Assembly: GCA_020348865.1 (NCBI GenBank)
Contig: CP070754.1
Location: forward strand, 160,780 to 205,907
Length of the DNA: 45,128 nucleotides
Direction: 5' to 3'
Source: Candidatus Bathyarchaeota archaeon
Lineage (GTDB): Archaea > Thermoproteota > Bathyarchaeia > Bathyarchaeales > Bathyarchaeaceae
This document shows positions 1 to 45,128 of this stretch, one piece after another. The notes under the pieces are model-generated. The model was not told the DNA's origin and did no database searches. It was given only the letters and a program-made list of their open reading frames with translations. The first letter of the stretch is position 1; every line of letters begins with the position of its first letter. The translations under genes were made by a program, and so were the position numbers.

Positions 1-197
1 AGTCTACAACGACAATGCCTTTGAATACTGAACAAGGCTTTTTGGGGGTAAGGGCAAGAGTTTCGGTGCGATATTGACAATTCTGTAATTGTACTTTACT
101 ATTGCCCTGTCTGAAAAGGATATGGCTTTCAAGAAGACAATGGAGCAATACCCGGAATTCTTCAATGGGATCTACAATAAATGGAAGAACACCTTCG

Positions 198-707
198 TCA
201 AGAGTGGAGAGAAGACATTCCTTCAGCGCGAGCAGTATATCTGAGCCAGGAAACTAGTGGCCCGTCGATCCAGTTCTCTTTTCCTAGCCCGATGAACCGT
301 CCTATAAGATCATAAGATGAGGTTTGAAGACCGCAGTTAACCTCAAAAATGGGTAACCCTGTAAGTTCAGCGACGAGATACGCGATGTGCGTCTTTCCTG
401 TGCCGGATGGGCCAATTAACGCACACTGCTTGAAATGGTAGAGCGCTCTTATCATTTGCGTGACGTAATCATGTTCGCCTTGAATGTATGGTGGGGTGCC
501 TGCTGGAATCAATCCTCTGACTTTCTCAGGAAACTCGTAGTTTGAATGAAGATTGTATTTCTTGAGGTCAACGTCGTACATGTCTTGAAGAGGTGATTTG
601 GAGGCAGATTGTTTCTTGTTTAATTGGACAGTAATCCTGGTGCCATCTCGTTTGACACGTATTACTTCTTCCTCCTCCGCGGTTGACCCCCGGGTTTGGA
701 GCGACAA
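198..707 (-). pseudogene. MoxR-like AAA+ ATPase, N-terminal part, probably frameshifted
   Basis: The 169-residue frame starts at a TTG and carries a Walker A motif (GPSGTGKT) near residue 100, followed by the GPLVSWLRY stretch that in MoxR/dynein-type AAA+ ATPases directly precedes Walker B. The frame then stops at 198 without a Walker B, whereas family members run to about 300 residues. In the +1 frame the same strand stays open from about 238 to the left edge (about 80 codons) and shows CLLSTLDE, a plausible Walker B, and later VLLHCLLES, which resembles the helix after it. I infer a one-base frameshift or sequence error near 200-235; a real truncation joined to unrelated DNA is the alternative, because the far end of the open frame does not obviously look like MoxR. 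MoxR ATPases usually act as chaperones for a VWA-domain partner; no partner is visible here. Confidence 0.6.
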
Positions 708-960
708 GACTTCAGCCTCAACAAGAGATATATAGCCCAGAAAGGATATAAGTATTATGTCGTATGACTTACGACTAAAAATGCATGGTTAACGTCAGCC
801 TAGCACAACATGTGGTAGAAGAAATGTTTGAACCACACATAGTATGGCTCTCGACAAAAGATCAGATTGCACAAACCACATGCGTAGAGAATGTGCGAAG
901 ACTTGTGCGACATACAAATCTTTTAATCGACTTTACGTTTCACTTTCGAAGGGGGCGACC

Positions 961-1443
961 ATGAGCCAACAGCTCCAAGAGCAGAGAGAAACTGACATCG
1001 AAGATACAGTCAACTCTCTAAACGACATACGACAAGAGGCAGGACAGATTTCCGAACTTTCAACAGAAGAAAACATGCTTGTTGAAGAATTCATTCTAGC
1101 CCTCCTCAAGATTATGCAGCCTCTCGCCTCAACATTGCCAGTTTCCACCTCAGTATTGCCAGAAGAATGGGGAAAGGTGACCCAAGCAAGCATAGACCTC
1201 ACCGGCCAACTCCTTGTCCTCCATCCAGACAAGAGGATGAAGACAGTCAACCTAACGGAGCAGAGACATCGTGAACTCCTGCTTGAGATCACTCACGATA
1301 TCATGCCAACGCTGAAGAAGCTTGTCAATTCCTATCGAGAAAAGGTTGAAGCACGCGTCAAGTTCATGTCATCAGTCACAAAGGAACTTCAGAGAACTGC
1401 AAAAGCATTCTCCACAGACAATGTCAAGCAATTGACTAGCTAG
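961..1443 (+). CDS. Small helical protein of unknown function
   Basis: I do not recognise a family. The 160-residue product is rich in Glu, Gln, Leu and Lys, has no signal peptide or membrane segment, and looks mostly alpha-helical. Its C-terminal half (THDIMPTLKKLVNSYREKV onward) could form a coiled coil. An in-frame ATG lies further upstream at 844, but I prefer 961: a purine-rich GGGGGCG sits about 6 nt before it, and a TATA-like TTTTAATC at about 921-928 is at the right distance for a short leader. It is divergent from the MoxR-like gene and convergent with the surface-protein gene. A cytoplasmic role is all that can be inferred. Confidence 0.6.
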   Translation: MSQQLQEQRETDIEDTVNSLNDIRQEAGQISELSTEENMLVEEFILALLKIMQPLASTLPVSTSVLPEEWGKVTQASIDLTGQLLVLHPDKRMKTVNLTEQRHRELLLEITHDIMPTLKKLVNSYREKVEARVKFMSSVTKELQRTAKAFSTDNVKQLTS

Positions 1444-1570
1444 TCACTGCTTCTTGCGACGAGACCATTCCTCGAATGAAGATGCAATCCACCCTATGCA
1501 AGTCATGTTCACAAATAGCAGATTCCATTCATTTTCTGATGCATGCATGCACAATGAACGGATGGAACGT

Positions 1571-3466
1571 TTACCTTCCTCTAAGCTTTTTGACATATAC
1601 AACAGCGACTGCAACAAGAGCGACGGCTCCACCTACTATGTAGAGCTTGTATCGTTCTATCCAAGTATCGTTCACAGTGAATGTTTGTGAATCGATGTAT
1701 GAGGAGAAATAACGCAAATCGTCGCCCTGCAGCTGTGCTTGGACACGCCAAGACCCAATTAAGTTTGGTTGGAAACTGATAATGTATGTTCCATTCGATT
1801 CAACATTGACAGGTTCTTTGGTTAAAGATCCATTGGGGCTTTGAAATATTAGCATTAGGTCCATGTTGTCAAAAGCTGGTTCAATCTGTCCACTGACTGC
1901 TATGGTTTCCCCGATAGTAATCTCTCTGCTACTTACGTTGCTGGTTACCACAGTCAAGCATTTGGCTACTGTGAAATTCATGGGGGTGCTTGATACACCA
2001 AAGCAGCTTTCGTTGCCAGGCCAAGTTGCGACCACCGTCCATGACCCCGCCATGTCTGGCGTGTGCACATCCGCATATTCTCCATTGGCGTCAGTGGATA
2101 CCAGTCTGGATTCAGGTGTTTCACCTCCAGTATAGTTGAGTGTCAATATCAATTCTCCATGAGATGTCAAGCCGCTCACTATGATGTCTTCGCCGAAATT
2201 GATGGTGGAGTTGGATAAGACACAGGTTAGATTGCCTGGTTTTTTCACCATATAGCTACTTTGCACTTCAGCGTAGTTCTCAACTACGTCAAACGCCACA
2301 ACCTGGTACGTGACATTGGTTCCCGCAAGCTGTTCAGGTATTGTACCGGTATACGTCTGATTCTGAGATGGATCCATTTGAATAGAAGACCATGATACCG
2401 AATCCGTGATTGAATAGTTCAAAAGGACATGCTTCAACCCGGATTCGTCATCCTTTGTAGCTACAACTATCGTTGTATTGCTGTTGGTAGAGGCTGTTTC
2501 TGGCGGATTCAAGACGCTCAATGATGGCGCCTCAAAGTCTGTTTTCACTCTAAAGTTGACGTCGCCGGCGCCGTCTTCTCCTATCAGAACAAGATGATAC
2601 AGAATGTTGCCATCGTCAGGCGAGGTGTAGTTGATCAGCATGTCCTGCCCTGGGAACTCACAGCTTGCCATGGCGTCTGCCTCTCTATATCCTCGGCTAT
2701 CCAAGTTGTATCCACCATAGACTCCTGAACGATTGCCCTAAAGCCCAGGTTCCCAAGATAATGGTACGTCATTCAAGATAACACCAACTCCCTTTGAAGG
2801 ATTGGCCATAAGATATAGACGAGCTTCGTACATGTCAAGAGTGTCGGGAACTTCGATCCACACCTCAACATGCTTGCTCTCTGTACTGAACTCGTATGCC
2901 CGACTCGTATTTTCAACCGGTTCGCCATCTGTTTTGCCTTGCAGAAAGCTTTCATGCCATATATCGCAATCAACATGTTCAATTAACATAAAAGTAGCTT
3001 TTTTTGCCCCTTGACTTTCTCTAGGGTCATTCTCTATCAGAAAGCTGTAGTTGCCCGTTTGTTCTGGGCTGAAATATGGATGATCTACAGTAGTCCCTAG
3101 ATGTTCTGGTAATCCTGCTGCTTCAGTGTGGTATGAAACCTGTTCTTGCAGTGGGTCGTAGACAAAGATGTCGTAGTCAGTTTTGCCATGAAACGGGTCA
3201 TCGTCAATCCATTCCCCATAACAGTAGACGTGGTAAGTGTGGTTTTCTTCTAAATTGTAGACGTACGTCCAGTTACCACCTATAGGAATCTGTGATTCAT
3301 TTATCTTGATCGGATAAACTGGTTTGTTTGTGTAGGTCCAATCCCCGAGATCATAGGGGACTAGGGGTTGGCCTGAAGCAATCATTGCAGGCAACATCTC
3401 ACATATCACACAATAGCCAATTACGAGAGAAAAGAGACCGAAAGCTCTAATTGACCCTAGCTTCAT
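1571..3466 (-). pseudogene. Large Ig-like surface protein, interrupted by an in-frame TAG
   Basis: Two stretches, 2738-3466 (242 residues) and 1571-2704 (377 residues), are in the same frame and separated only by a TAG at 2738-2740 and about 11 open codons. Read through, they give one exported protein of about 631 residues. The N-terminus has a hydrophobic signal segment (GLFSLVIGYCVICEMLPAMI), the middle holds several beta-rich Ig/fibronectin-like domains with many N-x-S/T sequons, and the C-terminus has one membrane helix (LYIVGGAVALVAVAVVYV) followed by KKLRGR, so the protein would be anchored with its bulk outside. The second half alone starts at a TTG with no export signal, so independent function is unlikely. 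Possible causes are a nonsense mutation, a base error or readthrough. It may be an S-layer or adhesion protein; this is inference. Confidence 0.7.
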
Positions 3467-3634
3467 CTACTGCGCCTTCTTTTCATCGACCAAGAATTCC
3501 AATTCCTAATTTGACTCCGTAAGAGAGAATTCTGTGCAACAACAAAAAAACAGTTATGAAGAATCAATCTTTATTCTGAATGTTCTCTACTGAGCTCGTG
3601 CCGACATTCACTCTAAGAAAAGAGTCATGCGAAC

Positions 3635-4006
3635 TCAGAATATGCCACTGAGAAACGATTGCACATCAAGCAAAAGAAAGACAACCAGGAACAGAACGAC
3701 AATTCCGCAAGTCAAGAGTATGCTTTTCAATGAAAACGGGAAAGCCGAGGGTTCTTCAGTTTTGGTTTCGATCTCATATTCTTTAATTTCTTCGGTTGTC
3801 ACATCAATCTTGATTTTTGCAGTTTTCTTCTTCAATTCCACCTCGACAAGATATGCTTCTTCATCAACAGAGACTTTTTTCGGTCTAAGACCTTTATGCC
3901 CAAGCCTTTCCAAGAAATCGGTTGCGATGGAGGTGACTTGTTCAGCGTTTGGATGTCGGATTTCATCCAATTCTGGTGTTGTTTTCTCGTCTGAAACACT
4001 GGACAT
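3635..4006 (-). CDS. Small tail-anchored protein, PepSY/GvpO-like soluble part
   Basis: The 123-residue protein (from MSSVSDEK; another ATG lies 9 nt upstream) has an acidic N-terminal domain and one C-terminal membrane helix of about 22 residues (ILLTCGIVVLFLVVFLLLDV). The soluble part, with a helix followed by YLVEVELKKKTAKIKIDVTT and then an EIKEYEIE strand, resembles the helix-plus-sheet pattern of PepSY or GvpO-like folds; this is a visual resemblance only. The topology suggests a cytoplasmic domain tethered by its tail. It is encoded upstream of and on the same strand as the Ig-like surface gene, and downstream of another gene of unknown function. I assign no function. Confidence 0.55.
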   Translation of the reverse strand: MSSVSDEKTTPELDEIRHPNAEQVTSIATDFLERLGHKGLRPKKVSVDEEAYLVEVELKKKTAKIKIDVTTEEIKEYEIETKTEEPSAFPFSLKSILLTCGIVVLFLVVFLLLDVQSFLSGIF

Positions 4007-4173
4007 CTTGGTCACTACTCTTGGTCTATCAAGTTCACAACAGATGAACGTTCTCCAATCATTGCTTATTAGCGATTATGAATTTTGAATCATGTTTCTC
4101 AGTATTCTCTATGATTCGAAGGTAGTTTCGATTGGCACGTATGCAAACATGAGCCGGTTGGGGGACTGCAGCC

Positions 4174-4761
4174 CTACAGATTCTTTGACGCAGAAAGGTC
4201 AACAATGAATTTAAATTTCTCCTCAATTTTCTCATCTTTTCTGTGACGAACCACGATTTTTTCAGGCACTCCATTATGTATGTAGACTATGTAAACCGTG
4301 TCCTTCCCTAACCCGGACCTTTTCAAGATCCCTACAAAATCCTTGACGTTTTCTAATTGACCAATCTTGTTCTTGATATCCTCTATTGCGTCAAATAGTA
4401 TCTCTGCTTCTCCGCTCTTTTGCGCACCCAACAAAACTCCTTTGATTGCTATCCATTCTGACAGCGACGCCGACTTCTTACCTTTTCGGCTACTCTTTGG
4501 AGACTTTTGCAGACGAGCAAATGTCTTGAACCATTCTTCATCACGATGAGTCTCCTCTGAGTCCCTTAGAAAAGACCCTAGCCACTGACTATAATCATCC
4601 ATCGTAGCATTATACTGACTAACACAATCATCTACGCTTTCGCCCAACTCTCTCAAAGAGTAGAAACTCCGAACCTCAGTGACCAAACTCTCCAAGGTTT
4701 CTTCACCTCTCACGCACATGCTTCTAAATTGTCGATAGGATTTTGTTCTGTGCTCTATCAA
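4174..4761 (-). CDS. Protein of unknown function, helical
   Basis: I do not recognise this family. The 195-residue product has no signal peptide or membrane helix. Its N-terminal half is helical and charged, a basic serine/lysine linker (SPKSSRKGKKSA) lies near residue 90-100, and the C-terminal part has a short beta-hairpin-like stretch (KDTVYIVYIHNGVPEKIVV) then a charged helix. The assigned start is a TTG at 4761; an ATG 14 codons in, at 4719, is an alternative. It is followed after about 170 nt by the tail-anchored protein gene on the same strand. The 291-nt stretch upstream (4762-5053) holds no gene that I can support and presumably carries the divergent promoters. Confidence 0.5.
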   Translation of the reverse strand: MIEHRTKSYRQFRSMCVRGEETLESLVTEVRSFYSLRELGESVDDCVSQYNATMDDYSQWLGSFLRDSEETHRDEEWFKTFARLQKSPKSSRKGKKSASLSEWIAIKGVLLGAQKSGEAEILFDAIEDIKNKIGQLENVKDFVGILKRSGLGKDTVYIVYIHNGVPEKIVVRHRKDEKIEEKFKFIVDLSASKNL

Positions 4762-5053
4762 TAGAACTCACAATATGAGGATTCGTATGGAATATCTTGC
4801 TACACACAAAGAACGTTCATTCTTCCTCCATTTGAAAACCGTAGTCTCTGGATCTGTGAATCGCGTAGGCACCCTCAAAACGATGCTCCCATGTGCAAAT
4901 TCAAAGAAGCGCTAGCAAATGGAGTCTCAATACGGATTTCTAGTACGTAGAGAAATTTCATAACCATAATATGCGGAGCCGATGAAACGGAAGTAACGTA
5001 CTCGAAACTGATTCGGAATTAGAATCGGAAATCAAGTCCTAGCATAACCAGCA

Positions 5054-6004
5054 GTGGTGCAAAATTTGGAGGGTAATTCGAAGACGGCGACAGTCTTACG
5101 CAACCAAGAAGTAGTTGGACGCATGGTGGGACAGAAGTTTGTCAGAGAAGACAAAGGGCTTCATAAGTCCCTTGGAATAATCGCGGATGTGCTTCGGAAT
5201 TTTGATCTTTCAACAAATGAAATAAGAATCTATCTTCACCTCGCAAGATCAGGGTTTCCCATTAAAGCACGTGAGATTTCGGATGCTCTTTCGCTCCATA
5301 GAACTGAAACGTACAAGATTCTTCGAAAACTGGAGAAGCGTGGACTCGTATCCTCTGTGTTCGAGAAACCAATGAAATTTCTGGCTGTCCCTTTTGAGAA
5401 AACAATAGGCCACCTTATAGAAACTAAGAGAATGGGAATAAGTCTGCTGGAAAGGAAGAAGAAAGATCTTCTTGCTGTGTGGTCTTCGATTCCAAAGTTT
5501 GACAAGGAACCCACTGCTGCAAGTGTGTTCCAGATATTGGAGGGCAAAGAACAAGTCACTTTGAAGCTGAAGGAAATGCTGGAGAAAGCAGAAAGAGAAA
5601 TCTGCATGTTTGCTCCCAAATCAGACCTAGTGCGGTTCTATTATTGGGGTGTTATGGATGAGCTGGAAGAAGCCTTAAAGAAGGCCACCAAAGTCTGGTT
5701 CTTAACTGACCGTTCATCCGAAAGCCGCTTCTTTGTTAACAAGACACGATTGTCCCGGAAGAAGTGTGCAGACGCGCCAAACATCCAAGATCTACCAAGT
5801 TTCATAATATCTGACCAGACGCAGGTGCTCCTCCGTATCAAAGAAAGTGGCGTTAACAACAGAGCGAAAAGGGAGAAAAAGGAGAAAATCCGTTTTCTAT
5901 GGACAAACTATGACTCCTTCATCAAGGTTCTCAAAACATTATTTCCGTTGTTATGGAATACCAAGGTCGCATCAAGTCCTGTTTTAGCACTAATCGAAGC
6001 ATAG
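5054..6004 (+). CDS. TrmB-family transcriptional regulator
   Basis: The 316-residue protein has a winged helix-turn-helix at about residues 50-110: FDLSTNEIRIYLHLARSG, then AREISDALSLHRTETYKILR as the recognition region and GLVSS with the wing. This is the TrmB N-terminal pattern. A short helix (residues about 125-150) and a C-terminal effector-type domain follow. TrmB proteins bind sugars or other small ligands and act as repressors or activators; the ligand cannot be told here. The start is a GTG at 5054, and an in-frame ATG at 5123 also leaves the HTH intact. It lies directly upstream of the pilin locus in the same orientation but is separated by 139 nt with its own promoter-like sequence, so regulation of the pilus genes is possible but unproven. 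Confidence 0.75.
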   Translation: MVQNLEGNSKTATVLRNQEVVGRMVGQKFVREDKGLHKSLGIIADVLRNFDLSTNEIRIYLHLARSGFPIKAREISDALSLHRTETYKILRKLEKRGLVSSVFEKPMKFLAVPFEKTIGHLIETKRMGISLLERKKKDLLAVWSSIPKFDKEPTAASVFQILEGKEQVTLKLKEMLEKAEREICMFAPKSDLVRFYYWGVMDELEEALKKATKVWFLTDRSSESRFFVNKTRLSRKKCADAPNIQDLPSFIISDQTQVLLRIKESGVNNRAKREKKEKIRFLWTNYDSFIKVLKTLFPLLWNTKVASSPVLALIEA

Positions 6005-6072
6005 ATGTATTCGTCTTTCCAGAATTGTCCATGCATTTTTGCTTCTAATCTGGATTCGAACCTGAATCACTA

Positions 6073-6096
6073 GTTCATAACACATATATCATATCT
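6073..6096 (+). promoter_or_regulatory. Promoter of the pilin locus, element shared with the CBS gene
   Basis: A 24-nt stretch beginning GTTCATAACACATATATC contains a TATA-box core (CATATATC) about 55 nt before the pilin ATG. The same 24 nt, with one mismatch, occurs on the opposite strand at 14402-14425 just upstream of the CBS-domain gene. A CTGAATC heptamer lies 4 nt upstream of both copies. Confidence 0.6.
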
Positions 6097-6143
6097 GCAG
6101 ACGTAATAGACCATACGCATAAAACGTTGGAGAAAAAAGAAAA

Positions 6144-6698
6144 ATGGAACGCCTCTTGAAAAGCAAGAAGGGACTTAGCACAGTGGTCACAACGCTGATC
6201 ATCCTAGTTATTTCAGTGTTACTGGCAACAGTTGTCACATACTACGCTATGAACATAGTCGGCACCAGGGTAATCCAAGAAGACGGCAGAATAACACAAC
6301 TACACATCTGGGTAAACACCACAACTGGCAGCACCCAACCCTCAGAAGCCTGTTTCCTCTTCAAGAACACTGGTGGACGAGACGCACTGATAGACAAAGT
6401 CACGGTGCGCTACCAAGACATCCCTTGGTCAGACGTGTATTACTACTTAACCACTGATACAATCTCAGCTGATATGAACTATACTAACGGACCGCTAGTA
6501 GACGGCATCACCATCGATTCTAGGAACTTCACGCAAGCTACACAGGACATAAGTCTAGAAACTGGGTGGTCATTGCTGGTCTACATCGACGATCCTGACA
6601 CAATTGACAGCCTTGACATTGGAACACCTGTTCCAATAGGTGTCCACTCAAGCAACGCAATCTACTACAAAGAAACAAACGTCCAAGCAGAAAGTTAG
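6144..6698 (+). CDS. Archaeal type IV pilin with class III signal peptide
   Basis: The 184-residue protein begins with a short basic leader ending in KSKKG, followed by LSTVVTTLIILVISVLLATV, the hydrophobic assembly helix. This is the archaeal class III signal peptide: PibD-type peptidase should cut after Gly10, leaving the helix to pack in the filament core. The rest is a beta-rich head with N-x-S/T sequons, likely glycosylated and exposed. A GGAG Shine-Dalgarno lies about 11 nt upstream of the ATG and a TATA-like sequence at about 6081-6090. It is the first gene of the filament locus and probably the major subunit, though the locus holds another good pilin candidate at 14699. A T-rich tract follows directly downstream, so it may be transcribed alone at high level. 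Confidence 0.8.
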   Translation: MERLLKSKKGLSTVVTTLIILVISVLLATVVTYYAMNIVGTRVIQEDGRITQLHIWVNTTTGSTQPSEACFLFKNTGGRDALIDKVTVRYQDIPWSDVYYYLTTDTISADMNYTNGPLVDGITIDSRNFTQATQDISLETGWSLLVYIDDPDTIDSLDIGTPVPIGVHSSNAIYYKETNVQAES

Positions 6699-7045
6699 GC
6701 CACAACCCCTCCTTTTCTTTTTTTTCACGTACAAACGTGAGCATTAACCATTAGTTTCATATTTGCACCCACCTGCAAATCAACCGATTTCCTGCTCAAA
6801 CAGATATCATCATAGATGCAACCAGTCCGCTCCTCTTTCCTATAATGCTCCTTCGGCTGGGTATGTAGTAGCTGTCTACACACAAACCATCTTATTTTGT
6901 CTAAACGATGTCCTAGTCTGAGGATACTAATGGGAAAGTGAGTGACTTTGCCCCTTGAGGACAATGAGAACCTGACTACACAATCAGAGCATCCTATAAG
7001 AGTTCTCTCTTCTCCACCTCTTTCTCACTCAGTGAGCTGGGTCAC
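6699..7045. other. Gene-free stretch between pilin and rest of the filament locus
   Basis: These 347 nt contain no coding region that I can support. The left end carries a T-rich tract (about 6713-6725) followed by a small inverted repeat at 6726-6739 (CACGT, ACAA, ACGTG), which fits transcription termination after the pilin gene. The right end has a TATA-like CCTATAAG at about 6993-7000, 45 nt before the next ATG. The middle shows nothing that I recognise. Confidence 0.45.
6708..6739 (+). terminator. Possible terminator after the pilin gene
   Basis: A T-rich tract is followed by a 5-bp inverted repeat with a 4-nt loop (CACGT, ACAA, ACGTG). Archaeal termination needs mainly the T tract, which is present. 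Confidence 0.4.
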
Positions 7046-7882
7046 ATGAATCGAAGAGAACAACAAACATTGGCAACCACAATCTGGCAGTCAAAAAAAG
7101 GAATTGCTATTCCAATCACTTTCCTAGTGATGTTTGTATCCCTTACACTTCTTGTCTGCACCACATATTTCTTCGCTATCGACAGAATAAGCTCTGAGAG
7201 TTCTCTCCTCAAAGTCTCCGCAGCCAAAAAGGGTATGTTTTCGTTTGAGAATTCGGTGGCATCAGTCACATGGTCTCCCGGATCTTCTCAAATCTACTAC
7301 TTCGGAAACTATGAAGGGATTCTAACGACGGCGCCAGAAGACAAAAGGTTGGTGATCAACGTCACAGACGGTTCATTCTCTGATATCGTGTTCAACAGCA
7401 CAATTGGAAGCGTCACCTACACGTTGCCTGCTTCAAGTGCACAGAACGAGGATTTCTATCCAAAAGGTGATAGCAGGGTTATAGTCAACCAAAGCGCATC
7501 CACAATGACTCAACTTCACATTCTCATGGACACAGAATCTCAACGAATAGAGCTCAGCTACAGGCCACTAGCATCCTCTTCACTCATATCCTCAGACAAT
7601 GGAAAGCCTGTAAACAACATAAGAATCTACATCGTTAACCTCAATTCCTCTCAACCCTTCACCTTCCAGGGAAACTTCTACGTCAAAGTCGCTTGCATCA
7701 ATATCACTTGCACAACTCGGAGCTATAACTTCACAGACCAAATAACTAACCTCTCAGTCAAATCAATTCTAGACGGCGTCAGCGGCACAGTTAGGCTTCC
7801 GATTTCAAGCAGCGAGGAGGGCGCCATAGTTGACCTGGAGGTGGTAGCCTGCAACGTTCAGCTGCAGAGGACGGGGGTGTAA
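7046..7882 (+). CDS. Pilin-like secreted protein of the filament locus
   Basis: The 278-residue protein has a basic leader ending in QSKKG and then IAIPITFLVMFVSLTLLVCT, so it resembles a class III signal peptide with cleavage after Gly19. The remaining 230 residues are beta-rich, with numerous N-x-S/T sequons and four cysteines near the C-terminus (CINITC and a later C), and look extracytoplasmic. It is larger than a typical major pilin, so a minor pilin or tip component is the better guess. It begins a run of closely spaced genes leading into the assembly ATPase. No specific family is recognised. Confidence 0.65.
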   Translation: MNRREQQTLATTIWQSKKGIAIPITFLVMFVSLTLLVCTTYFFAIDRISSESSLLKVSAAKKGMFSFENSVASVTWSPGSSQIYYFGNYEGILTTAPEDKRLVINVTDGSFSDIVFNSTIGSVTYTLPASSAQNEDFYPKGDSRVIVNQSASTMTQLHILMDTESQRIELSYRPLASSSLISSDNGKPVNNIRIYIVNLNSSQPFTFQGNFYVKVACINITCTTRSYNFTDQITNLSVKSILDGVSGTVRLPISSSEEGAIVDLEVVACNVQLQRTGV

Positions 7883-7886
7883 CCAA

Positions 7887-8339
7887 ACGCCATCGATAGC
7901 CGTAAGCAACTTCTTGGGCTCCGTCGCGCTAATAGCGGCCAGCGCTCTGCTTGTAGGTTCATTCAGCTTCTACACAATCACTGTCCGAACCATACCCGAA
8001 AATCAGGAACTCCAAAACATAATTAACCATCTTGCAGCCAAGGGCAGTGAGCTTCTGACACTGGTAACTGTCACCAACTCCACCACACGTCTTTTCGAAT
8101 ATCTACCACCAAGAATTGGTGACCAACAATACTGGGTACAACTGCGAAATGACTCCTCAAACACTTGGCTAGAAGGTGCATTAGGCCAACTCGAAGAGAG
8201 AGAAGCAACCATCCAGGTTTTCCTGCCCAGAAAGATATCCGCCTCAGGTCAATACGTTGGGGGACATGGATCTGCAATCCTAGAATGCTACATGAACTCT
8301 TCGGTTCTTCAACTCAACCTATCTTCTGCAGGAGGCTGA
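7887..8339 (+). CDS. Membrane-anchored pilus-locus protein, probable ACG start
   Basis: The only canonical start in this frame is a TTG at 7914. Upstream codons from 7887 read PSIAVSNFLGS, which closely parallels the start of the paralogue-like protein at 11459 (MPASSIDTFLACS). The codon before PS is ACG at 7887-7889, placed 7 nt after a strong GGGGGTG Shine-Dalgarno that overlaps the end of the previous gene. I therefore extend the gene to 7887 as a probable ACG start, or an ATG with a base error. The product (150 residues from ACG, 141 from TTG) has one N-terminal helix (VALIAASALLVGSFSFYTIT) and a short extracytoplasmic domain with sequons. It likely forms part of the filament or its base; the function is unknown. 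Confidence 0.6.
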   Translation, partial: TPSIAVSNFLGSVALIAASALLVGSFSFYTITVRTIPENQELQNIINHLAAKGSELLTLVTVTNSTTRLFEYLPPRIGDQQYWVQLRNDSSNTWLEGALGQLEEREATIQVFLPRKISASGQYVGGHGSAILECYMNSSVLQLNLSSAGG

Positions 8340-8345
8340 CGAAAA

Positions 8346-9941
8346 ATGCAGTTCAAGTTGAAGCCTGGAAAGAAACGCAACAAAGAGGAAGAAGATGAAG
8401 GTATAACCGAAGAAGCCTTAGTTGGGTACCTAGACATCGAAGGATGGACTGTTCCTGAAGGATATTTTGAAGTTGAGACATACTCCCTCAAACCTCCATT
8501 CTCCTACGCCGCTATAGTCCAAAACGAAGACACCGCAGAATATCTCTACATCGTCAACGAACTGATTTTGAAGAAGAAAGAGGTAGAAGCATACAACAGA
8601 ATGCGAAACATTCTGGAATACACGCTAAAAGCTCCTAAAGATGGGGAAAGCCTGGACCATTCTTTTCACGAACAGATACCAGAAATTATGGCAGTCTATC
8701 CGAAAGCTTTCAAAGGTATCCCACCTATTGAAACAAAAAAGATACTGTACTATCTAGAACGCGACATCATTGGCTACGGGAAAATCGATCCCTTGATGTT
8801 TGACCCGTATATCGAAGACATCAGCTGTAATGGTCCGAGGAAACCGATGTTCTTGTGGCATAGAAACTACGAGAACGTAAAAACCAACATTGTTTTCCAG
8901 GACGACGAGAAACTAAACAATTTTGTCATGAGAATTGTCCACAGAGCTGGAAAACATGTCAGCATCGCTTTCCCGATTGTAGATATCACCCTTCCAGGCA
9001 AGCATCGTCTAGCTGTGTCATTCGGAACGGAAATCACCCCTACTGGAACAAACTTCACCATAAGGAAATTTCGCAAAGACCCGTTCACCATAATTGACCT
9101 AATCGAAAACGAGACAATCGATGAAACCATAGCCGCATACTTGTGGCTACTGATGGAAACTAAAACACCTCTGATGATAATTGGCGCCACAGGGGCAGGC
9201 AAGACAACAGCTTTGAACGGAGTCGCATGCCTAATACGCCCCAACTACAAAATCATAACAGTAGAAGAAGTAGCAGAAATAAACCTACCACACGAAAACT
9301 GGAGTTCTACAATTTCACGTTCAGGATTCGGAGTCGAGAGAGAAGGAGAAATCCCGCTCTTCGACCTCGTCAAATCAGCTGTAAGACATCGTCCAGACAT
9401 CATAATTGTGGGCGAAGTGCGAGGAGCAGAAGCCTATGTTCTCTTCCAAGCGCTCGCCACAGGGCATGGCGGAGTCTGCACAATGCACGCTGAAGACGTG
9501 AACGCAGCAGTCCAAAGGCTTACTCAACCACCAATGAACATTCCAGCCTCGATTATTCCATTGATGAGATGCGCAATTATGGTGAAACACGTCAGAAAAC
9601 CGCTTTTCATGAAGTCTGGAAAGAGATTGTCAAGCAGAAAATTCACCAGAATCTCTGAAATAAAGGGCGTAGATGCAATACAAGACGTTTCGACTTGGGA
9701 CCCCTCTTCAGACACGTTTCGAAACAAACTTTCCAATAGCTTCCTCCTTAAGAAAATAGCAAAGGATCTGGACTTATCCATCAAAGAACTCATGCAAGAG
9801 TTGGAGCACCGAAAAAGAGTGTTGCTAGAGATGACGGAACATCACATAAGGAGCTTCCGTGAAGTTAACAACACTCTAAGCAAATATCACCAGAACCCCC
9901 GTTTCCTTTTCGAAGAGATCTCTAAGGCAGAAAACTGGTGA
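8346..9941 (+). CDS. Type II/IV secretion system ATPase (ArlI/TadA/PilB-like)
   Basis: This 531-residue protein powers assembly of a type IV filament. Residues 1-270 form the N-terminal domain. Walker A (GATGAGKT) lies at about 280-287, Walker B region and arginine-rich segment (RPDIIIVGEVRGAEA) at about 348-362, and the His box (ATGHGGVCTMHAE) at about 370-382. These are hallmarks of the GspE/ArlI superfamily of hexameric ATPases. The length matches archaeal family members. It starts 6 nt after the preceding gene and is followed by the TadC/ArlJ-like platform gene only 6 nt downstream, so the two are co-transcribed and should form the cytoplasmic motor. ArlH and other archaellum stator genes are not in the window, so an adhesive pilus is more likely than an archaellum. 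Confidence 0.92.
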   Translation: MQFKLKPGKKRNKEEEDEGITEEALVGYLDIEGWTVPEGYFEVETYSLKPPFSYAAIVQNEDTAEYLYIVNELILKKKEVEAYNRMRNILEYTLKAPKDGESLDHSFHEQIPEIMAVYPKAFKGIPPIETKKILYYLERDIIGYGKIDPLMFDPYIEDISCNGPRKPMFLWHRNYENVKTNIVFQDDEKLNNFVMRIVHRAGKHVSIAFPIVDITLPGKHRLAVSFGTEITPTGTNFTIRKFRKDPFTIIDLIENETIDETIAAYLWLLMETKTPLMIIGATGAGKTTALNGVACLIRPNYKIITVEEVAEINLPHENWSSTISRSGFGVEREGEIPLFDLVKSAVRHRPDIIIVGEVRGAEAYVLFQALATGHGGVCTMHAEDVNAAVQRLTQPPMNIPASIIPLMRCAIMVKHVRKPLFMKSGKRLSSRKFTRISEIKGVDAIQDVSTWDPSSDTFRNKLSNSFLLKKIAKDLDLSIKELMQELEHRKRVLLEMTEHHIRSFREVNNTLSKYHQNPRFLFEEISKAENW

Positions 9942-9947
9942 GCCGTT

Positions 9948-11447
9948 TTGTCTGCATCCTCCAAAATGCGAGAAGTAATGAATCGAGTATTCAGCCTCTT
10001 GACTACAGATGAATCTCGGCAAATCGACCTGGAACTTCCATTCACGATATTAATGTTCGCCTTGATGACTGCCAGCGGAATTACGCTCTATGAAGGCTGG
10101 AAGAAACTGTGTTCTGTCAACCTTCTTCCTAGGACGAAAAAAGAAGCAAAAGAAATAGTTAGACGAGTTGAAGTCTTGGCACGAGACCCACTGACAGTAA
10201 TGTACAGGAAAGCTGAAGAAACCAAGTCTAAAAATTATCGCGAGTTTCTGGTAGGCTATGTTTCAGCAATGAAGAGCGGAGGAAACGTATTGTCCTTCTT
10301 GAGAAGCAAGTTGAGTTCCATTCTTGCGATACGAAGTGCTGCTGCCAAGCAATCGGTTGAAACCTTGGCTACCCTTGTGGAGGTTTACACAGTCATGTTG
10401 GTTGTAACCTTATGCTGTTACATACTCTTCGTAGTGATGTTTTCCAGCGGAATACTAGGCGCCATGGGGGTCTCAACATCAATTGAGGCGTCTCCAATCA
10501 CGTATTTTCTATTCATGTTCTTGACATCTCTAATGTCAGTTGCATTGATGATGATTGCTCACCTCACACGAAAGAGTAATCTAATCGCTCTCAAGAAACC
10601 GTATGTAAGAGCCATGTTTCCACTTGTAGGTATGTTGATTTTCTTCGTTTTAATAATTTTCTTGCCCCAGCTTCAGTTCGTAGTTGATTTGCTTGGGATG
10701 CCACTCTTAGCTTTGATTTGCCTGTTGCTCATATCTATCCCACCAATATTCAGCTATCGAAAAATCGCTAAAAAGAATTTCGCAGCTGAGGATGCGATGC
10801 CAAGCTTTCTGCGCGATGTGACTGAAGCTCGTAAAACAGGGCTTTCACCTGAGACGTGTATCATACAAGCATCCAAAAGAAGAGAGTACGGAAGTTTTTC
10901 TGAAGTCTTGGGGCTAATTAGAAATCAGATTGAGTGGGGGGTGCCTCTCAGAAGCATCTTCAGAAACATTGGGGAACGCCTGAAAAGTTGGCCCGTTCTT
11001 GTGAACTTCTTTGTCCTTATTGAAAGCATAGAAGTGGGGGGTGGCTCGGCTAATGCCCTTGGAATTCTGACCGAATACAGCGAGAAAAGCAGAGACATAG
11101 AAAAGACGAAGCGCAACATGCTTAAACCCTACATTCTGTTATCCTTCATCTGGAGCGTTCTGTTGTCTTTTACCATGACGACGTTAACTATTATTATGAA
11201 CGCCCTCAACCAGATTTCAGTCGTAGGTGTGACTCAAGGAATCGTCACTTCATTACAGCCAACAATAGGACTCTTCTCTGCAGGGGTCATCTTTCAATGT
11301 TGGCTATCCGGATTCTTCATGGGCAAAGTCAGTGACGGATCATTTGCAGCAGGCTTCAAATATTCAGCTATGCTCGCAGTCGCAGCCTACCTGTCACTTC
11401 TGGTGTCCCAAAGTCTCCTGGGAAACATGTTCAATCTGATACCTTAG
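9948..11447 (+). CDS. Type II secretion F-domain platform protein (TadC/ArlJ-like)
   Basis: The 499-residue integral membrane protein is the expected partner of the upstream ATPase. It has a hydrophobic segment near residues 28-47, clusters of membrane helices at about 145-270 and 395-490, and two cytoplasmic F-type domains rich in charged helices (about 60-140 and 275-390). The motif TGLSPETCIIQASKR followed by EWGVPLRSIFRNIGER is typical of T2SSF domains. The start is a TTG at 9948; an ATG 6 codons in is an alternative. It anchors the growing filament base in the membrane and transmits the motion of the ATPase. It is followed after 11 nt by a secreted protein gene. Confidence 0.88.
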   Translation: MSASSKMREVMNRVFSLLTTDESRQIDLELPFTILMFALMTASGITLYEGWKKLCSVNLLPRTKKEAKEIVRRVEVLARDPLTVMYRKAEETKSKNYREFLVGYVSAMKSGGNVLSFLRSKLSSILAIRSAAAKQSVETLATLVEVYTVMLVVTLCCYILFVVMFSSGILGAMGVSTSIEASPITYFLFMFLTSLMSVALMMIAHLTRKSNLIALKKPYVRAMFPLVGMLIFFVLIIFLPQLQFVVDLLGMPLLALICLLLISIPPIFSYRKIAKKNFAAEDAMPSFLRDVTEARKTGLSPETCIIQASKRREYGSFSEVLGLIRNQIEWGVPLRSIFRNIGERLKSWPVLVNFFVLIESIEVGGGSANALGILTEYSEKSRDIEKTKRNMLKPYILLSFIWSVLLSFTMTTLTIIMNALNQISVVGVTQGIVTSLQPTIGLFSAGVIFQCWLSGFFMGKVSDGSFAAGFKYSAMLAVAAYLSLLVSQSLLGNMFNLIP

Positions 11448-11458
11448 GTGATTTAACG

Positions 11459-12535
11459 ATGCCAGCTTCTTCCATTGACACATTTCTTGCTTGTTCAGTT
11501 ATGATTGCCCTGGTGTTATCAGCGATTGTGGGCACAACTGGCATTTTGCATCCTTACTTGAGCGGTCTTACATACGAAAACCATGTTGAAAGACACAACC
11601 AGCTTGCCAAATACTTGCTTCTAACCACTGGCGAACCACCAGAATGGGGACACCTGTCGGAAGCTGTTCCGTACAGTTTTGGCTTAGCATCAGCGAACTC
11701 TTTTCATCCTTACGAACTAGATATTGACAAAGTCTCACGCCTGAACAACGAAAGCGTTTATTCCATTACATACCCTCAACTTCTAGAGTCTTTTGGTGCT
11801 AGGGATGTCGCCCTAAAAATTGAAATCGGAACCATATTCGATTTTTCCGTAGAGCTAACTTCGACTTCTGGAGGGGACAATGAAACAACGTACAATTTTG
11901 AGTTTATGACGGAAAAATCGGGACTTCCAGTTTCAGCTCAGTTACGAGGCTACGTCATCGTCAAAGACCACGTTCAAAGTATGATTTCATCCACTTCGTC
12001 CACGGGGAATGGTTCCGCAAACGTAACGATTCCGAACTCAACAAATGGGACGACTCTGCTCGTAGCCTTCGCAGAAACAAAGCCGCAGATAATGGCTTTC
12101 AACGTTTACTCTTTTGGTCATAACTCGTCAACTCCAAAACCTAACGGAACATTCATGAGGCTAAGTCCATTGGATTTTGTGCTGAACGCTTCATTCTCAT
12201 ATTCAGACGAAGAAATCCTGAGAGCATATGTCTTCACATACAACTACTACTTCAACTTGACAAAGATTTCCGGAGATAATCAGACAGCCGAATATAGTCT
12301 CCCTCGCTTGCTGGATTCCAGCCCAATGATACTCGTGCTTACAGGATTCAACGGAACATTTTCCTTTGCCGAATGGGTGTCATATCCGCAACTGCCATTG
12401 GAAATAGGTGCAGATCTCAGCAAATCCAACGTAGTCTCGTTCACCTACATCGTGACCATAAACTACGCGTTCTACGATTTCACAATAAAATGCGGAGGGG
12501 TGACTTTTGATTACGTCCAACAAAGGACAGATTAA
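11459..12535 (+). CDS. Membrane-anchored secreted protein of the filament locus
   Basis: The 358-residue protein has one N-terminal helix (SVMIALVLSAIVGTTGI) without the usual KKG cleavage site, then an all-extracytoplasmic domain rich in beta strands and N-x-S/T sequons. A good Shine-Dalgarno (AGGTGAT) precedes the ATG. Its N-terminus resembles that of the smaller gene at 7887. The pattern fits a minor pilin-like or pseudopilin-like component that may not be processed by the peptidase. The gene overlaps the next one by 29 nt, which points to translational coupling. No named family is recognised. Confidence 0.65.
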   Translation: MPASSIDTFLACSVMIALVLSAIVGTTGILHPYLSGLTYENHVERHNQLAKYLLLTTGEPPEWGHLSEAVPYSFGLASANSFHPYELDIDKVSRLNNESVYSITYPQLLESFGARDVALKIEIGTIFDFSVELTSTSGGDNETTYNFEFMTEKSGLPVSAQLRGYVIVKDHVQSMISSTSSTGNGSANVTIPNSTNGTTLLVAFAETKPQIMAFNVYSFGHNSSTPKPNGTFMRLSPLDFVLNASFSYSDEEILRAYVFTYNYYFNLTKISGDNQTAEYSLPRLLDSSPMILVLTGFNGTFSFAEWVSYPQLPLEIGADLSKSNVVSFTYIVTINYAFYDFTIKCGGVTFDYVQQRTD

Positions 12536-12929
12536 GACTTTGGAAGCTTTCCTGGCAGTCATAATCATATTTTCAGCGCTAATCCTCTCCACTACGTTTT
12601 CTACCCAAGAAAGCCACAACAATCAAAAATCGCTGGCAACTTCAGGAATGCAGGTCTTAGTTGAGCTTGACGTCAATGGCACTCTAGGAAAACTAATCAA
12701 CCAACGGAACTCTACTGCCATAATAGAGTCTCTAACAATTCTATTGCCCACAGGCGTCTCGTACAACCTTACAGTCTATAATGACCAAGGAAACCCGATG
12801 AGCAACTTAGCCATCTCTAATGGCAACCTCGCTGGCCGCAAGGTTGAATCCATTCAGTATCTCTGCGCTAGCCAAAGTTTGGAGCCTCAACATTACCTGC
12901 TTCAGCTACAATTAGCAATGGCTGGGTGA
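12507..12929 (+). CDS. Minor pilin-like protein
   Basis: The 140-residue protein begins MITSNKG and continues QIKTLEAFLAVIIIFSALI. The NKG before the hydrophobic helix, with Glu near position +6 of the mature chain, closely follows the type IV pilin pattern, so cleavage after Gly7 is likely. The start is a TTG behind a strong GGAGGGGTGA Shine-Dalgarno located inside the preceding gene. The head domain is short. It overlaps the next gene by 4 nt (GTGA). It is probably a minor pilin or priming subunit. Confidence 0.7.
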   Translation: MITSNKGQIKTLEAFLAVIIIFSALILSTTFSTQESHNNQKSLATSGMQVLVELDVNGTLGKLINQRNSTAIIESLTILLPTGVSYNLTVYNDQGNPMSNLAISNGNLAGRKVESIQYLCASQSLEPQHYLLQLQLAMAG

Positions 12930-13690
12930 GAAAAGTGACCAAAGGAAACAGCTCAGGACAAATTCTCATAGTCGCTGTTCTCATAATAGCATTGCTTATA
13001 ATATCAACCCAACTCTACGTTTACGAGTTCGGGGGAACAATTGGCGAAGCAAACCCAAATTCCTTCGCGAACTCCATTTTCGCGGTCAGATTGAACACCC
13101 AACACGTCGTGATCGGATCACTTGCGAACATTTCAAGAGGCGGATCAAACCAAACTCTATCCGACAACCTGCAAGAATGGGCCTCATTCGTTGGAAGGCA
13201 ATACCAACATGGAAAACTCATCCTGAATTTCACAACCAGAGAGACCACACCTTATTCATCTGGCATATGGATTTCTTGGGGGACGAATGGACTTGCAGTT
13301 TCAGGAGCCTATGTAAACTTCACCCTTCGATTATCAGACCGAGGTCCAAACGTTAACACAACGCACGCAGTAAACATAACCACCGCCATTCGGATTAATG
13401 GCACATACAAAGCCCTGCAAGGTAATGACGTACAGGTCAACGTAACATGCAATCTTTTAAACGAAGCAAAACCCGCTCTCGTGGAAAACACCACTTTATA
13501 CTACAAGAACGAGACAGACTGGTTACCTGTGAATCCCCAGAACAACTACACAATCATGAACTACGGTAACGGGACGTATTTTATGTCCTTTGTGGCAAAC
13601 ATTCCTTCCAGTAATGTAGAGGTGTCCATGCACGCTTATGATTATAGGGGGATATACGTCCAAACTAGTGTTACATGTACTGAAATCTAA
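12926..13690 (+). CDS. Pilin-like secreted protein with sequon-rich head
   Basis: The 254-residue product has a basic N-terminus, then SSG and QILIVAVLIIALLIISTQL, which looks like a pilin assembly helix with an unusual leader. The remaining part is beta-rich with many N-x-S/T sequons (for example NISRG, NQTLS, NFTTR), consistent with a glycosylated exposed domain. The GTG start overlaps the preceding stop in a 4-nt GTGA, so the two are translationally coupled. It closes the ATPase-containing operon, and the next gene is on the other strand. It is probably a minor pilin. Confidence 0.65.
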   Translation: MRKVTKGNSSGQILIVAVLIIALLIISTQLYVYEFGGTIGEANPNSFANSIFAVRLNTQHVVIGSLANISRGGSNQTLSDNLQEWASFVGRQYQHGKLILNFTTRETTPYSSGIWISWGTNGLAVSGAYVNFTLRLSDRGPNVNTTHAVNITTAIRINGTYKALQGNDVQVNVTCNLLNEAKPALVENTTLYYKNETDWLPVNPQNNYTIMNYGNGTYFMSFVANIPSSNVEVSMHAYDYRGIYVQTSVTCTEI

Positions 13691-13849
13691 ACCTAGGCGT
13701 TCTTTTCATATCCTCTGCATTTCCCCGTAGCAATGTACATCTACAATAAATCTCGATTTTGATCTAGCATGAGTTGCCTAGGTAGCTGGAAGAAAGAGAG
13801 AGGGGACTCGGTAACCAAGCGCCCTTCCAGGTTGTGTTACTTGTCGCTC

Positions 13850-14374
13850 CTACTTGTTCAAGTTCCGGACGAGACGATGACTGTTTGCTGCAAGCACGTC
13901 AGGGTTGAATTCAGTGTGAAGCAACAGGTAATAGTCAAAAACCTTCTTCATTCGTCTGGGAGCGAGGTCGCTGGTGAATATCTTGTACATTCTTATAAGT
14001 TGAGGTTGAATACGCAGAATATCTGTCAGTGTCAACAAACCAAGAAGTTTTCCATTTTTGACTATTGGAAGTTTCTTAATCTTTTTGCTGAACATGACTT
14101 TGGCTGCTTCCTCAATCTCCATGTTGGGTGCAGCAGATATGATGGGGCTTGTCATTATTTCCGCAACTTCTTCCTTCAGATTCTTCGGTGACTCAGCTAA
14201 GACCCTCTTCAAGAGGTCTCTCTCTGTGACTATTCCCACAGGCTTTCCATCATCTACTACAATCAAACATCCTATCTCTTTCTCGTTCATCAACTTAGCA
14301 GCGTCTTTCACCGTTGTATCTGTTTTAGTTGTAATAACCTTGTCAACCATGATTTCATTAACTTCAAGCGACAT
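13850..14374 (-). CDS. Two-CBS-domain protein
   Basis: The 174-residue protein (start at the ATG that gives MSLEVNEIM) contains a tandem pair of CBS motifs: residues about 5-60 (TTVKDAAKLMNEKEIGCLIV, then GKPVGIVTERDLLKRV) and about 70-125 (EEAAKVMFSKKIKKLPIV, then GKLLGLLTLTDILR). A C-terminal helical stretch follows. CBS pairs bind adenosyl ligands such as AMP, ATP or SAM and act as energy sensors. The frame is open further upstream, but a TATA box at 14406-14416 lies 32 nt before this ATG, giving a nearly leaderless message. The gene sits inside the filament locus on the opposite strand, and its promoter shares a 24-nt element with the pilin promoter, so a regulatory link to the filament is plausible. 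Confidence 0.85.
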   Translation of the reverse strand: MSLEVNEIMVDKVITTKTDTTVKDAAKLMNEKEIGCLIVVDDGKPVGIVTERDLLKRVLAESPKNLKEEVAEIMTSPIISAAPNMEIEEAAKVMFSKKIKKLPIVKNGKLLGLLTLTDILRIQPQLIRMYKIFTSDLAPRRMKKVFDYYLLLHTEFNPDVLAANSHRLVRNLNK

Positions 14375-14698
14375 GACGATTACCGAACCAATCTTGTATG
14401 TAGATGTGATATATGTGTTATGAACCGTCGATTCAGATTTGAAGTTGAGGTGCATGAATAATTCGAAATAAGCCGTGTATGTACATTTGTTCACGACATA
14501 ATATCTGAGATTCCGACCATTCCCACAAAGTTCTCGAGAGTAAACGATACGAGTCAACGCGACCAGTCGATAAGGCTGCCCGTGCCATGGTTTGATCGGA
14601 ATCCTGAATCAATCCGTTTACAGCTAATACATAGCTAGGATTCATATATGTTAAATAATGTAGCCCACGAAAATGGTTAGTAAAAGGTGAAGTAAGTC
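14375..14698. other. Divergent promoter region between CBS gene and second pilin
   Basis: These 324 nt hold no gene that I can support. The left end carries the CBS-gene promoter (14402-14425, minus strand). The right end has an AT-rich TATA candidate at about 14643-14657 and a GGTGA Shine-Dalgarno at about 14686-14690 for the TTG start of the pilin at 14699. Confidence 0.5.
14402..14425 (-). promoter_or_regulatory. CBS-gene promoter, element shared with the pilin promoter
   Basis: Read on the minus strand this 24-nt stretch begins GTTCATAACACATATATC and differs from 6073-6096 at one position only. Its TATA core lies about 32 nt before the ATG. A CTGAATC heptamer is placed 4 nt upstream, as in the pilin copy. 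Confidence 0.6.
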
Positions 14699-15130
14699 TT
14701 GCTCAAAATTCTGAAGTCAAGAAGAGGAATATCGCCAATCCTCGCCACACTTCTGCTAATAGTCATTGCCGTCGCAGCAATAATAATCACATATGCTTGG
14801 GTCATAACCTTCACTGGAAGCACAACAGAACAAGCAGGAGTGTTTCTGCGCAAAGATGCTGTATACTGGCAATCCGGCAACATTACTGTTTACGTAAGAA
14901 ACACTGGAATATCTGACGGGGAGATTAGTGCAGTGTACGTTGGCATATCGGCCGGAAATCTGGAAGAGCAAACAGCAACATATGATCCGCCAACGCAGAT
15001 CGTAGAAAAAGAAGGAGCCTCAACGCTGAAAGTTTACATTACCTACGCGTGGATAACCAAAAACACATACCACTTCAGAATCGCCCCGAAAGTTGGAGAA
15101 TCTCTCTATTTCGAAGAGACTGCACCATAG
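14699..15130 (+). CDS. Archaeal type IV pilin (DUF1628-like N-terminus)
   Basis: The 143-residue protein starts MLKILKSRRG and continues ISPILATLLLIVIAVAAIII, a textbook archaeal pilin signal: cleavage after Gly10 and a proline at position +3 of the mature helix. A compact beta-rich head domain follows (NITVYVRNTGISDGEISAVY). The start is a TTG behind a GGTGA Shine-Dalgarno at suitable spacing. The gene is followed about 100 nt later by the prepilin peptidase. Because the signal is canonical and the head small, it is a good candidate for a filament subunit alongside the pilin at 6144. Confidence 0.82.
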   Translation: MLKILKSRRGISPILATLLLIVIAVAAIIITYAWVITFTGSTTEQAGVFLRKDAVYWQSGNITVYVRNTGISDGEISAVYVGISAGNLEEQTATYDPPTQIVEKEGASTLKVYITYAWITKNTYHFRIAPKVGESLYFEETAP

Positions 15131-15232
15131 CAGGACAAATCCCTGCCAAAACCTCAGAAGCCTAAAATATCGCCAAAAGCTGCTAGCTTCTTGTTCCCAA
15201 CCGTTCTAAAAACGATGACGGGAGGATTCAAT

Positions 15233-16036
15233 GTGAACGTGGCATTTGACAGTGCTCGAGTGGGCTTGAGCCTAGCGTTTCTGATATATGCTTCTTGGAG
15301 CGATTTCAAAAGTCGCGAAGTGAGCAACAAGGTGTGGGCAGTTCTTGCACCAATAGCCTTAGTATTGACTACCCTCCAACTCCTCATGTCTTTCGACCCA
15401 CAATTTCTGCAAACCTACATTCTATCCTTCACAATAACTTCAATCATATCTATAGCTCTGTTTTACGCTGGAGCTTTTGGAGGAGCAGACGCCAAAGCAC
15501 TGATTTGCCTATCCCTAGCCTTGCCTTCCCACCCAAACAGCCTTCTCCAACAATCATTAGGTTTCGGCTACTCGTTCTTTCCAATCACCGTATTCTCCAA
15601 CGCTGTTCTCTTGGCAGCATCGAGTGCGCTCTACGCTCTTACCCGTAATTGGCTTTGGAAACAAAAAACCGGGAGAAGACTCTTCGAGGGATTCGAAGAA
15701 GAATCTGCAGGTCGAAAGATTCTGGCACTTCTCTGTGGCTACAAGGTGAACATCGCAAAACTCGAAGAGGTTGGTCACCTATATCCCCTTGAAGACGTTC
15801 ACACGCCTGAAACTGGAGGGGTCAAAAGAGAATTGCTCATATTCCCGAAGGATGAGGATAGACAGCCAATTGTTGACCGGGTATTGAACGCCAAGCGTGA
15901 AGGACAGCTACAGGACGACGTGTGGATAACACCGGGTTTACCCATGCTCATTTTCATCACAGTAGGATTAGTAATCGCCCTCATCTTTGGAGACATAATA
16001 TGGAGCGTCCTCCGTCTGGTCACGGCAACACCGTAG
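15233..16036 (+). CDS. pibD: Prepilin/preflagellin peptidase (PibD/ArlK-like)
   Basis: This membrane aspartic peptidase (A24 family) removes class III signal peptides from pilins. The first catalytic Asp lies in YASWSDFKSREVSN (Asp near residue 24) and the second in GAFGGADAKAL (near residue 87), which is the GxGD-type site. Hydrophobic segments flank both, and a C-terminal helix closes the protein. The frame is open to a TTG at 15191, but I prefer the GTG at 15233, which has GGGAGG 7 nt upstream and brings the first helix close to the N-terminus as in the family. A soluble insert of about 110 residues before the last helix is longer than in small PibD proteins. Its substrates should be the pilins of the same locus. 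Confidence 0.85.
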   Translation: MNVAFDSARVGLSLAFLIYASWSDFKSREVSNKVWAVLAPIALVLTTLQLLMSFDPQFLQTYILSFTITSIISIALFYAGAFGGADAKALICLSLALPSHPNSLLQQSLGFGYSFFPITVFSNAVLLAASSALYALTRNWLWKQKTGRRLFEGFEEESAGRKILALLCGYKVNIAKLEEVGHLYPLEDVHTPETGGVKRELLIFPKDEDRQPIVDRVLNAKREGQLQDDVWITPGLPMLIFITVGLVIALIFGDIIWSVLRLVTATP

Positions 16037-16181
16037 CCGGTTCCTTTTGACGAACAGAAAAGAGCTGAAACGCTTGCTATGAACTTAAATAGACGTCATT
16101 TCTTAGAGAATATTGAGCAGCCACAAACGAGACAACATCAACCATACACACTGAAACACATGATGAAAGGTCTTAATTAGG

Positions 16182-16523
16182 ATGCAGATCGACAAGAAAC
16201 GATTCGAGAAGATGTTTCCTCAATTGGCCAAGGAGCTGAACACTGGTGAATCAAGAATACCAATCAACTCGATTCGATCAGACATCCAAGCCGGAGAAAA
16301 AGCGCGTACAAGCAAGTTTGTCAATTACACACCCGACATAATCGACTTTTTACGCCGATGCGACAACAAAAAACAAGCAAAAGAAATAATCAACTACATG
16401 GAGAAGAGAGGAGAAATCAGTCGCCAACATGCTCAAAGGATCAGAAAACAACTTAAAGATAAAGGTGTAAGAAGCTTCGGCCCAAAGAAAGAAGAAGACT
16501 ACTATCTCAAAAGGATGCTCTGA
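16182..16523 (+). CDS. DUF2095-like conserved archaeal protein
   Basis: The 113-residue protein is soluble, highly charged and mostly helical. Stretches such as FEKMFPQLAKEL, DIIDFLRRCDNKKQAKEII, and KGVRSFGPKKEEDYY match what I remember of the archaeal DUF2095 family. Its function is unknown. It has a TATA-like ACTTAAATAG at about 16083-16092 upstream and lies alone between the filament locus and the large membrane protein. The family name is from memory and has not been checked by search. Confidence 0.65.
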   Translation: MQIDKKRFEKMFPQLAKELNTGESRIPINSIRSDIQAGEKARTSKFVNYTPDIIDFLRRCDNKKQAKEIINYMEKRGEISRQHAQRIRKQLKDKGVRSFGPKKEEDYYLKRML

Positions 16524-16768
16524 ACCGTTCAGTTCACACATGTATCCTGCAACGCTTTTTCACAAACTTTCGTCTACGAATTCTGAGTTCATTCTAAAAA
16601 CGTAGCTTTCGTACCAGTAGCTGATTCTGGCTAGTTCCTAGAAAGTAAATCGATGTGCAGAGTCAAAGATGAGATTCTGAGCGCTTCCAACAAAGTAAAT
16701 AAAGGTGATCAATAATAAGTAGGCAAAGCCAGAATCAAAAACGCTCAGCGAATAGTTCGGGGTCCAAT

Positions 16769-18568
16769 TTGAAAAGAACCGCGTTGTCAATGCTCTTCTT
16801 CACTTTTTCTCTAACCTTCATGCTAACATTATCATCTTGTGTTCATGTGCTAACAGCAAATGCTGAAACAACAACATCTTCTGTAGATGTTCATGTAGAT
16901 CATACAGTACAGATCAAGAACGGCGGACTAGTTGTCATCAACGATACAATCAGACTAGCCACAGAGAAAGGACAGAACATGGATGCGATGTATAACTTCT
17001 CAATCGGCTTCCCCTTCGAATACAAGTCTAATCTCGACTATTGCTTCGCTTATGAAGCCTCGAATGATGAAGAACGACTGGAGGTTGCACTTGACGTTGG
17101 ATTAGGCAGGATTGGATTCTACGGAGTAAACGTACTCTTCCCCGAATCGGGCATTGACATAAGCGACGGAGGATCATACAATTTCACCGTAACCTTCGTA
17201 TTCTCAAACCTGATTTCCTCAGATGCCTCGGCAGCAATTGATGAAGAGAAGATTCTCTTCACCGTAGACTTTCCCACCTACCCCAGCCTTACCCAAGGCG
17301 CGTCCACATGCAACGTGACTGCTATCTTGCCCAGAGGCGCCAACTACACTGATACCTCTTTTGTAGGGACCGAAGTCGACTTCAACATAACGACACACGG
17401 TCTACAACATATATTGAATCACACCAAGAGTCCTCTCGAGAGCTTTTCATACGAGTCGGCGTGGCTAAGATTCAATGCCCTTCCTGATCAAATCCTGTAT
17501 CTGATCAGCGTTGATGAAGTAAACCGCGATGTGGTTTTAGACGAGTGGGGGAACCTTCTTCTCTCTGATTCTTACTATTTAACGAACGAAGGCGGAATTT
17601 ACCGCCCAGTGATACATCTGCCCCAAGGTGCCTACGATATTTCTGCGCGAGACGAATCAGCAGGTCTTGAAGTATATGTTGAGGAAGGAAACGCAACTAG
17701 CTCCACAAAGGTGACTATCCACAAAGATATATCCTACGAAACGTCAGAGATGTTCACTGTGAGTTACCGACTTCCTAGGAAAAACTACATTAACCAGGAA
17801 AATTGGTTCGATTTTGCTTTGACTCTTAGTCTCTTTGAAGATTTTGACTGGAAAATAGGAGAGTTAACCGTGTCCATAGATTTACCGGAGGGCGGAGAGT
17901 TTCAGCTGGATGCATCTCATCCAAAACCGCAAAGTGCTCAAAAAAGCGTTTTCCGAGAAACATTGGTCTTCACGTTTCTTAATGCCACACCGTTTCACGA
18001 TCTCGAAGTCTACTTGTTGTATAGATACGTTATGATTTGGGCCTCTTTTCGTCCTACGTTATGGATGGGCATGCTAATTGCCATTGCTGGTGTTGTGGTG
18101 TTTTTTTGGCGAGCTCCCAAGCCTACTTCGGTTCGAATCACTCCCATCCCAACGGAGTCTCTGAAAAAGTTCTTTGATTCCTATAAAGAGAAAAGAAAGA
18201 TAATCCAGGAGCTTGAACTAGTGGATCAAAAAGCGCAGAAAAGAAAGATCTCGAGACGCAGATACAAAGTGCGACGAAGAGGGTTAGAAAGTCGTGCTTC
18301 CATCTTGTCTCGAGACCTCACTGGCCTTCGGGAAAAAATACGCAAGGCAGGTCCACGGTACGCAAAGACGATGAGACGGATTGAAGCTGCTGAAACCGAG
18401 TTGGACGGGGCAGAAGCTGCTATTCAGAGAATCGAAGCTCGATATCGACGTAGAGAACTCTCCGCAGAAACCTATCGTAGGCTTCTTGGAGAATATCGCC
18501 GCAGGAAAGAAAAGGCAAGGACAACTATCGATGAGGTGCTTCTCAGGCTTCGAGAAGAGACCAGCTGA
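16769..18568 (+). CDS. Large membrane protein, extracellular beta domains and cytoplasmic coiled coil
   Basis: The 599-residue protein starts at a TTG and has a signal peptide (LSMLFFTFSLTFMLTLSSC). Residues about 30-420 are beta-rich and outside the cell. One membrane helix lies at about residues 430-450 (LWMGMLIAIAGVVVFFW). The last 140 residues are highly charged and predicted to be long helices, ending in a repeat-like EARYRRRELSAETYRRLLGE segment often seen at the ends of archaeal membrane proteins. The layout (outside sensor or stalk, one helix, inner coiled coil) suggests a structural or signalling role at the envelope. I do not recognise a named family. A TATA-like AAATAAAGG occurs at about 16696-16704. 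Confidence 0.6.
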   Translation: MKRTALSMLFFTFSLTFMLTLSSCVHVLTANAETTTSSVDVHVDHTVQIKNGGLVVINDTIRLATEKGQNMDAMYNFSIGFPFEYKSNLDYCFAYEASNDEERLEVALDVGLGRIGFYGVNVLFPESGIDISDGGSYNFTVTFVFSNLISSDASAAIDEEKILFTVDFPTYPSLTQGASTCNVTAILPRGANYTDTSFVGTEVDFNITTHGLQHILNHTKSPLESFSYESAWLRFNALPDQILYLISVDEVNRDVVLDEWGNLLLSDSYYLTNEGGIYRPVIHLPQGAYDISARDESAGLEVYVEEGNATSSTKVTIHKDISYETSEMFTVSYRLPRKNYINQENWFDFALTLSLFEDFDWKIGELTVSIDLPEGGEFQLDASHPKPQSAQKSVFRETLVFTFLNATPFHDLEVYLLYRYVMIWASFRPTLWMGMLIAIAGVVVFFWRAPKPTSVRITPIPTESLKKFFDSYKEKRKIIQELELVDQKAQKRKISRRRYKVRRRGLESRASILSRDLTGLREKIRKAGPRYAKTMRRIEAAETELDGAEAAIQRIEARYRRRELSAETYRRLLGEYRRRKEKARTTIDEVLLRLREETS

Positions 18569-18717
18569 ATCGCTGGAAACCCCCTAACGAATTATCTTTG
18601 ACTGTTCTTCTTCAAGAAGGTTGAGGGATTTTCGTGGGAGAGATGATGTAGAAAGGCAAAACGCTTTTATCTGTAACTATTCACTTGATTAGAATCTTAA
18701 AAGGAGCGTGATCCTTC

Positions 18718-18900
18718 ATGGTCGAAATCAAGATAGACAAAGAAAAATGCACCGGATGCGGAACATGCGTTGACATTTGCCCCGTAGCAGTATTCGAAAT
18801 CAAAGATGAGAAATCCATAGTAGTGAACCTCGATGAATGCCTTGTTTGTCAAGCATGTGAAGTGCAATGTCCCGAGGGAGCGATAGAAATCATCGAGTAA
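18718..18900 (+). CDS. 2[4Fe-4S] ferredoxin
   Basis: The 60-residue protein has two complete cluster motifs, CTGCGTCVDICP (Cys at about 11, 14, 17, 21) and CLVCQACEVQCP (about 41, 44, 47, 51), each C-x2-C-x2-C-x3-C-P. It is a low-potential electron carrier of the cytoplasm. An AAGGAG Shine-Dalgarno lies about 12 nt upstream of the ATG, and a TATA-like CTTTTATC at about 18664-18671 gives a short leader. It is a single-gene unit between a membrane-protein gene and the convergent deacetylase gene. The redox partner cannot be told from context. Confidence 0.92.
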   Translation: MVEIKIDKEKCTGCGTCVDICPVAVFEIKDEKSIVVNLDECLVCQACEVQCPEGAIEIIE

Positions 18901-18982
18901 CGCTGTTCCACTCCATAGCTCTCTCGCAGAAATCCAAGTCTGTTCCTTCTCTCCATTGCCTATCACGCTTGTCAAGTGAGAA

Positions 18983-20044
18983 TTACAACTCCCAAAACGA
19001 TGACTGTGTTTTCTTCACGTCTTCTATAATCTTTTGGGCTTGCTTTCTTGTCCTGGAATTGGCCACTGAACGCCTATCTTGAATCTGATAAGAAATCCCA
19101 GCCATCTTTGCGACCGCTGCAGTTGCCAGCTTTCCAAGAAAGCTAAGGCTGTATCCACCTTCAAGAACTGCAACTAGCTTTTCCATAGAGAATCGGGACG
19201 CTAGATCTAAGATTCTTGTCAAGGTCTCGAGGAATCCGAAAGCGGATAGAGCGAGTCCAGCGACTGGATCAGTGTGATGTGTGTCAAAGCCAACAGAGAC
19301 TAGAATGAATTGTGGTTCATACTGCTCTGCTATTGGAACCACAATCTGATTGACGGCTTGAAGGTATATCTGGTCATCAACATGGTAAGGAAATGGAATG
19401 TTCACAGTGTATCCAAGTCCATCTTCCTTGCCCACCTCATCAGCGAAGCCTGAGCCAGGGAATGCTGTTGGATCCTCATGTAAACTCATGTAGAGAACAT
19501 CACTAGTATCATAAAAGATATCCTGAGTTCCGTTTCCGTGATGAGCATCCACATCCAAGATCAGAACACGGTCAAAGTTGTAGTCTTGAAGAAGACGAGA
19601 TGCAGCTATGGCAACGTTGTTGAAGATGCAGAAGCCCATGGCGTAATATGAACCCGCATGATGTCCAGGCGGTCGAACAAAGGCGAAGGCGTTCTGATAC
19701 GTCTTCGCTGCAACGAGATCCACCGCCTTCATTGCGCCTCCAGCTGCCAGAAGTGCAACTTCAAAGCTTCTAGGGCAAACTACTGTGTCGCCAATGTCAA
19801 GGAGACCTCCTTCTGACGCACAGCATCGCTTAACAAGTTGGATATAATTCAGCTCATGAACGAGTTTCAAGTCTTCGATGTTGGCTAGATCAGGTTTAAC
19901 GAGCGAGCATTTTCCTGTGTTGAGAAGACTGCTATTTTTCAGTTCTTTCATGATGGCCTCAAGACGTTCAGGCACGTCAGGATGGTTAGGCCCAGGATCA
20001 TGACCAAGGTATTTGCGAGAATAGACGACAGCTGTCTTTTTCAT
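18983..20044 (-). CDS. Histone deacetylase-family (AcuC/APAH-like) deacylase
   Basis: The 353-residue protein belongs to the zinc-dependent HDAC/acetylpolyamine amidohydrolase superfamily. It has the His pair in RPPGHHAG, the metal-binding DVDAHHGNGTQ segment and the later Asp in SVGFDTHHTDPVAG. Length and motif order match the family. I choose the ATG at 20044 because it follows the stop of the upstream asparagine-synthetase-like gene by 1 nt (TAAGATG) and gives the typical MKKTAVVYS start. The two are thus co-transcribed. Substrates in archaea could be acetyl-lysine on chromatin proteins, acetylpolyamines or other amides; the sequence does not decide. Confidence 0.88.
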   Translation of the reverse strand: MKKTAVVYSRKYLGHDPGPNHPDVPERLEAIMKELKNSSLLNTGKCSLVKPDLANIEDLKLVHELNYIQLVKRCCASEGGLLDIGDTVVCPRSFEVALLAAGGAMKAVDLVAAKTYQNAFAFVRPPGHHAGSYYAMGFCIFNNVAIAASRLLQDYNFDRVLILDVDAHHGNGTQDIFYDTSDVLYMSLHEDPTAFPGSGFADEVGKEDGLGYTVNIPFPYHVDDQIYLQAVNQIVVPIAEQYEPQFILVSVGFDTHHTDPVAGLALSAFGFLETLTRILDLASRFSMEKLVAVLEGGYSLSFLGKLATAAVAKMAGISYQIQDRRSVANSRTRKQAQKIIEDVKKTQSSFWEL

Positions 20045-20045
20045 C

Positions 20046-21500
20046 TTAGGGCCTCTGAGGATATGCTTTCTGAAAGATCCTCCTAACATACTCCTGTAGG
20101 GTCAGGCTTTCCTTGTTTGCTAGTTTCCGAAGAGTCTTGTCCACTCCCGTGGTGTATTGAATAGCTTTCTTGGCTTTGTCAATAATGAATTGTGGGAGTT
20201 CAAGGTTTCGTGCTACCTGACGCAGGACCCTTTTTCGGAGAGGATCTTCTTTGGATTTGATTTTCAAGTCTACAGGCAAACCTAGTGCGAATTGCACAAT
20301 CTCATTATCTATGAATGGAAGTCGCAAGTCCACTTTGTGAAAGGAGCAAACCTGATTATCCCTCTGAAAGTTCATGTCGTAGGAGGATGTAATGTCATGG
20401 TACATGGCGTCCTGCACAGCTGTGACGCCGAATTGAGCGTATTCCTTAAGATATCTGTGGTACCCCCCAAATAGCTCATCGCTTCCCTGCCCAGCCAAGA
20501 GAACACGATACCCTAGTCTTGAGGCAATCTCCGCTGTCCAATAGAATGGTATAGCAACACCAGCTTTGATTACGTTTGGCTCTTCGATTAGCCACAGAAC
20601 CTTAGGAAGAATCCGCTCAACATCATCCGTCGTGAACGTTTGGAGATGGAGAGGCAGTCCAAGTTTCTCAGCGGCAGCTTCTGCAAATCTGGTCTCCTGC
20701 TGACCTTCAAGCCCTACTGAAATGAGGTGTGTGTCTTTTTCACAGATATCAACAAGCACGGCGATGATGCTACTGTCTAGGCCACCGGAGAAGGCAACTG
20801 CAGTTTCCTTCAGATCTGAAACTCTTCTTTCCGTGGATACCATCAGAAGATCCTGCAAATGTCTAGCTGCTCTGTCCATGTTTGTAGACGTTAAGGAGGG
20901 GCGTACCACTGTCTTAATTGGTAGAAAAATGAAACCGTGGGAACTGAATATGGCCAGTTTTCCTGGTGGGAACGACTTCACCTTTTCCATTCCAAGCGCC
21001 CACAAAGCTTTGCGCTCAGAAGCTATAGCATAGGCTGTTTCATTTTCGCCATGGTAGAGCGGTTTTGTACCGAACATGTCTCGACCGACAATTAGCTTCT
21101 CTGGACACGCGACAGCAAAAACGTATGAACCTTCTAGTTCCCCTATCACTACCTGTGCATTCTTTTGGGGTTCACGCTTGAGCTTCTTTAGAACTTCGTC
21201 AACTTCACAGGTTTCGGGATGGGGGAATAGACGTCCCTCAAACACGAGGGCAAAGTTAGGGCCTAGGGTTGGTTGTGGGCAATCTCTTGGAAGAATCTCA
21301 GAGAGATTGTGCCCTAATGCAACAGGCGAACTGAGGTTTCTGCCTTCAATTCTTTCAATTGACTTAGCTACGGTTGTTGAGCTTGGTGTGGCGACTCCAT
21401 GAGCGTCAACACCTCGATGCTCCAGTCTTCTTAGCATAGTGAGAACACTTGGAACAGCATTGTCGCCTTTTCTGCTAACGACAGCTGCAATTGCACCCAA
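20046..21500 (-). CDS. AsnB-like asparagine synthetase without the N-terminal cysteine
   Basis: The protein (484 residues from the TTG at 21500) has a class II glutaminase-like N-terminal domain (residues 1-190; LRRLEHRGVDAHG, VGRDMFGTKPLYH) and a synthetase domain with the ATP-pyrophosphatase loop FSGGLDSS near residue 235 and LLAGQGSDELFGGYHRY near residue 330. These are AsnB features. The catalytic Cys2 that normally starts the mature protein is absent: the N-terminus reads GAIAAVVSRKG where CGIAGV is expected, whichever of the TTG starts (21518, 21506 or 21500) is used. Glutamine hydrolysis should therefore be lost, and the enzyme may use free ammonia or another amine. The neighbouring deacylase gene is 1 nt downstream, which hints at joint metabolism of amides, but this is only inference. 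Confidence 0.82.
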   Translation of the reverse strand: MGAIAAVVSRKGDNAVPSVLTMLRRLEHRGVDAHGVATPSSTTVAKSIERIEGRNLSSPVALGHNLSEILPRDCPQPTLGPNFALVFEGRLFPHPETCEVDEVLKKLKREPQKNAQVVIGELEGSYVFAVACPEKLIVGRDMFGTKPLYHGENETAYAIASERKALWALGMEKVKSFPPGKLAIFSSHGFIFLPIKTVVRPSLTSTNMDRAARHLQDLLMVSTERRVSDLKETAVAFSGGLDSSIIAVLVDICEKDTHLISVGLEGQQETRFAEAAAEKLGLPLHLQTFTTDDVERILPKVLWLIEEPNVIKAGVAIPFYWTAEIASRLGYRVLLAGQGSDELFGGYHRYLKEYAQFGVTAVQDAMYHDITSSYDMNFQRDNQVCSFHKVDLRLPFIDNEIVQFALGLPVDLKIKSKEDPLRKRVLRQVARNLELPQFIIDKAKKAIQYTTGVDKTLRKLANKESLTLQEYVRRIFQKAYPQRP

Positions 21501-21576
21501 ACCCAAAAGCCCCGCCAATAACGGTAAAAGTTAATTTCTGACCTATTATTATGTATCGTCTTGAGGGATCGAAGAA

Positions 21577-22947
21577 TTGGCTATTCTTCCAATCGATACG
21601 GGTCGATACGGAACGAAGGAAATGCTGCGAATCTTTGATGAAGAGAACAGACTTCAAACGATGCTGGATGTAGAAGCTGCACTAGCTTGGGCGCACAGTG
21701 AAGTCGGGAATATCCCGCGAAAAGATGCAAAAAAGATCATGGAAACGACGTCTCGAAAGCACATTAAGCTGAGTCGAGTGAAGCAGATCGAAAGCGAAAT
21801 CAGGCATGATGTAATGGCAATGGTTCGAGCGTTGGCTGAGATATGCGGGTCAAGCGGAGCCTACGTTCACCTTGGAGCGACAAGCTCAGATATTCTGGAC
21901 ACTGCAACCGCCCTGCAACTGAAGGACGCCCTAAAACTGATTGAAGAGAAACTAAACGATTTTGAGACAGTTCTGATGAATGGCGCAGAGCGATACAAAA
22001 AGACCATTATGATGGGCAGAACTCACGGTCAACATGCATTGCCAATTACGTTAGGACTCAAGTTTGCGGTTTGGATGAGGGAGACTGCGAGACATATCCA
22101 ACGCATCCAAGAATGCAGCAAGCGCGTAGTAGTCGGGAAGATGGGAGGTGCGGTTGGAACTCAAGCGGGTTTGGGATCACATGCGACGGAAATACAAAAG
22201 CTTGCTATGAAAAAACTAGGCGTCAACATAGTAGATGTTTCCACACAGATTGTGCAGAGAGATCGTTACGCAGAACTCATTTGCCTTCTCGCTGTGATTG
22301 CATCCACGCTGGACAAGATCTCCACCGAAATCAGGCAGCTGCAACGAACAGAAATAGGAGAAGTATTCGAGTTCTTTGAGAAAGAAAGACAAGTGGGTAG
22401 TTCAACGATGCCACACAAACGTGACCCACAAACTTGTGAAACGATCTGTGGTCTAGCTAAGATTATGAGAAGTCTTGTTGCGCCAGCTTTGGAGAATATT
22501 CCAACGTGGCATGAACGAGACATGACGCAATCTTCTGCTGAACGGTTCATAATTCCTCAAGCGTGCATTCTCGTTGATCACATGTTGTTTTTGATGACAG
22601 AAGTTTTGACGACCTTGCATATTGATGAAGAGAAGATGCTACGAAACATGAAGCTGACGCAGGGACGAATGATGTCTGAAGCCGTCATGCTCGCCCTGAC
22701 AAGGAAGGGTATGAACCGCCAAAAAGCTCATGAACTCGTTCGGAAGTTAGCGATGAAAAGCCATATCGAAAAAAGTCTCTTCAAGACTTCTCTTTCAGAA
22801 GACAGAATCATACGTGACATGCTTGGCGAAGGAGAGGTAAACAAGGCGTTAAACCCTGAAAACTACCTTGGAACAGCGGTAAGACAAGTTGAACAAGCTG
22901 TTAAAAAGACAAAACAGGAAAGAAAAGCCAGAGGGTTAACGGACTAG
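21577..22947 (+). CDS. purB: Adenylosuccinate lyase
   Basis: The 456-residue enzyme removes fumarate from adenylosuccinate and SAICAR in purine synthesis. It shows the fumarase/ASL superfamily signature GSSTMPHKRDPQTCE near residue 270, the TSSDILDTA segment and the MGRTHGQHALPITLG segment near residues 148-162. Length fits the PurB family. It starts at TTG behind a GAGGGAT Shine-Dalgarno and is divergent from the asparagine-synthetase-like gene with only about 76 nt between starts. It is convergent with hel308 and the two stop codons lie in a shared CTAG. Confidence 0.94.
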   Translation: MAILPIDTGRYGTKEMLRIFDEENRLQTMLDVEAALAWAHSEVGNIPRKDAKKIMETTSRKHIKLSRVKQIESEIRHDVMAMVRALAEICGSSGAYVHLGATSSDILDTATALQLKDALKLIEEKLNDFETVLMNGAERYKKTIMMGRTHGQHALPITLGLKFAVWMRETARHIQRIQECSKRVVVGKMGGAVGTQAGLGSHATEIQKLAMKKLGVNIVDVSTQIVQRDRYAELICLLAVIASTLDKISTEIRQLQRTEIGEVFEFFEKERQVGSSTMPHKRDPQTCETICGLAKIMRSLVAPALENIPTWHERDMTQSSAERFIIPQACILVDHMLFLMTEVLTTLHIDEEKMLRNMKLTQGRMMSEAVMLALTRKGMNRQKAHELVRKLAMKSHIEKSLFKTSLSEDRIIRDMLGEGEVNKALNPENYLGTAVRQVEQAVKKTKQERKARGLTD

Positions 22948-25244
22948 TATTTGGTCAGGGCTTGTTGCTCCGAGGTCTTCTCCTTTTTCAGTTTCTTCCA
23001 CTCTTCTGATTTAACGAATCCACCTACTTGTTCCTTGATTTTTCTTGCAACTCTAGGTCCTATCAATGGTAGTCCGATCAGTTTTTCAATTGGAGCTCCT
23101 TTAATGTCCTTGATGGTTTTTAGGCCGGAATCATGGAGTATGCGTGCTCGGATTCGACCAATTCCTTCTAGCCTAGCGAGTGGAAGCAGTTCTGTTTTCA
23201 CGCCTTTTTCTACACGTTCTGTGAGCTTGGCAAGATTTCGAAGAAGGGTTTTGTGGCCGAGGAGAGATGCAAGTTCATGTGAGGCGTATAGGAGCCACCG
23301 TGCAGTAGAGATAAGCCTATAGAGGTCGCCTGGTTGAACCCTAAACTTCCCTATTGCATCATCCTCTGTTGTTTCCTGTATCCAAGCGTCCAACACTCGG
23401 GCGAGTTTCGCTTCTCCCAAGAAATTTTCGTAGGCTATTCTATCCACCCATTCGTCAGGCATTTCTAACATGAATTCCTCTTGATGCTCATCCACAAACA
23501 AGGCGAGTTGATCAATCTCGCCTGAATATGGACGAAGCTTCGGAAACATGTCAGGTGTGTGGGCAATCATATGGAGACAACTGATATCGGTCAACTTCGA
23601 TGCCCCGCGTGAAAGAGCATCTCGGATTATGACTCCAGAAACCGGATCTATGTATAACTCAGAGACTCTCCTTCCAAACCTTGTCGCCGAAATGTTTTCA
23701 CCAGAGTCCTTAATCATTTCTTCGTTGTGAAGAAATTTCAGAATCTTTACAATAACATCTCTAATAGCATCCGAACCATATTGATGCGCGTAGAAGGTTC
23801 TGCCAAAAAAGTCGTAGATTCCCTGTTCAGTACGAGCAAAATCAGCCGCGATCGTAGCCAAAACGTGTGAACGAAGGATTCGCTCCACGGCCAGCTTCGA
23901 CCAAATTCTTTCCGGCTCAGATAGAACGTAGCTCTCCATCAAATAGTCGCGTTCGTCCTCCGTCTTGGCAACCAGTAAAGCCTCGCCCATTCTGTCGTAA
24001 CCGGGTCTTCCCGCTCGTCCAGCCATCTGTTTGTACTCCAACACAGTGATGGGATAGTAACCATATCCTGTTTCATATCGTCGATAATCGTGGATGACCA
24101 CCACCCTAGCTGGCAGGTTCACTCCGAAGGCTAACGTGGGTGTTGCGGTCAGAATTTTTATTTTGCCATCTCTGAAGGCTTCTTCGACTATTTTCCTGTG
24201 ACTCCCACCTAGCCCTGCATGATGGAACGCAGTTCCTTGTTGAATGAGTTGGGCTAACAGTTCGCTTATTCTTGTCCGTTCACCAGTTGAGAGGATTCTT
24301 CTGGCGATTCGCGTTGAAGAGCGCTTCATAGGCTTAGATAAACGAGTTAGCATATGTACTGCTGTTTTCTTGGCCAAACTGACTGCGTTTTTTCTTGTAG
24401 CCGCAAAGACCAGTGCTTGCCCCCCGGAATGCATAGTATGTAATGCAAGGTTAATGGCTGGGTTCTTGGAGATTTTCTCTATCTTGAGAGCATCTCCATC
24501 TTTGAAGTGTGTCTCATCCTGTAGGAGCACACCTTCCCTCAGTACAACCGGTCTCCACTTGGTTGTGATAGAGTCAGCCTTCAGCCACTCTGCGGCTTCT
24601 TCTGCGTTTTTTACCGTAGCGCTCAGGGCCAACAGTTGAGCTTCCGGGTTTATCTGCATTAAGCGGGCAAGCACAACCTCCAACGTTGGTCCGCGTTCAG
24701 CGTCGTTCAGCAAGTGGACTTCATCGGCGACTACGAGGGAGATTCCATTCATCCAATGTGTTCTGTGTCTTAGCAGGGAATCTGCTTTCTCATTGGTTGT
24801 GACTACTATGTCGAATTTCCCCAACCACGGATCGCTGCGGTCGTAGTCTCCTGTGCTGATGCCCACGCTGACTCGTTCTCCACTATCCTTCTTGATTGCT
24901 GTGTACTTTCTGAACTCTCCGAATTTTTCGCTTGCCAATGCTCGCAGGGGGGTCAAGTAGAGAACTTTTCCATTTCTTTCTAGTACGTGTTTGAGGGCGC
25001 AGAACTCAGCGACCAATGTTTTGCCTGACGCCGTGGGACTAGCCAAGATGAGGTTTTTTCCTTCTAGAGCCCCGGCCCGTATGGCTTCTTCTTGTGGAGG
25101 GTAGAGCGTAGTGATTCTCAAGTCAGCTATGACTTGTTTTACAGGATTTGGTATCGATAACTCTTCTACCTTCAATGTTTGCGCCTTTTTTTCGGAACTA
25201 GGTCTTCTTGAGGTAGTCTCCGCAAGTGGAGACATCCCCTGCAA
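22944..25244 (-). CDS. hel308: ATP-dependent DNA helicase Hel308
   Basis: The 766-residue protein is a superfamily 2 Ski2-like helicase that acts at stalled replication forks. It has Walker A (ASPTASGKT, about residues 68-76), DEVH in motif II, HHAGLGGSHRKIVEEAF and LTATPTLAFGVNLPA in the second RecA domain, and QMAGRAGRPGYD as motif VI. The C-terminal part has a helix-hairpin-helix-like stretch (RLEGIGRIRARILHDSGL and IGLPLIGPRVARKIKE), as in Hel308 domain 4/5. The length is slightly above the usual 700-750 because of the N-terminal 25 residues. Upstream lies repeat copy A with a TATA-like TTTAAAAA about 50 nt before the ATG. Confidence 0.93.
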   Translation of the reverse strand: MQGMSPLAETTSRRPSSEKKAQTLKVEELSIPNPVKQVIADLRITTLYPPQEEAIRAGALEGKNLILASPTASGKTLVAEFCALKHVLERNGKVLYLTPLRALASEKFGEFRKYTAIKKDSGERVSVGISTGDYDRSDPWLGKFDIVVTTNEKADSLLRHRTHWMNGISLVVADEVHLLNDAERGPTLEVVLARLMQINPEAQLLALSATVKNAEEAAEWLKADSITTKWRPVVLREGVLLQDETHFKDGDALKIEKISKNPAINLALHTMHSGGQALVFAATRKNAVSLAKKTAVHMLTRLSKPMKRSSTRIARRILSTGERTRISELLAQLIQQGTAFHHAGLGGSHRKIVEEAFRDGKIKILTATPTLAFGVNLPARVVVIHDYRRYETGYGYYPITVLEYKQMAGRAGRPGYDRMGEALLVAKTEDERDYLMESYVLSEPERIWSKLAVERILRSHVLATIAADFARTEQGIYDFFGRTFYAHQYGSDAIRDVIVKILKFLHNEEMIKDSGENISATRFGRRVSELYIDPVSGVIIRDALSRGASKLTDISCLHMIAHTPDMFPKLRPYSGEIDQLALFVDEHQEEFMLEMPDEWVDRIAYENFLGEAKLARVLDAWIQETTEDDAIGKFRVQPGDLYRLISTARWLLYASHELASLLGHKTLLRNLAKLTERVEKGVKTELLPLARLEGIGRIRARILHDSGLKTIKDIKGAPIEKLIGLPLIGPRVARKIKEQVGGFVKSEEWKKLKKEKTSEQQALTKY

Positions 25245-25273
25245 ATCCCCTTTTTTTCTCTGTTTAGGATTCA

Positions 25274-25314
25274 GATTATGAAGGTTTCCAAGTTTTTAAA
25301 CTCTTACATCAAAG
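25274..25314. repeat. Direct repeat copy A (41 nt)
   Basis: The 41-nt sequence beginning GATTATGAAGGTTTCC recurs at 26658-26698 with three mismatches. Its last part (AAACTCTTACATCA) extends into AAGCCGAA and matches copy C at 27388-27410. On the minus strand it carries the TATA-like sequence for hel308; on the plus strand it could encode the start of a 27-residue peptide (MKVSKFLNSYIK and so on). Confidence 0.7.
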
Positions 25315-25423
25315 CCGAATCCGGCCATCTCATTATCACAGCAATTCTGTCCCTGGGGTAAACTCCTCTTTTTTGGTTTGAATTACCAGAAGAGAGGCGT
25401 ACACACAAAAAAAAGAAGGGAGT

Positions 25424-26506
25424 CTAGAGTAGCGTCTCTAGGTGGGCTATCAAGTCATCAATAAGAGAGATTAGTTCATCTCTCTCAGTGGATTCCACTA
25501 TGTCTTCGTACGTTCTCTCCTTGATTCCGTTCAGTTTCTCTATCGCACCTTCATAGATGCCTTCGTTGATGTTTTCAAGCGTGTCAGTGAATAGATCTGA
25601 GAAATCATCTTTGATGTCTTGAACGTCTTCTCCTGGCTTGCTAAACACTACGTCTGGCAAGCCTTGTGTTGTTTCATTAACATACCCTATGTAGGCGTCT
25701 GTATCCTCTACAGGGGGTACAGGCTTGCGAGCGATACTGCTGATGCGAACTTCATCGATGACGCCATCAATAGCATCACTCCATGGTACGTCACTGCCTA
25801 GGGCCTTTCCTATCGACAAGGATTGGGCATTATCCACGACATAGTGGTGCCCAATCTCGTTAATTCCTTGCAACTCACCATCGACGTACAGCTTCAGAAA
25901 CTGTCCATCATATGTAAACATGACATGCACCCATTGGTGGGTTGGCGTGGGCTGAGCTGAAACCGTGTGAAATGTGCCATCATAGAAGAAAGCTTGGAGA
26001 TAAGAATCCCCGAAGCGCAACGCCTGAGTAATGACGTAGCCCGGCTCATAATGGTAGGTACGCTTCGATATCCAGATGTTCCAGTGGTTACCGTTACCTC
26101 GGTCCGGGCGAGAGATATGTCTTACATATGTCCAGAATTCTATTGTGAACTCATCGCCGCAGAGTAAATCTAAGCTGTCATCTGGATTGTCTGGAACATT
26201 GACATAATCGTACCAATCAACGAAATCGAGTGCGTAGTCTCCAGGTTGAGAAGTGCGTCCAACTGTCCAAGATGGATCTCTGGCCTCGACACCCAGCGTG
26301 GGTCCCAGCGTTCCATCGTTGCCGTGTATGGATTCATCATATACAATCTGCCCCTCACCCTCATTGAAATGCCATAGCGCAAGCGTGTGTTCATCGGCTG
26401 TAAGTATACCCTTCACTGACGGTGTCGGCAATAGGATGAAAGCGACGATTGACATGCTCATCAACAGCAAAATCAACACTGCCTTGAACTCTGTTGTTCT
26501 CATCAT
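25424..26506 (-). CDS. Secreted LamG/concanavalin-like domain protein
   Basis: The 360-residue protein has a signal peptide (ILLLMSMSIVAFILLPTPSV). A LamG-type beta-sandwich fills about residues 40-260: the opening LALWHFNEGEGQIVYDES, the central FTIEFWTY and HQWVHVMFTYDGQFLKLYVDG, and the closing IDGVIDEVRIS are typical of LamG/pentraxin domains. The last 60 residues are acidic and helical and may dimerise. Such domains bind carbohydrate or protein outside the cell. A TATA-like TTTTAAAT at about 26543-26550 lies 37 nt upstream. The gene lies between repeat copies A and B. Confidence 0.8.
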   Translation of the reverse strand: MMRTTEFKAVLILLLMSMSIVAFILLPTPSVKGILTADEHTLALWHFNEGEGQIVYDESIHGNDGTLGPTLGVEARDPSWTVGRTSQPGDYALDFVDWYDYVNVPDNPDDSLDLLCGDEFTIEFWTYVRHISRPDRGNGNHWNIWISKRTYHYEPGYVITQALRFGDSYLQAFFYDGTFHTVSAQPTPTHQWVHVMFTYDGQFLKLYVDGELQGINEIGHHYVVDNAQSLSIGKALGSDVPWSDAIDGVIDEVRISSIARKPVPPVEDTDAYIGYVNETTQGLPDVVFSKPGEDVQDIKDDFSDLFTDTLENINEGIYEGAIEKLNGIKERTYEDIVESTERDELISLIDDLIAHLETLL

Positions 26507-26657
26507 TTTTTCCCCTTCACTCGTACGTATAATTCATCTGAGCATTTAAAACTTCAGAAACAATGTTCTACTTGACATTTCCTTAGAGCACTGAAAATCG
26601 TCTGAATCGTCTTTTTCGGAAATAGCAGAAAGAGACTTTGGGGTTAGTTGAGAGGCC

Positions 26658-26698
26658 GATTATGAAGGTTTCCGAGTTTTTGAACTCTTATATCAAAG
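26658..26698. repeat. Direct repeat copy B (41 nt)
   Basis: This copy matches 25274-25314 at 38 of 41 positions. It lies between the LamG and the ICMT-like genes, just beyond the stop codon of the latter. The three differences fall in the plus-strand reading frame as Lys/Glu and two synonymous third-position changes. Confidence 0.7.
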
Positions 26699-26706
26699 AG
26701 CGCACG

Positions 26707-27360
26707 CTATGTGGATTCCGGCACATCGGCACGCTTGGCTGTAGGGAAGAAGCGTCCCGTTCTCTTTTGATACTCAATATATTCCTTGCCGAATCTTCTT
26801 ATCAGCATCTGCTCTTCACGGTTTGCTATGCTAACGTAGCCAGGAATTGCCACGAATGGGATTAGCGCAAGTATGTTAAGTAGCAGCAAGAACAAGCCAA
26901 AGAACATCAGGAAATAGGCTAGGTATGAAGGGTGTCTCACATATCGATACGGGCCAGACATCACAAGTCTATGGTCTTTGGGCATCTTCCATGAAGTAGA
27001 GTAGCGTCCCCGTTCCAGAACGCTCCACACGAAAAGGGAATAGCCAGCCCCTTCCAACAGAAAGCCTATTCCTTGAATGTACGAGTCATGCTGGAAGTGA
27101 AGCTGAAACGGGAGTTCACCTGATGGAAGCATTTGGGTGAAAACCAGAAAGGGATATGATATGGATTCAAGAAAGAAGAATAGGGTTCCAAAGGCAGCGA
27201 GGGCGAAAATCAAGCCTTGTGGACGTTTGTCGTCAACTTGTGTCTCTACGTCTTCCTGACCTTCTACATGACGATTTCTGATGAGGCTGAATAGATTCAG
27301 AGAGACGAATGCTATCAGCCATACAGCAACGAAGAGCGCTGTATTTGCTTCAGGTAGCAT
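26707..27360 (-). CDS. Isoprenylcysteine methyltransferase-family membrane protein
   Basis: The 217-residue protein has four or five membrane helices and the ICMT/PEMT-type C-terminal signature: GPYRYVRHPSYLAYFLMFFG, then EEQMLIRRFGKEYIEYQKR and FFP at the end. Members methylate isoprenylcysteine, phospholipids or other lipophilic thiols/amines with SAM at the membrane; the archaeal substrate is unknown. A promoter-like GATAAAAA within repeat copy C lies about 25-30 nt before the ATG, so the message is nearly leaderless. It is bounded by repeat copies B and C. Confidence 0.85.
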   Translation of the reverse strand: MLPEANTALFVAVWLIAFVSLNLFSLIRNRHVEGQEDVETQVDDKRPQGLIFALAAFGTLFFFLESISYPFLVFTQMLPSGELPFQLHFQHDSYIQGIGFLLEGAGYSLFVWSVLERGRYSTSWKMPKDHRLVMSGPYRYVRHPSYLAYFLMFFGLFLLLLNILALIPFVAIPGYVSIANREEQMLIRRFGKEYIEYQKRTGRFFPTAKRADVPEST

Positions 27361-27387
27361 GACTTTGAAGTAGTATTATGCATCGAT

Positions 27388-27410
27388 AAAAACTCTTACA
27401 TCAGAGCCGA
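27388..27410. repeat. Partial repeat copy C
   Basis: These 23 nt (AAAACTCTTACATCAGAGCC and 3 more) match the end of copy A (25298-25320) at nearly every position and lie in the same orientation, directly before the ICMT-like gene on its promoter side. Confidence 0.6.
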
Positions 27411-27486
27411 AACATGCATGCCCATAAATATATTTAAGAGCTGTTGCTGGAAACACAAATAAGAGTCTAGGAAGAATGTGAGGTTT

Positions 27487-27984
27487 ATGTCTCTTCTTGA
27501 TTTGATTCTCACCCGAAGGAGCATTAGGCGCTATGAAAACAAAGACATACCTGAAGAGGTTTTGCGGCAAATTCTTGAAACTGGCAGACAGGCTCCTTCA
27601 GCTGCTAATAGACAGCCAATTCATTTTATCGTTGTGACTGATCGTGATATACTGAAGAACTTGTGCGACAATTTAATTAACCGTTTCGTCAAATATGCTC
27701 CCGTCGCTATCGTTGGATGTGCAGACATAAAATCGCTTCTGACTGGAAGATGGGCCGTTGTTGACGCTACAATTGCGATGGAGAACATGGTTATTGCCGC
27801 GTGGATTTTAGGGATCGGTTCATGTTGGATAGGAGCTTGCAACGAAGAAAAAGTCAAGGAATTACTAAAAATCCCTGATAAGTGGAAGTTTGTTGCGTTA
27901 TTAACTCTTGGGTATCCTGCCGAACAGCCAAAACAAAGAAAGAAGAAAGCTTTTGAGAAAATGTTTAGCTTTAACAGTTTTTGA
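27487..27984 (+). CDS. Nitroreductase-family flavoprotein
   Basis: The 165-residue protein has the FMN-dependent nitroreductase pattern: LILTRRSIRRYENKDIPEEV at the N-terminus, GRQAPSAANRQPIHFIVV for FMN phosphate and ring contacts, AIAMENMVIAAWILGIGSCWIGA in the middle and LLTLGYPAEQPKQRKKK near the end. Such enzymes reduce various substrates with NAD(P)H. I start at the ATG at 27487 behind GTGAGG; a GTG 9 nt upstream is also possible. It is divergent from the ICMT-like gene, with the C repeat between them. Confidence 0.88.
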   Translation: MSLLDLILTRRSIRRYENKDIPEEVLRQILETGRQAPSAANRQPIHFIVVTDRDILKNLCDNLINRFVKYAPVAIVGCADIKSLLTGRWAVVDATIAMENMVIAAWILGIGSCWIGACNEEKVKELLKIPDKWKFVALLTLGYPAEQPKQRKKKAFEKMFSFNSF

Positions 27985-28152
27985 CTACTGGATAGGAACG
28001 ACTATTTTGATTTTCTGAACCTACTCATGCGCGCAGTGGAATGACACATTCTGTTTCCGGGCAAACCACTCTTTTTTTCAGCTAGATGCACGCATGACAT
28101 CGGATTTGATAATCTCTGGGTTCTTCATCATTCTCTATTCTTCTCAAAAGTT

Positions 28153-30189
28153 CTAGGTCTTCTTGAGGTAACCTTCTTTAGGCGAGTAGATAGTTCCTTC
28201 CTTCACCAATTGCCCTATGAGCCTCTCGGCGTCTGAACCGACTATCCCACAATCAACATCAAGCTTTTCCATCAGTGCTCGCTTTTCTACCATGCCGGTC
28301 TTCCTTTCCATCTCAACTACCATTCCTAAAACTACCTGCAGCTTGTCGCGAAGACTCTTGGGCTTGCCAGTCATGATGATATCGATATCCAGCTTCTCAG
28401 ATGAGATGTCATATCCGACTTCCTCCAGGGACTTTTTCATTATGACAATTGAGGCTTCAGCGTCCTCAGCAAGAATCTCTTTCCTGTAAGCGATGCGAGC
28501 CCTGGCCTCAGCCACTCTGACAAGAGATTCCAGTTGTCGGGCGGTTATTGCAATGGGGGTCCCCTCAGTTTCGCTTGCTGAACGCATGGCAAGGTAGAAA
28601 TCCTTGAGGCGATCTAAAGCTTCAGACGTTAACACAGGCTTCAAATTCTTAGTGTAGCTTATGTATTTTCTAAGCAAGTCAGGCGGTAGAGGCGACTCAA
28701 CTGGAACAGTCCCTACTTTATGGAGGTCCAGTATGTGCTCAGTCATCTTTGCGTCTTTGTCCTTTTCCGGCACATCTCGCAACACGAAGATGAGGTCAAA
28801 CCTTGAAAGAATCGTGACTGGAAGAGAAATGTTCTCCGCAACGGTTTGATATGGATTGTATCTTCCCAAGGCCGGATTGGCGGCGGCCAATATGGCGGTT
28901 CGTGCGTTGAGTGTCGCCACGATCCCACCTTTCGCAACCGAAACCGTGTGTTGTTCCATCGCCTCATGTATCGCCACACGATCCTCGGGACGCATCTTGT
29001 CAATTTCGTCTATGCACGCGACTCCCTTATCTGCAAGGACAAGTGCTCCTGCCTCAAGGGTCATTCCTCCGCTTGCCTTTTCGCGAAGCACTGCAGCGGT
29101 CAGACCTGCAGCTGTGGTTCCACGCCCCGAAGTGTATAGACCACGTGGAGCTATTCTTGACACATACTGCAATAGCTGGGACTTAGCAGTTCCCGGGTCT
29201 CCTACCAGGAGGGTGTTCATTTCTCCTCGTATAGTTATGTCTGGAAGATGCTTGGCTACGCCTCCGAAGATAAGGTACATAATGGCTTCTTTTATGTGCT
29301 CGTAGCCAAATATTGATGGTGCTATCGACTGCATGATTTTACGATGGATCCACGGGTCTTTTGCAAGTTCAAGTATTTCTTTCTCTTCCTCAGGTGAAAT
29401 AAGTACCGTCTCAGGCTCTTTGCTCACCGCATCTATGAAATTGGCGTCAAGATGTAGCGTAAACATGCGAAGTTTTCCTACCTTGGGAAGTGTGGGGGCA
29501 ACCGCACGTACAACTCCCACAACCAAGACATCATCGCCAGGTCGAGCTATGTCAACAAGTTCTCTTCCATACAATTTGATGCCTATCCAGATCGGAAGCT
29601 GACCTGGAGGAAGGTTCTCAGGTCGTTCCTGAATGCGGATTTCCTGAGAATCAATGAAGCTGGATTCTTCTTGTACAAAGTCGAAGGGTCCGTTTCTCCT
29701 GCATGCTGGGTCGCTGCATTGGATTGGAGCCCGCAGGAATGCGCCTGTTTGGTTGATGTGACTTACGGTTCCACACCTTTTGCATCGAAAAGCCGCTTGC
29801 GTGACCATAGGTTTGGCCGGGGAAGCGCGTACGACGATTCCTTCCACCATAACGAGTTTTCCTATGTGAAGCGAGCCCAGGATTCTCAATCGCGTGGTTG
29901 CTGGCAGTCCTTTGAATCGGACGTGAACAGTTTCGATTCCTTCAGCGTATTCAGGTTCCTCGATTTGAAGCTGTGCAAGTGCTGCGCGATTCGTGTGTTT
30001 CAGATATTCGTCTGGCTCCTTGGTGATGCTCTCTGCAAGTGCAGAGTCGGTTGTCATTAGATCCTCAAAATCCACATTGAGCGAAGTGATGCCTTCGATA
30101 ACCATTCGGGAGATGCGTTCACGGTATTTATCCGATTTCAGAAAATCCTGAAATCGCTCTTGAGGATCCGCTGCTACAACTTCAGTCAG
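28153..30189 (-). CDS. mcm: MCM replicative helicase, probable CTG start
   Basis: The archaeal MCM unwinds DNA at the fork. From the first ATG (30105) the protein has 650 residues with a C2-type zinc site (FRCKRCG, then CSDPAC), Walker A of the MCM type (GDPGTAKSQLL), Walker B (CIDEIDKM), the LSRFDLIFVL arginine finger segment and a C-terminal winged helix. Upstream of that ATG the frame encodes DPQERFQDFLKSDKYRERIS, which is the conserved MCM N-terminus, but has no ATG, GTG or TTG. The only NTG is CTG at 30187-30189. It overlaps the TGA of the GINS gene as CTGA and has GGTGG 6 nt upstream. I therefore extend the gene to 30189 (678 residues). Confidence 0.9.
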   Translation of the reverse strand: MTEVVAADPQERFQDFLKSDKYRERISRMVIEGITSLNVDFEDLMTTDSALAESITKEPDEYLKHTNRAALAQLQIEEPEYAEGIETVHVRFKGLPATTRLRILGSLHIGKLVMVEGIVVRASPAKPMVTQAAFRCKRCGTVSHINQTGAFLRAPIQCSDPACRRNGPFDFVQEESSFIDSQEIRIQERPENLPPGQLPIWIGIKLYGRELVDIARPGDDVLVVGVVRAVAPTLPKVGKLRMFTLHLDANFIDAVSKEPETVLISPEEEKEILELAKDPWIHRKIMQSIAPSIFGYEHIKEAIMYLIFGGVAKHLPDITIRGEMNTLLVGDPGTAKSQLLQYVSRIAPRGLYTSGRGTTAAGLTAAVLREKASGGMTLEAGALVLADKGVACIDEIDKMRPEDRVAIHEAMEQHTVSVAKGGIVATLNARTAILAAANPALGRYNPYQTVAENISLPVTILSRFDLIFVLRDVPEKDKDAKMTEHILDLHKVGTVPVESPLPPDLLRKYISYTKNLKPVLTSEALDRLKDFYLAMRSASETEGTPIAITARQLESLVRVAEARARIAYRKEILAEDAEASIVIMKKSLEEVGYDISSEKLDIDIIMTGKPKSLRDKLQVVLGMVVEMERKTGMVEKRALMEKLDVDCGIVGSDAERLIGQLVKEGTIYSPKEGYLKKT

Positions 30190-30761
30190 GATTCTCCACC
30201 ATCTTTGAGTATTTCAGTTCTCCACTCTTCGATGTTCTCGCGAAGAATCTTGTAGATGTCGTGTTCCTCAACAGTGAGGTTATTCACGATTTGATTTGTT
30301 TGTGCGGCGCTTGCAGAAGCAAGCGACACTATTTTCTTCAATCTACAGTTGATAATGTCGCGGGAATGTCTGATAGCTTTCTCGTATTCCCTCATTATCT
30401 CAGGCTTTTTCAAAGCGTCCTTCCTCAGGTCTGCAAGGTAACGTCGCAGTTTAGGGTAGAAATCTTGAGATATAGCCGCGATCTGCTTAACCGATTGAAC
30501 TCGTTCTTTCCAATGAATCTTGTAGAGTTTTACAGATGTCAGTAGGTCTTCCTCACGAAAACGCGCTATTCCTGCCTTTTCCAGTTCCTTGGCTATCCAG
30601 AATCTGATTTCGTATTCCTTTCCTTCTTCGAATGGTCCGATTTCCAAACCTGCAAGCTCAATCTTTTCGCAATTCCTGTTGGCAGCAATTCTAACAGGCG
30701 TATTCTCAAACTCAAAATCCGCATCGGCTATAAATGTAGAAGGCTTTGCTGGCAACACCAA
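30186..30761 (-). CDS. gins23: GINS subunit, Gins23 type
   Basis: The 191-residue protein has a small beta-rich B domain first (residues about 10-60, VRIAANRNCEKIELAGLEIG and EGKEYEIRFWIAKELEKAG) and a helical A domain after it, the B-A order of Psf2/Psf3-like Gins23. GINS links MCM and GAN/Cdc45 in the archaeal CMG helicase. The start is TTG at 30761 or GTG at 30758, behind GAGTGAGG. It overlaps the mcm gene, an arrangement also known in Sulfolobus where gins23 and mcm are adjacent. The upstream TATA candidate lies near 30805-30825. Confidence 0.8.
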   Translation of the reverse strand: MVLPAKPSTFIADADFEFENTPVRIAANRNCEKIELAGLEIGPFEEGKEYEIRFWIAKELEKAGIARFREEDLLTSVKLYKIHWKERVQSVKQIAAISQDFYPKLRRYLADLRKDALKKPEIMREYEKAIRHSRDIINCRLKKIVSLASASAAQTNQIVNNLTVEEHDIYKILRENIEEWRTEILKDGGES

Positions 30762-30985
30762 ACCTCACTCGGTAGGAACTAAGATGAGAGGCTAGCCTAG
30801 CTTTAAGGCTTTATCTTAATGGACAAATACATCTATGACATGTTTTTTTGCAAGACGCTTGGAGACTAATAGTTGAGCTATGAGATGTGGGCTAAGAAGG
30901 ATTCCCTCAATCCCTGATTGGGACGACGAACCAAAAGGAAATCATGGAATGCATGCACTCTTCACAACAATCGTTATGTTCTCTA

Positions 30986-32170
30986 TCATGGAGGTGGGCG
31001 TTCTCCCAAAGTCAACGATTTAATGGTCTCTTGGGAATCTCTAATAATGGTCAAGTTCACAGTATCTCCAGAGCGCTTATTCCTCTCCGTGTACACTGCC
31101 AAATCATTCAGAGTCCTGACATCTAGTTCGTCTATTCCTACAATTACATCTCCACCGATTTTGGTGTCGGTTCCCCCTATGACAACCGTTTGATTCCCGC
31201 CTTTCAAACCAGCATCGTCTGCTGGACTGTTAGAAACAACATCGACGATGAGGAAGCCTTGGGGTTCATCTAGACCAATATATTGTGCAATATCTAGATT
31301 GACATCAATTCCAGCAACGCCCAGCCAAGGATGCTTGTAGCTGCCCGTCAGTATCAGGTCATCAATCTCCCTTGATACTGTATAAGAGGGTATGGCAAAT
31401 CCTACGCCCGCGAAATTTCCAGACCCTGATATTATCGCTGTGTTGACGCCTACCACTTGGCCTTTCATGTTGACCAGTGGTCCACCAGAGTTCCCAGGGT
31501 TGATGGCAGCGTCAACTTGGATAATGTCCACGATTCGGTAGTTGCCGGGAGCATCCAAATCTCTTCCCAACGCCGAAACTATACCGGCAGTTATTGTGTC
31601 ACTCAACCCAAATGGGTTTCCCACAGCTGCGACCGGCTCTCCCACGATGAGCGTGGAAGAGTTACCGAGTACAACTGGATATAGTTCTGTAACGTCTGGG
31701 TTGACTTCGATGACGGCCAAATCGCTGTAAACATCTTCTCCGACTTTGTGGGCGTCGGTTATGTTTCCATCCAGAAACGTAACCTGCATCGTGCTTGCGT
31801 CTTCGATTACATGATAGTTGGTCACGATGTGACCGTCGCGGTCAATAACGAAGCCTGAGCCCAAGCCGACTTCTGTTTGAATGAGTACTACACTATGTTT
31901 GATTTGATCGTAGATTATGGGCCAAGGCATAAGACCTGTTTGATTTGCGGCATACGTGTAGTTGAAAATCTCGATCTGTTGTTGCAGGTCCTGCATTTGA
32001 AGCTGCAAATCCAGCAGCTGTTGTTTCTGAGCGTCGAGACCAGTTTGCAGATTGGAAAGTTGCGTTTGCACACTGAGAATCGTATACGCGAAGATGCTGG
32101 CGCTGGAAACCAAAAGAGCGATCACGATGAAAGACACGTATATCCACTTGCTTGAGGAAGAGTCTTTCAT
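30986..32170 (-). CDS. HtrA/DegP-like membrane-anchored serine protease with PDZ
   Basis: The 394-residue protein (start at MKDSSSSKW, behind AGGTGAT) has an N-terminal membrane helix (SFIVIALLVSSASIFAYTI), a coiled-coil stretch (residues about 35-75), a trypsin-like domain with His in TNYHVIED (about 119), Asp in YSDLAVIEV (about 149) and Ser in NPGNSGGPLV (about 227), and one PDZ domain at about 290-385 (GFLIVDVVSNSPADDAGLKGG). It acts outside the membrane in protein quality control or processing. It follows the moaA remnant on the same strand by 19 nt and may be co-transcribed with the moa genes. Confidence 0.9.
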   Translation of the reverse strand: MKDSSSSKWIYVSFIVIALLVSSASIFAYTILSVQTQLSNLQTGLDAQKQQLLDLQLQMQDLQQQIEIFNYTYAANQTGLMPWPIIYDQIKHSVVLIQTEVGLGSGFVIDRDGHIVTNYHVIEDASTMQVTFLDGNITDAHKVGEDVYSDLAVIEVNPDVTELYPVVLGNSSTLIVGEPVAAVGNPFGLSDTITAGIVSALGRDLDAPGNYRIVDIIQVDAAINPGNSGGPLVNMKGQVVGVNTAIISGSGNFAGVGFAIPSYTVSREIDDLILTGSYKHPWLGVAGIDVNLDIAQYIGLDEPQGFLIVDVVSNSPADDAGLKGGNQTVVIGGTDTKIGGDVIVGIDELDVRTLNDLAVYTERNKRSGDTVNLTIIRDSQETIKSLTLGERPPP

Positions 32171-32189
32171 CAGTTTATCACCTACATGC

Positions 32190-33119
32190 TCATGCATGCA
32201 TAGATCCCTCGTAGTATGGTTTGCGTCTCTTCACGGCTTGCACGAAAAGCCTCGTTAATTCTTCATCATCAGCACCATTTCGCATTGTGGTCAGGAAATC
32301 TACAAGATTGTCATTCCTCATCAAACATGGCTTCAGCTTCCCGTCACTAGTCACCCTAAGCCTCGTGCAGTGTGCGCAAAACTCCGTATTCTCGATTGGT
32401 CTAATCACCTCAACCTTCACTCGTGGGAGAAAGTATATCCTACGGTTTTGCATGTCTTCCCGCTCCTTGATTTCAACAGCTTTGTTTTCTAACTATGCTT
32501 CAATGTCATCTTATGGATAATGATAGCGTTGATAGTAATCCGAGCTGACATTGATTGGCTCCAGCTCGATAAGCTGAAGAATTGCCTCGCTCTCTTCTGC
32601 GAATTTCATCATTTTGGAGATTTCTTTATCATTGACGTCTCGCAAGACAAGCATGTTCAGCTTCACAGGATAAAATCCGGCTTTCACTGCTGCTTTAACT
32701 CCTTCTATTGCGGCTCTTAGGCTTCCGCCGTTCAGCTCTCTATAAATCTCAGTGTTCAACGTTGGAATGTTCACGTTTATCCGCTCTAGCCCGCATTTGC
32801 GAAGTGGTTTCGCCAAAGGCGCTAAGAGGGTTCCGTTGGTGGTCATTGATAGATCTCGTAAGCCTTGAAGCTTAGCTATGCCTTCAACAATCTGAAGAAT
32901 ATCTGGTCGAAGGAGGGGTTCTCCTCCAGTCAGTTTCAACCGAGAAACACCTAGGGATATGGCTATCCTGGTGATACGAACGATTTCTTCCACGGACATT
33001 TCAGTTGATGGAGTCTTGGTTTCTCCCTCACGGTGACAGTATGGACACTTCAAGTTGCATCTTTGGCTAATCGAAACGCGTAGGTTAATTGTCGGTCGCT
33101 CGTAATTGTCGCATATCAT
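32190..33119 (-). pseudogene. moaA: GTP 3',8-cyclase MoaA, interrupted by two in-frame stops
   Basis: The first part (32511-33119, 202 residues) has the radical-SAM CNLKCPYC motif, GGEPLLRP and TTNGTLL; the second (32190-32453, 87 residues) has the C-terminal cluster motif FCAHCTRLRVTSDGKLKPC. Both are in one frame, separated by TAA (32511-32513) and, after five codons, TAG (32493-32495). Read through, the link is HYP-stop-DDIEA-stop-LENKAVEIKERE, which fits MoaA if the stops replace leucine (TTA to TAA) and lysine (AAG to TAG). MoaA makes the cyclic intermediate of molybdopterin with MoaC, encoded upstream. Two nonsense changes point to decay or base errors, since the rest of the sequence is intact and all [4Fe-4S] cysteines are kept. 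Confidence 0.85.
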
Positions 33120-33130
33120 TTCGAATCCTT

Positions 33131-33664
33131 CTATTTTCCACGGGCGTGCTTGATGATGTGTCCTACCTCAGGCAATATTATTTCCTCAAGACAAAGGGAA
33201 ACTGCCTTGGGAGAACCTGGCATGCAAAACAAAGCTTTCCCATGAGAGACGCCAGCCAAAGCACGGCTGAGAATTACTGCTGAGCCAATCTGTTTGTAAC
33301 TTAGTGCTCTGAAAACCTCGCCGAAACCATTGATTTCTTTCTCGAGGAGGGGCTGAACACCCTCAATCGTTACGTCTGTGGGGCTTATTCCCGTTCCACC
33401 GCAGGTGACGACCACGTCTACTGCGCTTGAACTCAAGGCTTTTTTTATACATTGTTTGATGAGTTTTTGGTCATCAGGTATTAATGTTCTATAGGTGACT
33501 GAGTGACCGTGTTGTCGTAGAGTCTCAACTATTAGGTCTCCAGATTGGTCGATAACGTTTTTTCCCGTATTCAGTTTTTGGTGGCGTGAAGAACTGCAAA
33601 TGACAACTGCGAAGTTTAGGTTCTTCGGTGCGTTGGTCTTATGGTTTCTGCCGGTTCTGCTCAT
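33131..33664 (-). CDS. moaB: Molybdopterin adenylyltransferase-type MoaB
   Basis: The protein (177 residues from MSRTGRN) has the MoaB/MogA fold: VTCGGTGISPTDVTIEG near the middle and the LFCMPGSPKAVSLCLEEIILPEVGHI end. It activates molybdopterin by adenylation prior to metal insertion. The longer open frame upstream is discounted because it lies inside moaC. The start codon overlaps the 3' end of moaC by 26 nt, and moaA follows 11 nt after the stop; the order is moaC-moaB-moaA. Confidence 0.88.
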   Translation of the reverse strand: MSRTGRNHKTNAPKNLNFAVVICSSSRHQKLNTGKNVIDQSGDLIVETLRQHGHSVTYRTLIPDDQKLIKQCIKKALSSSAVDVVVTCGGTGISPTDVTIEGVQPLLEKEINGFGEVFRALSYKQIGSAVILSRALAGVSHGKALFCMPGSPKAVSLCLEEIILPEVGHIIKHARGK

Positions 33665-34103
33665 CTGTTTTTCCCTTTTCTTTATTTGTGACGTGAATGT
33701 TCTGGATGAGGGTGCTAGGATATTGTCCCTTCTCGTCTTTTTCATGTTTTTTTGTCATGTCCCATATCGTCAGCAAAGCCACGGAGGTTGCAACAAGAGC
33801 TTCCATTTCAACTCCAGTTTGCGCCCTCGTTTTAACAGTTGCCTCAACCTCCACAACTAAGCCGTCGACTATTCCTACGTCAACTCTTATGTTGGTTAAG
33901 GGAAGAGGGTGACACAAAGGGATCAGAGAACTTGTGTTCTTTGCTGCTAGCATTCCAGCGATTTTCGCAGCGTAGAAGGGGTCGCCTTTCTCGACCTCTC
34001 TTTTCCTAATCAATTCTATGGTTTCAGATTTTAGCTTGAGTGTGCCTCTTGCTGTTGCTTCTCGGTAGACCTTGGGTTTTGCGGTTATGTCAACCATTGA
34101 CAT
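33639..34103 (-). CDS. moaC: Cyclic pyranopterin monophosphate synthase MoaC
   Basis: The 154-residue protein (start at MSMVDIT; GAGG lies about 7 nt upstream) matches MoaC from end to end: KVYREATARGTL, KGDPFYAAKIAGMLAAKNTS, LIPLCHPLPLTNIRVDV and VKTRAQTGVEMEALVATSVA. MoaC acts with MoaA on the GTP-derived intermediate of molybdopterin. It is first of the moa run. Apart from the damaged moaA, this gene and moaB look intact. Confidence 0.92.
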   Translation of the reverse strand: MSMVDITAKPKVYREATARGTLKLKSETIELIRKREVEKGDPFYAAKIAGMLAAKNTSSLIPLCHPLPLTNIRVDVGIVDGLVVEVEATVKTRAQTGVEMEALVATSVALLTIWDMTKKHEKDEKGQYPSTLIQNIHVTNKEKGKTDEQNRQKP

Positions 34104-34157
34104 CTGAACAGTCCTCAATCAAACTCCACTTGCTAGCCTATTCATGGTTTCGTCAGG

Positions 34158-34424
34158 TTATTTGTTTGTTTCCCACTCTTCTATGAATTTCTTGATGATT
34201 CTTGCTCGAGAGTTTTCTCTGTTGAAGCGGAAAATGCGAATTCTTCCAAATCTCTTGCATCGAACGAGTCCCGCATTTTCGAGAGCTTCCAGGTGTTGAT
34301 TTGCTGTGGCATAGTTGAGTCCCGCTCGTCGAGCAATTTCTGATATATTTAGTTCTTCTATCTCTGTCAAAATTCTAAGGATTCTTACTCGTCCTTTCGA
34401 GGAGATCACATCTTCAATCGGCAT
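34158..34424 (-). CDS. Small winged-helix (ArsR-like) regulator
   Basis: The 88-residue protein is essentially one winged helix: VISSKGRVRILRILTEI, ISEIARRAGLNYATANQHLEALE as the HTH and GLVRCKRFGRIRIFRFN as the wing. It overlaps the 3' end of the orc1/cdc6 gene by 11 nt, so the two are probably translated together. Such small DNA-binding proteins adjacent to cdc6 occur in many archaea; a role in regulating the operon is inference. Confidence 0.8.
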   Translation of the reverse strand: MPIEDVISSKGRVRILRILTEIEELNISEIARRAGLNYATANQHLEALENAGLVRCKRFGRIRIFRFNRENSRARIIKKFIEEWETNK

Positions 34425-35619
34425 GTGTGTTGCTCCGTCTATTCTCCGTGGACAGAATCTTTGCCAATTCTTGTTCGAGGTCTAGAGCTGGGACCCTCGG
34501 CAAACTGATATATGTGGTTTTTCCTCGCTGTCCAAAACTAGAAAGTTCTGTCTTGATTATTCCCAAGGCAGATAGTTCTTTGATGTATTTCCAGAGTTGA
34601 GTGTGTCCTCGTTTCTTTTCGTTGTATTCTTCACAGACAACTGCGTAGGCTTGTTCAGCCTCACCCATAGACAGATATGCAGCTTTGGAATGTTTGAAGC
34701 ATCTTGCAAGGCTGAGGAGAAAAAGCTTTTCGTGAGAGCTGAGAGAAAAAACGACGTCCTTTTGTACAAGGGGATAGACACTGGCCACTGCTTTTCGTAC
34801 ACACTCAGGTGAAACTTCTGAGAGTTCTGACGCATCGGCGTATTTGCCGGCTCGCCATAGAAGCTCGATTCCATATCGTGCGTCGCCGTTTTCTGAAGAG
34901 GCGAGTTCGGCGATGAAGTGTAGGGTTGATGTGGAAACCGTTTCGTGTTTGAAGGCAAGGTCCACGCGGTCTTTCAGTATGTCTTGAAGCTGGGATGTTG
35001 AGTATTCATCTAGGCGGATGATGTTGCGTTGAAGCGTGCTTCTTGTGCTGGAGTCGAGCTTATTGAGGTATCTGGGTTCTCGAAGGATGCAGATGAGAGA
35101 GAGTCTTTGGGGCGCTTTCAGGCGGGCTTCTTGAACGCGAGTGAGCTTGTAGAGTGTGTCTGATCCTCCAATTTGGATGAGTGTTTCTAACTCATCGATT
35201 GCCAGAATGAGGTAGGCGTTTTGTTCATCGAGAATCTGAATAAGTATCTGCAATATTTCTTCTGCTGAATAGCCACGTTTTGGGAAATGTGGGTGAAAGT
35301 TCAGGAGAGCTCTTTGGAGGATCATGAAGAGGCTTCCCCTGCATTCACGACAGTTGACGTGGATGTAGTTGAGGTTTATTTCCTTCTTTTCTGCTTCTTT
35401 TGTTATATCTAATCCAAAATGTTGGGAAAGAACTGTCTTTCCAGTTCCAACATTTCCAGTGATTAGTACACGTTGCGTCATTTCTCCCGGATTTTCAACG
35501 GTGAAGCGGAAGAACTGGTTCAGGAGGGTGCGTTGGAATTTCCTGTGTGGTAGGCGTGTTGGTATGTAGTTGAGGTCTAGTTTGCTCTCATTTTTGAACA
35601 CGCTGAAGTGGTGGTACAT
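34414..35619 (-). CDS. cdc6: Orc1/Cdc6 replication initiator
   Basis: The 401-residue AAA+ protein has the FKNESKLDLNYIPTRLPHR N-terminus typical of archaeal Orc1/Cdc6, Walker A (GNVGTGKTV) near residue 55, Walker B (LILAIDELETLI) near residue 135 and a C-terminal winged helix after about residue 290. It binds origin recognition boxes and loads MCM. The gene lies upstream of the small winged-helix gene and divergent from UPF0282, with a 319-nt gene-free stretch between them that could hold origin elements. Confidence 0.92.
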   Translation of the reverse strand: MYHHFSVFKNESKLDLNYIPTRLPHRKFQRTLLNQFFRFTVENPGEMTQRVLITGNVGTGKTVLSQHFGLDITKEAEKKEINLNYIHVNCRECRGSLFMILQRALLNFHPHFPKRGYSAEEILQILIQILDEQNAYLILAIDELETLIQIGGSDTLYKLTRVQEARLKAPQRLSLICILREPRYLNKLDSSTRSTLQRNIIRLDEYSTSQLQDILKDRVDLAFKHETVSTSTLHFIAELASSENGDARYGIELLWRAGKYADASELSEVSPECVRKAVASVYPLVQKDVVFSLSSHEKLFLLSLARCFKHSKAAYLSMGEAEQAYAVVCEEYNEKKRGHTQLWKYIKELSALGIIKTELSSFGQRGKTTYISLPRVPALDLEQELAKILSTENRRSNTHAD

Positions 35620-35938
35620 AGCTCAACCCGTCGTCTTCATCCTACTCTTTGCAAACTTCCGATTTATGGTTTTTGTCTATTAAAAAGGAAAGTACAGTCG
35701 TAGGAAACTAGGAGTAATCTTCTTTGACCAGCACAATTTAACATGCGGGCACGCCGCAACTATGCTCAGCGTCACCCTTTGAAGCATGCATCAAAACAGG
35801 ATTCCCACAGAATTAGTGGGCTCTCGCACTCAAGATCACAATCACAAATCAGTGGGGCCAGAGTCGTCATCGCCCACCGAGTAAGGCTAAATGCTAGCCA
35901 AGCATAAAAAAGTATAGTTAATAGGGGTTGTGTGTTGA
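35620..35938. other. Gene-free stretch next to cdc6, candidate origin region
   Basis: These 319 nt carry no gene. They include an inverted repeat at about 35814-35830 (CCCAC, AGAATTA, GTGGG), a further AGTGGGG near 35852 and a CCCACC near 35875. They also include AT-rich stretches near 35682-35692 and 35905-35920 that could serve the two flanking promoters. Archaeal origins often sit beside cdc6 and contain GGGG-type ORB elements; the repeats here are only loosely of that kind. Confidence 0.3.
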
Positions 35939-36925
35939 ACGAAGACGCTCAAGAGGATTGAGGTTGTTCCATTAGCTGCAGAGAGTTTTGGCGTTAGGTC
36001 GATGTGCACCTACGTGGGGACTTCAGACGTGAAGGTTCTTCTGGACGCTGGAGCTTCTTTGGGTCCGAGTCGCTTCGGTTATCCACCGCATCCCAGAGAG
36101 TACAGGAAAATGAATGTGTGTCGGGAGAGGATTTTGAGGGCCGTAGAGGAAGTGGATGTGGTGACTATGAGTCACTATCACTTTGATCATCACGTTCCCT
36201 CATTCGTGGACTGGTTCTCCAACTGGTCTTCCGCTGAGACAGCAAAACAAACCTATGAGAGAAAACTGGTTCTCGTTAAAGACCATCGAGCCATGATTAC
36301 ACCAAGCCAGAGACGTCGAGGCTGGATGTTCAGAAAAACCGGTGGCAAACAAGCCAAAAAGCTGGAGATAGCAGATGGCAAGGCTTTTGAGTTCGGAGAG
36401 ACAACAGTGCGATTTTCTGAACCCGTTTTCCACGGAGCTGAGAACACATTGCTAGGCTGGGTTCTAATGGTTACAGTTCAATGCGAAGACGAAAAAGCAT
36501 TGTTTGCTCCTGACGTTCAAGGACCAATGCATGACCACACAGTGAAGCTCATTCTTAACGAGAAGCCTCAATTGGTCGTAATAGGGGGACCTCCACTTTA
36601 TTTGACCGGATTTAAGGTGTCAGTGGACCGGATTCAAAGCGGAATGCGAAATCTTGAAACTGTCGCCCGAAATGTTCCACTAGTGATTCTGGAGCATCAC
36701 ATCCTTCGAGATGAACATTGGAGGAAGCTTTCTCAGTCGATTTTTGATGCTGCTTCAGAAGCTGGTCACCTGATTGCCACAGCTGCCTAGTTTGCAGGGA
36801 AAAAGAACAGTTTGCTGGAGTCTAAGAGAAAACAGCTTTTTGATAATGAACCGCCAAGCCCTGAGTTTGAGAGGTGGATGAAACTACCGCTTCCTGAAAG
36901 AAAGCTAGTTAGACCACCAATTTGA
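35939..36925 (+). pseudogene. UPF0282 metallo-hydrolase, in-frame TAG and non-canonical start
   Basis: The intact core (36002-36790) has the metallo-beta-lactamase HxHxDH site (SHYHFDHH) and the later FAPDVQGP and LEHHILRD segments of UPF0282. At the 3' end the frame stops at TAG (36788-36790), but 44 further codons continue in frame (FAGKKNSLLESKRKQLFDN and so on), matching the UPF0282 C-terminus if TAG replaces GAG (TAAEF). At the 5' end the frame encodes VVPLAAESFGVRSM, the conserved start, but no ATG, GTG or TTG is present after the upstream TGA. The first codon, ACG at 35939, could replace an ATG. A TATA-like CATAAAAAAG at about 35903-35912 lies about 30 nt upstream. Function: predicted hydrolase, substrate unknown. 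Confidence 0.75.
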
Positions 36926-36978
36926 TTGCGTAGAAACACTACTCAGGTCGTTGTGACGGTGAGCGCGCAGAAGGTTCT

Positions 36979-37077
36979 TGGTGCGGTCGCCGGGATTTGA
37001 ACCCGGGTGCTCGGCGTGGGAGGCCGAGGTCCTAACCAAGTTTTCCCTGGAGTTGTTCCAGTCTAGACTACGACCGC
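36979..37077 (-). tRNA. tRNA-Gly(CCC) with a 22-nt D-loop insertion
   Basis: The minus strand shows a full cloverleaf: acceptor stem GCGGTCG/CGACCGC, discriminator A and an encoded CCA (36979-36981), T arm CCGGG-TTCAAAT-CCCGG, anticodon stem TCGGC/GCCGA with loop CTCCCAC, so the anticodon is CCC (glycine). The D-arm stem (GTCT/GGAC) is intact but its loop contains 22 extra nt at about 37036-37057. Removing them leaves AGACTGGTTA, a normal D-loop, and a 74-nt tRNA before CCA. The insertion forms a small hairpin (CCAGG-GAAAA-CTTGG). It is probably an intron at a non-canonical position. TGG occurs at both edges, so the exact junction is ambiguous by a few bases. Confidence 0.88.
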
Positions 37078-37121
37078 ATGTACGACAACGTCATAGTTGA
37101 TTGTGAATTATGCATGCGTCG

Positions 37122-40043
37122 TTACACGAAACGTTTCTCTTCTCTGTCTTTCCAGTAAGGGCGAGTCTTCAAATATTGGATTTTCGCTCTCAGAAGATCC
37201 ATGTAGAAGTCATCCTCTTTAGGATGCATTTTTCCCAGTATTCTAAAAGCAGTTTCAGGACCGATTCCTCTGACTTGCAGTGCAATCAGCGCTCTCTTGC
37301 CGTGGCTGAGGGTGAGATCCGCTGTGCGCCTCGTATAGGTGAGCTGTTCCAACTCTTCTTTTGTCAACTCTTTTCCATCTAGTCTTCGTCCAAGGGTTTC
37401 ATGAAGTGCAGTTGGATCCTGATCACGGCGGAGGCTAGCCAACAGGCCGGTCCCACATTTTTCGCAGGTTGGTTTCGCAGATAACTCACGGATGCGTTTC
37501 TCCTTTGACCAGTGACCACAAGAAAGGCATAGAAGTGATGCCTTTCTCGCCAAGATTGCTCTTTTCATCCGTCCGATGTTGCTCTGCACGACGCGTTCTG
37601 ATGCCATTAGTTCTGGTATCTCGGAATACTTTTCTAGAATGTGATAGCTTAAGGCTGTCGGTTTTTCCAGACAGAACAGGGTGCTGACTTCAACTTTGCC
37701 CTTCTTAACATTCTTCATTATCTGCTTGACTGAGGGAAGATCCACCTTTTCCAGCATAGCTTCACGAATTGTCTCTTCATAGATTGGTGTCTTTCCGAAC
37801 CGTCTTGGCAGTCCCGAGAGTCTCTTAGGCCCCATCGTTCTTCCTCGAGGCAGCGCGCCGAATCGTTCAGCTATATTCTTCATTTTGGAGGCGAAGGGAA
37901 AGTGGGCTTTGAGGTAATCGTCGAAGGCTTGCTTCACGTCTTGGTCCGACATTTCGAAAAGGAGCGGCAGAGTTTTTTCAAGATCGTGAAATTCTGCTTT
38001 CCGAGGCATTTCAATCAGGATTCTGTAGCCATCATTCCACCAGCCGGTGATGAGTTCATTATCCGAAAGAATCGAGTCAAAGATGCAGCCTAGGGTTCGA
38101 TTTACAACTTCTCCAAAACATGCGTGGACAACCATGTATTTGTCAAAAGCTTCGAGGAGAATGTGGTTGTCGGTTGGAAGAGGAGCGCCTCGCTTCAAAT
38201 GCTCATTAATCTCTTCGACTGGTTTGAGCAGTGTGGATTCGTTAGTGTTGAGCTTCTCCGCCAGTTTTTTGGCTACAGCCTTGATGTTTTGCTCTCGGTT
38301 CAGCTCCTTAGCTATCTCTTTTCGAAGTTTGCCCACCTGCTGAGCAAGTGTAATAGGTACTGGGAGCATTTCGCCGTCCCAGCCAGGAATGGCTGCCATT
38401 TTGTCTTCGGAGGGAACCACGTAGACGTTGCCCGTTTCATCCTCAATCTGGACGATTCGCCATACTTTGCCTCGACATATGAAGTTGAGGCCGATTCGTG
38501 CTCTCAGACCCATGAATTCGTCACCAAGCGTGCCAATGCGACGGTCTGAAAGCACATCTATGATGGGATATCGTTTCTCGTCAGGAATCATGGAGAGGTT
38601 CTCATAATAGTACAGCCTGGTTCTTCGTGTCTTCCTCAATGTCTTTCCTTCTATTCGCAGTTCCCTCAATTTATGCAAATAATTCGCAACACCTAAAAGT
38701 TTAGTTTTGGAGAGACTTTTGTAAGGTTGTGCTCGACGCAGGATTTGAAGAACTTGATCAATGGCTATACTCTGTTGGTCTAGCAATGTCCCGACAATCT
38801 GATGGGCTAACACATCTAGCGCGTTTTCCTGTATGGAAATCGGTTCAAGGCGACCTTTGGAGGCGCGTTGTGTTGCTGCTACTGCTTCTAGTGTATCATC
38901 AGAGGAAGCTGTGATTATTACACCCTTTGAGGTAAGACCCAGTTTGTGTCCGCTTCTTCCCACGCGTTGAATTAAACTAGTTACTTGGCGAGGTGATAAG
39001 TATTGTACGACCAGATCGATGTGTCCAATGTCAATTCCTAGTTGCAGAGTGCTGGTGCATACTACTGCTTTGAGAGCCTTCGCTTTGAACTCGTCTTCGA
39101 TGAGGCTTCTTTCTTCTCTGGATAGTGACCCATGATGAACTGCGATGTCAGATGTGAGTTGGTTGAACTTGTGTCCTAACATTTCAGCGTTGGTTCGTGC
39201 GTTGACGAAGACCAGAGTAGAGGTATGTTGTTTGACCAGATCTGTTATTCTTTTTATCCTTGCTGCAGCTTCTGGGGCTGTTCTCAGTTTTTGGGCTAGG
39301 TCGAAATCTGCATCCGTGGGAAGTGGGTTTTCCACGGAATACTGATAGCCCTTTGGCAGATGTACTGAGACTACTTTGATGGGACGGTTTGTGCCACCGA
39401 TGAATTTTGCCACATTTTTTGGGCTCCCTACGGTGGCTGAAAGACCGATTCTTTGGAACTCTTTTCCAGTGATTTCGCGTAGTCTTTCCAGTGCGACTGT
39501 TAGCTGGACTCCGCGTTTGTCCTCTGCTATTTCGTGAACTTCATCGACAATGACGTATCGAACGTGGCTTAGGTGCTTCTGCATACGTGTACCGGGTAGA
39601 ATGGCCTGCAGAGTTTCCGGGGTTGTGACAAGCATGTTAGGTGGGCGGAGTGCTTGTCGACGGCGGATTCTGGTTTCAGTGTCGCCATGTCGCACTTCTG
39701 CTGAAATATCAAGGTGAGACGCCCAGTCGGACAGACGTCGTATCATGTCACGGTTGAGGGCTCGAAGTGGCGTAATGTAGATGATTGATATTCCTTTCCT
39801 GTGCGGTTGATGAATGAAGTCAGAGAGAATTGGGAGAAGAACCGCCTCGGTTTTTCCGCTTCCTGTAGGCGCAACTAGCAGAACGTTCTTTCCTGCAAGA
39901 ATAGGTGGGATAGCTTTGATTTGTGGAGCTGTAGGTCGGGAGAATCCTAGCTGGATTAGAGCGGTGCGGACTGGCTCTGCAAGTAGGTCAAATACGTTGG
40001 AACAAGTGGACGTTTTTTCCTCTGTCAAACTGTTGATTGTCAC
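37122..40043 (-). CDS. lhr: Lhr-type large helicase
   Basis: The 973-residue SF2 helicase has Walker A (APTGSGKTE, about residues 58-66), DEVHEIA in motif II, IGLSATVGSP in motif III, VHHGSLSREERSLIEDEFK and VQYLSPRQVTSLIQRVGRSGH in the second RecA domain. The C-terminal region contains a CxxC pair twice (CLSCGHW and CEKCGTG), a metal-binding site seen in archaeal Lhr proteins. Lhr is linked to DNA repair and fork restart. It is on the same strand as the tRNA-Gly gene, whose 5' end lies 44 nt beyond its stop. Confidence 0.92.
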   Translation of the reverse strand: MTINSLTEEKTSTCSNVFDLLAEPVRTALIQLGFSRPTAPQIKAIPPILAGKNVLLVAPTGSGKTEAVLLPILSDFIHQPHRKGISIIYITPLRALNRDMIRRLSDWASHLDISAEVRHGDTETRIRRRQALRPPNMLVTTPETLQAILPGTRMQKHLSHVRYVIVDEVHEIAEDKRGVQLTVALERLREITGKEFQRIGLSATVGSPKNVAKFIGGTNRPIKVVSVHLPKGYQYSVENPLPTDADFDLAQKLRTAPEAAARIKRITDLVKQHTSTLVFVNARTNAEMLGHKFNQLTSDIAVHHGSLSREERSLIEDEFKAKALKAVVCTSTLQLGIDIGHIDLVVQYLSPRQVTSLIQRVGRSGHKLGLTSKGVIITASSDDTLEAVAATQRASKGRLEPISIQENALDVLAHQIVGTLLDQQSIAIDQVLQILRRAQPYKSLSKTKLLGVANYLHKLRELRIEGKTLRKTRRTRLYYYENLSMIPDEKRYPIIDVLSDRRIGTLGDEFMGLRARIGLNFICRGKVWRIVQIEDETGNVYVVPSEDKMAAIPGWDGEMLPVPITLAQQVGKLRKEIAKELNREQNIKAVAKKLAEKLNTNESTLLKPVEEINEHLKRGAPLPTDNHILLEAFDKYMVVHACFGEVVNRTLGCIFDSILSDNELITGWWNDGYRILIEMPRKAEFHDLEKTLPLLFEMSDQDVKQAFDDYLKAHFPFASKMKNIAERFGALPRGRTMGPKRLSGLPRRFGKTPIYEETIREAMLEKVDLPSVKQIMKNVKKGKVEVSTLFCLEKPTALSYHILEKYSEIPELMASERVVQSNIGRMKRAILARKASLLCLSCGHWSKEKRIRELSAKPTCEKCGTGLLASLRRDQDPTALHETLGRRLDGKELTKEELEQLTYTRRTADLTLSHGKRALIALQVRGIGPETAFRILGKMHPKEDDFYMDLLRAKIQYLKTRPYWKDREEKRFV

Positions 40044-40180
40044 CGCTTTGTGATTGCTTCTATACTGTCATTTGTAAGTGGATTAAAATCGTTTCTGGGG
40101 TTAACGCTGCGAAACAAAATGAGAGTTGACACTAGCATAAAGAGAGGAGAATGATTGGGATTTGGGAATGACGGTTTGCT

Positions 40181-40441
40181 CTAGTCCTGTGATCCGCTTA
40201 GGTAGACCCAAAGCACCAGCATCACGAGGGTTAGCATAGCGCCTGCGAGTCCCGATACCATCCATTCTGCGTGAAGTATGGTTGGAAAGACCTGTAGTAA
40301 CCAAGGCCAAACCATGTGGTAGAGGAAGTTAGCGGCGATTCCGGCGATGAAACCGAGCAAAGCAAAGGTCCCAAGCACTTTTATCCTTTCACTCATTTTG
40401 TTCACTTGGTTTAACATTCCAGATTTCGTGCTTTTTAGCAT
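40181..40441 (-). CDS. Small two-helix membrane protein
   Basis: The 86-residue protein has two probable membrane helices (VLGTFALLGFIAGIAANFLY and MVSGLAGAMLTLVMLVLWVY) joined by a short loop with aromatic residues. The assigned start is the ATG at 40441; an in-frame ATG at 40396 (MSERIKVLG) would give a 71-residue protein. I do not recognise a family. It lies between lhr and the cdv cluster, divergent from the latter. Confidence 0.55.
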   Translation of the reverse strand: MLKSTKSGMLNQVNKMSERIKVLGTFALLGFIAGIAANFLYHMVWPWLLQVFPTILHAEWMVSGLAGAMLTLVMLVLWVYLSGSQD

Positions 40442-40526
40442 ACCCTACATAATTCTGTCTATTAGCGCAAATTCGCCTAGTCTTCATTCGCATATCGGAT
40501 TTAAAGCTTAAAAAGGAAATAAAATC

Positions 40527-40549
40527 GAGATATACGTTCAGAGATATAC
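40527..40549 (+). promoter_or_regulatory. Upstream region of the cdv cluster with a repeated GAGATATAC
   Basis: The 9-mer GAGATATAC occurs at 40527-40535 and 40541-40549, spaced 14 nt apart, between an AT-rich TATA candidate (CTTAAAAAGG, about 40507-40516) and the first cdv start. A strong GGGGAGGAA Shine-Dalgarno precedes the ATG at 40621. The repeat could be a regulator site. Confidence 0.35.
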
Positions 40550-40619
40550 TCATATGTTCTCTGCATATTAATAACGTAATAATACGCTTAAAGAGTCATC
40601 TCTCGGGGAGGAAATCGAA

Positions 40620-41276
40620 ATGCCAGACAACTTTGTGAAACGATGGGGAGAAGGATACAATCAAACCCCGCTTACCACAAAGATCAAAGAAGCTGTCCGC
40701 CCTCAAGGTCCATTGAAGCCGCGCCTAGACTTTGCAATTAGACGCATCGACATGCAGGTTCAAAAACTCGACAAGGCATCTGATCGATTCACAGACCGTG
40801 ACAAATCGATTTTCAAACGAATTGTTGACGCATACACAAAACATGACATGCCACGAGCTAACGTCTTTGCCAGTGAACTAGCCGAGATACGCAAGATGGA
40901 AAAGATGATAATGCACGCAAGGCTTGCCCTAGAGCAGATTGTACTCAGGTTGAGAACAGTCTCGGAGCTTGGCGACATAGTCACCACGCTTGCTCCAGCA
41001 GTGGGCGTTCTACGGAACATCCAAACAGGAATGGCCAACATCTTTCCAGAAGCTGAAAAGGAGCTTGGACAAATTGGAAACATGCTCAGCGGAATAATCG
41101 TGGACGCTGGTCAGACTACCGGACTAAGCCTAGATTTTGAAGCATCAAATGAAGACGCACAGAAGATTCTATCAGAAGCCGCTACAGTTGCAGAACAGAA
41201 AATCAAGGACAAATTCCCTGACCTACCTGCAGGCATACCGGCGATAAGCGAGGAAGCCCCAACGGAGATCGGATGA
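40620..41276 (+). CDS. CdvB paralogue (ESCRT-III-like, no winged helix)
   Basis: The 218-residue helical protein matches the ESCRT-III core of CdvB: a basic first helix pair (PRLDFAIRRIDMQVQKLDKAS, then RDKSIFKRIVDAY) and a long third and fourth helix (ANVFASELAEIRKMEKMIMHA). It lacks the C-terminal winged helix that binds CdvA and ends in a proline-rich tail (FPDLPAGIPAISEEAP). This is the pattern of CdvB1/B2 in Sulfolobus. It probably co-polymerises with CdvB in the division ring. It is the first gene of the cluster and is followed by cdvA after 37 nt. Confidence 0.85.
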   Translation: MPDNFVKRWGEGYNQTPLTTKIKEAVRPQGPLKPRLDFAIRRIDMQVQKLDKASDRFTDRDKSIFKRIVDAYTKHDMPRANVFASELAEIRKMEKMIMHARLALEQIVLRLRTVSELGDIVTTLAPAVGVLRNIQTGMANIFPEAEKELGQIGNMLSGIIVDAGQTTGLSLDFEASNEDAQKILSEAATVAEQKIKDKFPDLPAGIPAISEEAPTEIG

Positions 41277-41313
41277 TCTCCCCTACCGATGAGTAGCTAT
41301 TGAAGGTGAAGTT

Positions 41314-42024
41314 ATGCCAAAACCTTCTTCCAACCCCTTTCATTTTGTCGGAAAGGCTGTGAGCGACGAATATGGACGTCAGATTGGTCGAATCGCATCA
41401 TTTTTAACTAGCCCAGATGGACGCATCAATACAGTTTTTGTAGAGCATGGAGATGGAGAGTTTCTTCGCTACCCGAACACCCAATTCAAAGTGAACGGCG
41501 ACAACATCGTAATCTTGCCTGCTGTCAAATTGAAAGTGAAGTCACTCTGTGACGAAATACCATTAATATGGCGGAAAGACCAAGCGTTGAAAGAGCTTTC
41601 AGAAAAGAAGCGTGTTTCAACAGAAATGTTTAATGATATTCACAAAAGCTTTGAAGGTGCGTTGAGTCAGCTGAAAGTTGACGCGCAAGCGACAATGGCT
41701 GACATAGATAATCAGACAGAGAAGTGTGTTCAGCAGACTAGTGATCTCCATTCAGCTCTGGTAAACTTGGAGATTGAACGTGAGATCGGCAGAATTGATG
41801 ACAAATCATATCAGGTAGCTATGGGCATGATACAGCACGGTCTCAAACGAGTTAATGCTGAAAAGATTGATCTTGAAGCGATGAGAAGCAAATTATCCAA
41901 TATAGTGCTTGGAGATGCGTCCGCAACCCCTGTAGAAGCGGAGGCAGAAGAAGAAGCCCCGGGACCTGAAGACACGATTCTTCCAGAACCACCAGTTGTA
42001 GTCCACGTGAAGCAGAGCTCCTAG
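41314..42024 (+). CDS. cdvA: CdvA, membrane-recruiting division protein with PRC barrel
   Basis: The 236-residue protein begins with a PRC-barrel-like beta domain (residues about 8-75: VGKAVSDEYGRQIGRIASFL and NTVFVEHGDGEFLRYPN), followed by a long coiled coil (about 85-200) and a C-terminal tail ending in DTILPEPPVVVHVKQSS. This matches archaeal CdvA, which binds membrane and DNA and recruits CdvB. The tail carries an LPEPP motif like the one in CdvB. A GGTGAAG Shine-Dalgarno lies before the ATG. The order here is paralogue, cdvA, cdvB, cdvC. Confidence 0.88.
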   Translation: MPKPSSNPFHFVGKAVSDEYGRQIGRIASFLTSPDGRINTVFVEHGDGEFLRYPNTQFKVNGDNIVILPAVKLKVKSLCDEIPLIWRKDQALKELSEKKRVSTEMFNDIHKSFEGALSQLKVDAQATMADIDNQTEKCVQQTSDLHSALVNLEIEREIGRIDDKSYQVAMGMIQHGLKRVNAEKIDLEAMRSKLSNIVLGDASATPVEAEAEEEAPGPEDTILPEPPVVVHVKQSS

Positions 42025-42050
42025 ATCCGACGGAGATTGGATGGGCGGGG

Positions 42051-42905
42051 ATGATGTTCGAGAAGGTCTTTCACTCCCGTCCACTTGAAGATCGCATTTT
42101 TGAGGCAATGCGGAGTCTGAAGTTTCAACACGTGAAACTGGAAAAAGTTAGTTTTAGACTGCGTCAAAGGGACAGGAAGCTGTTTGCAAAATGTACAATG
42201 GCGCTAAAACAGCAAAACAAAGATCGCGCACTAATCTTCGCTAACGAATCTGCTGAGGTTAGGAAACTTATCACTATAATTGTGCAAACCCAGCTAGTCA
42301 TAGAGCGAGTCGTTCTAAGACTTGAAACCATCAAAGAACTGCACATCGTAATGGTAGACCTCAAACCTGCACTTGGAGTCCTCCAAAATGTGACGCAATG
42401 TATCGATGGGTTCTTGCCTGATGTTTCATCTGAACTGGGGAAGGTGAACGATGCCATTAGTGAAACGTTGGCTGTCACCAGCATCAGTTCCCCGCATGTA
42501 ACCATACCACTAGACGTGAAGACTCCTGGCGGTGAAAAGATACTTGAAGAGGTCTCTGCACTTCTGGAGCAGAGGCTGAAAGATAAGCTTCCCGAACCGC
42601 CGATATCCGTGACCGTTACAGAGACGGTTGAGCCACTGGAAAGCCCGAAACAGATGGTTGCTCTGACCACAGGGTGTTCAGAAGTCTACGCAGAAGTAGC
42701 GTCTCAGACACTTGTGGAAATGAAGCCTATCTCCTTTGCCGTTCAGAGGTCATCGTCGCTAGAAGACGCGCTATTGGATTATGTTAAGCGCAATAAAGGT
42801 CAAGTTGATGTTAATCAATGTGCGTTGGAATTGAATGTCTCATCTGAAGATGTGGAGAAGACATTAGAAGATTTAGGGGCACAGAAAAAAATTAGGATGG
42901 AGTAG
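42051..42905 (+). CDS. cdvB: CdvB, ESCRT-III-like division protein with winged helix
   Basis: The 284-residue protein has the ESCRT-III helical core (about residues 1-160), a proline motif (KLPEPPISVTV, about 185-195) that resembles the MIM2 motif bound by the Vps4/CdvC MIT domain, a linker, and a C-terminal winged-helix-like domain (about 230-284: SLEDALLDYVKRNKGQVDV and LNVSSEDVEKTLEDLG) which in other archaea contacts CdvA. Two adjacent ATGs (42051, 42054) compete as starts. It is followed by cdvC after 9 nt, which supports co-transcription. Confidence 0.9.
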   Translation: MMFEKVFHSRPLEDRIFEAMRSLKFQHVKLEKVSFRLRQRDRKLFAKCTMALKQQNKDRALIFANESAEVRKLITIIVQTQLVIERVVLRLETIKELHIVMVDLKPALGVLQNVTQCIDGFLPDVSSELGKVNDAISETLAVTSISSPHVTIPLDVKTPGGEKILEEVSALLEQRLKDKLPEPPISVTVTETVEPLESPKQMVALTTGCSEVYAEVASQTLVEMKPISFAVQRSSSLEDALLDYVKRNKGQVDVNQCALELNVSSEDVEKTLEDLGAQKKIRME

Positions 42906-42914
42906 TGATCAGTT

Positions 42915-44075
42915 GTGAGTGCATCTCAAGAACTTGAAAAAGCGGCAAAGAGCTATGCGGTTGAAGCAATTCGCCTTGATAAACAGGGTTCAAAAGGAAT
43001 GGCCATTACCATGTACCAGAAGGCCATTGAAACCCTTCTGAAACTTGCTCAGCTATACCCTGACTACAACCTGAACAAAGTTTACATTCAGCGGGCAATG
43101 GCGTATCAGGAAAGGGTGGGGACGCTGCAAGGTGTTGGGCCTGTTGAGCCCCGGACGGAACAGGCACCAGGCGTAGCAGCAACACCCTCATCGAAGGAGA
43201 AAGCAGGCTACGATGAGCTTGTGCTCAAAGACCGGCTTGATGTTAGGTGGAGTCAAGTTGTTGGCCTAGATACTGCAAAGAAAGCCATCAAAGAAGCAAT
43301 TGTCTATCCTGTTCAGAGACCTGACTTGTTTCCAATAGGTTGGCCAAGAGGAATCCTTCTATTCGGTCCGCCTGGATGTGGAAAAACGTTGTTGGCTGCA
43401 GCTGTAGCTACAGAAATTGATGCAGCATTCGTCTCGGTGGATGCTGCATCTATCATGTCAAAGTGGCTGGGCGAAGCAGAACAAAATGTCGCAAGGCTTT
43501 TTGGATCAGCCAGAAAAACGGCTAATGAAGGGCGCCCCGCAATAATTTTCATAGATGAATTAGATTCACTAATCGGGATGCATTCAAATGAGGTTGGTGG
43601 CGAGACTAGAGTACGTAATCAATTCCTTAAAGAGATGGATGGTATAGTAGACAAAGGTAAAAACCTCCATATGTATGTGATTGGAGCCACAAACAAGCCG
43701 TGGGTTCTGGATTGGCCATTCATAAGAAGATTCCAGAAACGAATCTTGGTTCCGTTGCCTGACCATTCTGCGCGTCTAGGAATGCTCAAGCTCTACTCCA
43801 CGTCTCTGAAACTGGCGACGGACATAGACACTCACGGGCTAGCTAGATTTTCTGAAGGCTTCTCTGGAAGTGACCTACGCGACGTGTGCCAATCAGCACA
43901 CCTTAAGGTTATAGGAGAGTTCTTTGAGTCGGGGAAAGCAAACGACAAACGTGCTCAGCCAAGATCAATATCTATGGATGATTTCAAGCATATACTGGAA
44001 GATAGAAAGCCAAGTGTTTCAGTAGATATGGTAGCTCAATACAACCGATGGTTTGAAGCATTCAAAGCACTCTAA
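42915..44075 (+). CDS. cdvC: CdvC, Vps4-like AAA+ ATPase
   Basis: The 386-residue protein has an N-terminal three-helix MIT domain (residues about 1-70; AIETLLKLAQLYPDY), a linker rich in Pro, Ala and Thr, and an AAA+ domain with Walker A (GPPGCGKT, about 150-157), Walker B (IIFIDELDSLI, about 209-219) and a second region of homology near FIRRFQKRILVPLP. This is Vps4, which takes apart CdvB polymers during division. The start is a GTG at 42915. It is the last gene of the cluster. Confidence 0.93.
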   Translation: MSASQELEKAAKSYAVEAIRLDKQGSKGMAITMYQKAIETLLKLAQLYPDYNLNKVYIQRAMAYQERVGTLQGVGPVEPRTEQAPGVAATPSSKEKAGYDELVLKDRLDVRWSQVVGLDTAKKAIKEAIVYPVQRPDLFPIGWPRGILLFGPPGCGKTLLAAAVATEIDAAFVSVDAASIMSKWLGEAEQNVARLFGSARKTANEGRPAIIFIDELDSLIGMHSNEVGGETRVRNQFLKEMDGIVDKGKNLHMYVIGATNKPWVLDWPFIRRFQKRILVPLPDHSARLGMLKLYSTSLKLATDIDTHGLARFSEGFSGSDLRDVCQSAHLKVIGEFFESGKANDKRAQPRSISMDDFKHILEDRKPSVSVDMVAQYNRWFEAFKAL

Positions 44076-44178
44076 ACTTGTGAGGCCATTGGACAGGTTT
44101 GGAGCGACGTCGTTTCTCCCCTTATATGCTGGAAAAACTCTCCTTTCTCTTCAGCATACCGCTCTGAGCCCCAAAAAA

Positions 44179-44196
44179 GGCCACAACAAGTTGGCC
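44179..44196. terminator. Hairpin between cdvC and ubiX
   Basis: A 5-bp inverted repeat (GGCCA, CAACAAGT, TGGCC) lies in the convergent gap between cdvC and ubiX, followed by a T-rich tract at about 44230-44238 on the plus strand. It may help to terminate cdv transcripts. Confidence 0.35.
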
Positions 44197-44280
44197 CCGC
44201 CTTGAAGCCTCTCAGCAACCTAGGGTCAACTTTTTTTTCCGTTCCGGTGCGAGGTTATTTAGAGTTGAAGCTATGACCAA

Positions 44281-44847
44281 CTAGCTTTCTTGCCATCTTT
44301 TGACGAGTGAATGCTCTATTTCCAGACGGTCTAGAACCTTTCCTACAACAAAATTTACGAGGTCGTCTATGCCTTGGGGTTTATGATAGTATGCAGGCAT
44401 CGCTGGGATGATTGTGACGTTTTGCTCCGCAAGTTTCAACATGTTGCGTAAGTGAATTGTACTCAAAGGGGTCTCACGAGGTACAATAATCAGTCTCCGT
44501 TCTTCCTTAAGCGTAACGTCTGCGGTTCTTAGGATAATGTTATCCGAGTATCCGTGGACAATTCCGGCGAGTGTTTTCATGCTGCATGGAATGATTACCA
44601 TCCCGTCCGATTTGAATGACCCACTCACCATTGGGGCGCTCCAATCATCCATGTCATAGACATGATTTGCAAGTCTTTTCAAGTCATTCATGGATGTTTC
44701 GAGTTCATGTTCAATCACCTTTTCTGCAGCCTTGCTGATTATCAAGTGGGTTTCAACGTTCTTGCTCTGCAACACTTGTAGCAGGCGTTCGCCATAAATG
44801 ACTCCACTGGCGCCGGTTATGGCGACTACCAATCGCACGTTGTCCAC
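44281..44847 (-). CDS. ubiX: UbiX-type flavin prenyltransferase
   Basis: The 188-residue protein starts with the ITGASGVIYGERLLQ loop that binds FMN and has PCSMKTLAGIVHGYSDN and RRLIIVPRETPLSTIHLRNM, all typical of UbiX/Pad1. It makes prenyl-FMN for a UbiD-type decarboxylase, which is not in the window. The start is a GTG placed 3 nt after the stop of the ftr gene, so both are in one operon. Confidence 0.92.
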   Translation of the reverse strand: MDNVRLVVAITGASGVIYGERLLQVLQSKNVETHLIISKAAEKVIEHELETSMNDLKRLANHVYDMDDWSAPMVSGSFKSDGMVIIPCSMKTLAGIVHGYSDNIILRTADVTLKEERRLIIVPRETPLSTIHLRNMLKLAEQNVTIIPAMPAYYHKPQGIDDLVNFVVGKVLDRLEIEHSLVKRWQES

Positions 44848-44850
44848 CAG

Positions 44851-45128
44851 TTACAGGAGCTGTATTGCTTCTTTGAGGTGAGCTCGGAAAGGACCTAGTT
44901 TGCCTCCATAGTTGCCAGCAGATATCTTGACGACTCCGGGGACGTTCACTGCAGCTTTTATTCCTTCAGCCATCGCTTTCTTAACGGAATCGAATTTCAA
45001 ACCGTTTATCACAATCTCGTAAATGCTGTCAACGTTGTCTGGAACTTGCGAGTCGGGCACGATTCTCTTTACTGTTGGGCAGAGTGGGTGATTAGTGGAC
45101 GCTTTTAGTTTGTATTTTAGTGAACCAG
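44851..45128 (-). CDS. ftr: Ftr, C-terminal part (cut by the window edge)
   Basis: Read from the right edge, the frame is open throughout and contains STNHPLCPTVK, VPDNVDSIYEIVINGL and VVKISAGNYGGKLGPF, all hallmarks of the C-terminal half of formylmethanofuran:tetrahydromethanopterin formyltransferase. It transfers a formyl group in the archaeal one-carbon pathway. A GTG at 45060 is internal and not the gene start. The gene begins outside the window. Its presence indicates an H4MPT-type pathway, as in Bathyarchaeia or methanogens. Confidence 0.88.
   Translation of the reverse strand, partial: GSLKYKLKASTNHPLCPTVKRIVPDSQVPDNVDSIYEIVINGLKFDSVKKAMAEGIKAAVNVPGVVKISAGNYGGKLGPFRAHLKEAIQLL

Follow-up and report, generated by a model that had tools for sequence, protein, structure and literature searches.

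The locus analyzed here raises the question of whether a type IV pilin gene and a gene for a CBS-pair protein, which lies antisense inside the same pilus cluster, are controlled by one regulator and, if so, by which. The window (the whole 45,128-nt stretch of DNA that was analyzed) has Bathyarchaeial genomes as its closest relatives. Bathyarchaeia are abundant, uncultured sediment archaea. Our literature search found no paper on the regulation of Bathyarchaeial filaments, and gene regulation in Bathyarchaeia is essentially undescribed in the literature searched. A sequence-only reading of the window had proposed that a 24-nt sequence shared by the two promoters reflects control by a single regulator, and had named the TrmB-like protein encoded at 5054 (here TrmB-5054) as the first candidate. 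It had further suggested a tie between filament production and the CBS protein, which belongs to a type that senses adenylates or SAM in other systems. The explanation that we consider best, with a probability of about 0.6, is that the shared sequence is an operator, that TrmB-5054 is the activator that binds it, and that the two genes belong to a regulon of filament and signaling genes.

Sequence and Anatomy of the Shared Element

The 24-mers at the pilin and CBS promoters differ from each other at a single base, and a CTGAATC heptamer is present 4 nt upstream of each (6062-6068 and 14436-14430, respectively), in positions and letters as had been described. A 19-nt sequence, GTTCATAACACATATATCA, matches exactly at both promoters, and there is no longer exact repeat in the window. 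No match to it was found in dinucleotide shuffles (n = 100), even when 3 mismatches were allowed, and in the whole 1.5-Mb genome it occurs with ≤2 mismatches at the pilin and CBS promoters only. A third genomic copy appears at 3 mismatches, and control patterns had no matches in the whole genome. The longest match with ≤1 mismatch between the upstream regions of the two genes was 24 nt, whereas 400 Markov simulations of intergenic-like sequence gave 13 nt at most. These data bear out the earlier judgement that a match of this kind is unlikely by chance.

Alignment of the pilin and CBS sites revealed that the full element is somewhat longer than the version first noted, being AAYCTGAATCNNNNGTTCATAACA with the TATA box CATATATC directly after it. 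The core of the element, TGAAY-N5-RTTCA, is an inverted repeat. The cross-genome consensus, AATCTGAAT-N5-RTTCATAAY, is a 23-bp imperfect inverted repeat with two half-sites at fixed spacing, which abuts the TATA box on its upstream side and overlaps the BRE position. The distance from operator to start codon is ~60 nt for the pilin gene and ~40 nt for the CBS gene. A weight matrix was constructed from 22 sites, with both window sites included and the NitrOD5 and archaellin sites excluded. The scores of the two operators (Table 1), both of which are among the matrix's training sites, compare with 8.1 for the next best site in the window and ≤11.3 in Markov sequence, and the scan of the window found the element at no gene besides these two.

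Table 1. Coordinates of the promoter elements and genes considered in this study.
Feature	Position	Strand	Sequence or basis
TrmB/TrmBL2-like regulator gene, proposed operator reader	5054..6004	+	PF01978; TrmBL2 structures; half-sites at orthologs
Right half-site and TATA box upstream of TrmB gene	4957..4973	+	TTCATAAC and ATAATATG; left half degenerate
Type IV pilin gene (target), first of pilus cluster	6144..6698	+	Pilin_N PF07790, E 2e-4, below Pfam cut-off
24-mer, pilin promoter	6073-6096	+	GTTCATAACACATATATCATATCT
Operator, pilin promoter	6059..6082	+	AACCTGAATCACTAGTTCATAACA; matrix score 27.9; kept in G001 and G016
TATA-like box, pilin promoter	6083..6090	+	CATATATC (from sequence); abuts operator
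CBS-pair protein gene, 174 aa (target), antisense inside pilus cluster	13850..14374	-	PF00571, E 2.9e-32
24-mer, CBS promoter	14425-14402	-	GTTCATAACACATATATCACATCT
Operator, CBS promoter	14416..14439	-	AATCTGAATCGACGGTTCATAACA; matrix score 33.8; 21/24 in G001
TATA-like box, CBS promoter	14408..14415	-	CATATATC (from sequence)

Conservation at the Pilin and CBS Genes

In G001, the sister genome (contig CP070679, locus L004), the pilin and CBS genes have the same arrangement as in the genome under study (G000), and the element is present at both promoters. At the CBS locus, the two genomes share 21/24 bases within the element, as compared to 19/60 in the 60 nt before it and 16/37 in the 37 nt after it. 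At the pilin promoter, the element and the next 20 nt are conserved against a diverged upstream sequence. Those 20 nt are 19/20 identical to G001 and 19/20 to a third genome, G016, in which the element is also kept at the pilin promoter. The conservation of the element at both genes in the sister genome supports the proposal of one regulator, and co-regulation of the pilin and CBS genes is well supported. What the shared operator shows, however, is only that the two genes are likely co-expressed.

Among the loci examined, a CBS gene embedded in the pilus cluster was observed in G000 and G001 only. The cluster of G016, a chromosome-level MAG, is interrupted by runs of N (L192, L202), so that the presence of a CBS gene there is not judgeable. 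More distant relatives keep the pilus cluster and lack the element at the pilin promoter, with 3 of 29 pilin upstream regions positive. CBS homologs are in general without the element, the positives being those of G000, G001, and one CBS gene of G018, whose site came from the motif search itself.

The Element across the Genome and the Order

The pattern AATCTGAAT-N6-TTCAYAAYA was searched for with ≤2 mismatches in 151 genomes of the order, using the reversed pattern as a control. This returned 194 sites, versus 60 for the control. By family, the counts were 62 versus 4 in the window's own family, 24 versus 2 in f6, and 89 versus 44 in f7, while family f9 showed no enrichment (8 versus 9); in sampled genomes outside the order the element was scarcer. 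A reading frame begins ≤130 nt downstream, mostly 30-90 nt, at 54 of the 64 sites that were fetched, which places the element at promoters. Three 2-mismatch matches in G000 (513740, 788024, and 1047944) fall within reading frames and were set aside as chance occurrences, and the 19-base core, when taken without its left flank AATC, has some chance matches inside genes.

About four credible sites were identified in G000 in all. In addition to the pilin and CBS promoters, they precede the genes for a 78-aa ATP-cone-like protein (658683) and for a DUF5752 protein (527605). Targets in relatives include genes for NitrOD5-type output domains, MEDS, KaiC-like ATPases, archaellins, and CBS proteins. 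Also among them are genes for a PAS protein and a response regulator, and a rubrerythrin gene in divergent orientation to a CBS gene. Both the NitrOD5 and the ATP-cone assignment score below the Pfam cut-offs. NitrOD5 is one of a family of small output domains in archaeal signaling (PMC5847659). The ATP-cone-like mini-protein (L190, ~4205) is free-standing and is encoded ~1.1 kb upstream of another CBS gene.

Genes were also fetched by protein and their upstream regions then scanned, an approach that avoids the bias of a motif search. The element (p ≤ 0.01) was found in this way at 22/37 NitrOD5-type upstream regions. In family f7, archaellin promoters have it as well, at a distance of 40-50 nt from the start codon and with the right half as its most constant part. 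G000 has two NitrOD5 homologs, and the region upstream of one of them (703768) was scanned and had no element.

The site is conserved, and has a fixed position relative to the TATA box and start codon, at several promoters and in several genomes, as is expected of an operator read by one transcription factor. It is not specific to the pilin and CBS genes, as the sequence-only reading had supposed. That reading was to be given up if the element occurred at many unrelated promoters or was absent from the same genes in relatives. The former holds in part, since there are other promoters with the element, although the target set is small and coherent. As to the latter, G001 has the element at both genes and G016 has it at the pilin gene, but the pilin promoters of distant relatives are without it. 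The element is an instance of a DNA switch that is widespread in Bathyarchaeia and apparently undescribed.

TrmB-5054 as Candidate Reader of the Element

TrmB-5054 has a TrmB winged-helix domain (PF01978, E 9.6e-14, 51.4 bits versus a cut-off of 25.6). There was no second Pfam domain at E 0.01, and the sugar-binding effector domain of classical TrmB was not recognized. That domain marks the classical sugar-sensing TrmB and not the wider TrmB family. The protein scores far under the cut-offs of the NCBIfam TrmB equivalogs, including that for TrmBL2 (NF041141; 30.5 bits versus 530), and it is related to TrmBL2 and not TrmBL2 itself. TrmBL2 has been described as a DNA-binding protein that is abundant and chromatin-like. 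The profile of TrmB-5054 and its predicted model (pLDDT 71.5, moderate) match TrmBL2 structures over the full length, those of Pyrococcus (PDB 5bpd, 5box, and 5bqt) being its closest solved relatives. Whereas Pyrococcus TrmBL2 is chromatin-like, TrmB-5054 is predicted to have a defined operator and a small regulon. The fold of the C-terminal half of TrmB-5054 also resembles PLD-like domains.

The promoters of TrmB-5054 orthologs are rich in half-sites of the element. Upstream of the pilus-cluster orthologs, TCTGAA/TTCAGA half-sites numbered 20 versus 1.5 expected, and upstream of 70 orthologs from the whole order they numbered 114 versus 17.4 expected, with no enrichment at 19 distant TrmB paralogs (2 versus 4.2 expected). 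The sequence TTCAKAA abuts the TATA box at 42 of the 70 ortholog promoters (0.4 expected from shuffles), at 3/20 pilin promoters, and at none of 117 upstream regions of four other pilus-cluster genes. The half-site at orthologs survives thinning by protein identity (26/41 at 80%, 12/16 at 65%, and 4/6 on further thinning). The number of element sites per genome is 2.15 where a close TrmB-5054 ortholog is present (control 0.25) and 0.87 where it is not (control 0.52); the compared genomes are related, so that significance values and p-values are inflated. Taken together, the half-sites at ortholog promoters and the site numbers that track the ortholog suggest that TrmB-5054 reads the element and controls its own gene, and strengthen the case for the candidate that was originally named.

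Other observations hold this assignment to moderate confidence. At TrmB-ortholog promoters, most of the left halves that could be classified are in direct orientation (AATTCATATT), unlike the inverted left halves of the pilin and CBS promoters, giving the layout AATTCATATT-N4-ATTCAGAAG-TATAAAATA. The inverted-repeat model does not fit most of these promoters, many of which have the direct-repeat version. The TrmB promoters of G000 and G001 have the right half only; the G001 block that corresponds to 4957..4973 also retains TTCATAACC and a TATA box. Lastly, two genomes that are 98-99% complete, G002 and G003, have good sites and no close TrmB-5054 ortholog. On balance, we infer from these sequence comparisons that TrmB-5054 probably reads the operator. 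In relatives with the TrmB gene beside the pilin gene, the pilin promoter is without the element.

Upstream of TrmB-5054 orthologs at loci L404-L453 lies a highly conserved promoter, AATTCATATTTTGAATTCAGAAGTATAAAATATAG, whose two half-sites have a direct arrangement, in contrast to the inverted one at target genes. Another TrmB-family gene, in G003 (L371, G003:C36, 2084-3485), is preceded by a strong site; it adjoins a NitrOD5-type gene and looks like a target. This gene was considered as the general regulator and rejected, as its orthologs are missing from most element-bearing genomes and present in family f9, which is element-free.

Alternative Explanations

A reader other than TrmB-5054 is possible but rather unlikely. 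The operator and regulon would then be real, and the binding protein would be of the Lrp/AsnC type, like haloarchaeal CsmR, or a specialized TFB that reads the BRE-adjacent half. The sites in G002 and G003, the differing half-site orientation at TrmB promoters, and the constancy of the right half in archaellin promoters are each consistent with such a reader, and the motif that CsmR reads at archaellum genes, TATCA-N4-TGATA, is a semi-palindrome located upstream of BRE/TATA (PMC13286277). It accounts poorly, however, for half-sites that concentrate at the promoters of TrmB-5054 orthologs and show no such concentration at distant TrmB paralogs or pilus-operon genes, or for site numbers that follow the ortholog across genomes.

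Two further explanations dispense with a regulon altogether. A recent promoter duplication or gene conversion between the pilin and CBS loci, without shared control, could explain why the TATA side is almost identical within G000 and why that of the CBS gene has diverged in G001. However, both half-sites are kept at both genes in G001 despite diverged flanks and genes, and the same element is present at unrelated promoters in many genomes, so that conservation in G001 and G016 largely refutes duplication and leaves it very improbable. The chance is slimmer still that the element is simply the generic Bathyarchaeial core promoter (BRE/TATA). That it directly abuts the TATA box and occurs at several functional classes would fit; its rarity in G000 and in the window, its absence from the 117 pilus-operon upstream regions and from family f9, and its two half-sites at fixed spacing argue against this.

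Proposed Mechanism and Comparison with Known Systems

We return to the operator with TrmB-5054 as its reader. The element would be a transcription-factor operator directly upstream of the BRE/TATA region, which it partly overlaps, and the TrmBL2-like winged-helix protein would most likely bind it as a dimer. Bound TrmB-5054 is predicted to activate pilin and CBS transcription. In TrmB-family systems, an operator upstream of BRE/TATA is associated with activation and one downstream with repression, and the activators bind inverted repeats upstream of BRE/TATA (PMC4158304). EarA, an activator of archaellum genes (PMC10665913), and CsmR, an inferred one (PMC13286277), likewise bind just upstream of the BRE. 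The location of the operator in these three systems suggests that the candidate regulator is most likely an activator that switches on filament and signaling genes together. In addition, adhesion mutants of Haloferax volcanii include a TrmB-family insertion (PMC5198076).

In relatives, the same type of operator is predicted to serve a small regulon of filament genes (pilin and archaellin) and genes for CBS, NitrOD5, MEDS, KaiC, ATP-cone, and DUF5752 proteins, and in most lineages the regulator's own gene would be under it as well. A lineage-wide Bathyarchaeia regulon, in which a TrmBL2-like and usually self-controlled protein activates filaments and nucleotide-sensing or output proteins, with the CBS protein recruited to the pilus locus as a sensor arm, is a tentative extension of these data. 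Its filaments might be pili or archaella, depending on the lineage, and its small proteins CBS, ATP-cone, KaiC, MEDS, and NitrOD5. It could conceivably constitute a filament-and-signaling master regulon outside the EarA and Crenarchaeal Arn systems. With a defined operator, a named candidate regulator, and a short list of targets, the control of Bathyarchaeial pili and archaella becomes tractable, the orphan domains NitrOD5 and DUF5752 and the ATP-cone mini-proteins are assigned to a common regulon, and a coincidence of two promoters grows into a testable order-wide operator.

The closest parallel in geometry is the Thermococcales glycolytic motif (TGM; TATCAC-N5-GTGATA), bound by TrmBL1/Tgr (PMC4158304). 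Like the element, it is an inverted repeat with a 5-nt spacer, it is upstream of BRE/TATA where it activates, and its reader is a TrmB-family winged-helix protein; autoregulation is known in the family (PMC4158304). The sequences differ and only the geometry is alike. TGM targets sugar metabolism, whereas the targets here are filaments and signaling proteins, and no sugar-binding domain model was found in TrmB-5054. EarA of Methanococcus and Pyrococcus is a winged-helix archaellum activator that binds just upstream of the BRE, as is proposed here. At arl operons, however, EarA recognizes short motifs of the TACATA type, which often occur in repeats and lie ~9 nt upstream of the BRE (PMC10665913), and the element differs from such repeats in sequence. 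CsmR of Haloferax volcanii resembles the present case in that its semi-palindrome precedes BRE/TATA, at promoters of archaellum and motility genes, and in that it is an inferred positive regulator; unlike TrmB-5054, it belongs to the Lrp/AsnC family, and its motif is different (PMC13286277).

The CBS Protein and Neighboring Features

The CBS protein is an ordinary two-CBS-domain protein (two stretches of PF00571) whose closest solved chains are CBS proteins, e.g., archaeal MJ1225. We regard it as a partner that is co-expressed and may sense nucleotides, and not as a demonstrated controller of pili. CBS-pair proteins close to it are present in many copies per genome across the order, with up to 11, a lineage expansion.

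Two other features were noted in the window. A second palindromic element, TATGTAG-N7-CTACACACAAA, lies at 6862-6886 (+), just ahead of the TATA box that belongs to the gene at 7046. In relatives, TGTGTAG-N7-CTACRCACAAA is present at the pilin promoter itself, and the element at 6862-6886 may be a further filament operator. The second pilin-like gene (14699) has a divergent promoter (14590-14660) with half-site-like sequences, AATCCTGAATC and GGATTCATATATG, at non-canonical spacing.

Follow-up and report, generated by a model that had tools for sequence, protein, structure and literature searches.

D-loop introns have been described in two tRNA-Glu isoacceptors of Methanopyrus kandleri, where they occur in unspliced, edited RNA-Seq precursors (PMC3695527), and D-arm introns are known from tRNA-Glu(UUC) and tRNA-Glu(CUC) of Sulfolobus tokodaii and, analysed likewise, from tRNA-Thr(UGU) of Aeropyrum pernix (PMC4307357). 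Those of S. tokodaii tRNA-Glu were cut in vitro at a predicted structure resembling the bulge-helix-bulge (BHB) (PMC4307357). Crenarchaeal non-canonical tRNA introns with relaxed HBh' or hBH motifs span lengths of 11–129 nt (PMC4090602), and for 217 archaeal genomes the tRNAscan-SE 2.0 count of non-canonical introns is 673 (PMC8450103). A first-pass annotation of the locus described here had called D-loop introns rare, but introns in the D-arm are less exceptional than it claimed (PMC3695527, PMC4307357). Our search of a limited open-access literature found no paper on tRNA introns in Bathyarchaeota or Bathyarchaeia, and we do not claim that position 15/16 is unpublished.

Here we describe a tRNA-Gly(CCC) gene in the genome (G000) of an uncultured archaeon of this group that is very probably interrupted at position 15/16 by a 22-nt D-loop intron, removed by the archaeal splicing endonuclease. 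The D-loop intron, already proposed in the first-pass annotation, is much the best explanation, in view of a conserved insertion site, a covarying helix, the failure to find another copy of the gene and an endonuclease alpha subunit with the crenarchaeal-type loop.

An interrupted tRNA-Gly(CCC) gene and its relatives

The window, by which we mean the whole stretch of 45,128 nt that was analysed (G000:C1:160780-205907), holds the gene and its predicted parts as follows.

36979..37077, minus strand: tRNA-Gly(CCC) gene in its precursor form with encoded CCA, 99 nt (77 nt spliced)
37063..37077, minus strand: exon 1, tRNA positions 1-15, GCGGTCGTAGTCTAG
37041..37062, minus strand: predicted intron of 22 nt at position 15/16, ACTGGAACAACTCCAGGGAAAA
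36979..37040, minus strand: exon 2, tRNA positions 16-76, first bases CTTGG, with the exon junction as in the intronless gene of G032

Read from 37077 to 36979, the gene has the acceptor stem GCGGTCG/CGACCGC, discriminator A and anticodon CCC; the acceptor, anticodon and T arms show no irregularity, in agreement with the earlier description of an otherwise intact cloverleaf, and its D-loop carries 22 extra bases. ARAGORN called no tRNA in the window, and Rfam gave no match there at the gathering score, missing tRNA-Gly(CCC). A permissive Rfam search returned only a weak tmRNA-like match covering the 99-nt gene, with 14.3 bits against a gathering score of 47. In a whole-genome search the tRNA model, scoring 19.9 bits and so below its cut-off, aligned its positions 8-63 to just 49 bases of the gene. 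Once the 22 D-loop bases had been taken out, ARAGORN called a tRNA-Gly(ccc) of 77 nt, a regular mature tRNA, while it called no gene on the unspliced form, which bears out the reported 22-nt insertion within 36979-37077. As neither ARAGORN nor the Rfam tRNA model picks the gene up, GGG glycine decoding in the group would otherwise look incomplete. A group I or II intron was considered and rejected: the insert has only 22 nt and the window has no Rfam match at the gathering score, and the self-splicing core of such introns takes about a hundred nucleotides or more (PMC4033280). A T-arm-like match elsewhere, at window positions 6052-6062, does not resemble a tRNA.

BLAST against 61 genomes recovered the gene with its whole insert (97% identity, 103 nt) in G003, which is of the same genus yet assembled separately, together with long gapped matches in further genomes. 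Because this separate assembly has the same insert and the window contains not a single N, the insert is no assembly accident. A helicase gene adjoins the tRNA in both the window and G003, so the neighbourhood is common to them. Reading of the loci showed GTCTAG and CYTGG of tRNA-Gly(CCC) to be separated by an insert in nine genomes of the order, eight in one family (G000, 22 nt; G002, 35 nt; G003, 22 nt; G004, 32 nt; G007, G009 and G011, 31 nt each; G014, 33 nt) and one in another family (G042, 28 nt); the named relatives sharing this tRNA are Candidatus Bathyarchaeota records. When the order was scanned with the exact pattern, 18 of 162 genomes gave a match, and these by eye comprised eight Gly(CCC) genes, eight tRNA-Pro(GGG) genes with D-loop inserts and two with inserts elsewhere; G009, one base off the pattern, was found by BLAST. 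The inserts differ largely in sequence, G002 of the window's own genus having a quite different one, and have their ends in common, with A first and GGARAR ahead of CYTGG. These nine genomes are related, and their agreement does not amount to nine independent events.

The first-pass annotation had named a second, normal tRNA-Gly(CCC) gene as the finding that would make this one a pseudogene, and none was found by any of three approaches. The BLAST matches listed for G000 comprised this gene and tRNA-Gly(TCC); a T-arm pattern gave 56 matches in G000, with no further Gly(CCC) among those inspected; and an intronless Gly(CCC) pattern, absent from all nine genomes that bear the insert, matched in 71 of 162 (in G110 one of the hits is apparently fortuitous, next to a genuine one). 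G002 and G003 are well assembled (98% and 99%), so that the missing intronless copy is hard to blame on gaps there. Loss of Gly(CCC) might nevertheless be tolerated, because G000 has a tRNA-Gly(TCC), and sole-copy status is supporting evidence for function and does not prove it. A disrupted, dead copy of the gene would fit the silence of the standard tRNA finders; with all other arms intact, no other Gly(CCC) found in G000 and the insert site kept in six genera of the family and one genome of another, we regard that explanation as scarcely credible. Some of these related genomes have the intron and others lack it, so that its gain and loss can be studied across the set.

The G000 assembly (1.5 Mb, 92.1% complete) is a single piece with 100-N gaps inside it and is therefore probably a scaffolded metagenome assembly. 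Such gaps lie at 540-639 of locus L001, 1400-1499 of L019 and 1757-1856 of L245. The archaeosine transglycosylase gene of G000 breaks off at one of the 100-N gaps, only its first 87 model positions matching. No tRNA-Gly(GCC) gene turned up in the G000 matches to the tRNA model and the T-arm pattern that were inspected, and it may lie in a gap.

Insert boundaries and a relaxed, predicted splice-site motif

A legal D-loop results from either of two 22-nt deletions, 37041-37062 (position 15/16) or 37036-37057 (position 19/20), and the first-pass annotation had chosen the latter, placing the insert after CTGG. We scanned all splice-site pairs that leave a legal D-loop, scoring each on a 4-nt central helix H, an inner helix h' and an outer helix h. 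Position 15/16 ranked first in all eight Bathyarchaeia Gly genes that could be scored, although in G042 a second register equals it on the summed score; G004, whose D-loop ends in C, was left out of the scan and under a widened rule gave a best score of 9. The same position came first for a tRNA-Gly(GCC) of Baldrarchaeota and for a woesearchaeal tRNA-Pro, in the latter case tied on the summed score. It did not rank first in the aenigmatarchaeal and thaumarchaeal genes, for which reason the inserts of these two groups are suggestive only. The intronless ortholog of G032 (AGCTTGGCTA; reads GTCTAGCTTGGCTAGGAC) has the exon junction as predicted. From the relatives' sequences and the splice-site scan together, the insert is thus assigned to position 15/16, bases 37041-37062, in place of the earlier 37036-37057.

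We leave a small chance that the insert is an intron whose cut sites differ from 15/16, lying for instance at 19/20 or one base off. The 19/20 deletion in G000 yields a legal D-loop, AGACTGGTTA, with three of four pairs in H and an outer helix of four pairs, and predicted borders can be wrong, as for S. tokodaii tRNA-Met (PMC4307357). Boundary 19/20 was rejected all the same: in G000 it has no inner helix (h' 0), and its register is absent in the relatives other than G003, the inserts of those relatives lacking the 5' CTGG. The pairing of CTGG with CCAG that had been pointed out at the locus is real, and at position 15/16 it belongs to the inner intron helix CTGGA/TCCAG. The elements of the motif at 15/16 lie as follows.

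37065..37068, minus strand: helix H, 5' strand GUCU, which is the D-stem 5' strand (positions 10-13)
37062..37064, minus strand: 5' bulge AG|A with the predicted 5' splice site
37057..37061, minus strand: inner intron helix h', 5' strand CTGGA
37047..37051, minus strand: inner intron helix h', 3' strand TCCAG
37043..37046, minus strand: helix H, 3' strand, intron GGAA (like the D-stem 3' strand GGAC), 3/4 pairs with one G.A mismatch
37040..37042, minus strand: 3' bulge AA|C with the predicted 3' splice site

The bulge-helix-bulge search that had been recommended for this locus thus turned up a relaxed HBh' motif at 15/16, made of H (UCU/GGA, with one G.A mismatch), a 5-pair h' (CUGGA/UCCAG) and the bulges AGA and AAC. 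The strict hBHBh' motif (a 4-bp helix, two 3-nt bulges and both flanking helices) is not present in G000, where H has three of four pairs and the outer helix one pair. The G000 insert is accordingly of the relaxed-motif (HBh') kind and not a strict BHB intron.

The inner helix was compared across 11 sequences with the register fixed beforehand, the thaumarchaeal and aenigmatarchaeal genes, which have no h' of four pairs, being excluded from the count. All 44 cells for its first four pairs are base-paired; when the 3' strands were dealt among the sequences as a control, the mean was 28.0 and 1 of 5000 rounds reached as high. Setting aside the near-duplicates G003 and G011, 36 of 36 pairs are formed against a mean of 25.4, with 0 of 5000 as high. 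The pair types change among the sequences while the pairing stays, a pattern of compensatory change in a set that is partly related. In a second control each insert was shuffled 20000 times in the fixed register, success meaning that both H and h' were as good as observed. No success was seen for G000, G004, G007, G009, G011 or the Baldrarchaeota gene, and successes were few for G003 (1), G014 (2), the woesearchaeal gene (3) and G042 (10); G002 alone of the Gly(CCC) genes had a weaker result (200), and the thaumarchaeal gene, scored without h', gave 543. When any register was allowed, 2 of 5000 shuffles of the insert scored as high as G000. Because the register was fixed before the count and the sequences are partly related, these shuffle numbers are not readable as probabilities.

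Folding of the G000 precursor with ViennaRNA gave -37.0 for the HBh' fold, -37.8 for a D-arm plus hairpin and -39.9 for the optimum, with pair probabilities of 0.05-0.06 for H. We therefore rejected precursor folding as proof of the motif, the splicing fold not being preferred by energy. Since the intron segment GGAA resembles the D-stem strand GGAC, only one of the two, splicing fold or D-arm, can form at a time; the enzyme would have to select the splicing fold, or RNA modification and temperature may matter. The slight energetic advantage of the D-arm with hairpin would suit an insert that is never removed and forms an additional hairpin within a widened D-loop of the mature tRNA, as would the edited M. 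kandleri reads that retain a D-loop intron (PMC3695527). We consider such retention very unlikely, given that the ends of the insert are conserved while its length (22-35 nt) and sequence vary, that the spliced junction is present in the intronless ortholog and that a permissive type of splicing endonuclease occurs in the group.

The splicing endonuclease and the predicted route of removal

In G000 one endonuclease gene scored over the cut-off, of the alpha (catalytic) type. Its product aligns nearly end to end with the solved crenarchaeal-type endonuclease chains 2cv8, 3p1z, 3ajv and 2zyz, and with 1a79 only from residue 49. We take 2cv8 to be from Sulfolobus tokodaii, 3p1z and 3ajv from Aeropyrum pernix, 2zyz from Pyrobaculum and 1a79 from Methanocaldococcus jannaschii. 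Residues K39-P40-K41 of the G000 alpha subunit are aligned to K44-P45-R46 of 3p1z_B, within the crenarchaeal-type specific loop (here Lys-Pro-Lys). In the A. pernix enzyme, K44 of this loop carries the broad specificity (PMC6379350), and P45 and R46 are important (PMC12397907). A tRNA-Cys gene directly follows the alpha gene of G000 (G000:C1:388395-388855, locus L001).

Across the wider set, 60 of 61 genomes have at least one gene over the Pfam cut-off, and in 48 of the 61, counted from table rows, a strong (alpha) gene is accompanied by a weaker (beta) one, likewise over the cut-off. Both subunits are present in G002 and in G003. Comparison of nine alpha and nine beta sequences showed the motif [DE]H[AS]PY, with its histidine, in alpha and GKE[TA]A in its place in beta. 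The histidine of the alpha motif is presumably catalytic, which fits the alanine found there in 3ajv compared with 3p1z. On this sequence reading the sister genomes have a heteromeric endonuclease, because alpha keeps the histidine motif and beta is without the histidine.

A heteromeric enzyme had been named as a check on the D-loop intron, and for G000 itself the answer is divided: the alpha subunit with its crenarchaeal-type loop is there, but beta is seen only in the sister genomes. With respect to the broad-specificity (alpha-beta)2 type, then, the loop is aligned in the G000 alpha and beta comes from relatives only. The search over cut-off found no beta subunit in the G000 assembly, which has gaps. 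In G003 the beta gene adjoins hisS (from open frames, hisS being recognised by eye), the block syntenic between G000 and G003 ends before both genes, and hisS likewise has no match over the cut-off in G000 (best 30.7 bits). Since beta and hisS are neighbours in G003 and hisS too is without a match in G000, both were probably lost from the G000 assembly together with a missing contig. As an argument against splicing, the missing beta is weakened by this and not removed.

From the elements described, we infer cutting, ligation and the exact cut sites along the following route. In the precursor the D-stem 5' strand GUCU (10-13) would pair with GGAA near the intron 3' end instead of with GGAC (22-25). 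The resulting H and the intron hairpin CUGGA/UCCAG would form the relaxed HBh', with bulges AG|A and AA|C and no outer helix. An alpha-beta heteromer, composed of catalytic alpha with its crenarchaeal-type loop and structural beta, would bind the hairpin and H, and would cut within both bulges. A ligase would then join the exons to give the D-loop AGCUUGGUUA, after which the D-stem would be free to form.

Other tRNA inserts and comparison with known introns

Further inserts were noted in the course of the analysis. A Ser/Leu-like tRNA of G000 (locus L031, near G000:C1 1100861-1100878, minus strand) has, by eye, an apparent D-loop insert of its own at the same junction (UCCUAG), 23 nt long (UCAGGUAGGG), with a full 4-pair H of UCCU/GGGA, and it has further inserts too. 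Both tRNA-Gln genes of G000 and a tRNA-Glu-like gene (loci L028 at G000:C1:1485199, L027 at G000:C1:914332 and L209 at G000:C1:114124) show, again by eye, apparent inserts of ~20-30 nt right after position 8-10, beside the acceptor stem. The D-loop inserts of tRNA-Pro(GGG) in other families of the order (L072-L079, in G104, G111, G126, G127, G130, G137, G038 and G160) are mostly ~38-40 nt, shorter in G104, and use another splice register (a UCUA/UAGA helix by eye in G126). At or near the 15/16 junction lie a 30-nt insert in Baldrarchaeota tRNA-Gly(GCC) (L098), a 19-nt insert in Woesearchaeota tRNA-Pro(GGG) (L095) and one of ~13 nt in an Aenigmatarchaeota tRNA-Gly (L091). Four loci of Thaumarchaeota/Nitrososphaerales (L082, L097, L111 and L112) have a 12-nt D-loop insert after GTCTAG with a perfect GUCU/GGAC helix, and the same tRNA has another supposed insert in its anticodon arm.

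A tentative reading, which we think rather doubtful, is that introns of 12-35 nt, each with a GGAN-like segment that takes the D-stem 5' strand, have repeatedly landed just behind G15 in D-arms of the GUCUAG type. Such a landing site would span Bathyarchaeia tRNA-Gly(CCC), Baldrarchaeota tRNA-Gly(GCC), woesearchaeal tRNA-Pro and thaumarchaeal tRNAs, and the intron would act as a switch that holds the D-arm open until splicing. G15 is the archaeosine site (PMC11298593); because the intron abuts it, the switch might set the order of splicing and modification, and an intron placed beside G15 allows a test of whether splicing or archaeosine formation comes first.

Among described systems, the M. 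kandleri tRNA-Glu introns are alike in being archaeal D-loop introns and predicted substrates of the splicing endonuclease (PMC3695527); unlike the present case, they belong to tRNA-Glu of an unrelated lineage and are second introns beside a canonical one. The S. tokodaii and A. pernix genes likewise have a D-arm intron, and the S. tokodaii endonuclease (2cv8) resembles the G000 alpha. They differ in being other tRNAs, and the example border given for tRNA-Glu(UUC) lies at transcript bases 22-25, not at 15/16 (PMC4307357). With the crenarchaeal HBh' and hBH introns our case shares a missing or imperfect helix flanking a bulge; the crenarchaeal positions named in the review text include 20/21, 22/23, 25/26, 29/30 and others, 15/16 not being among them (PMC4090602). 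The G000 gene is thus a well-supported further example of the known D-arm intron type, to which it adds a well-resolved 15/16 case with an intron that borrows a D-stem strand.
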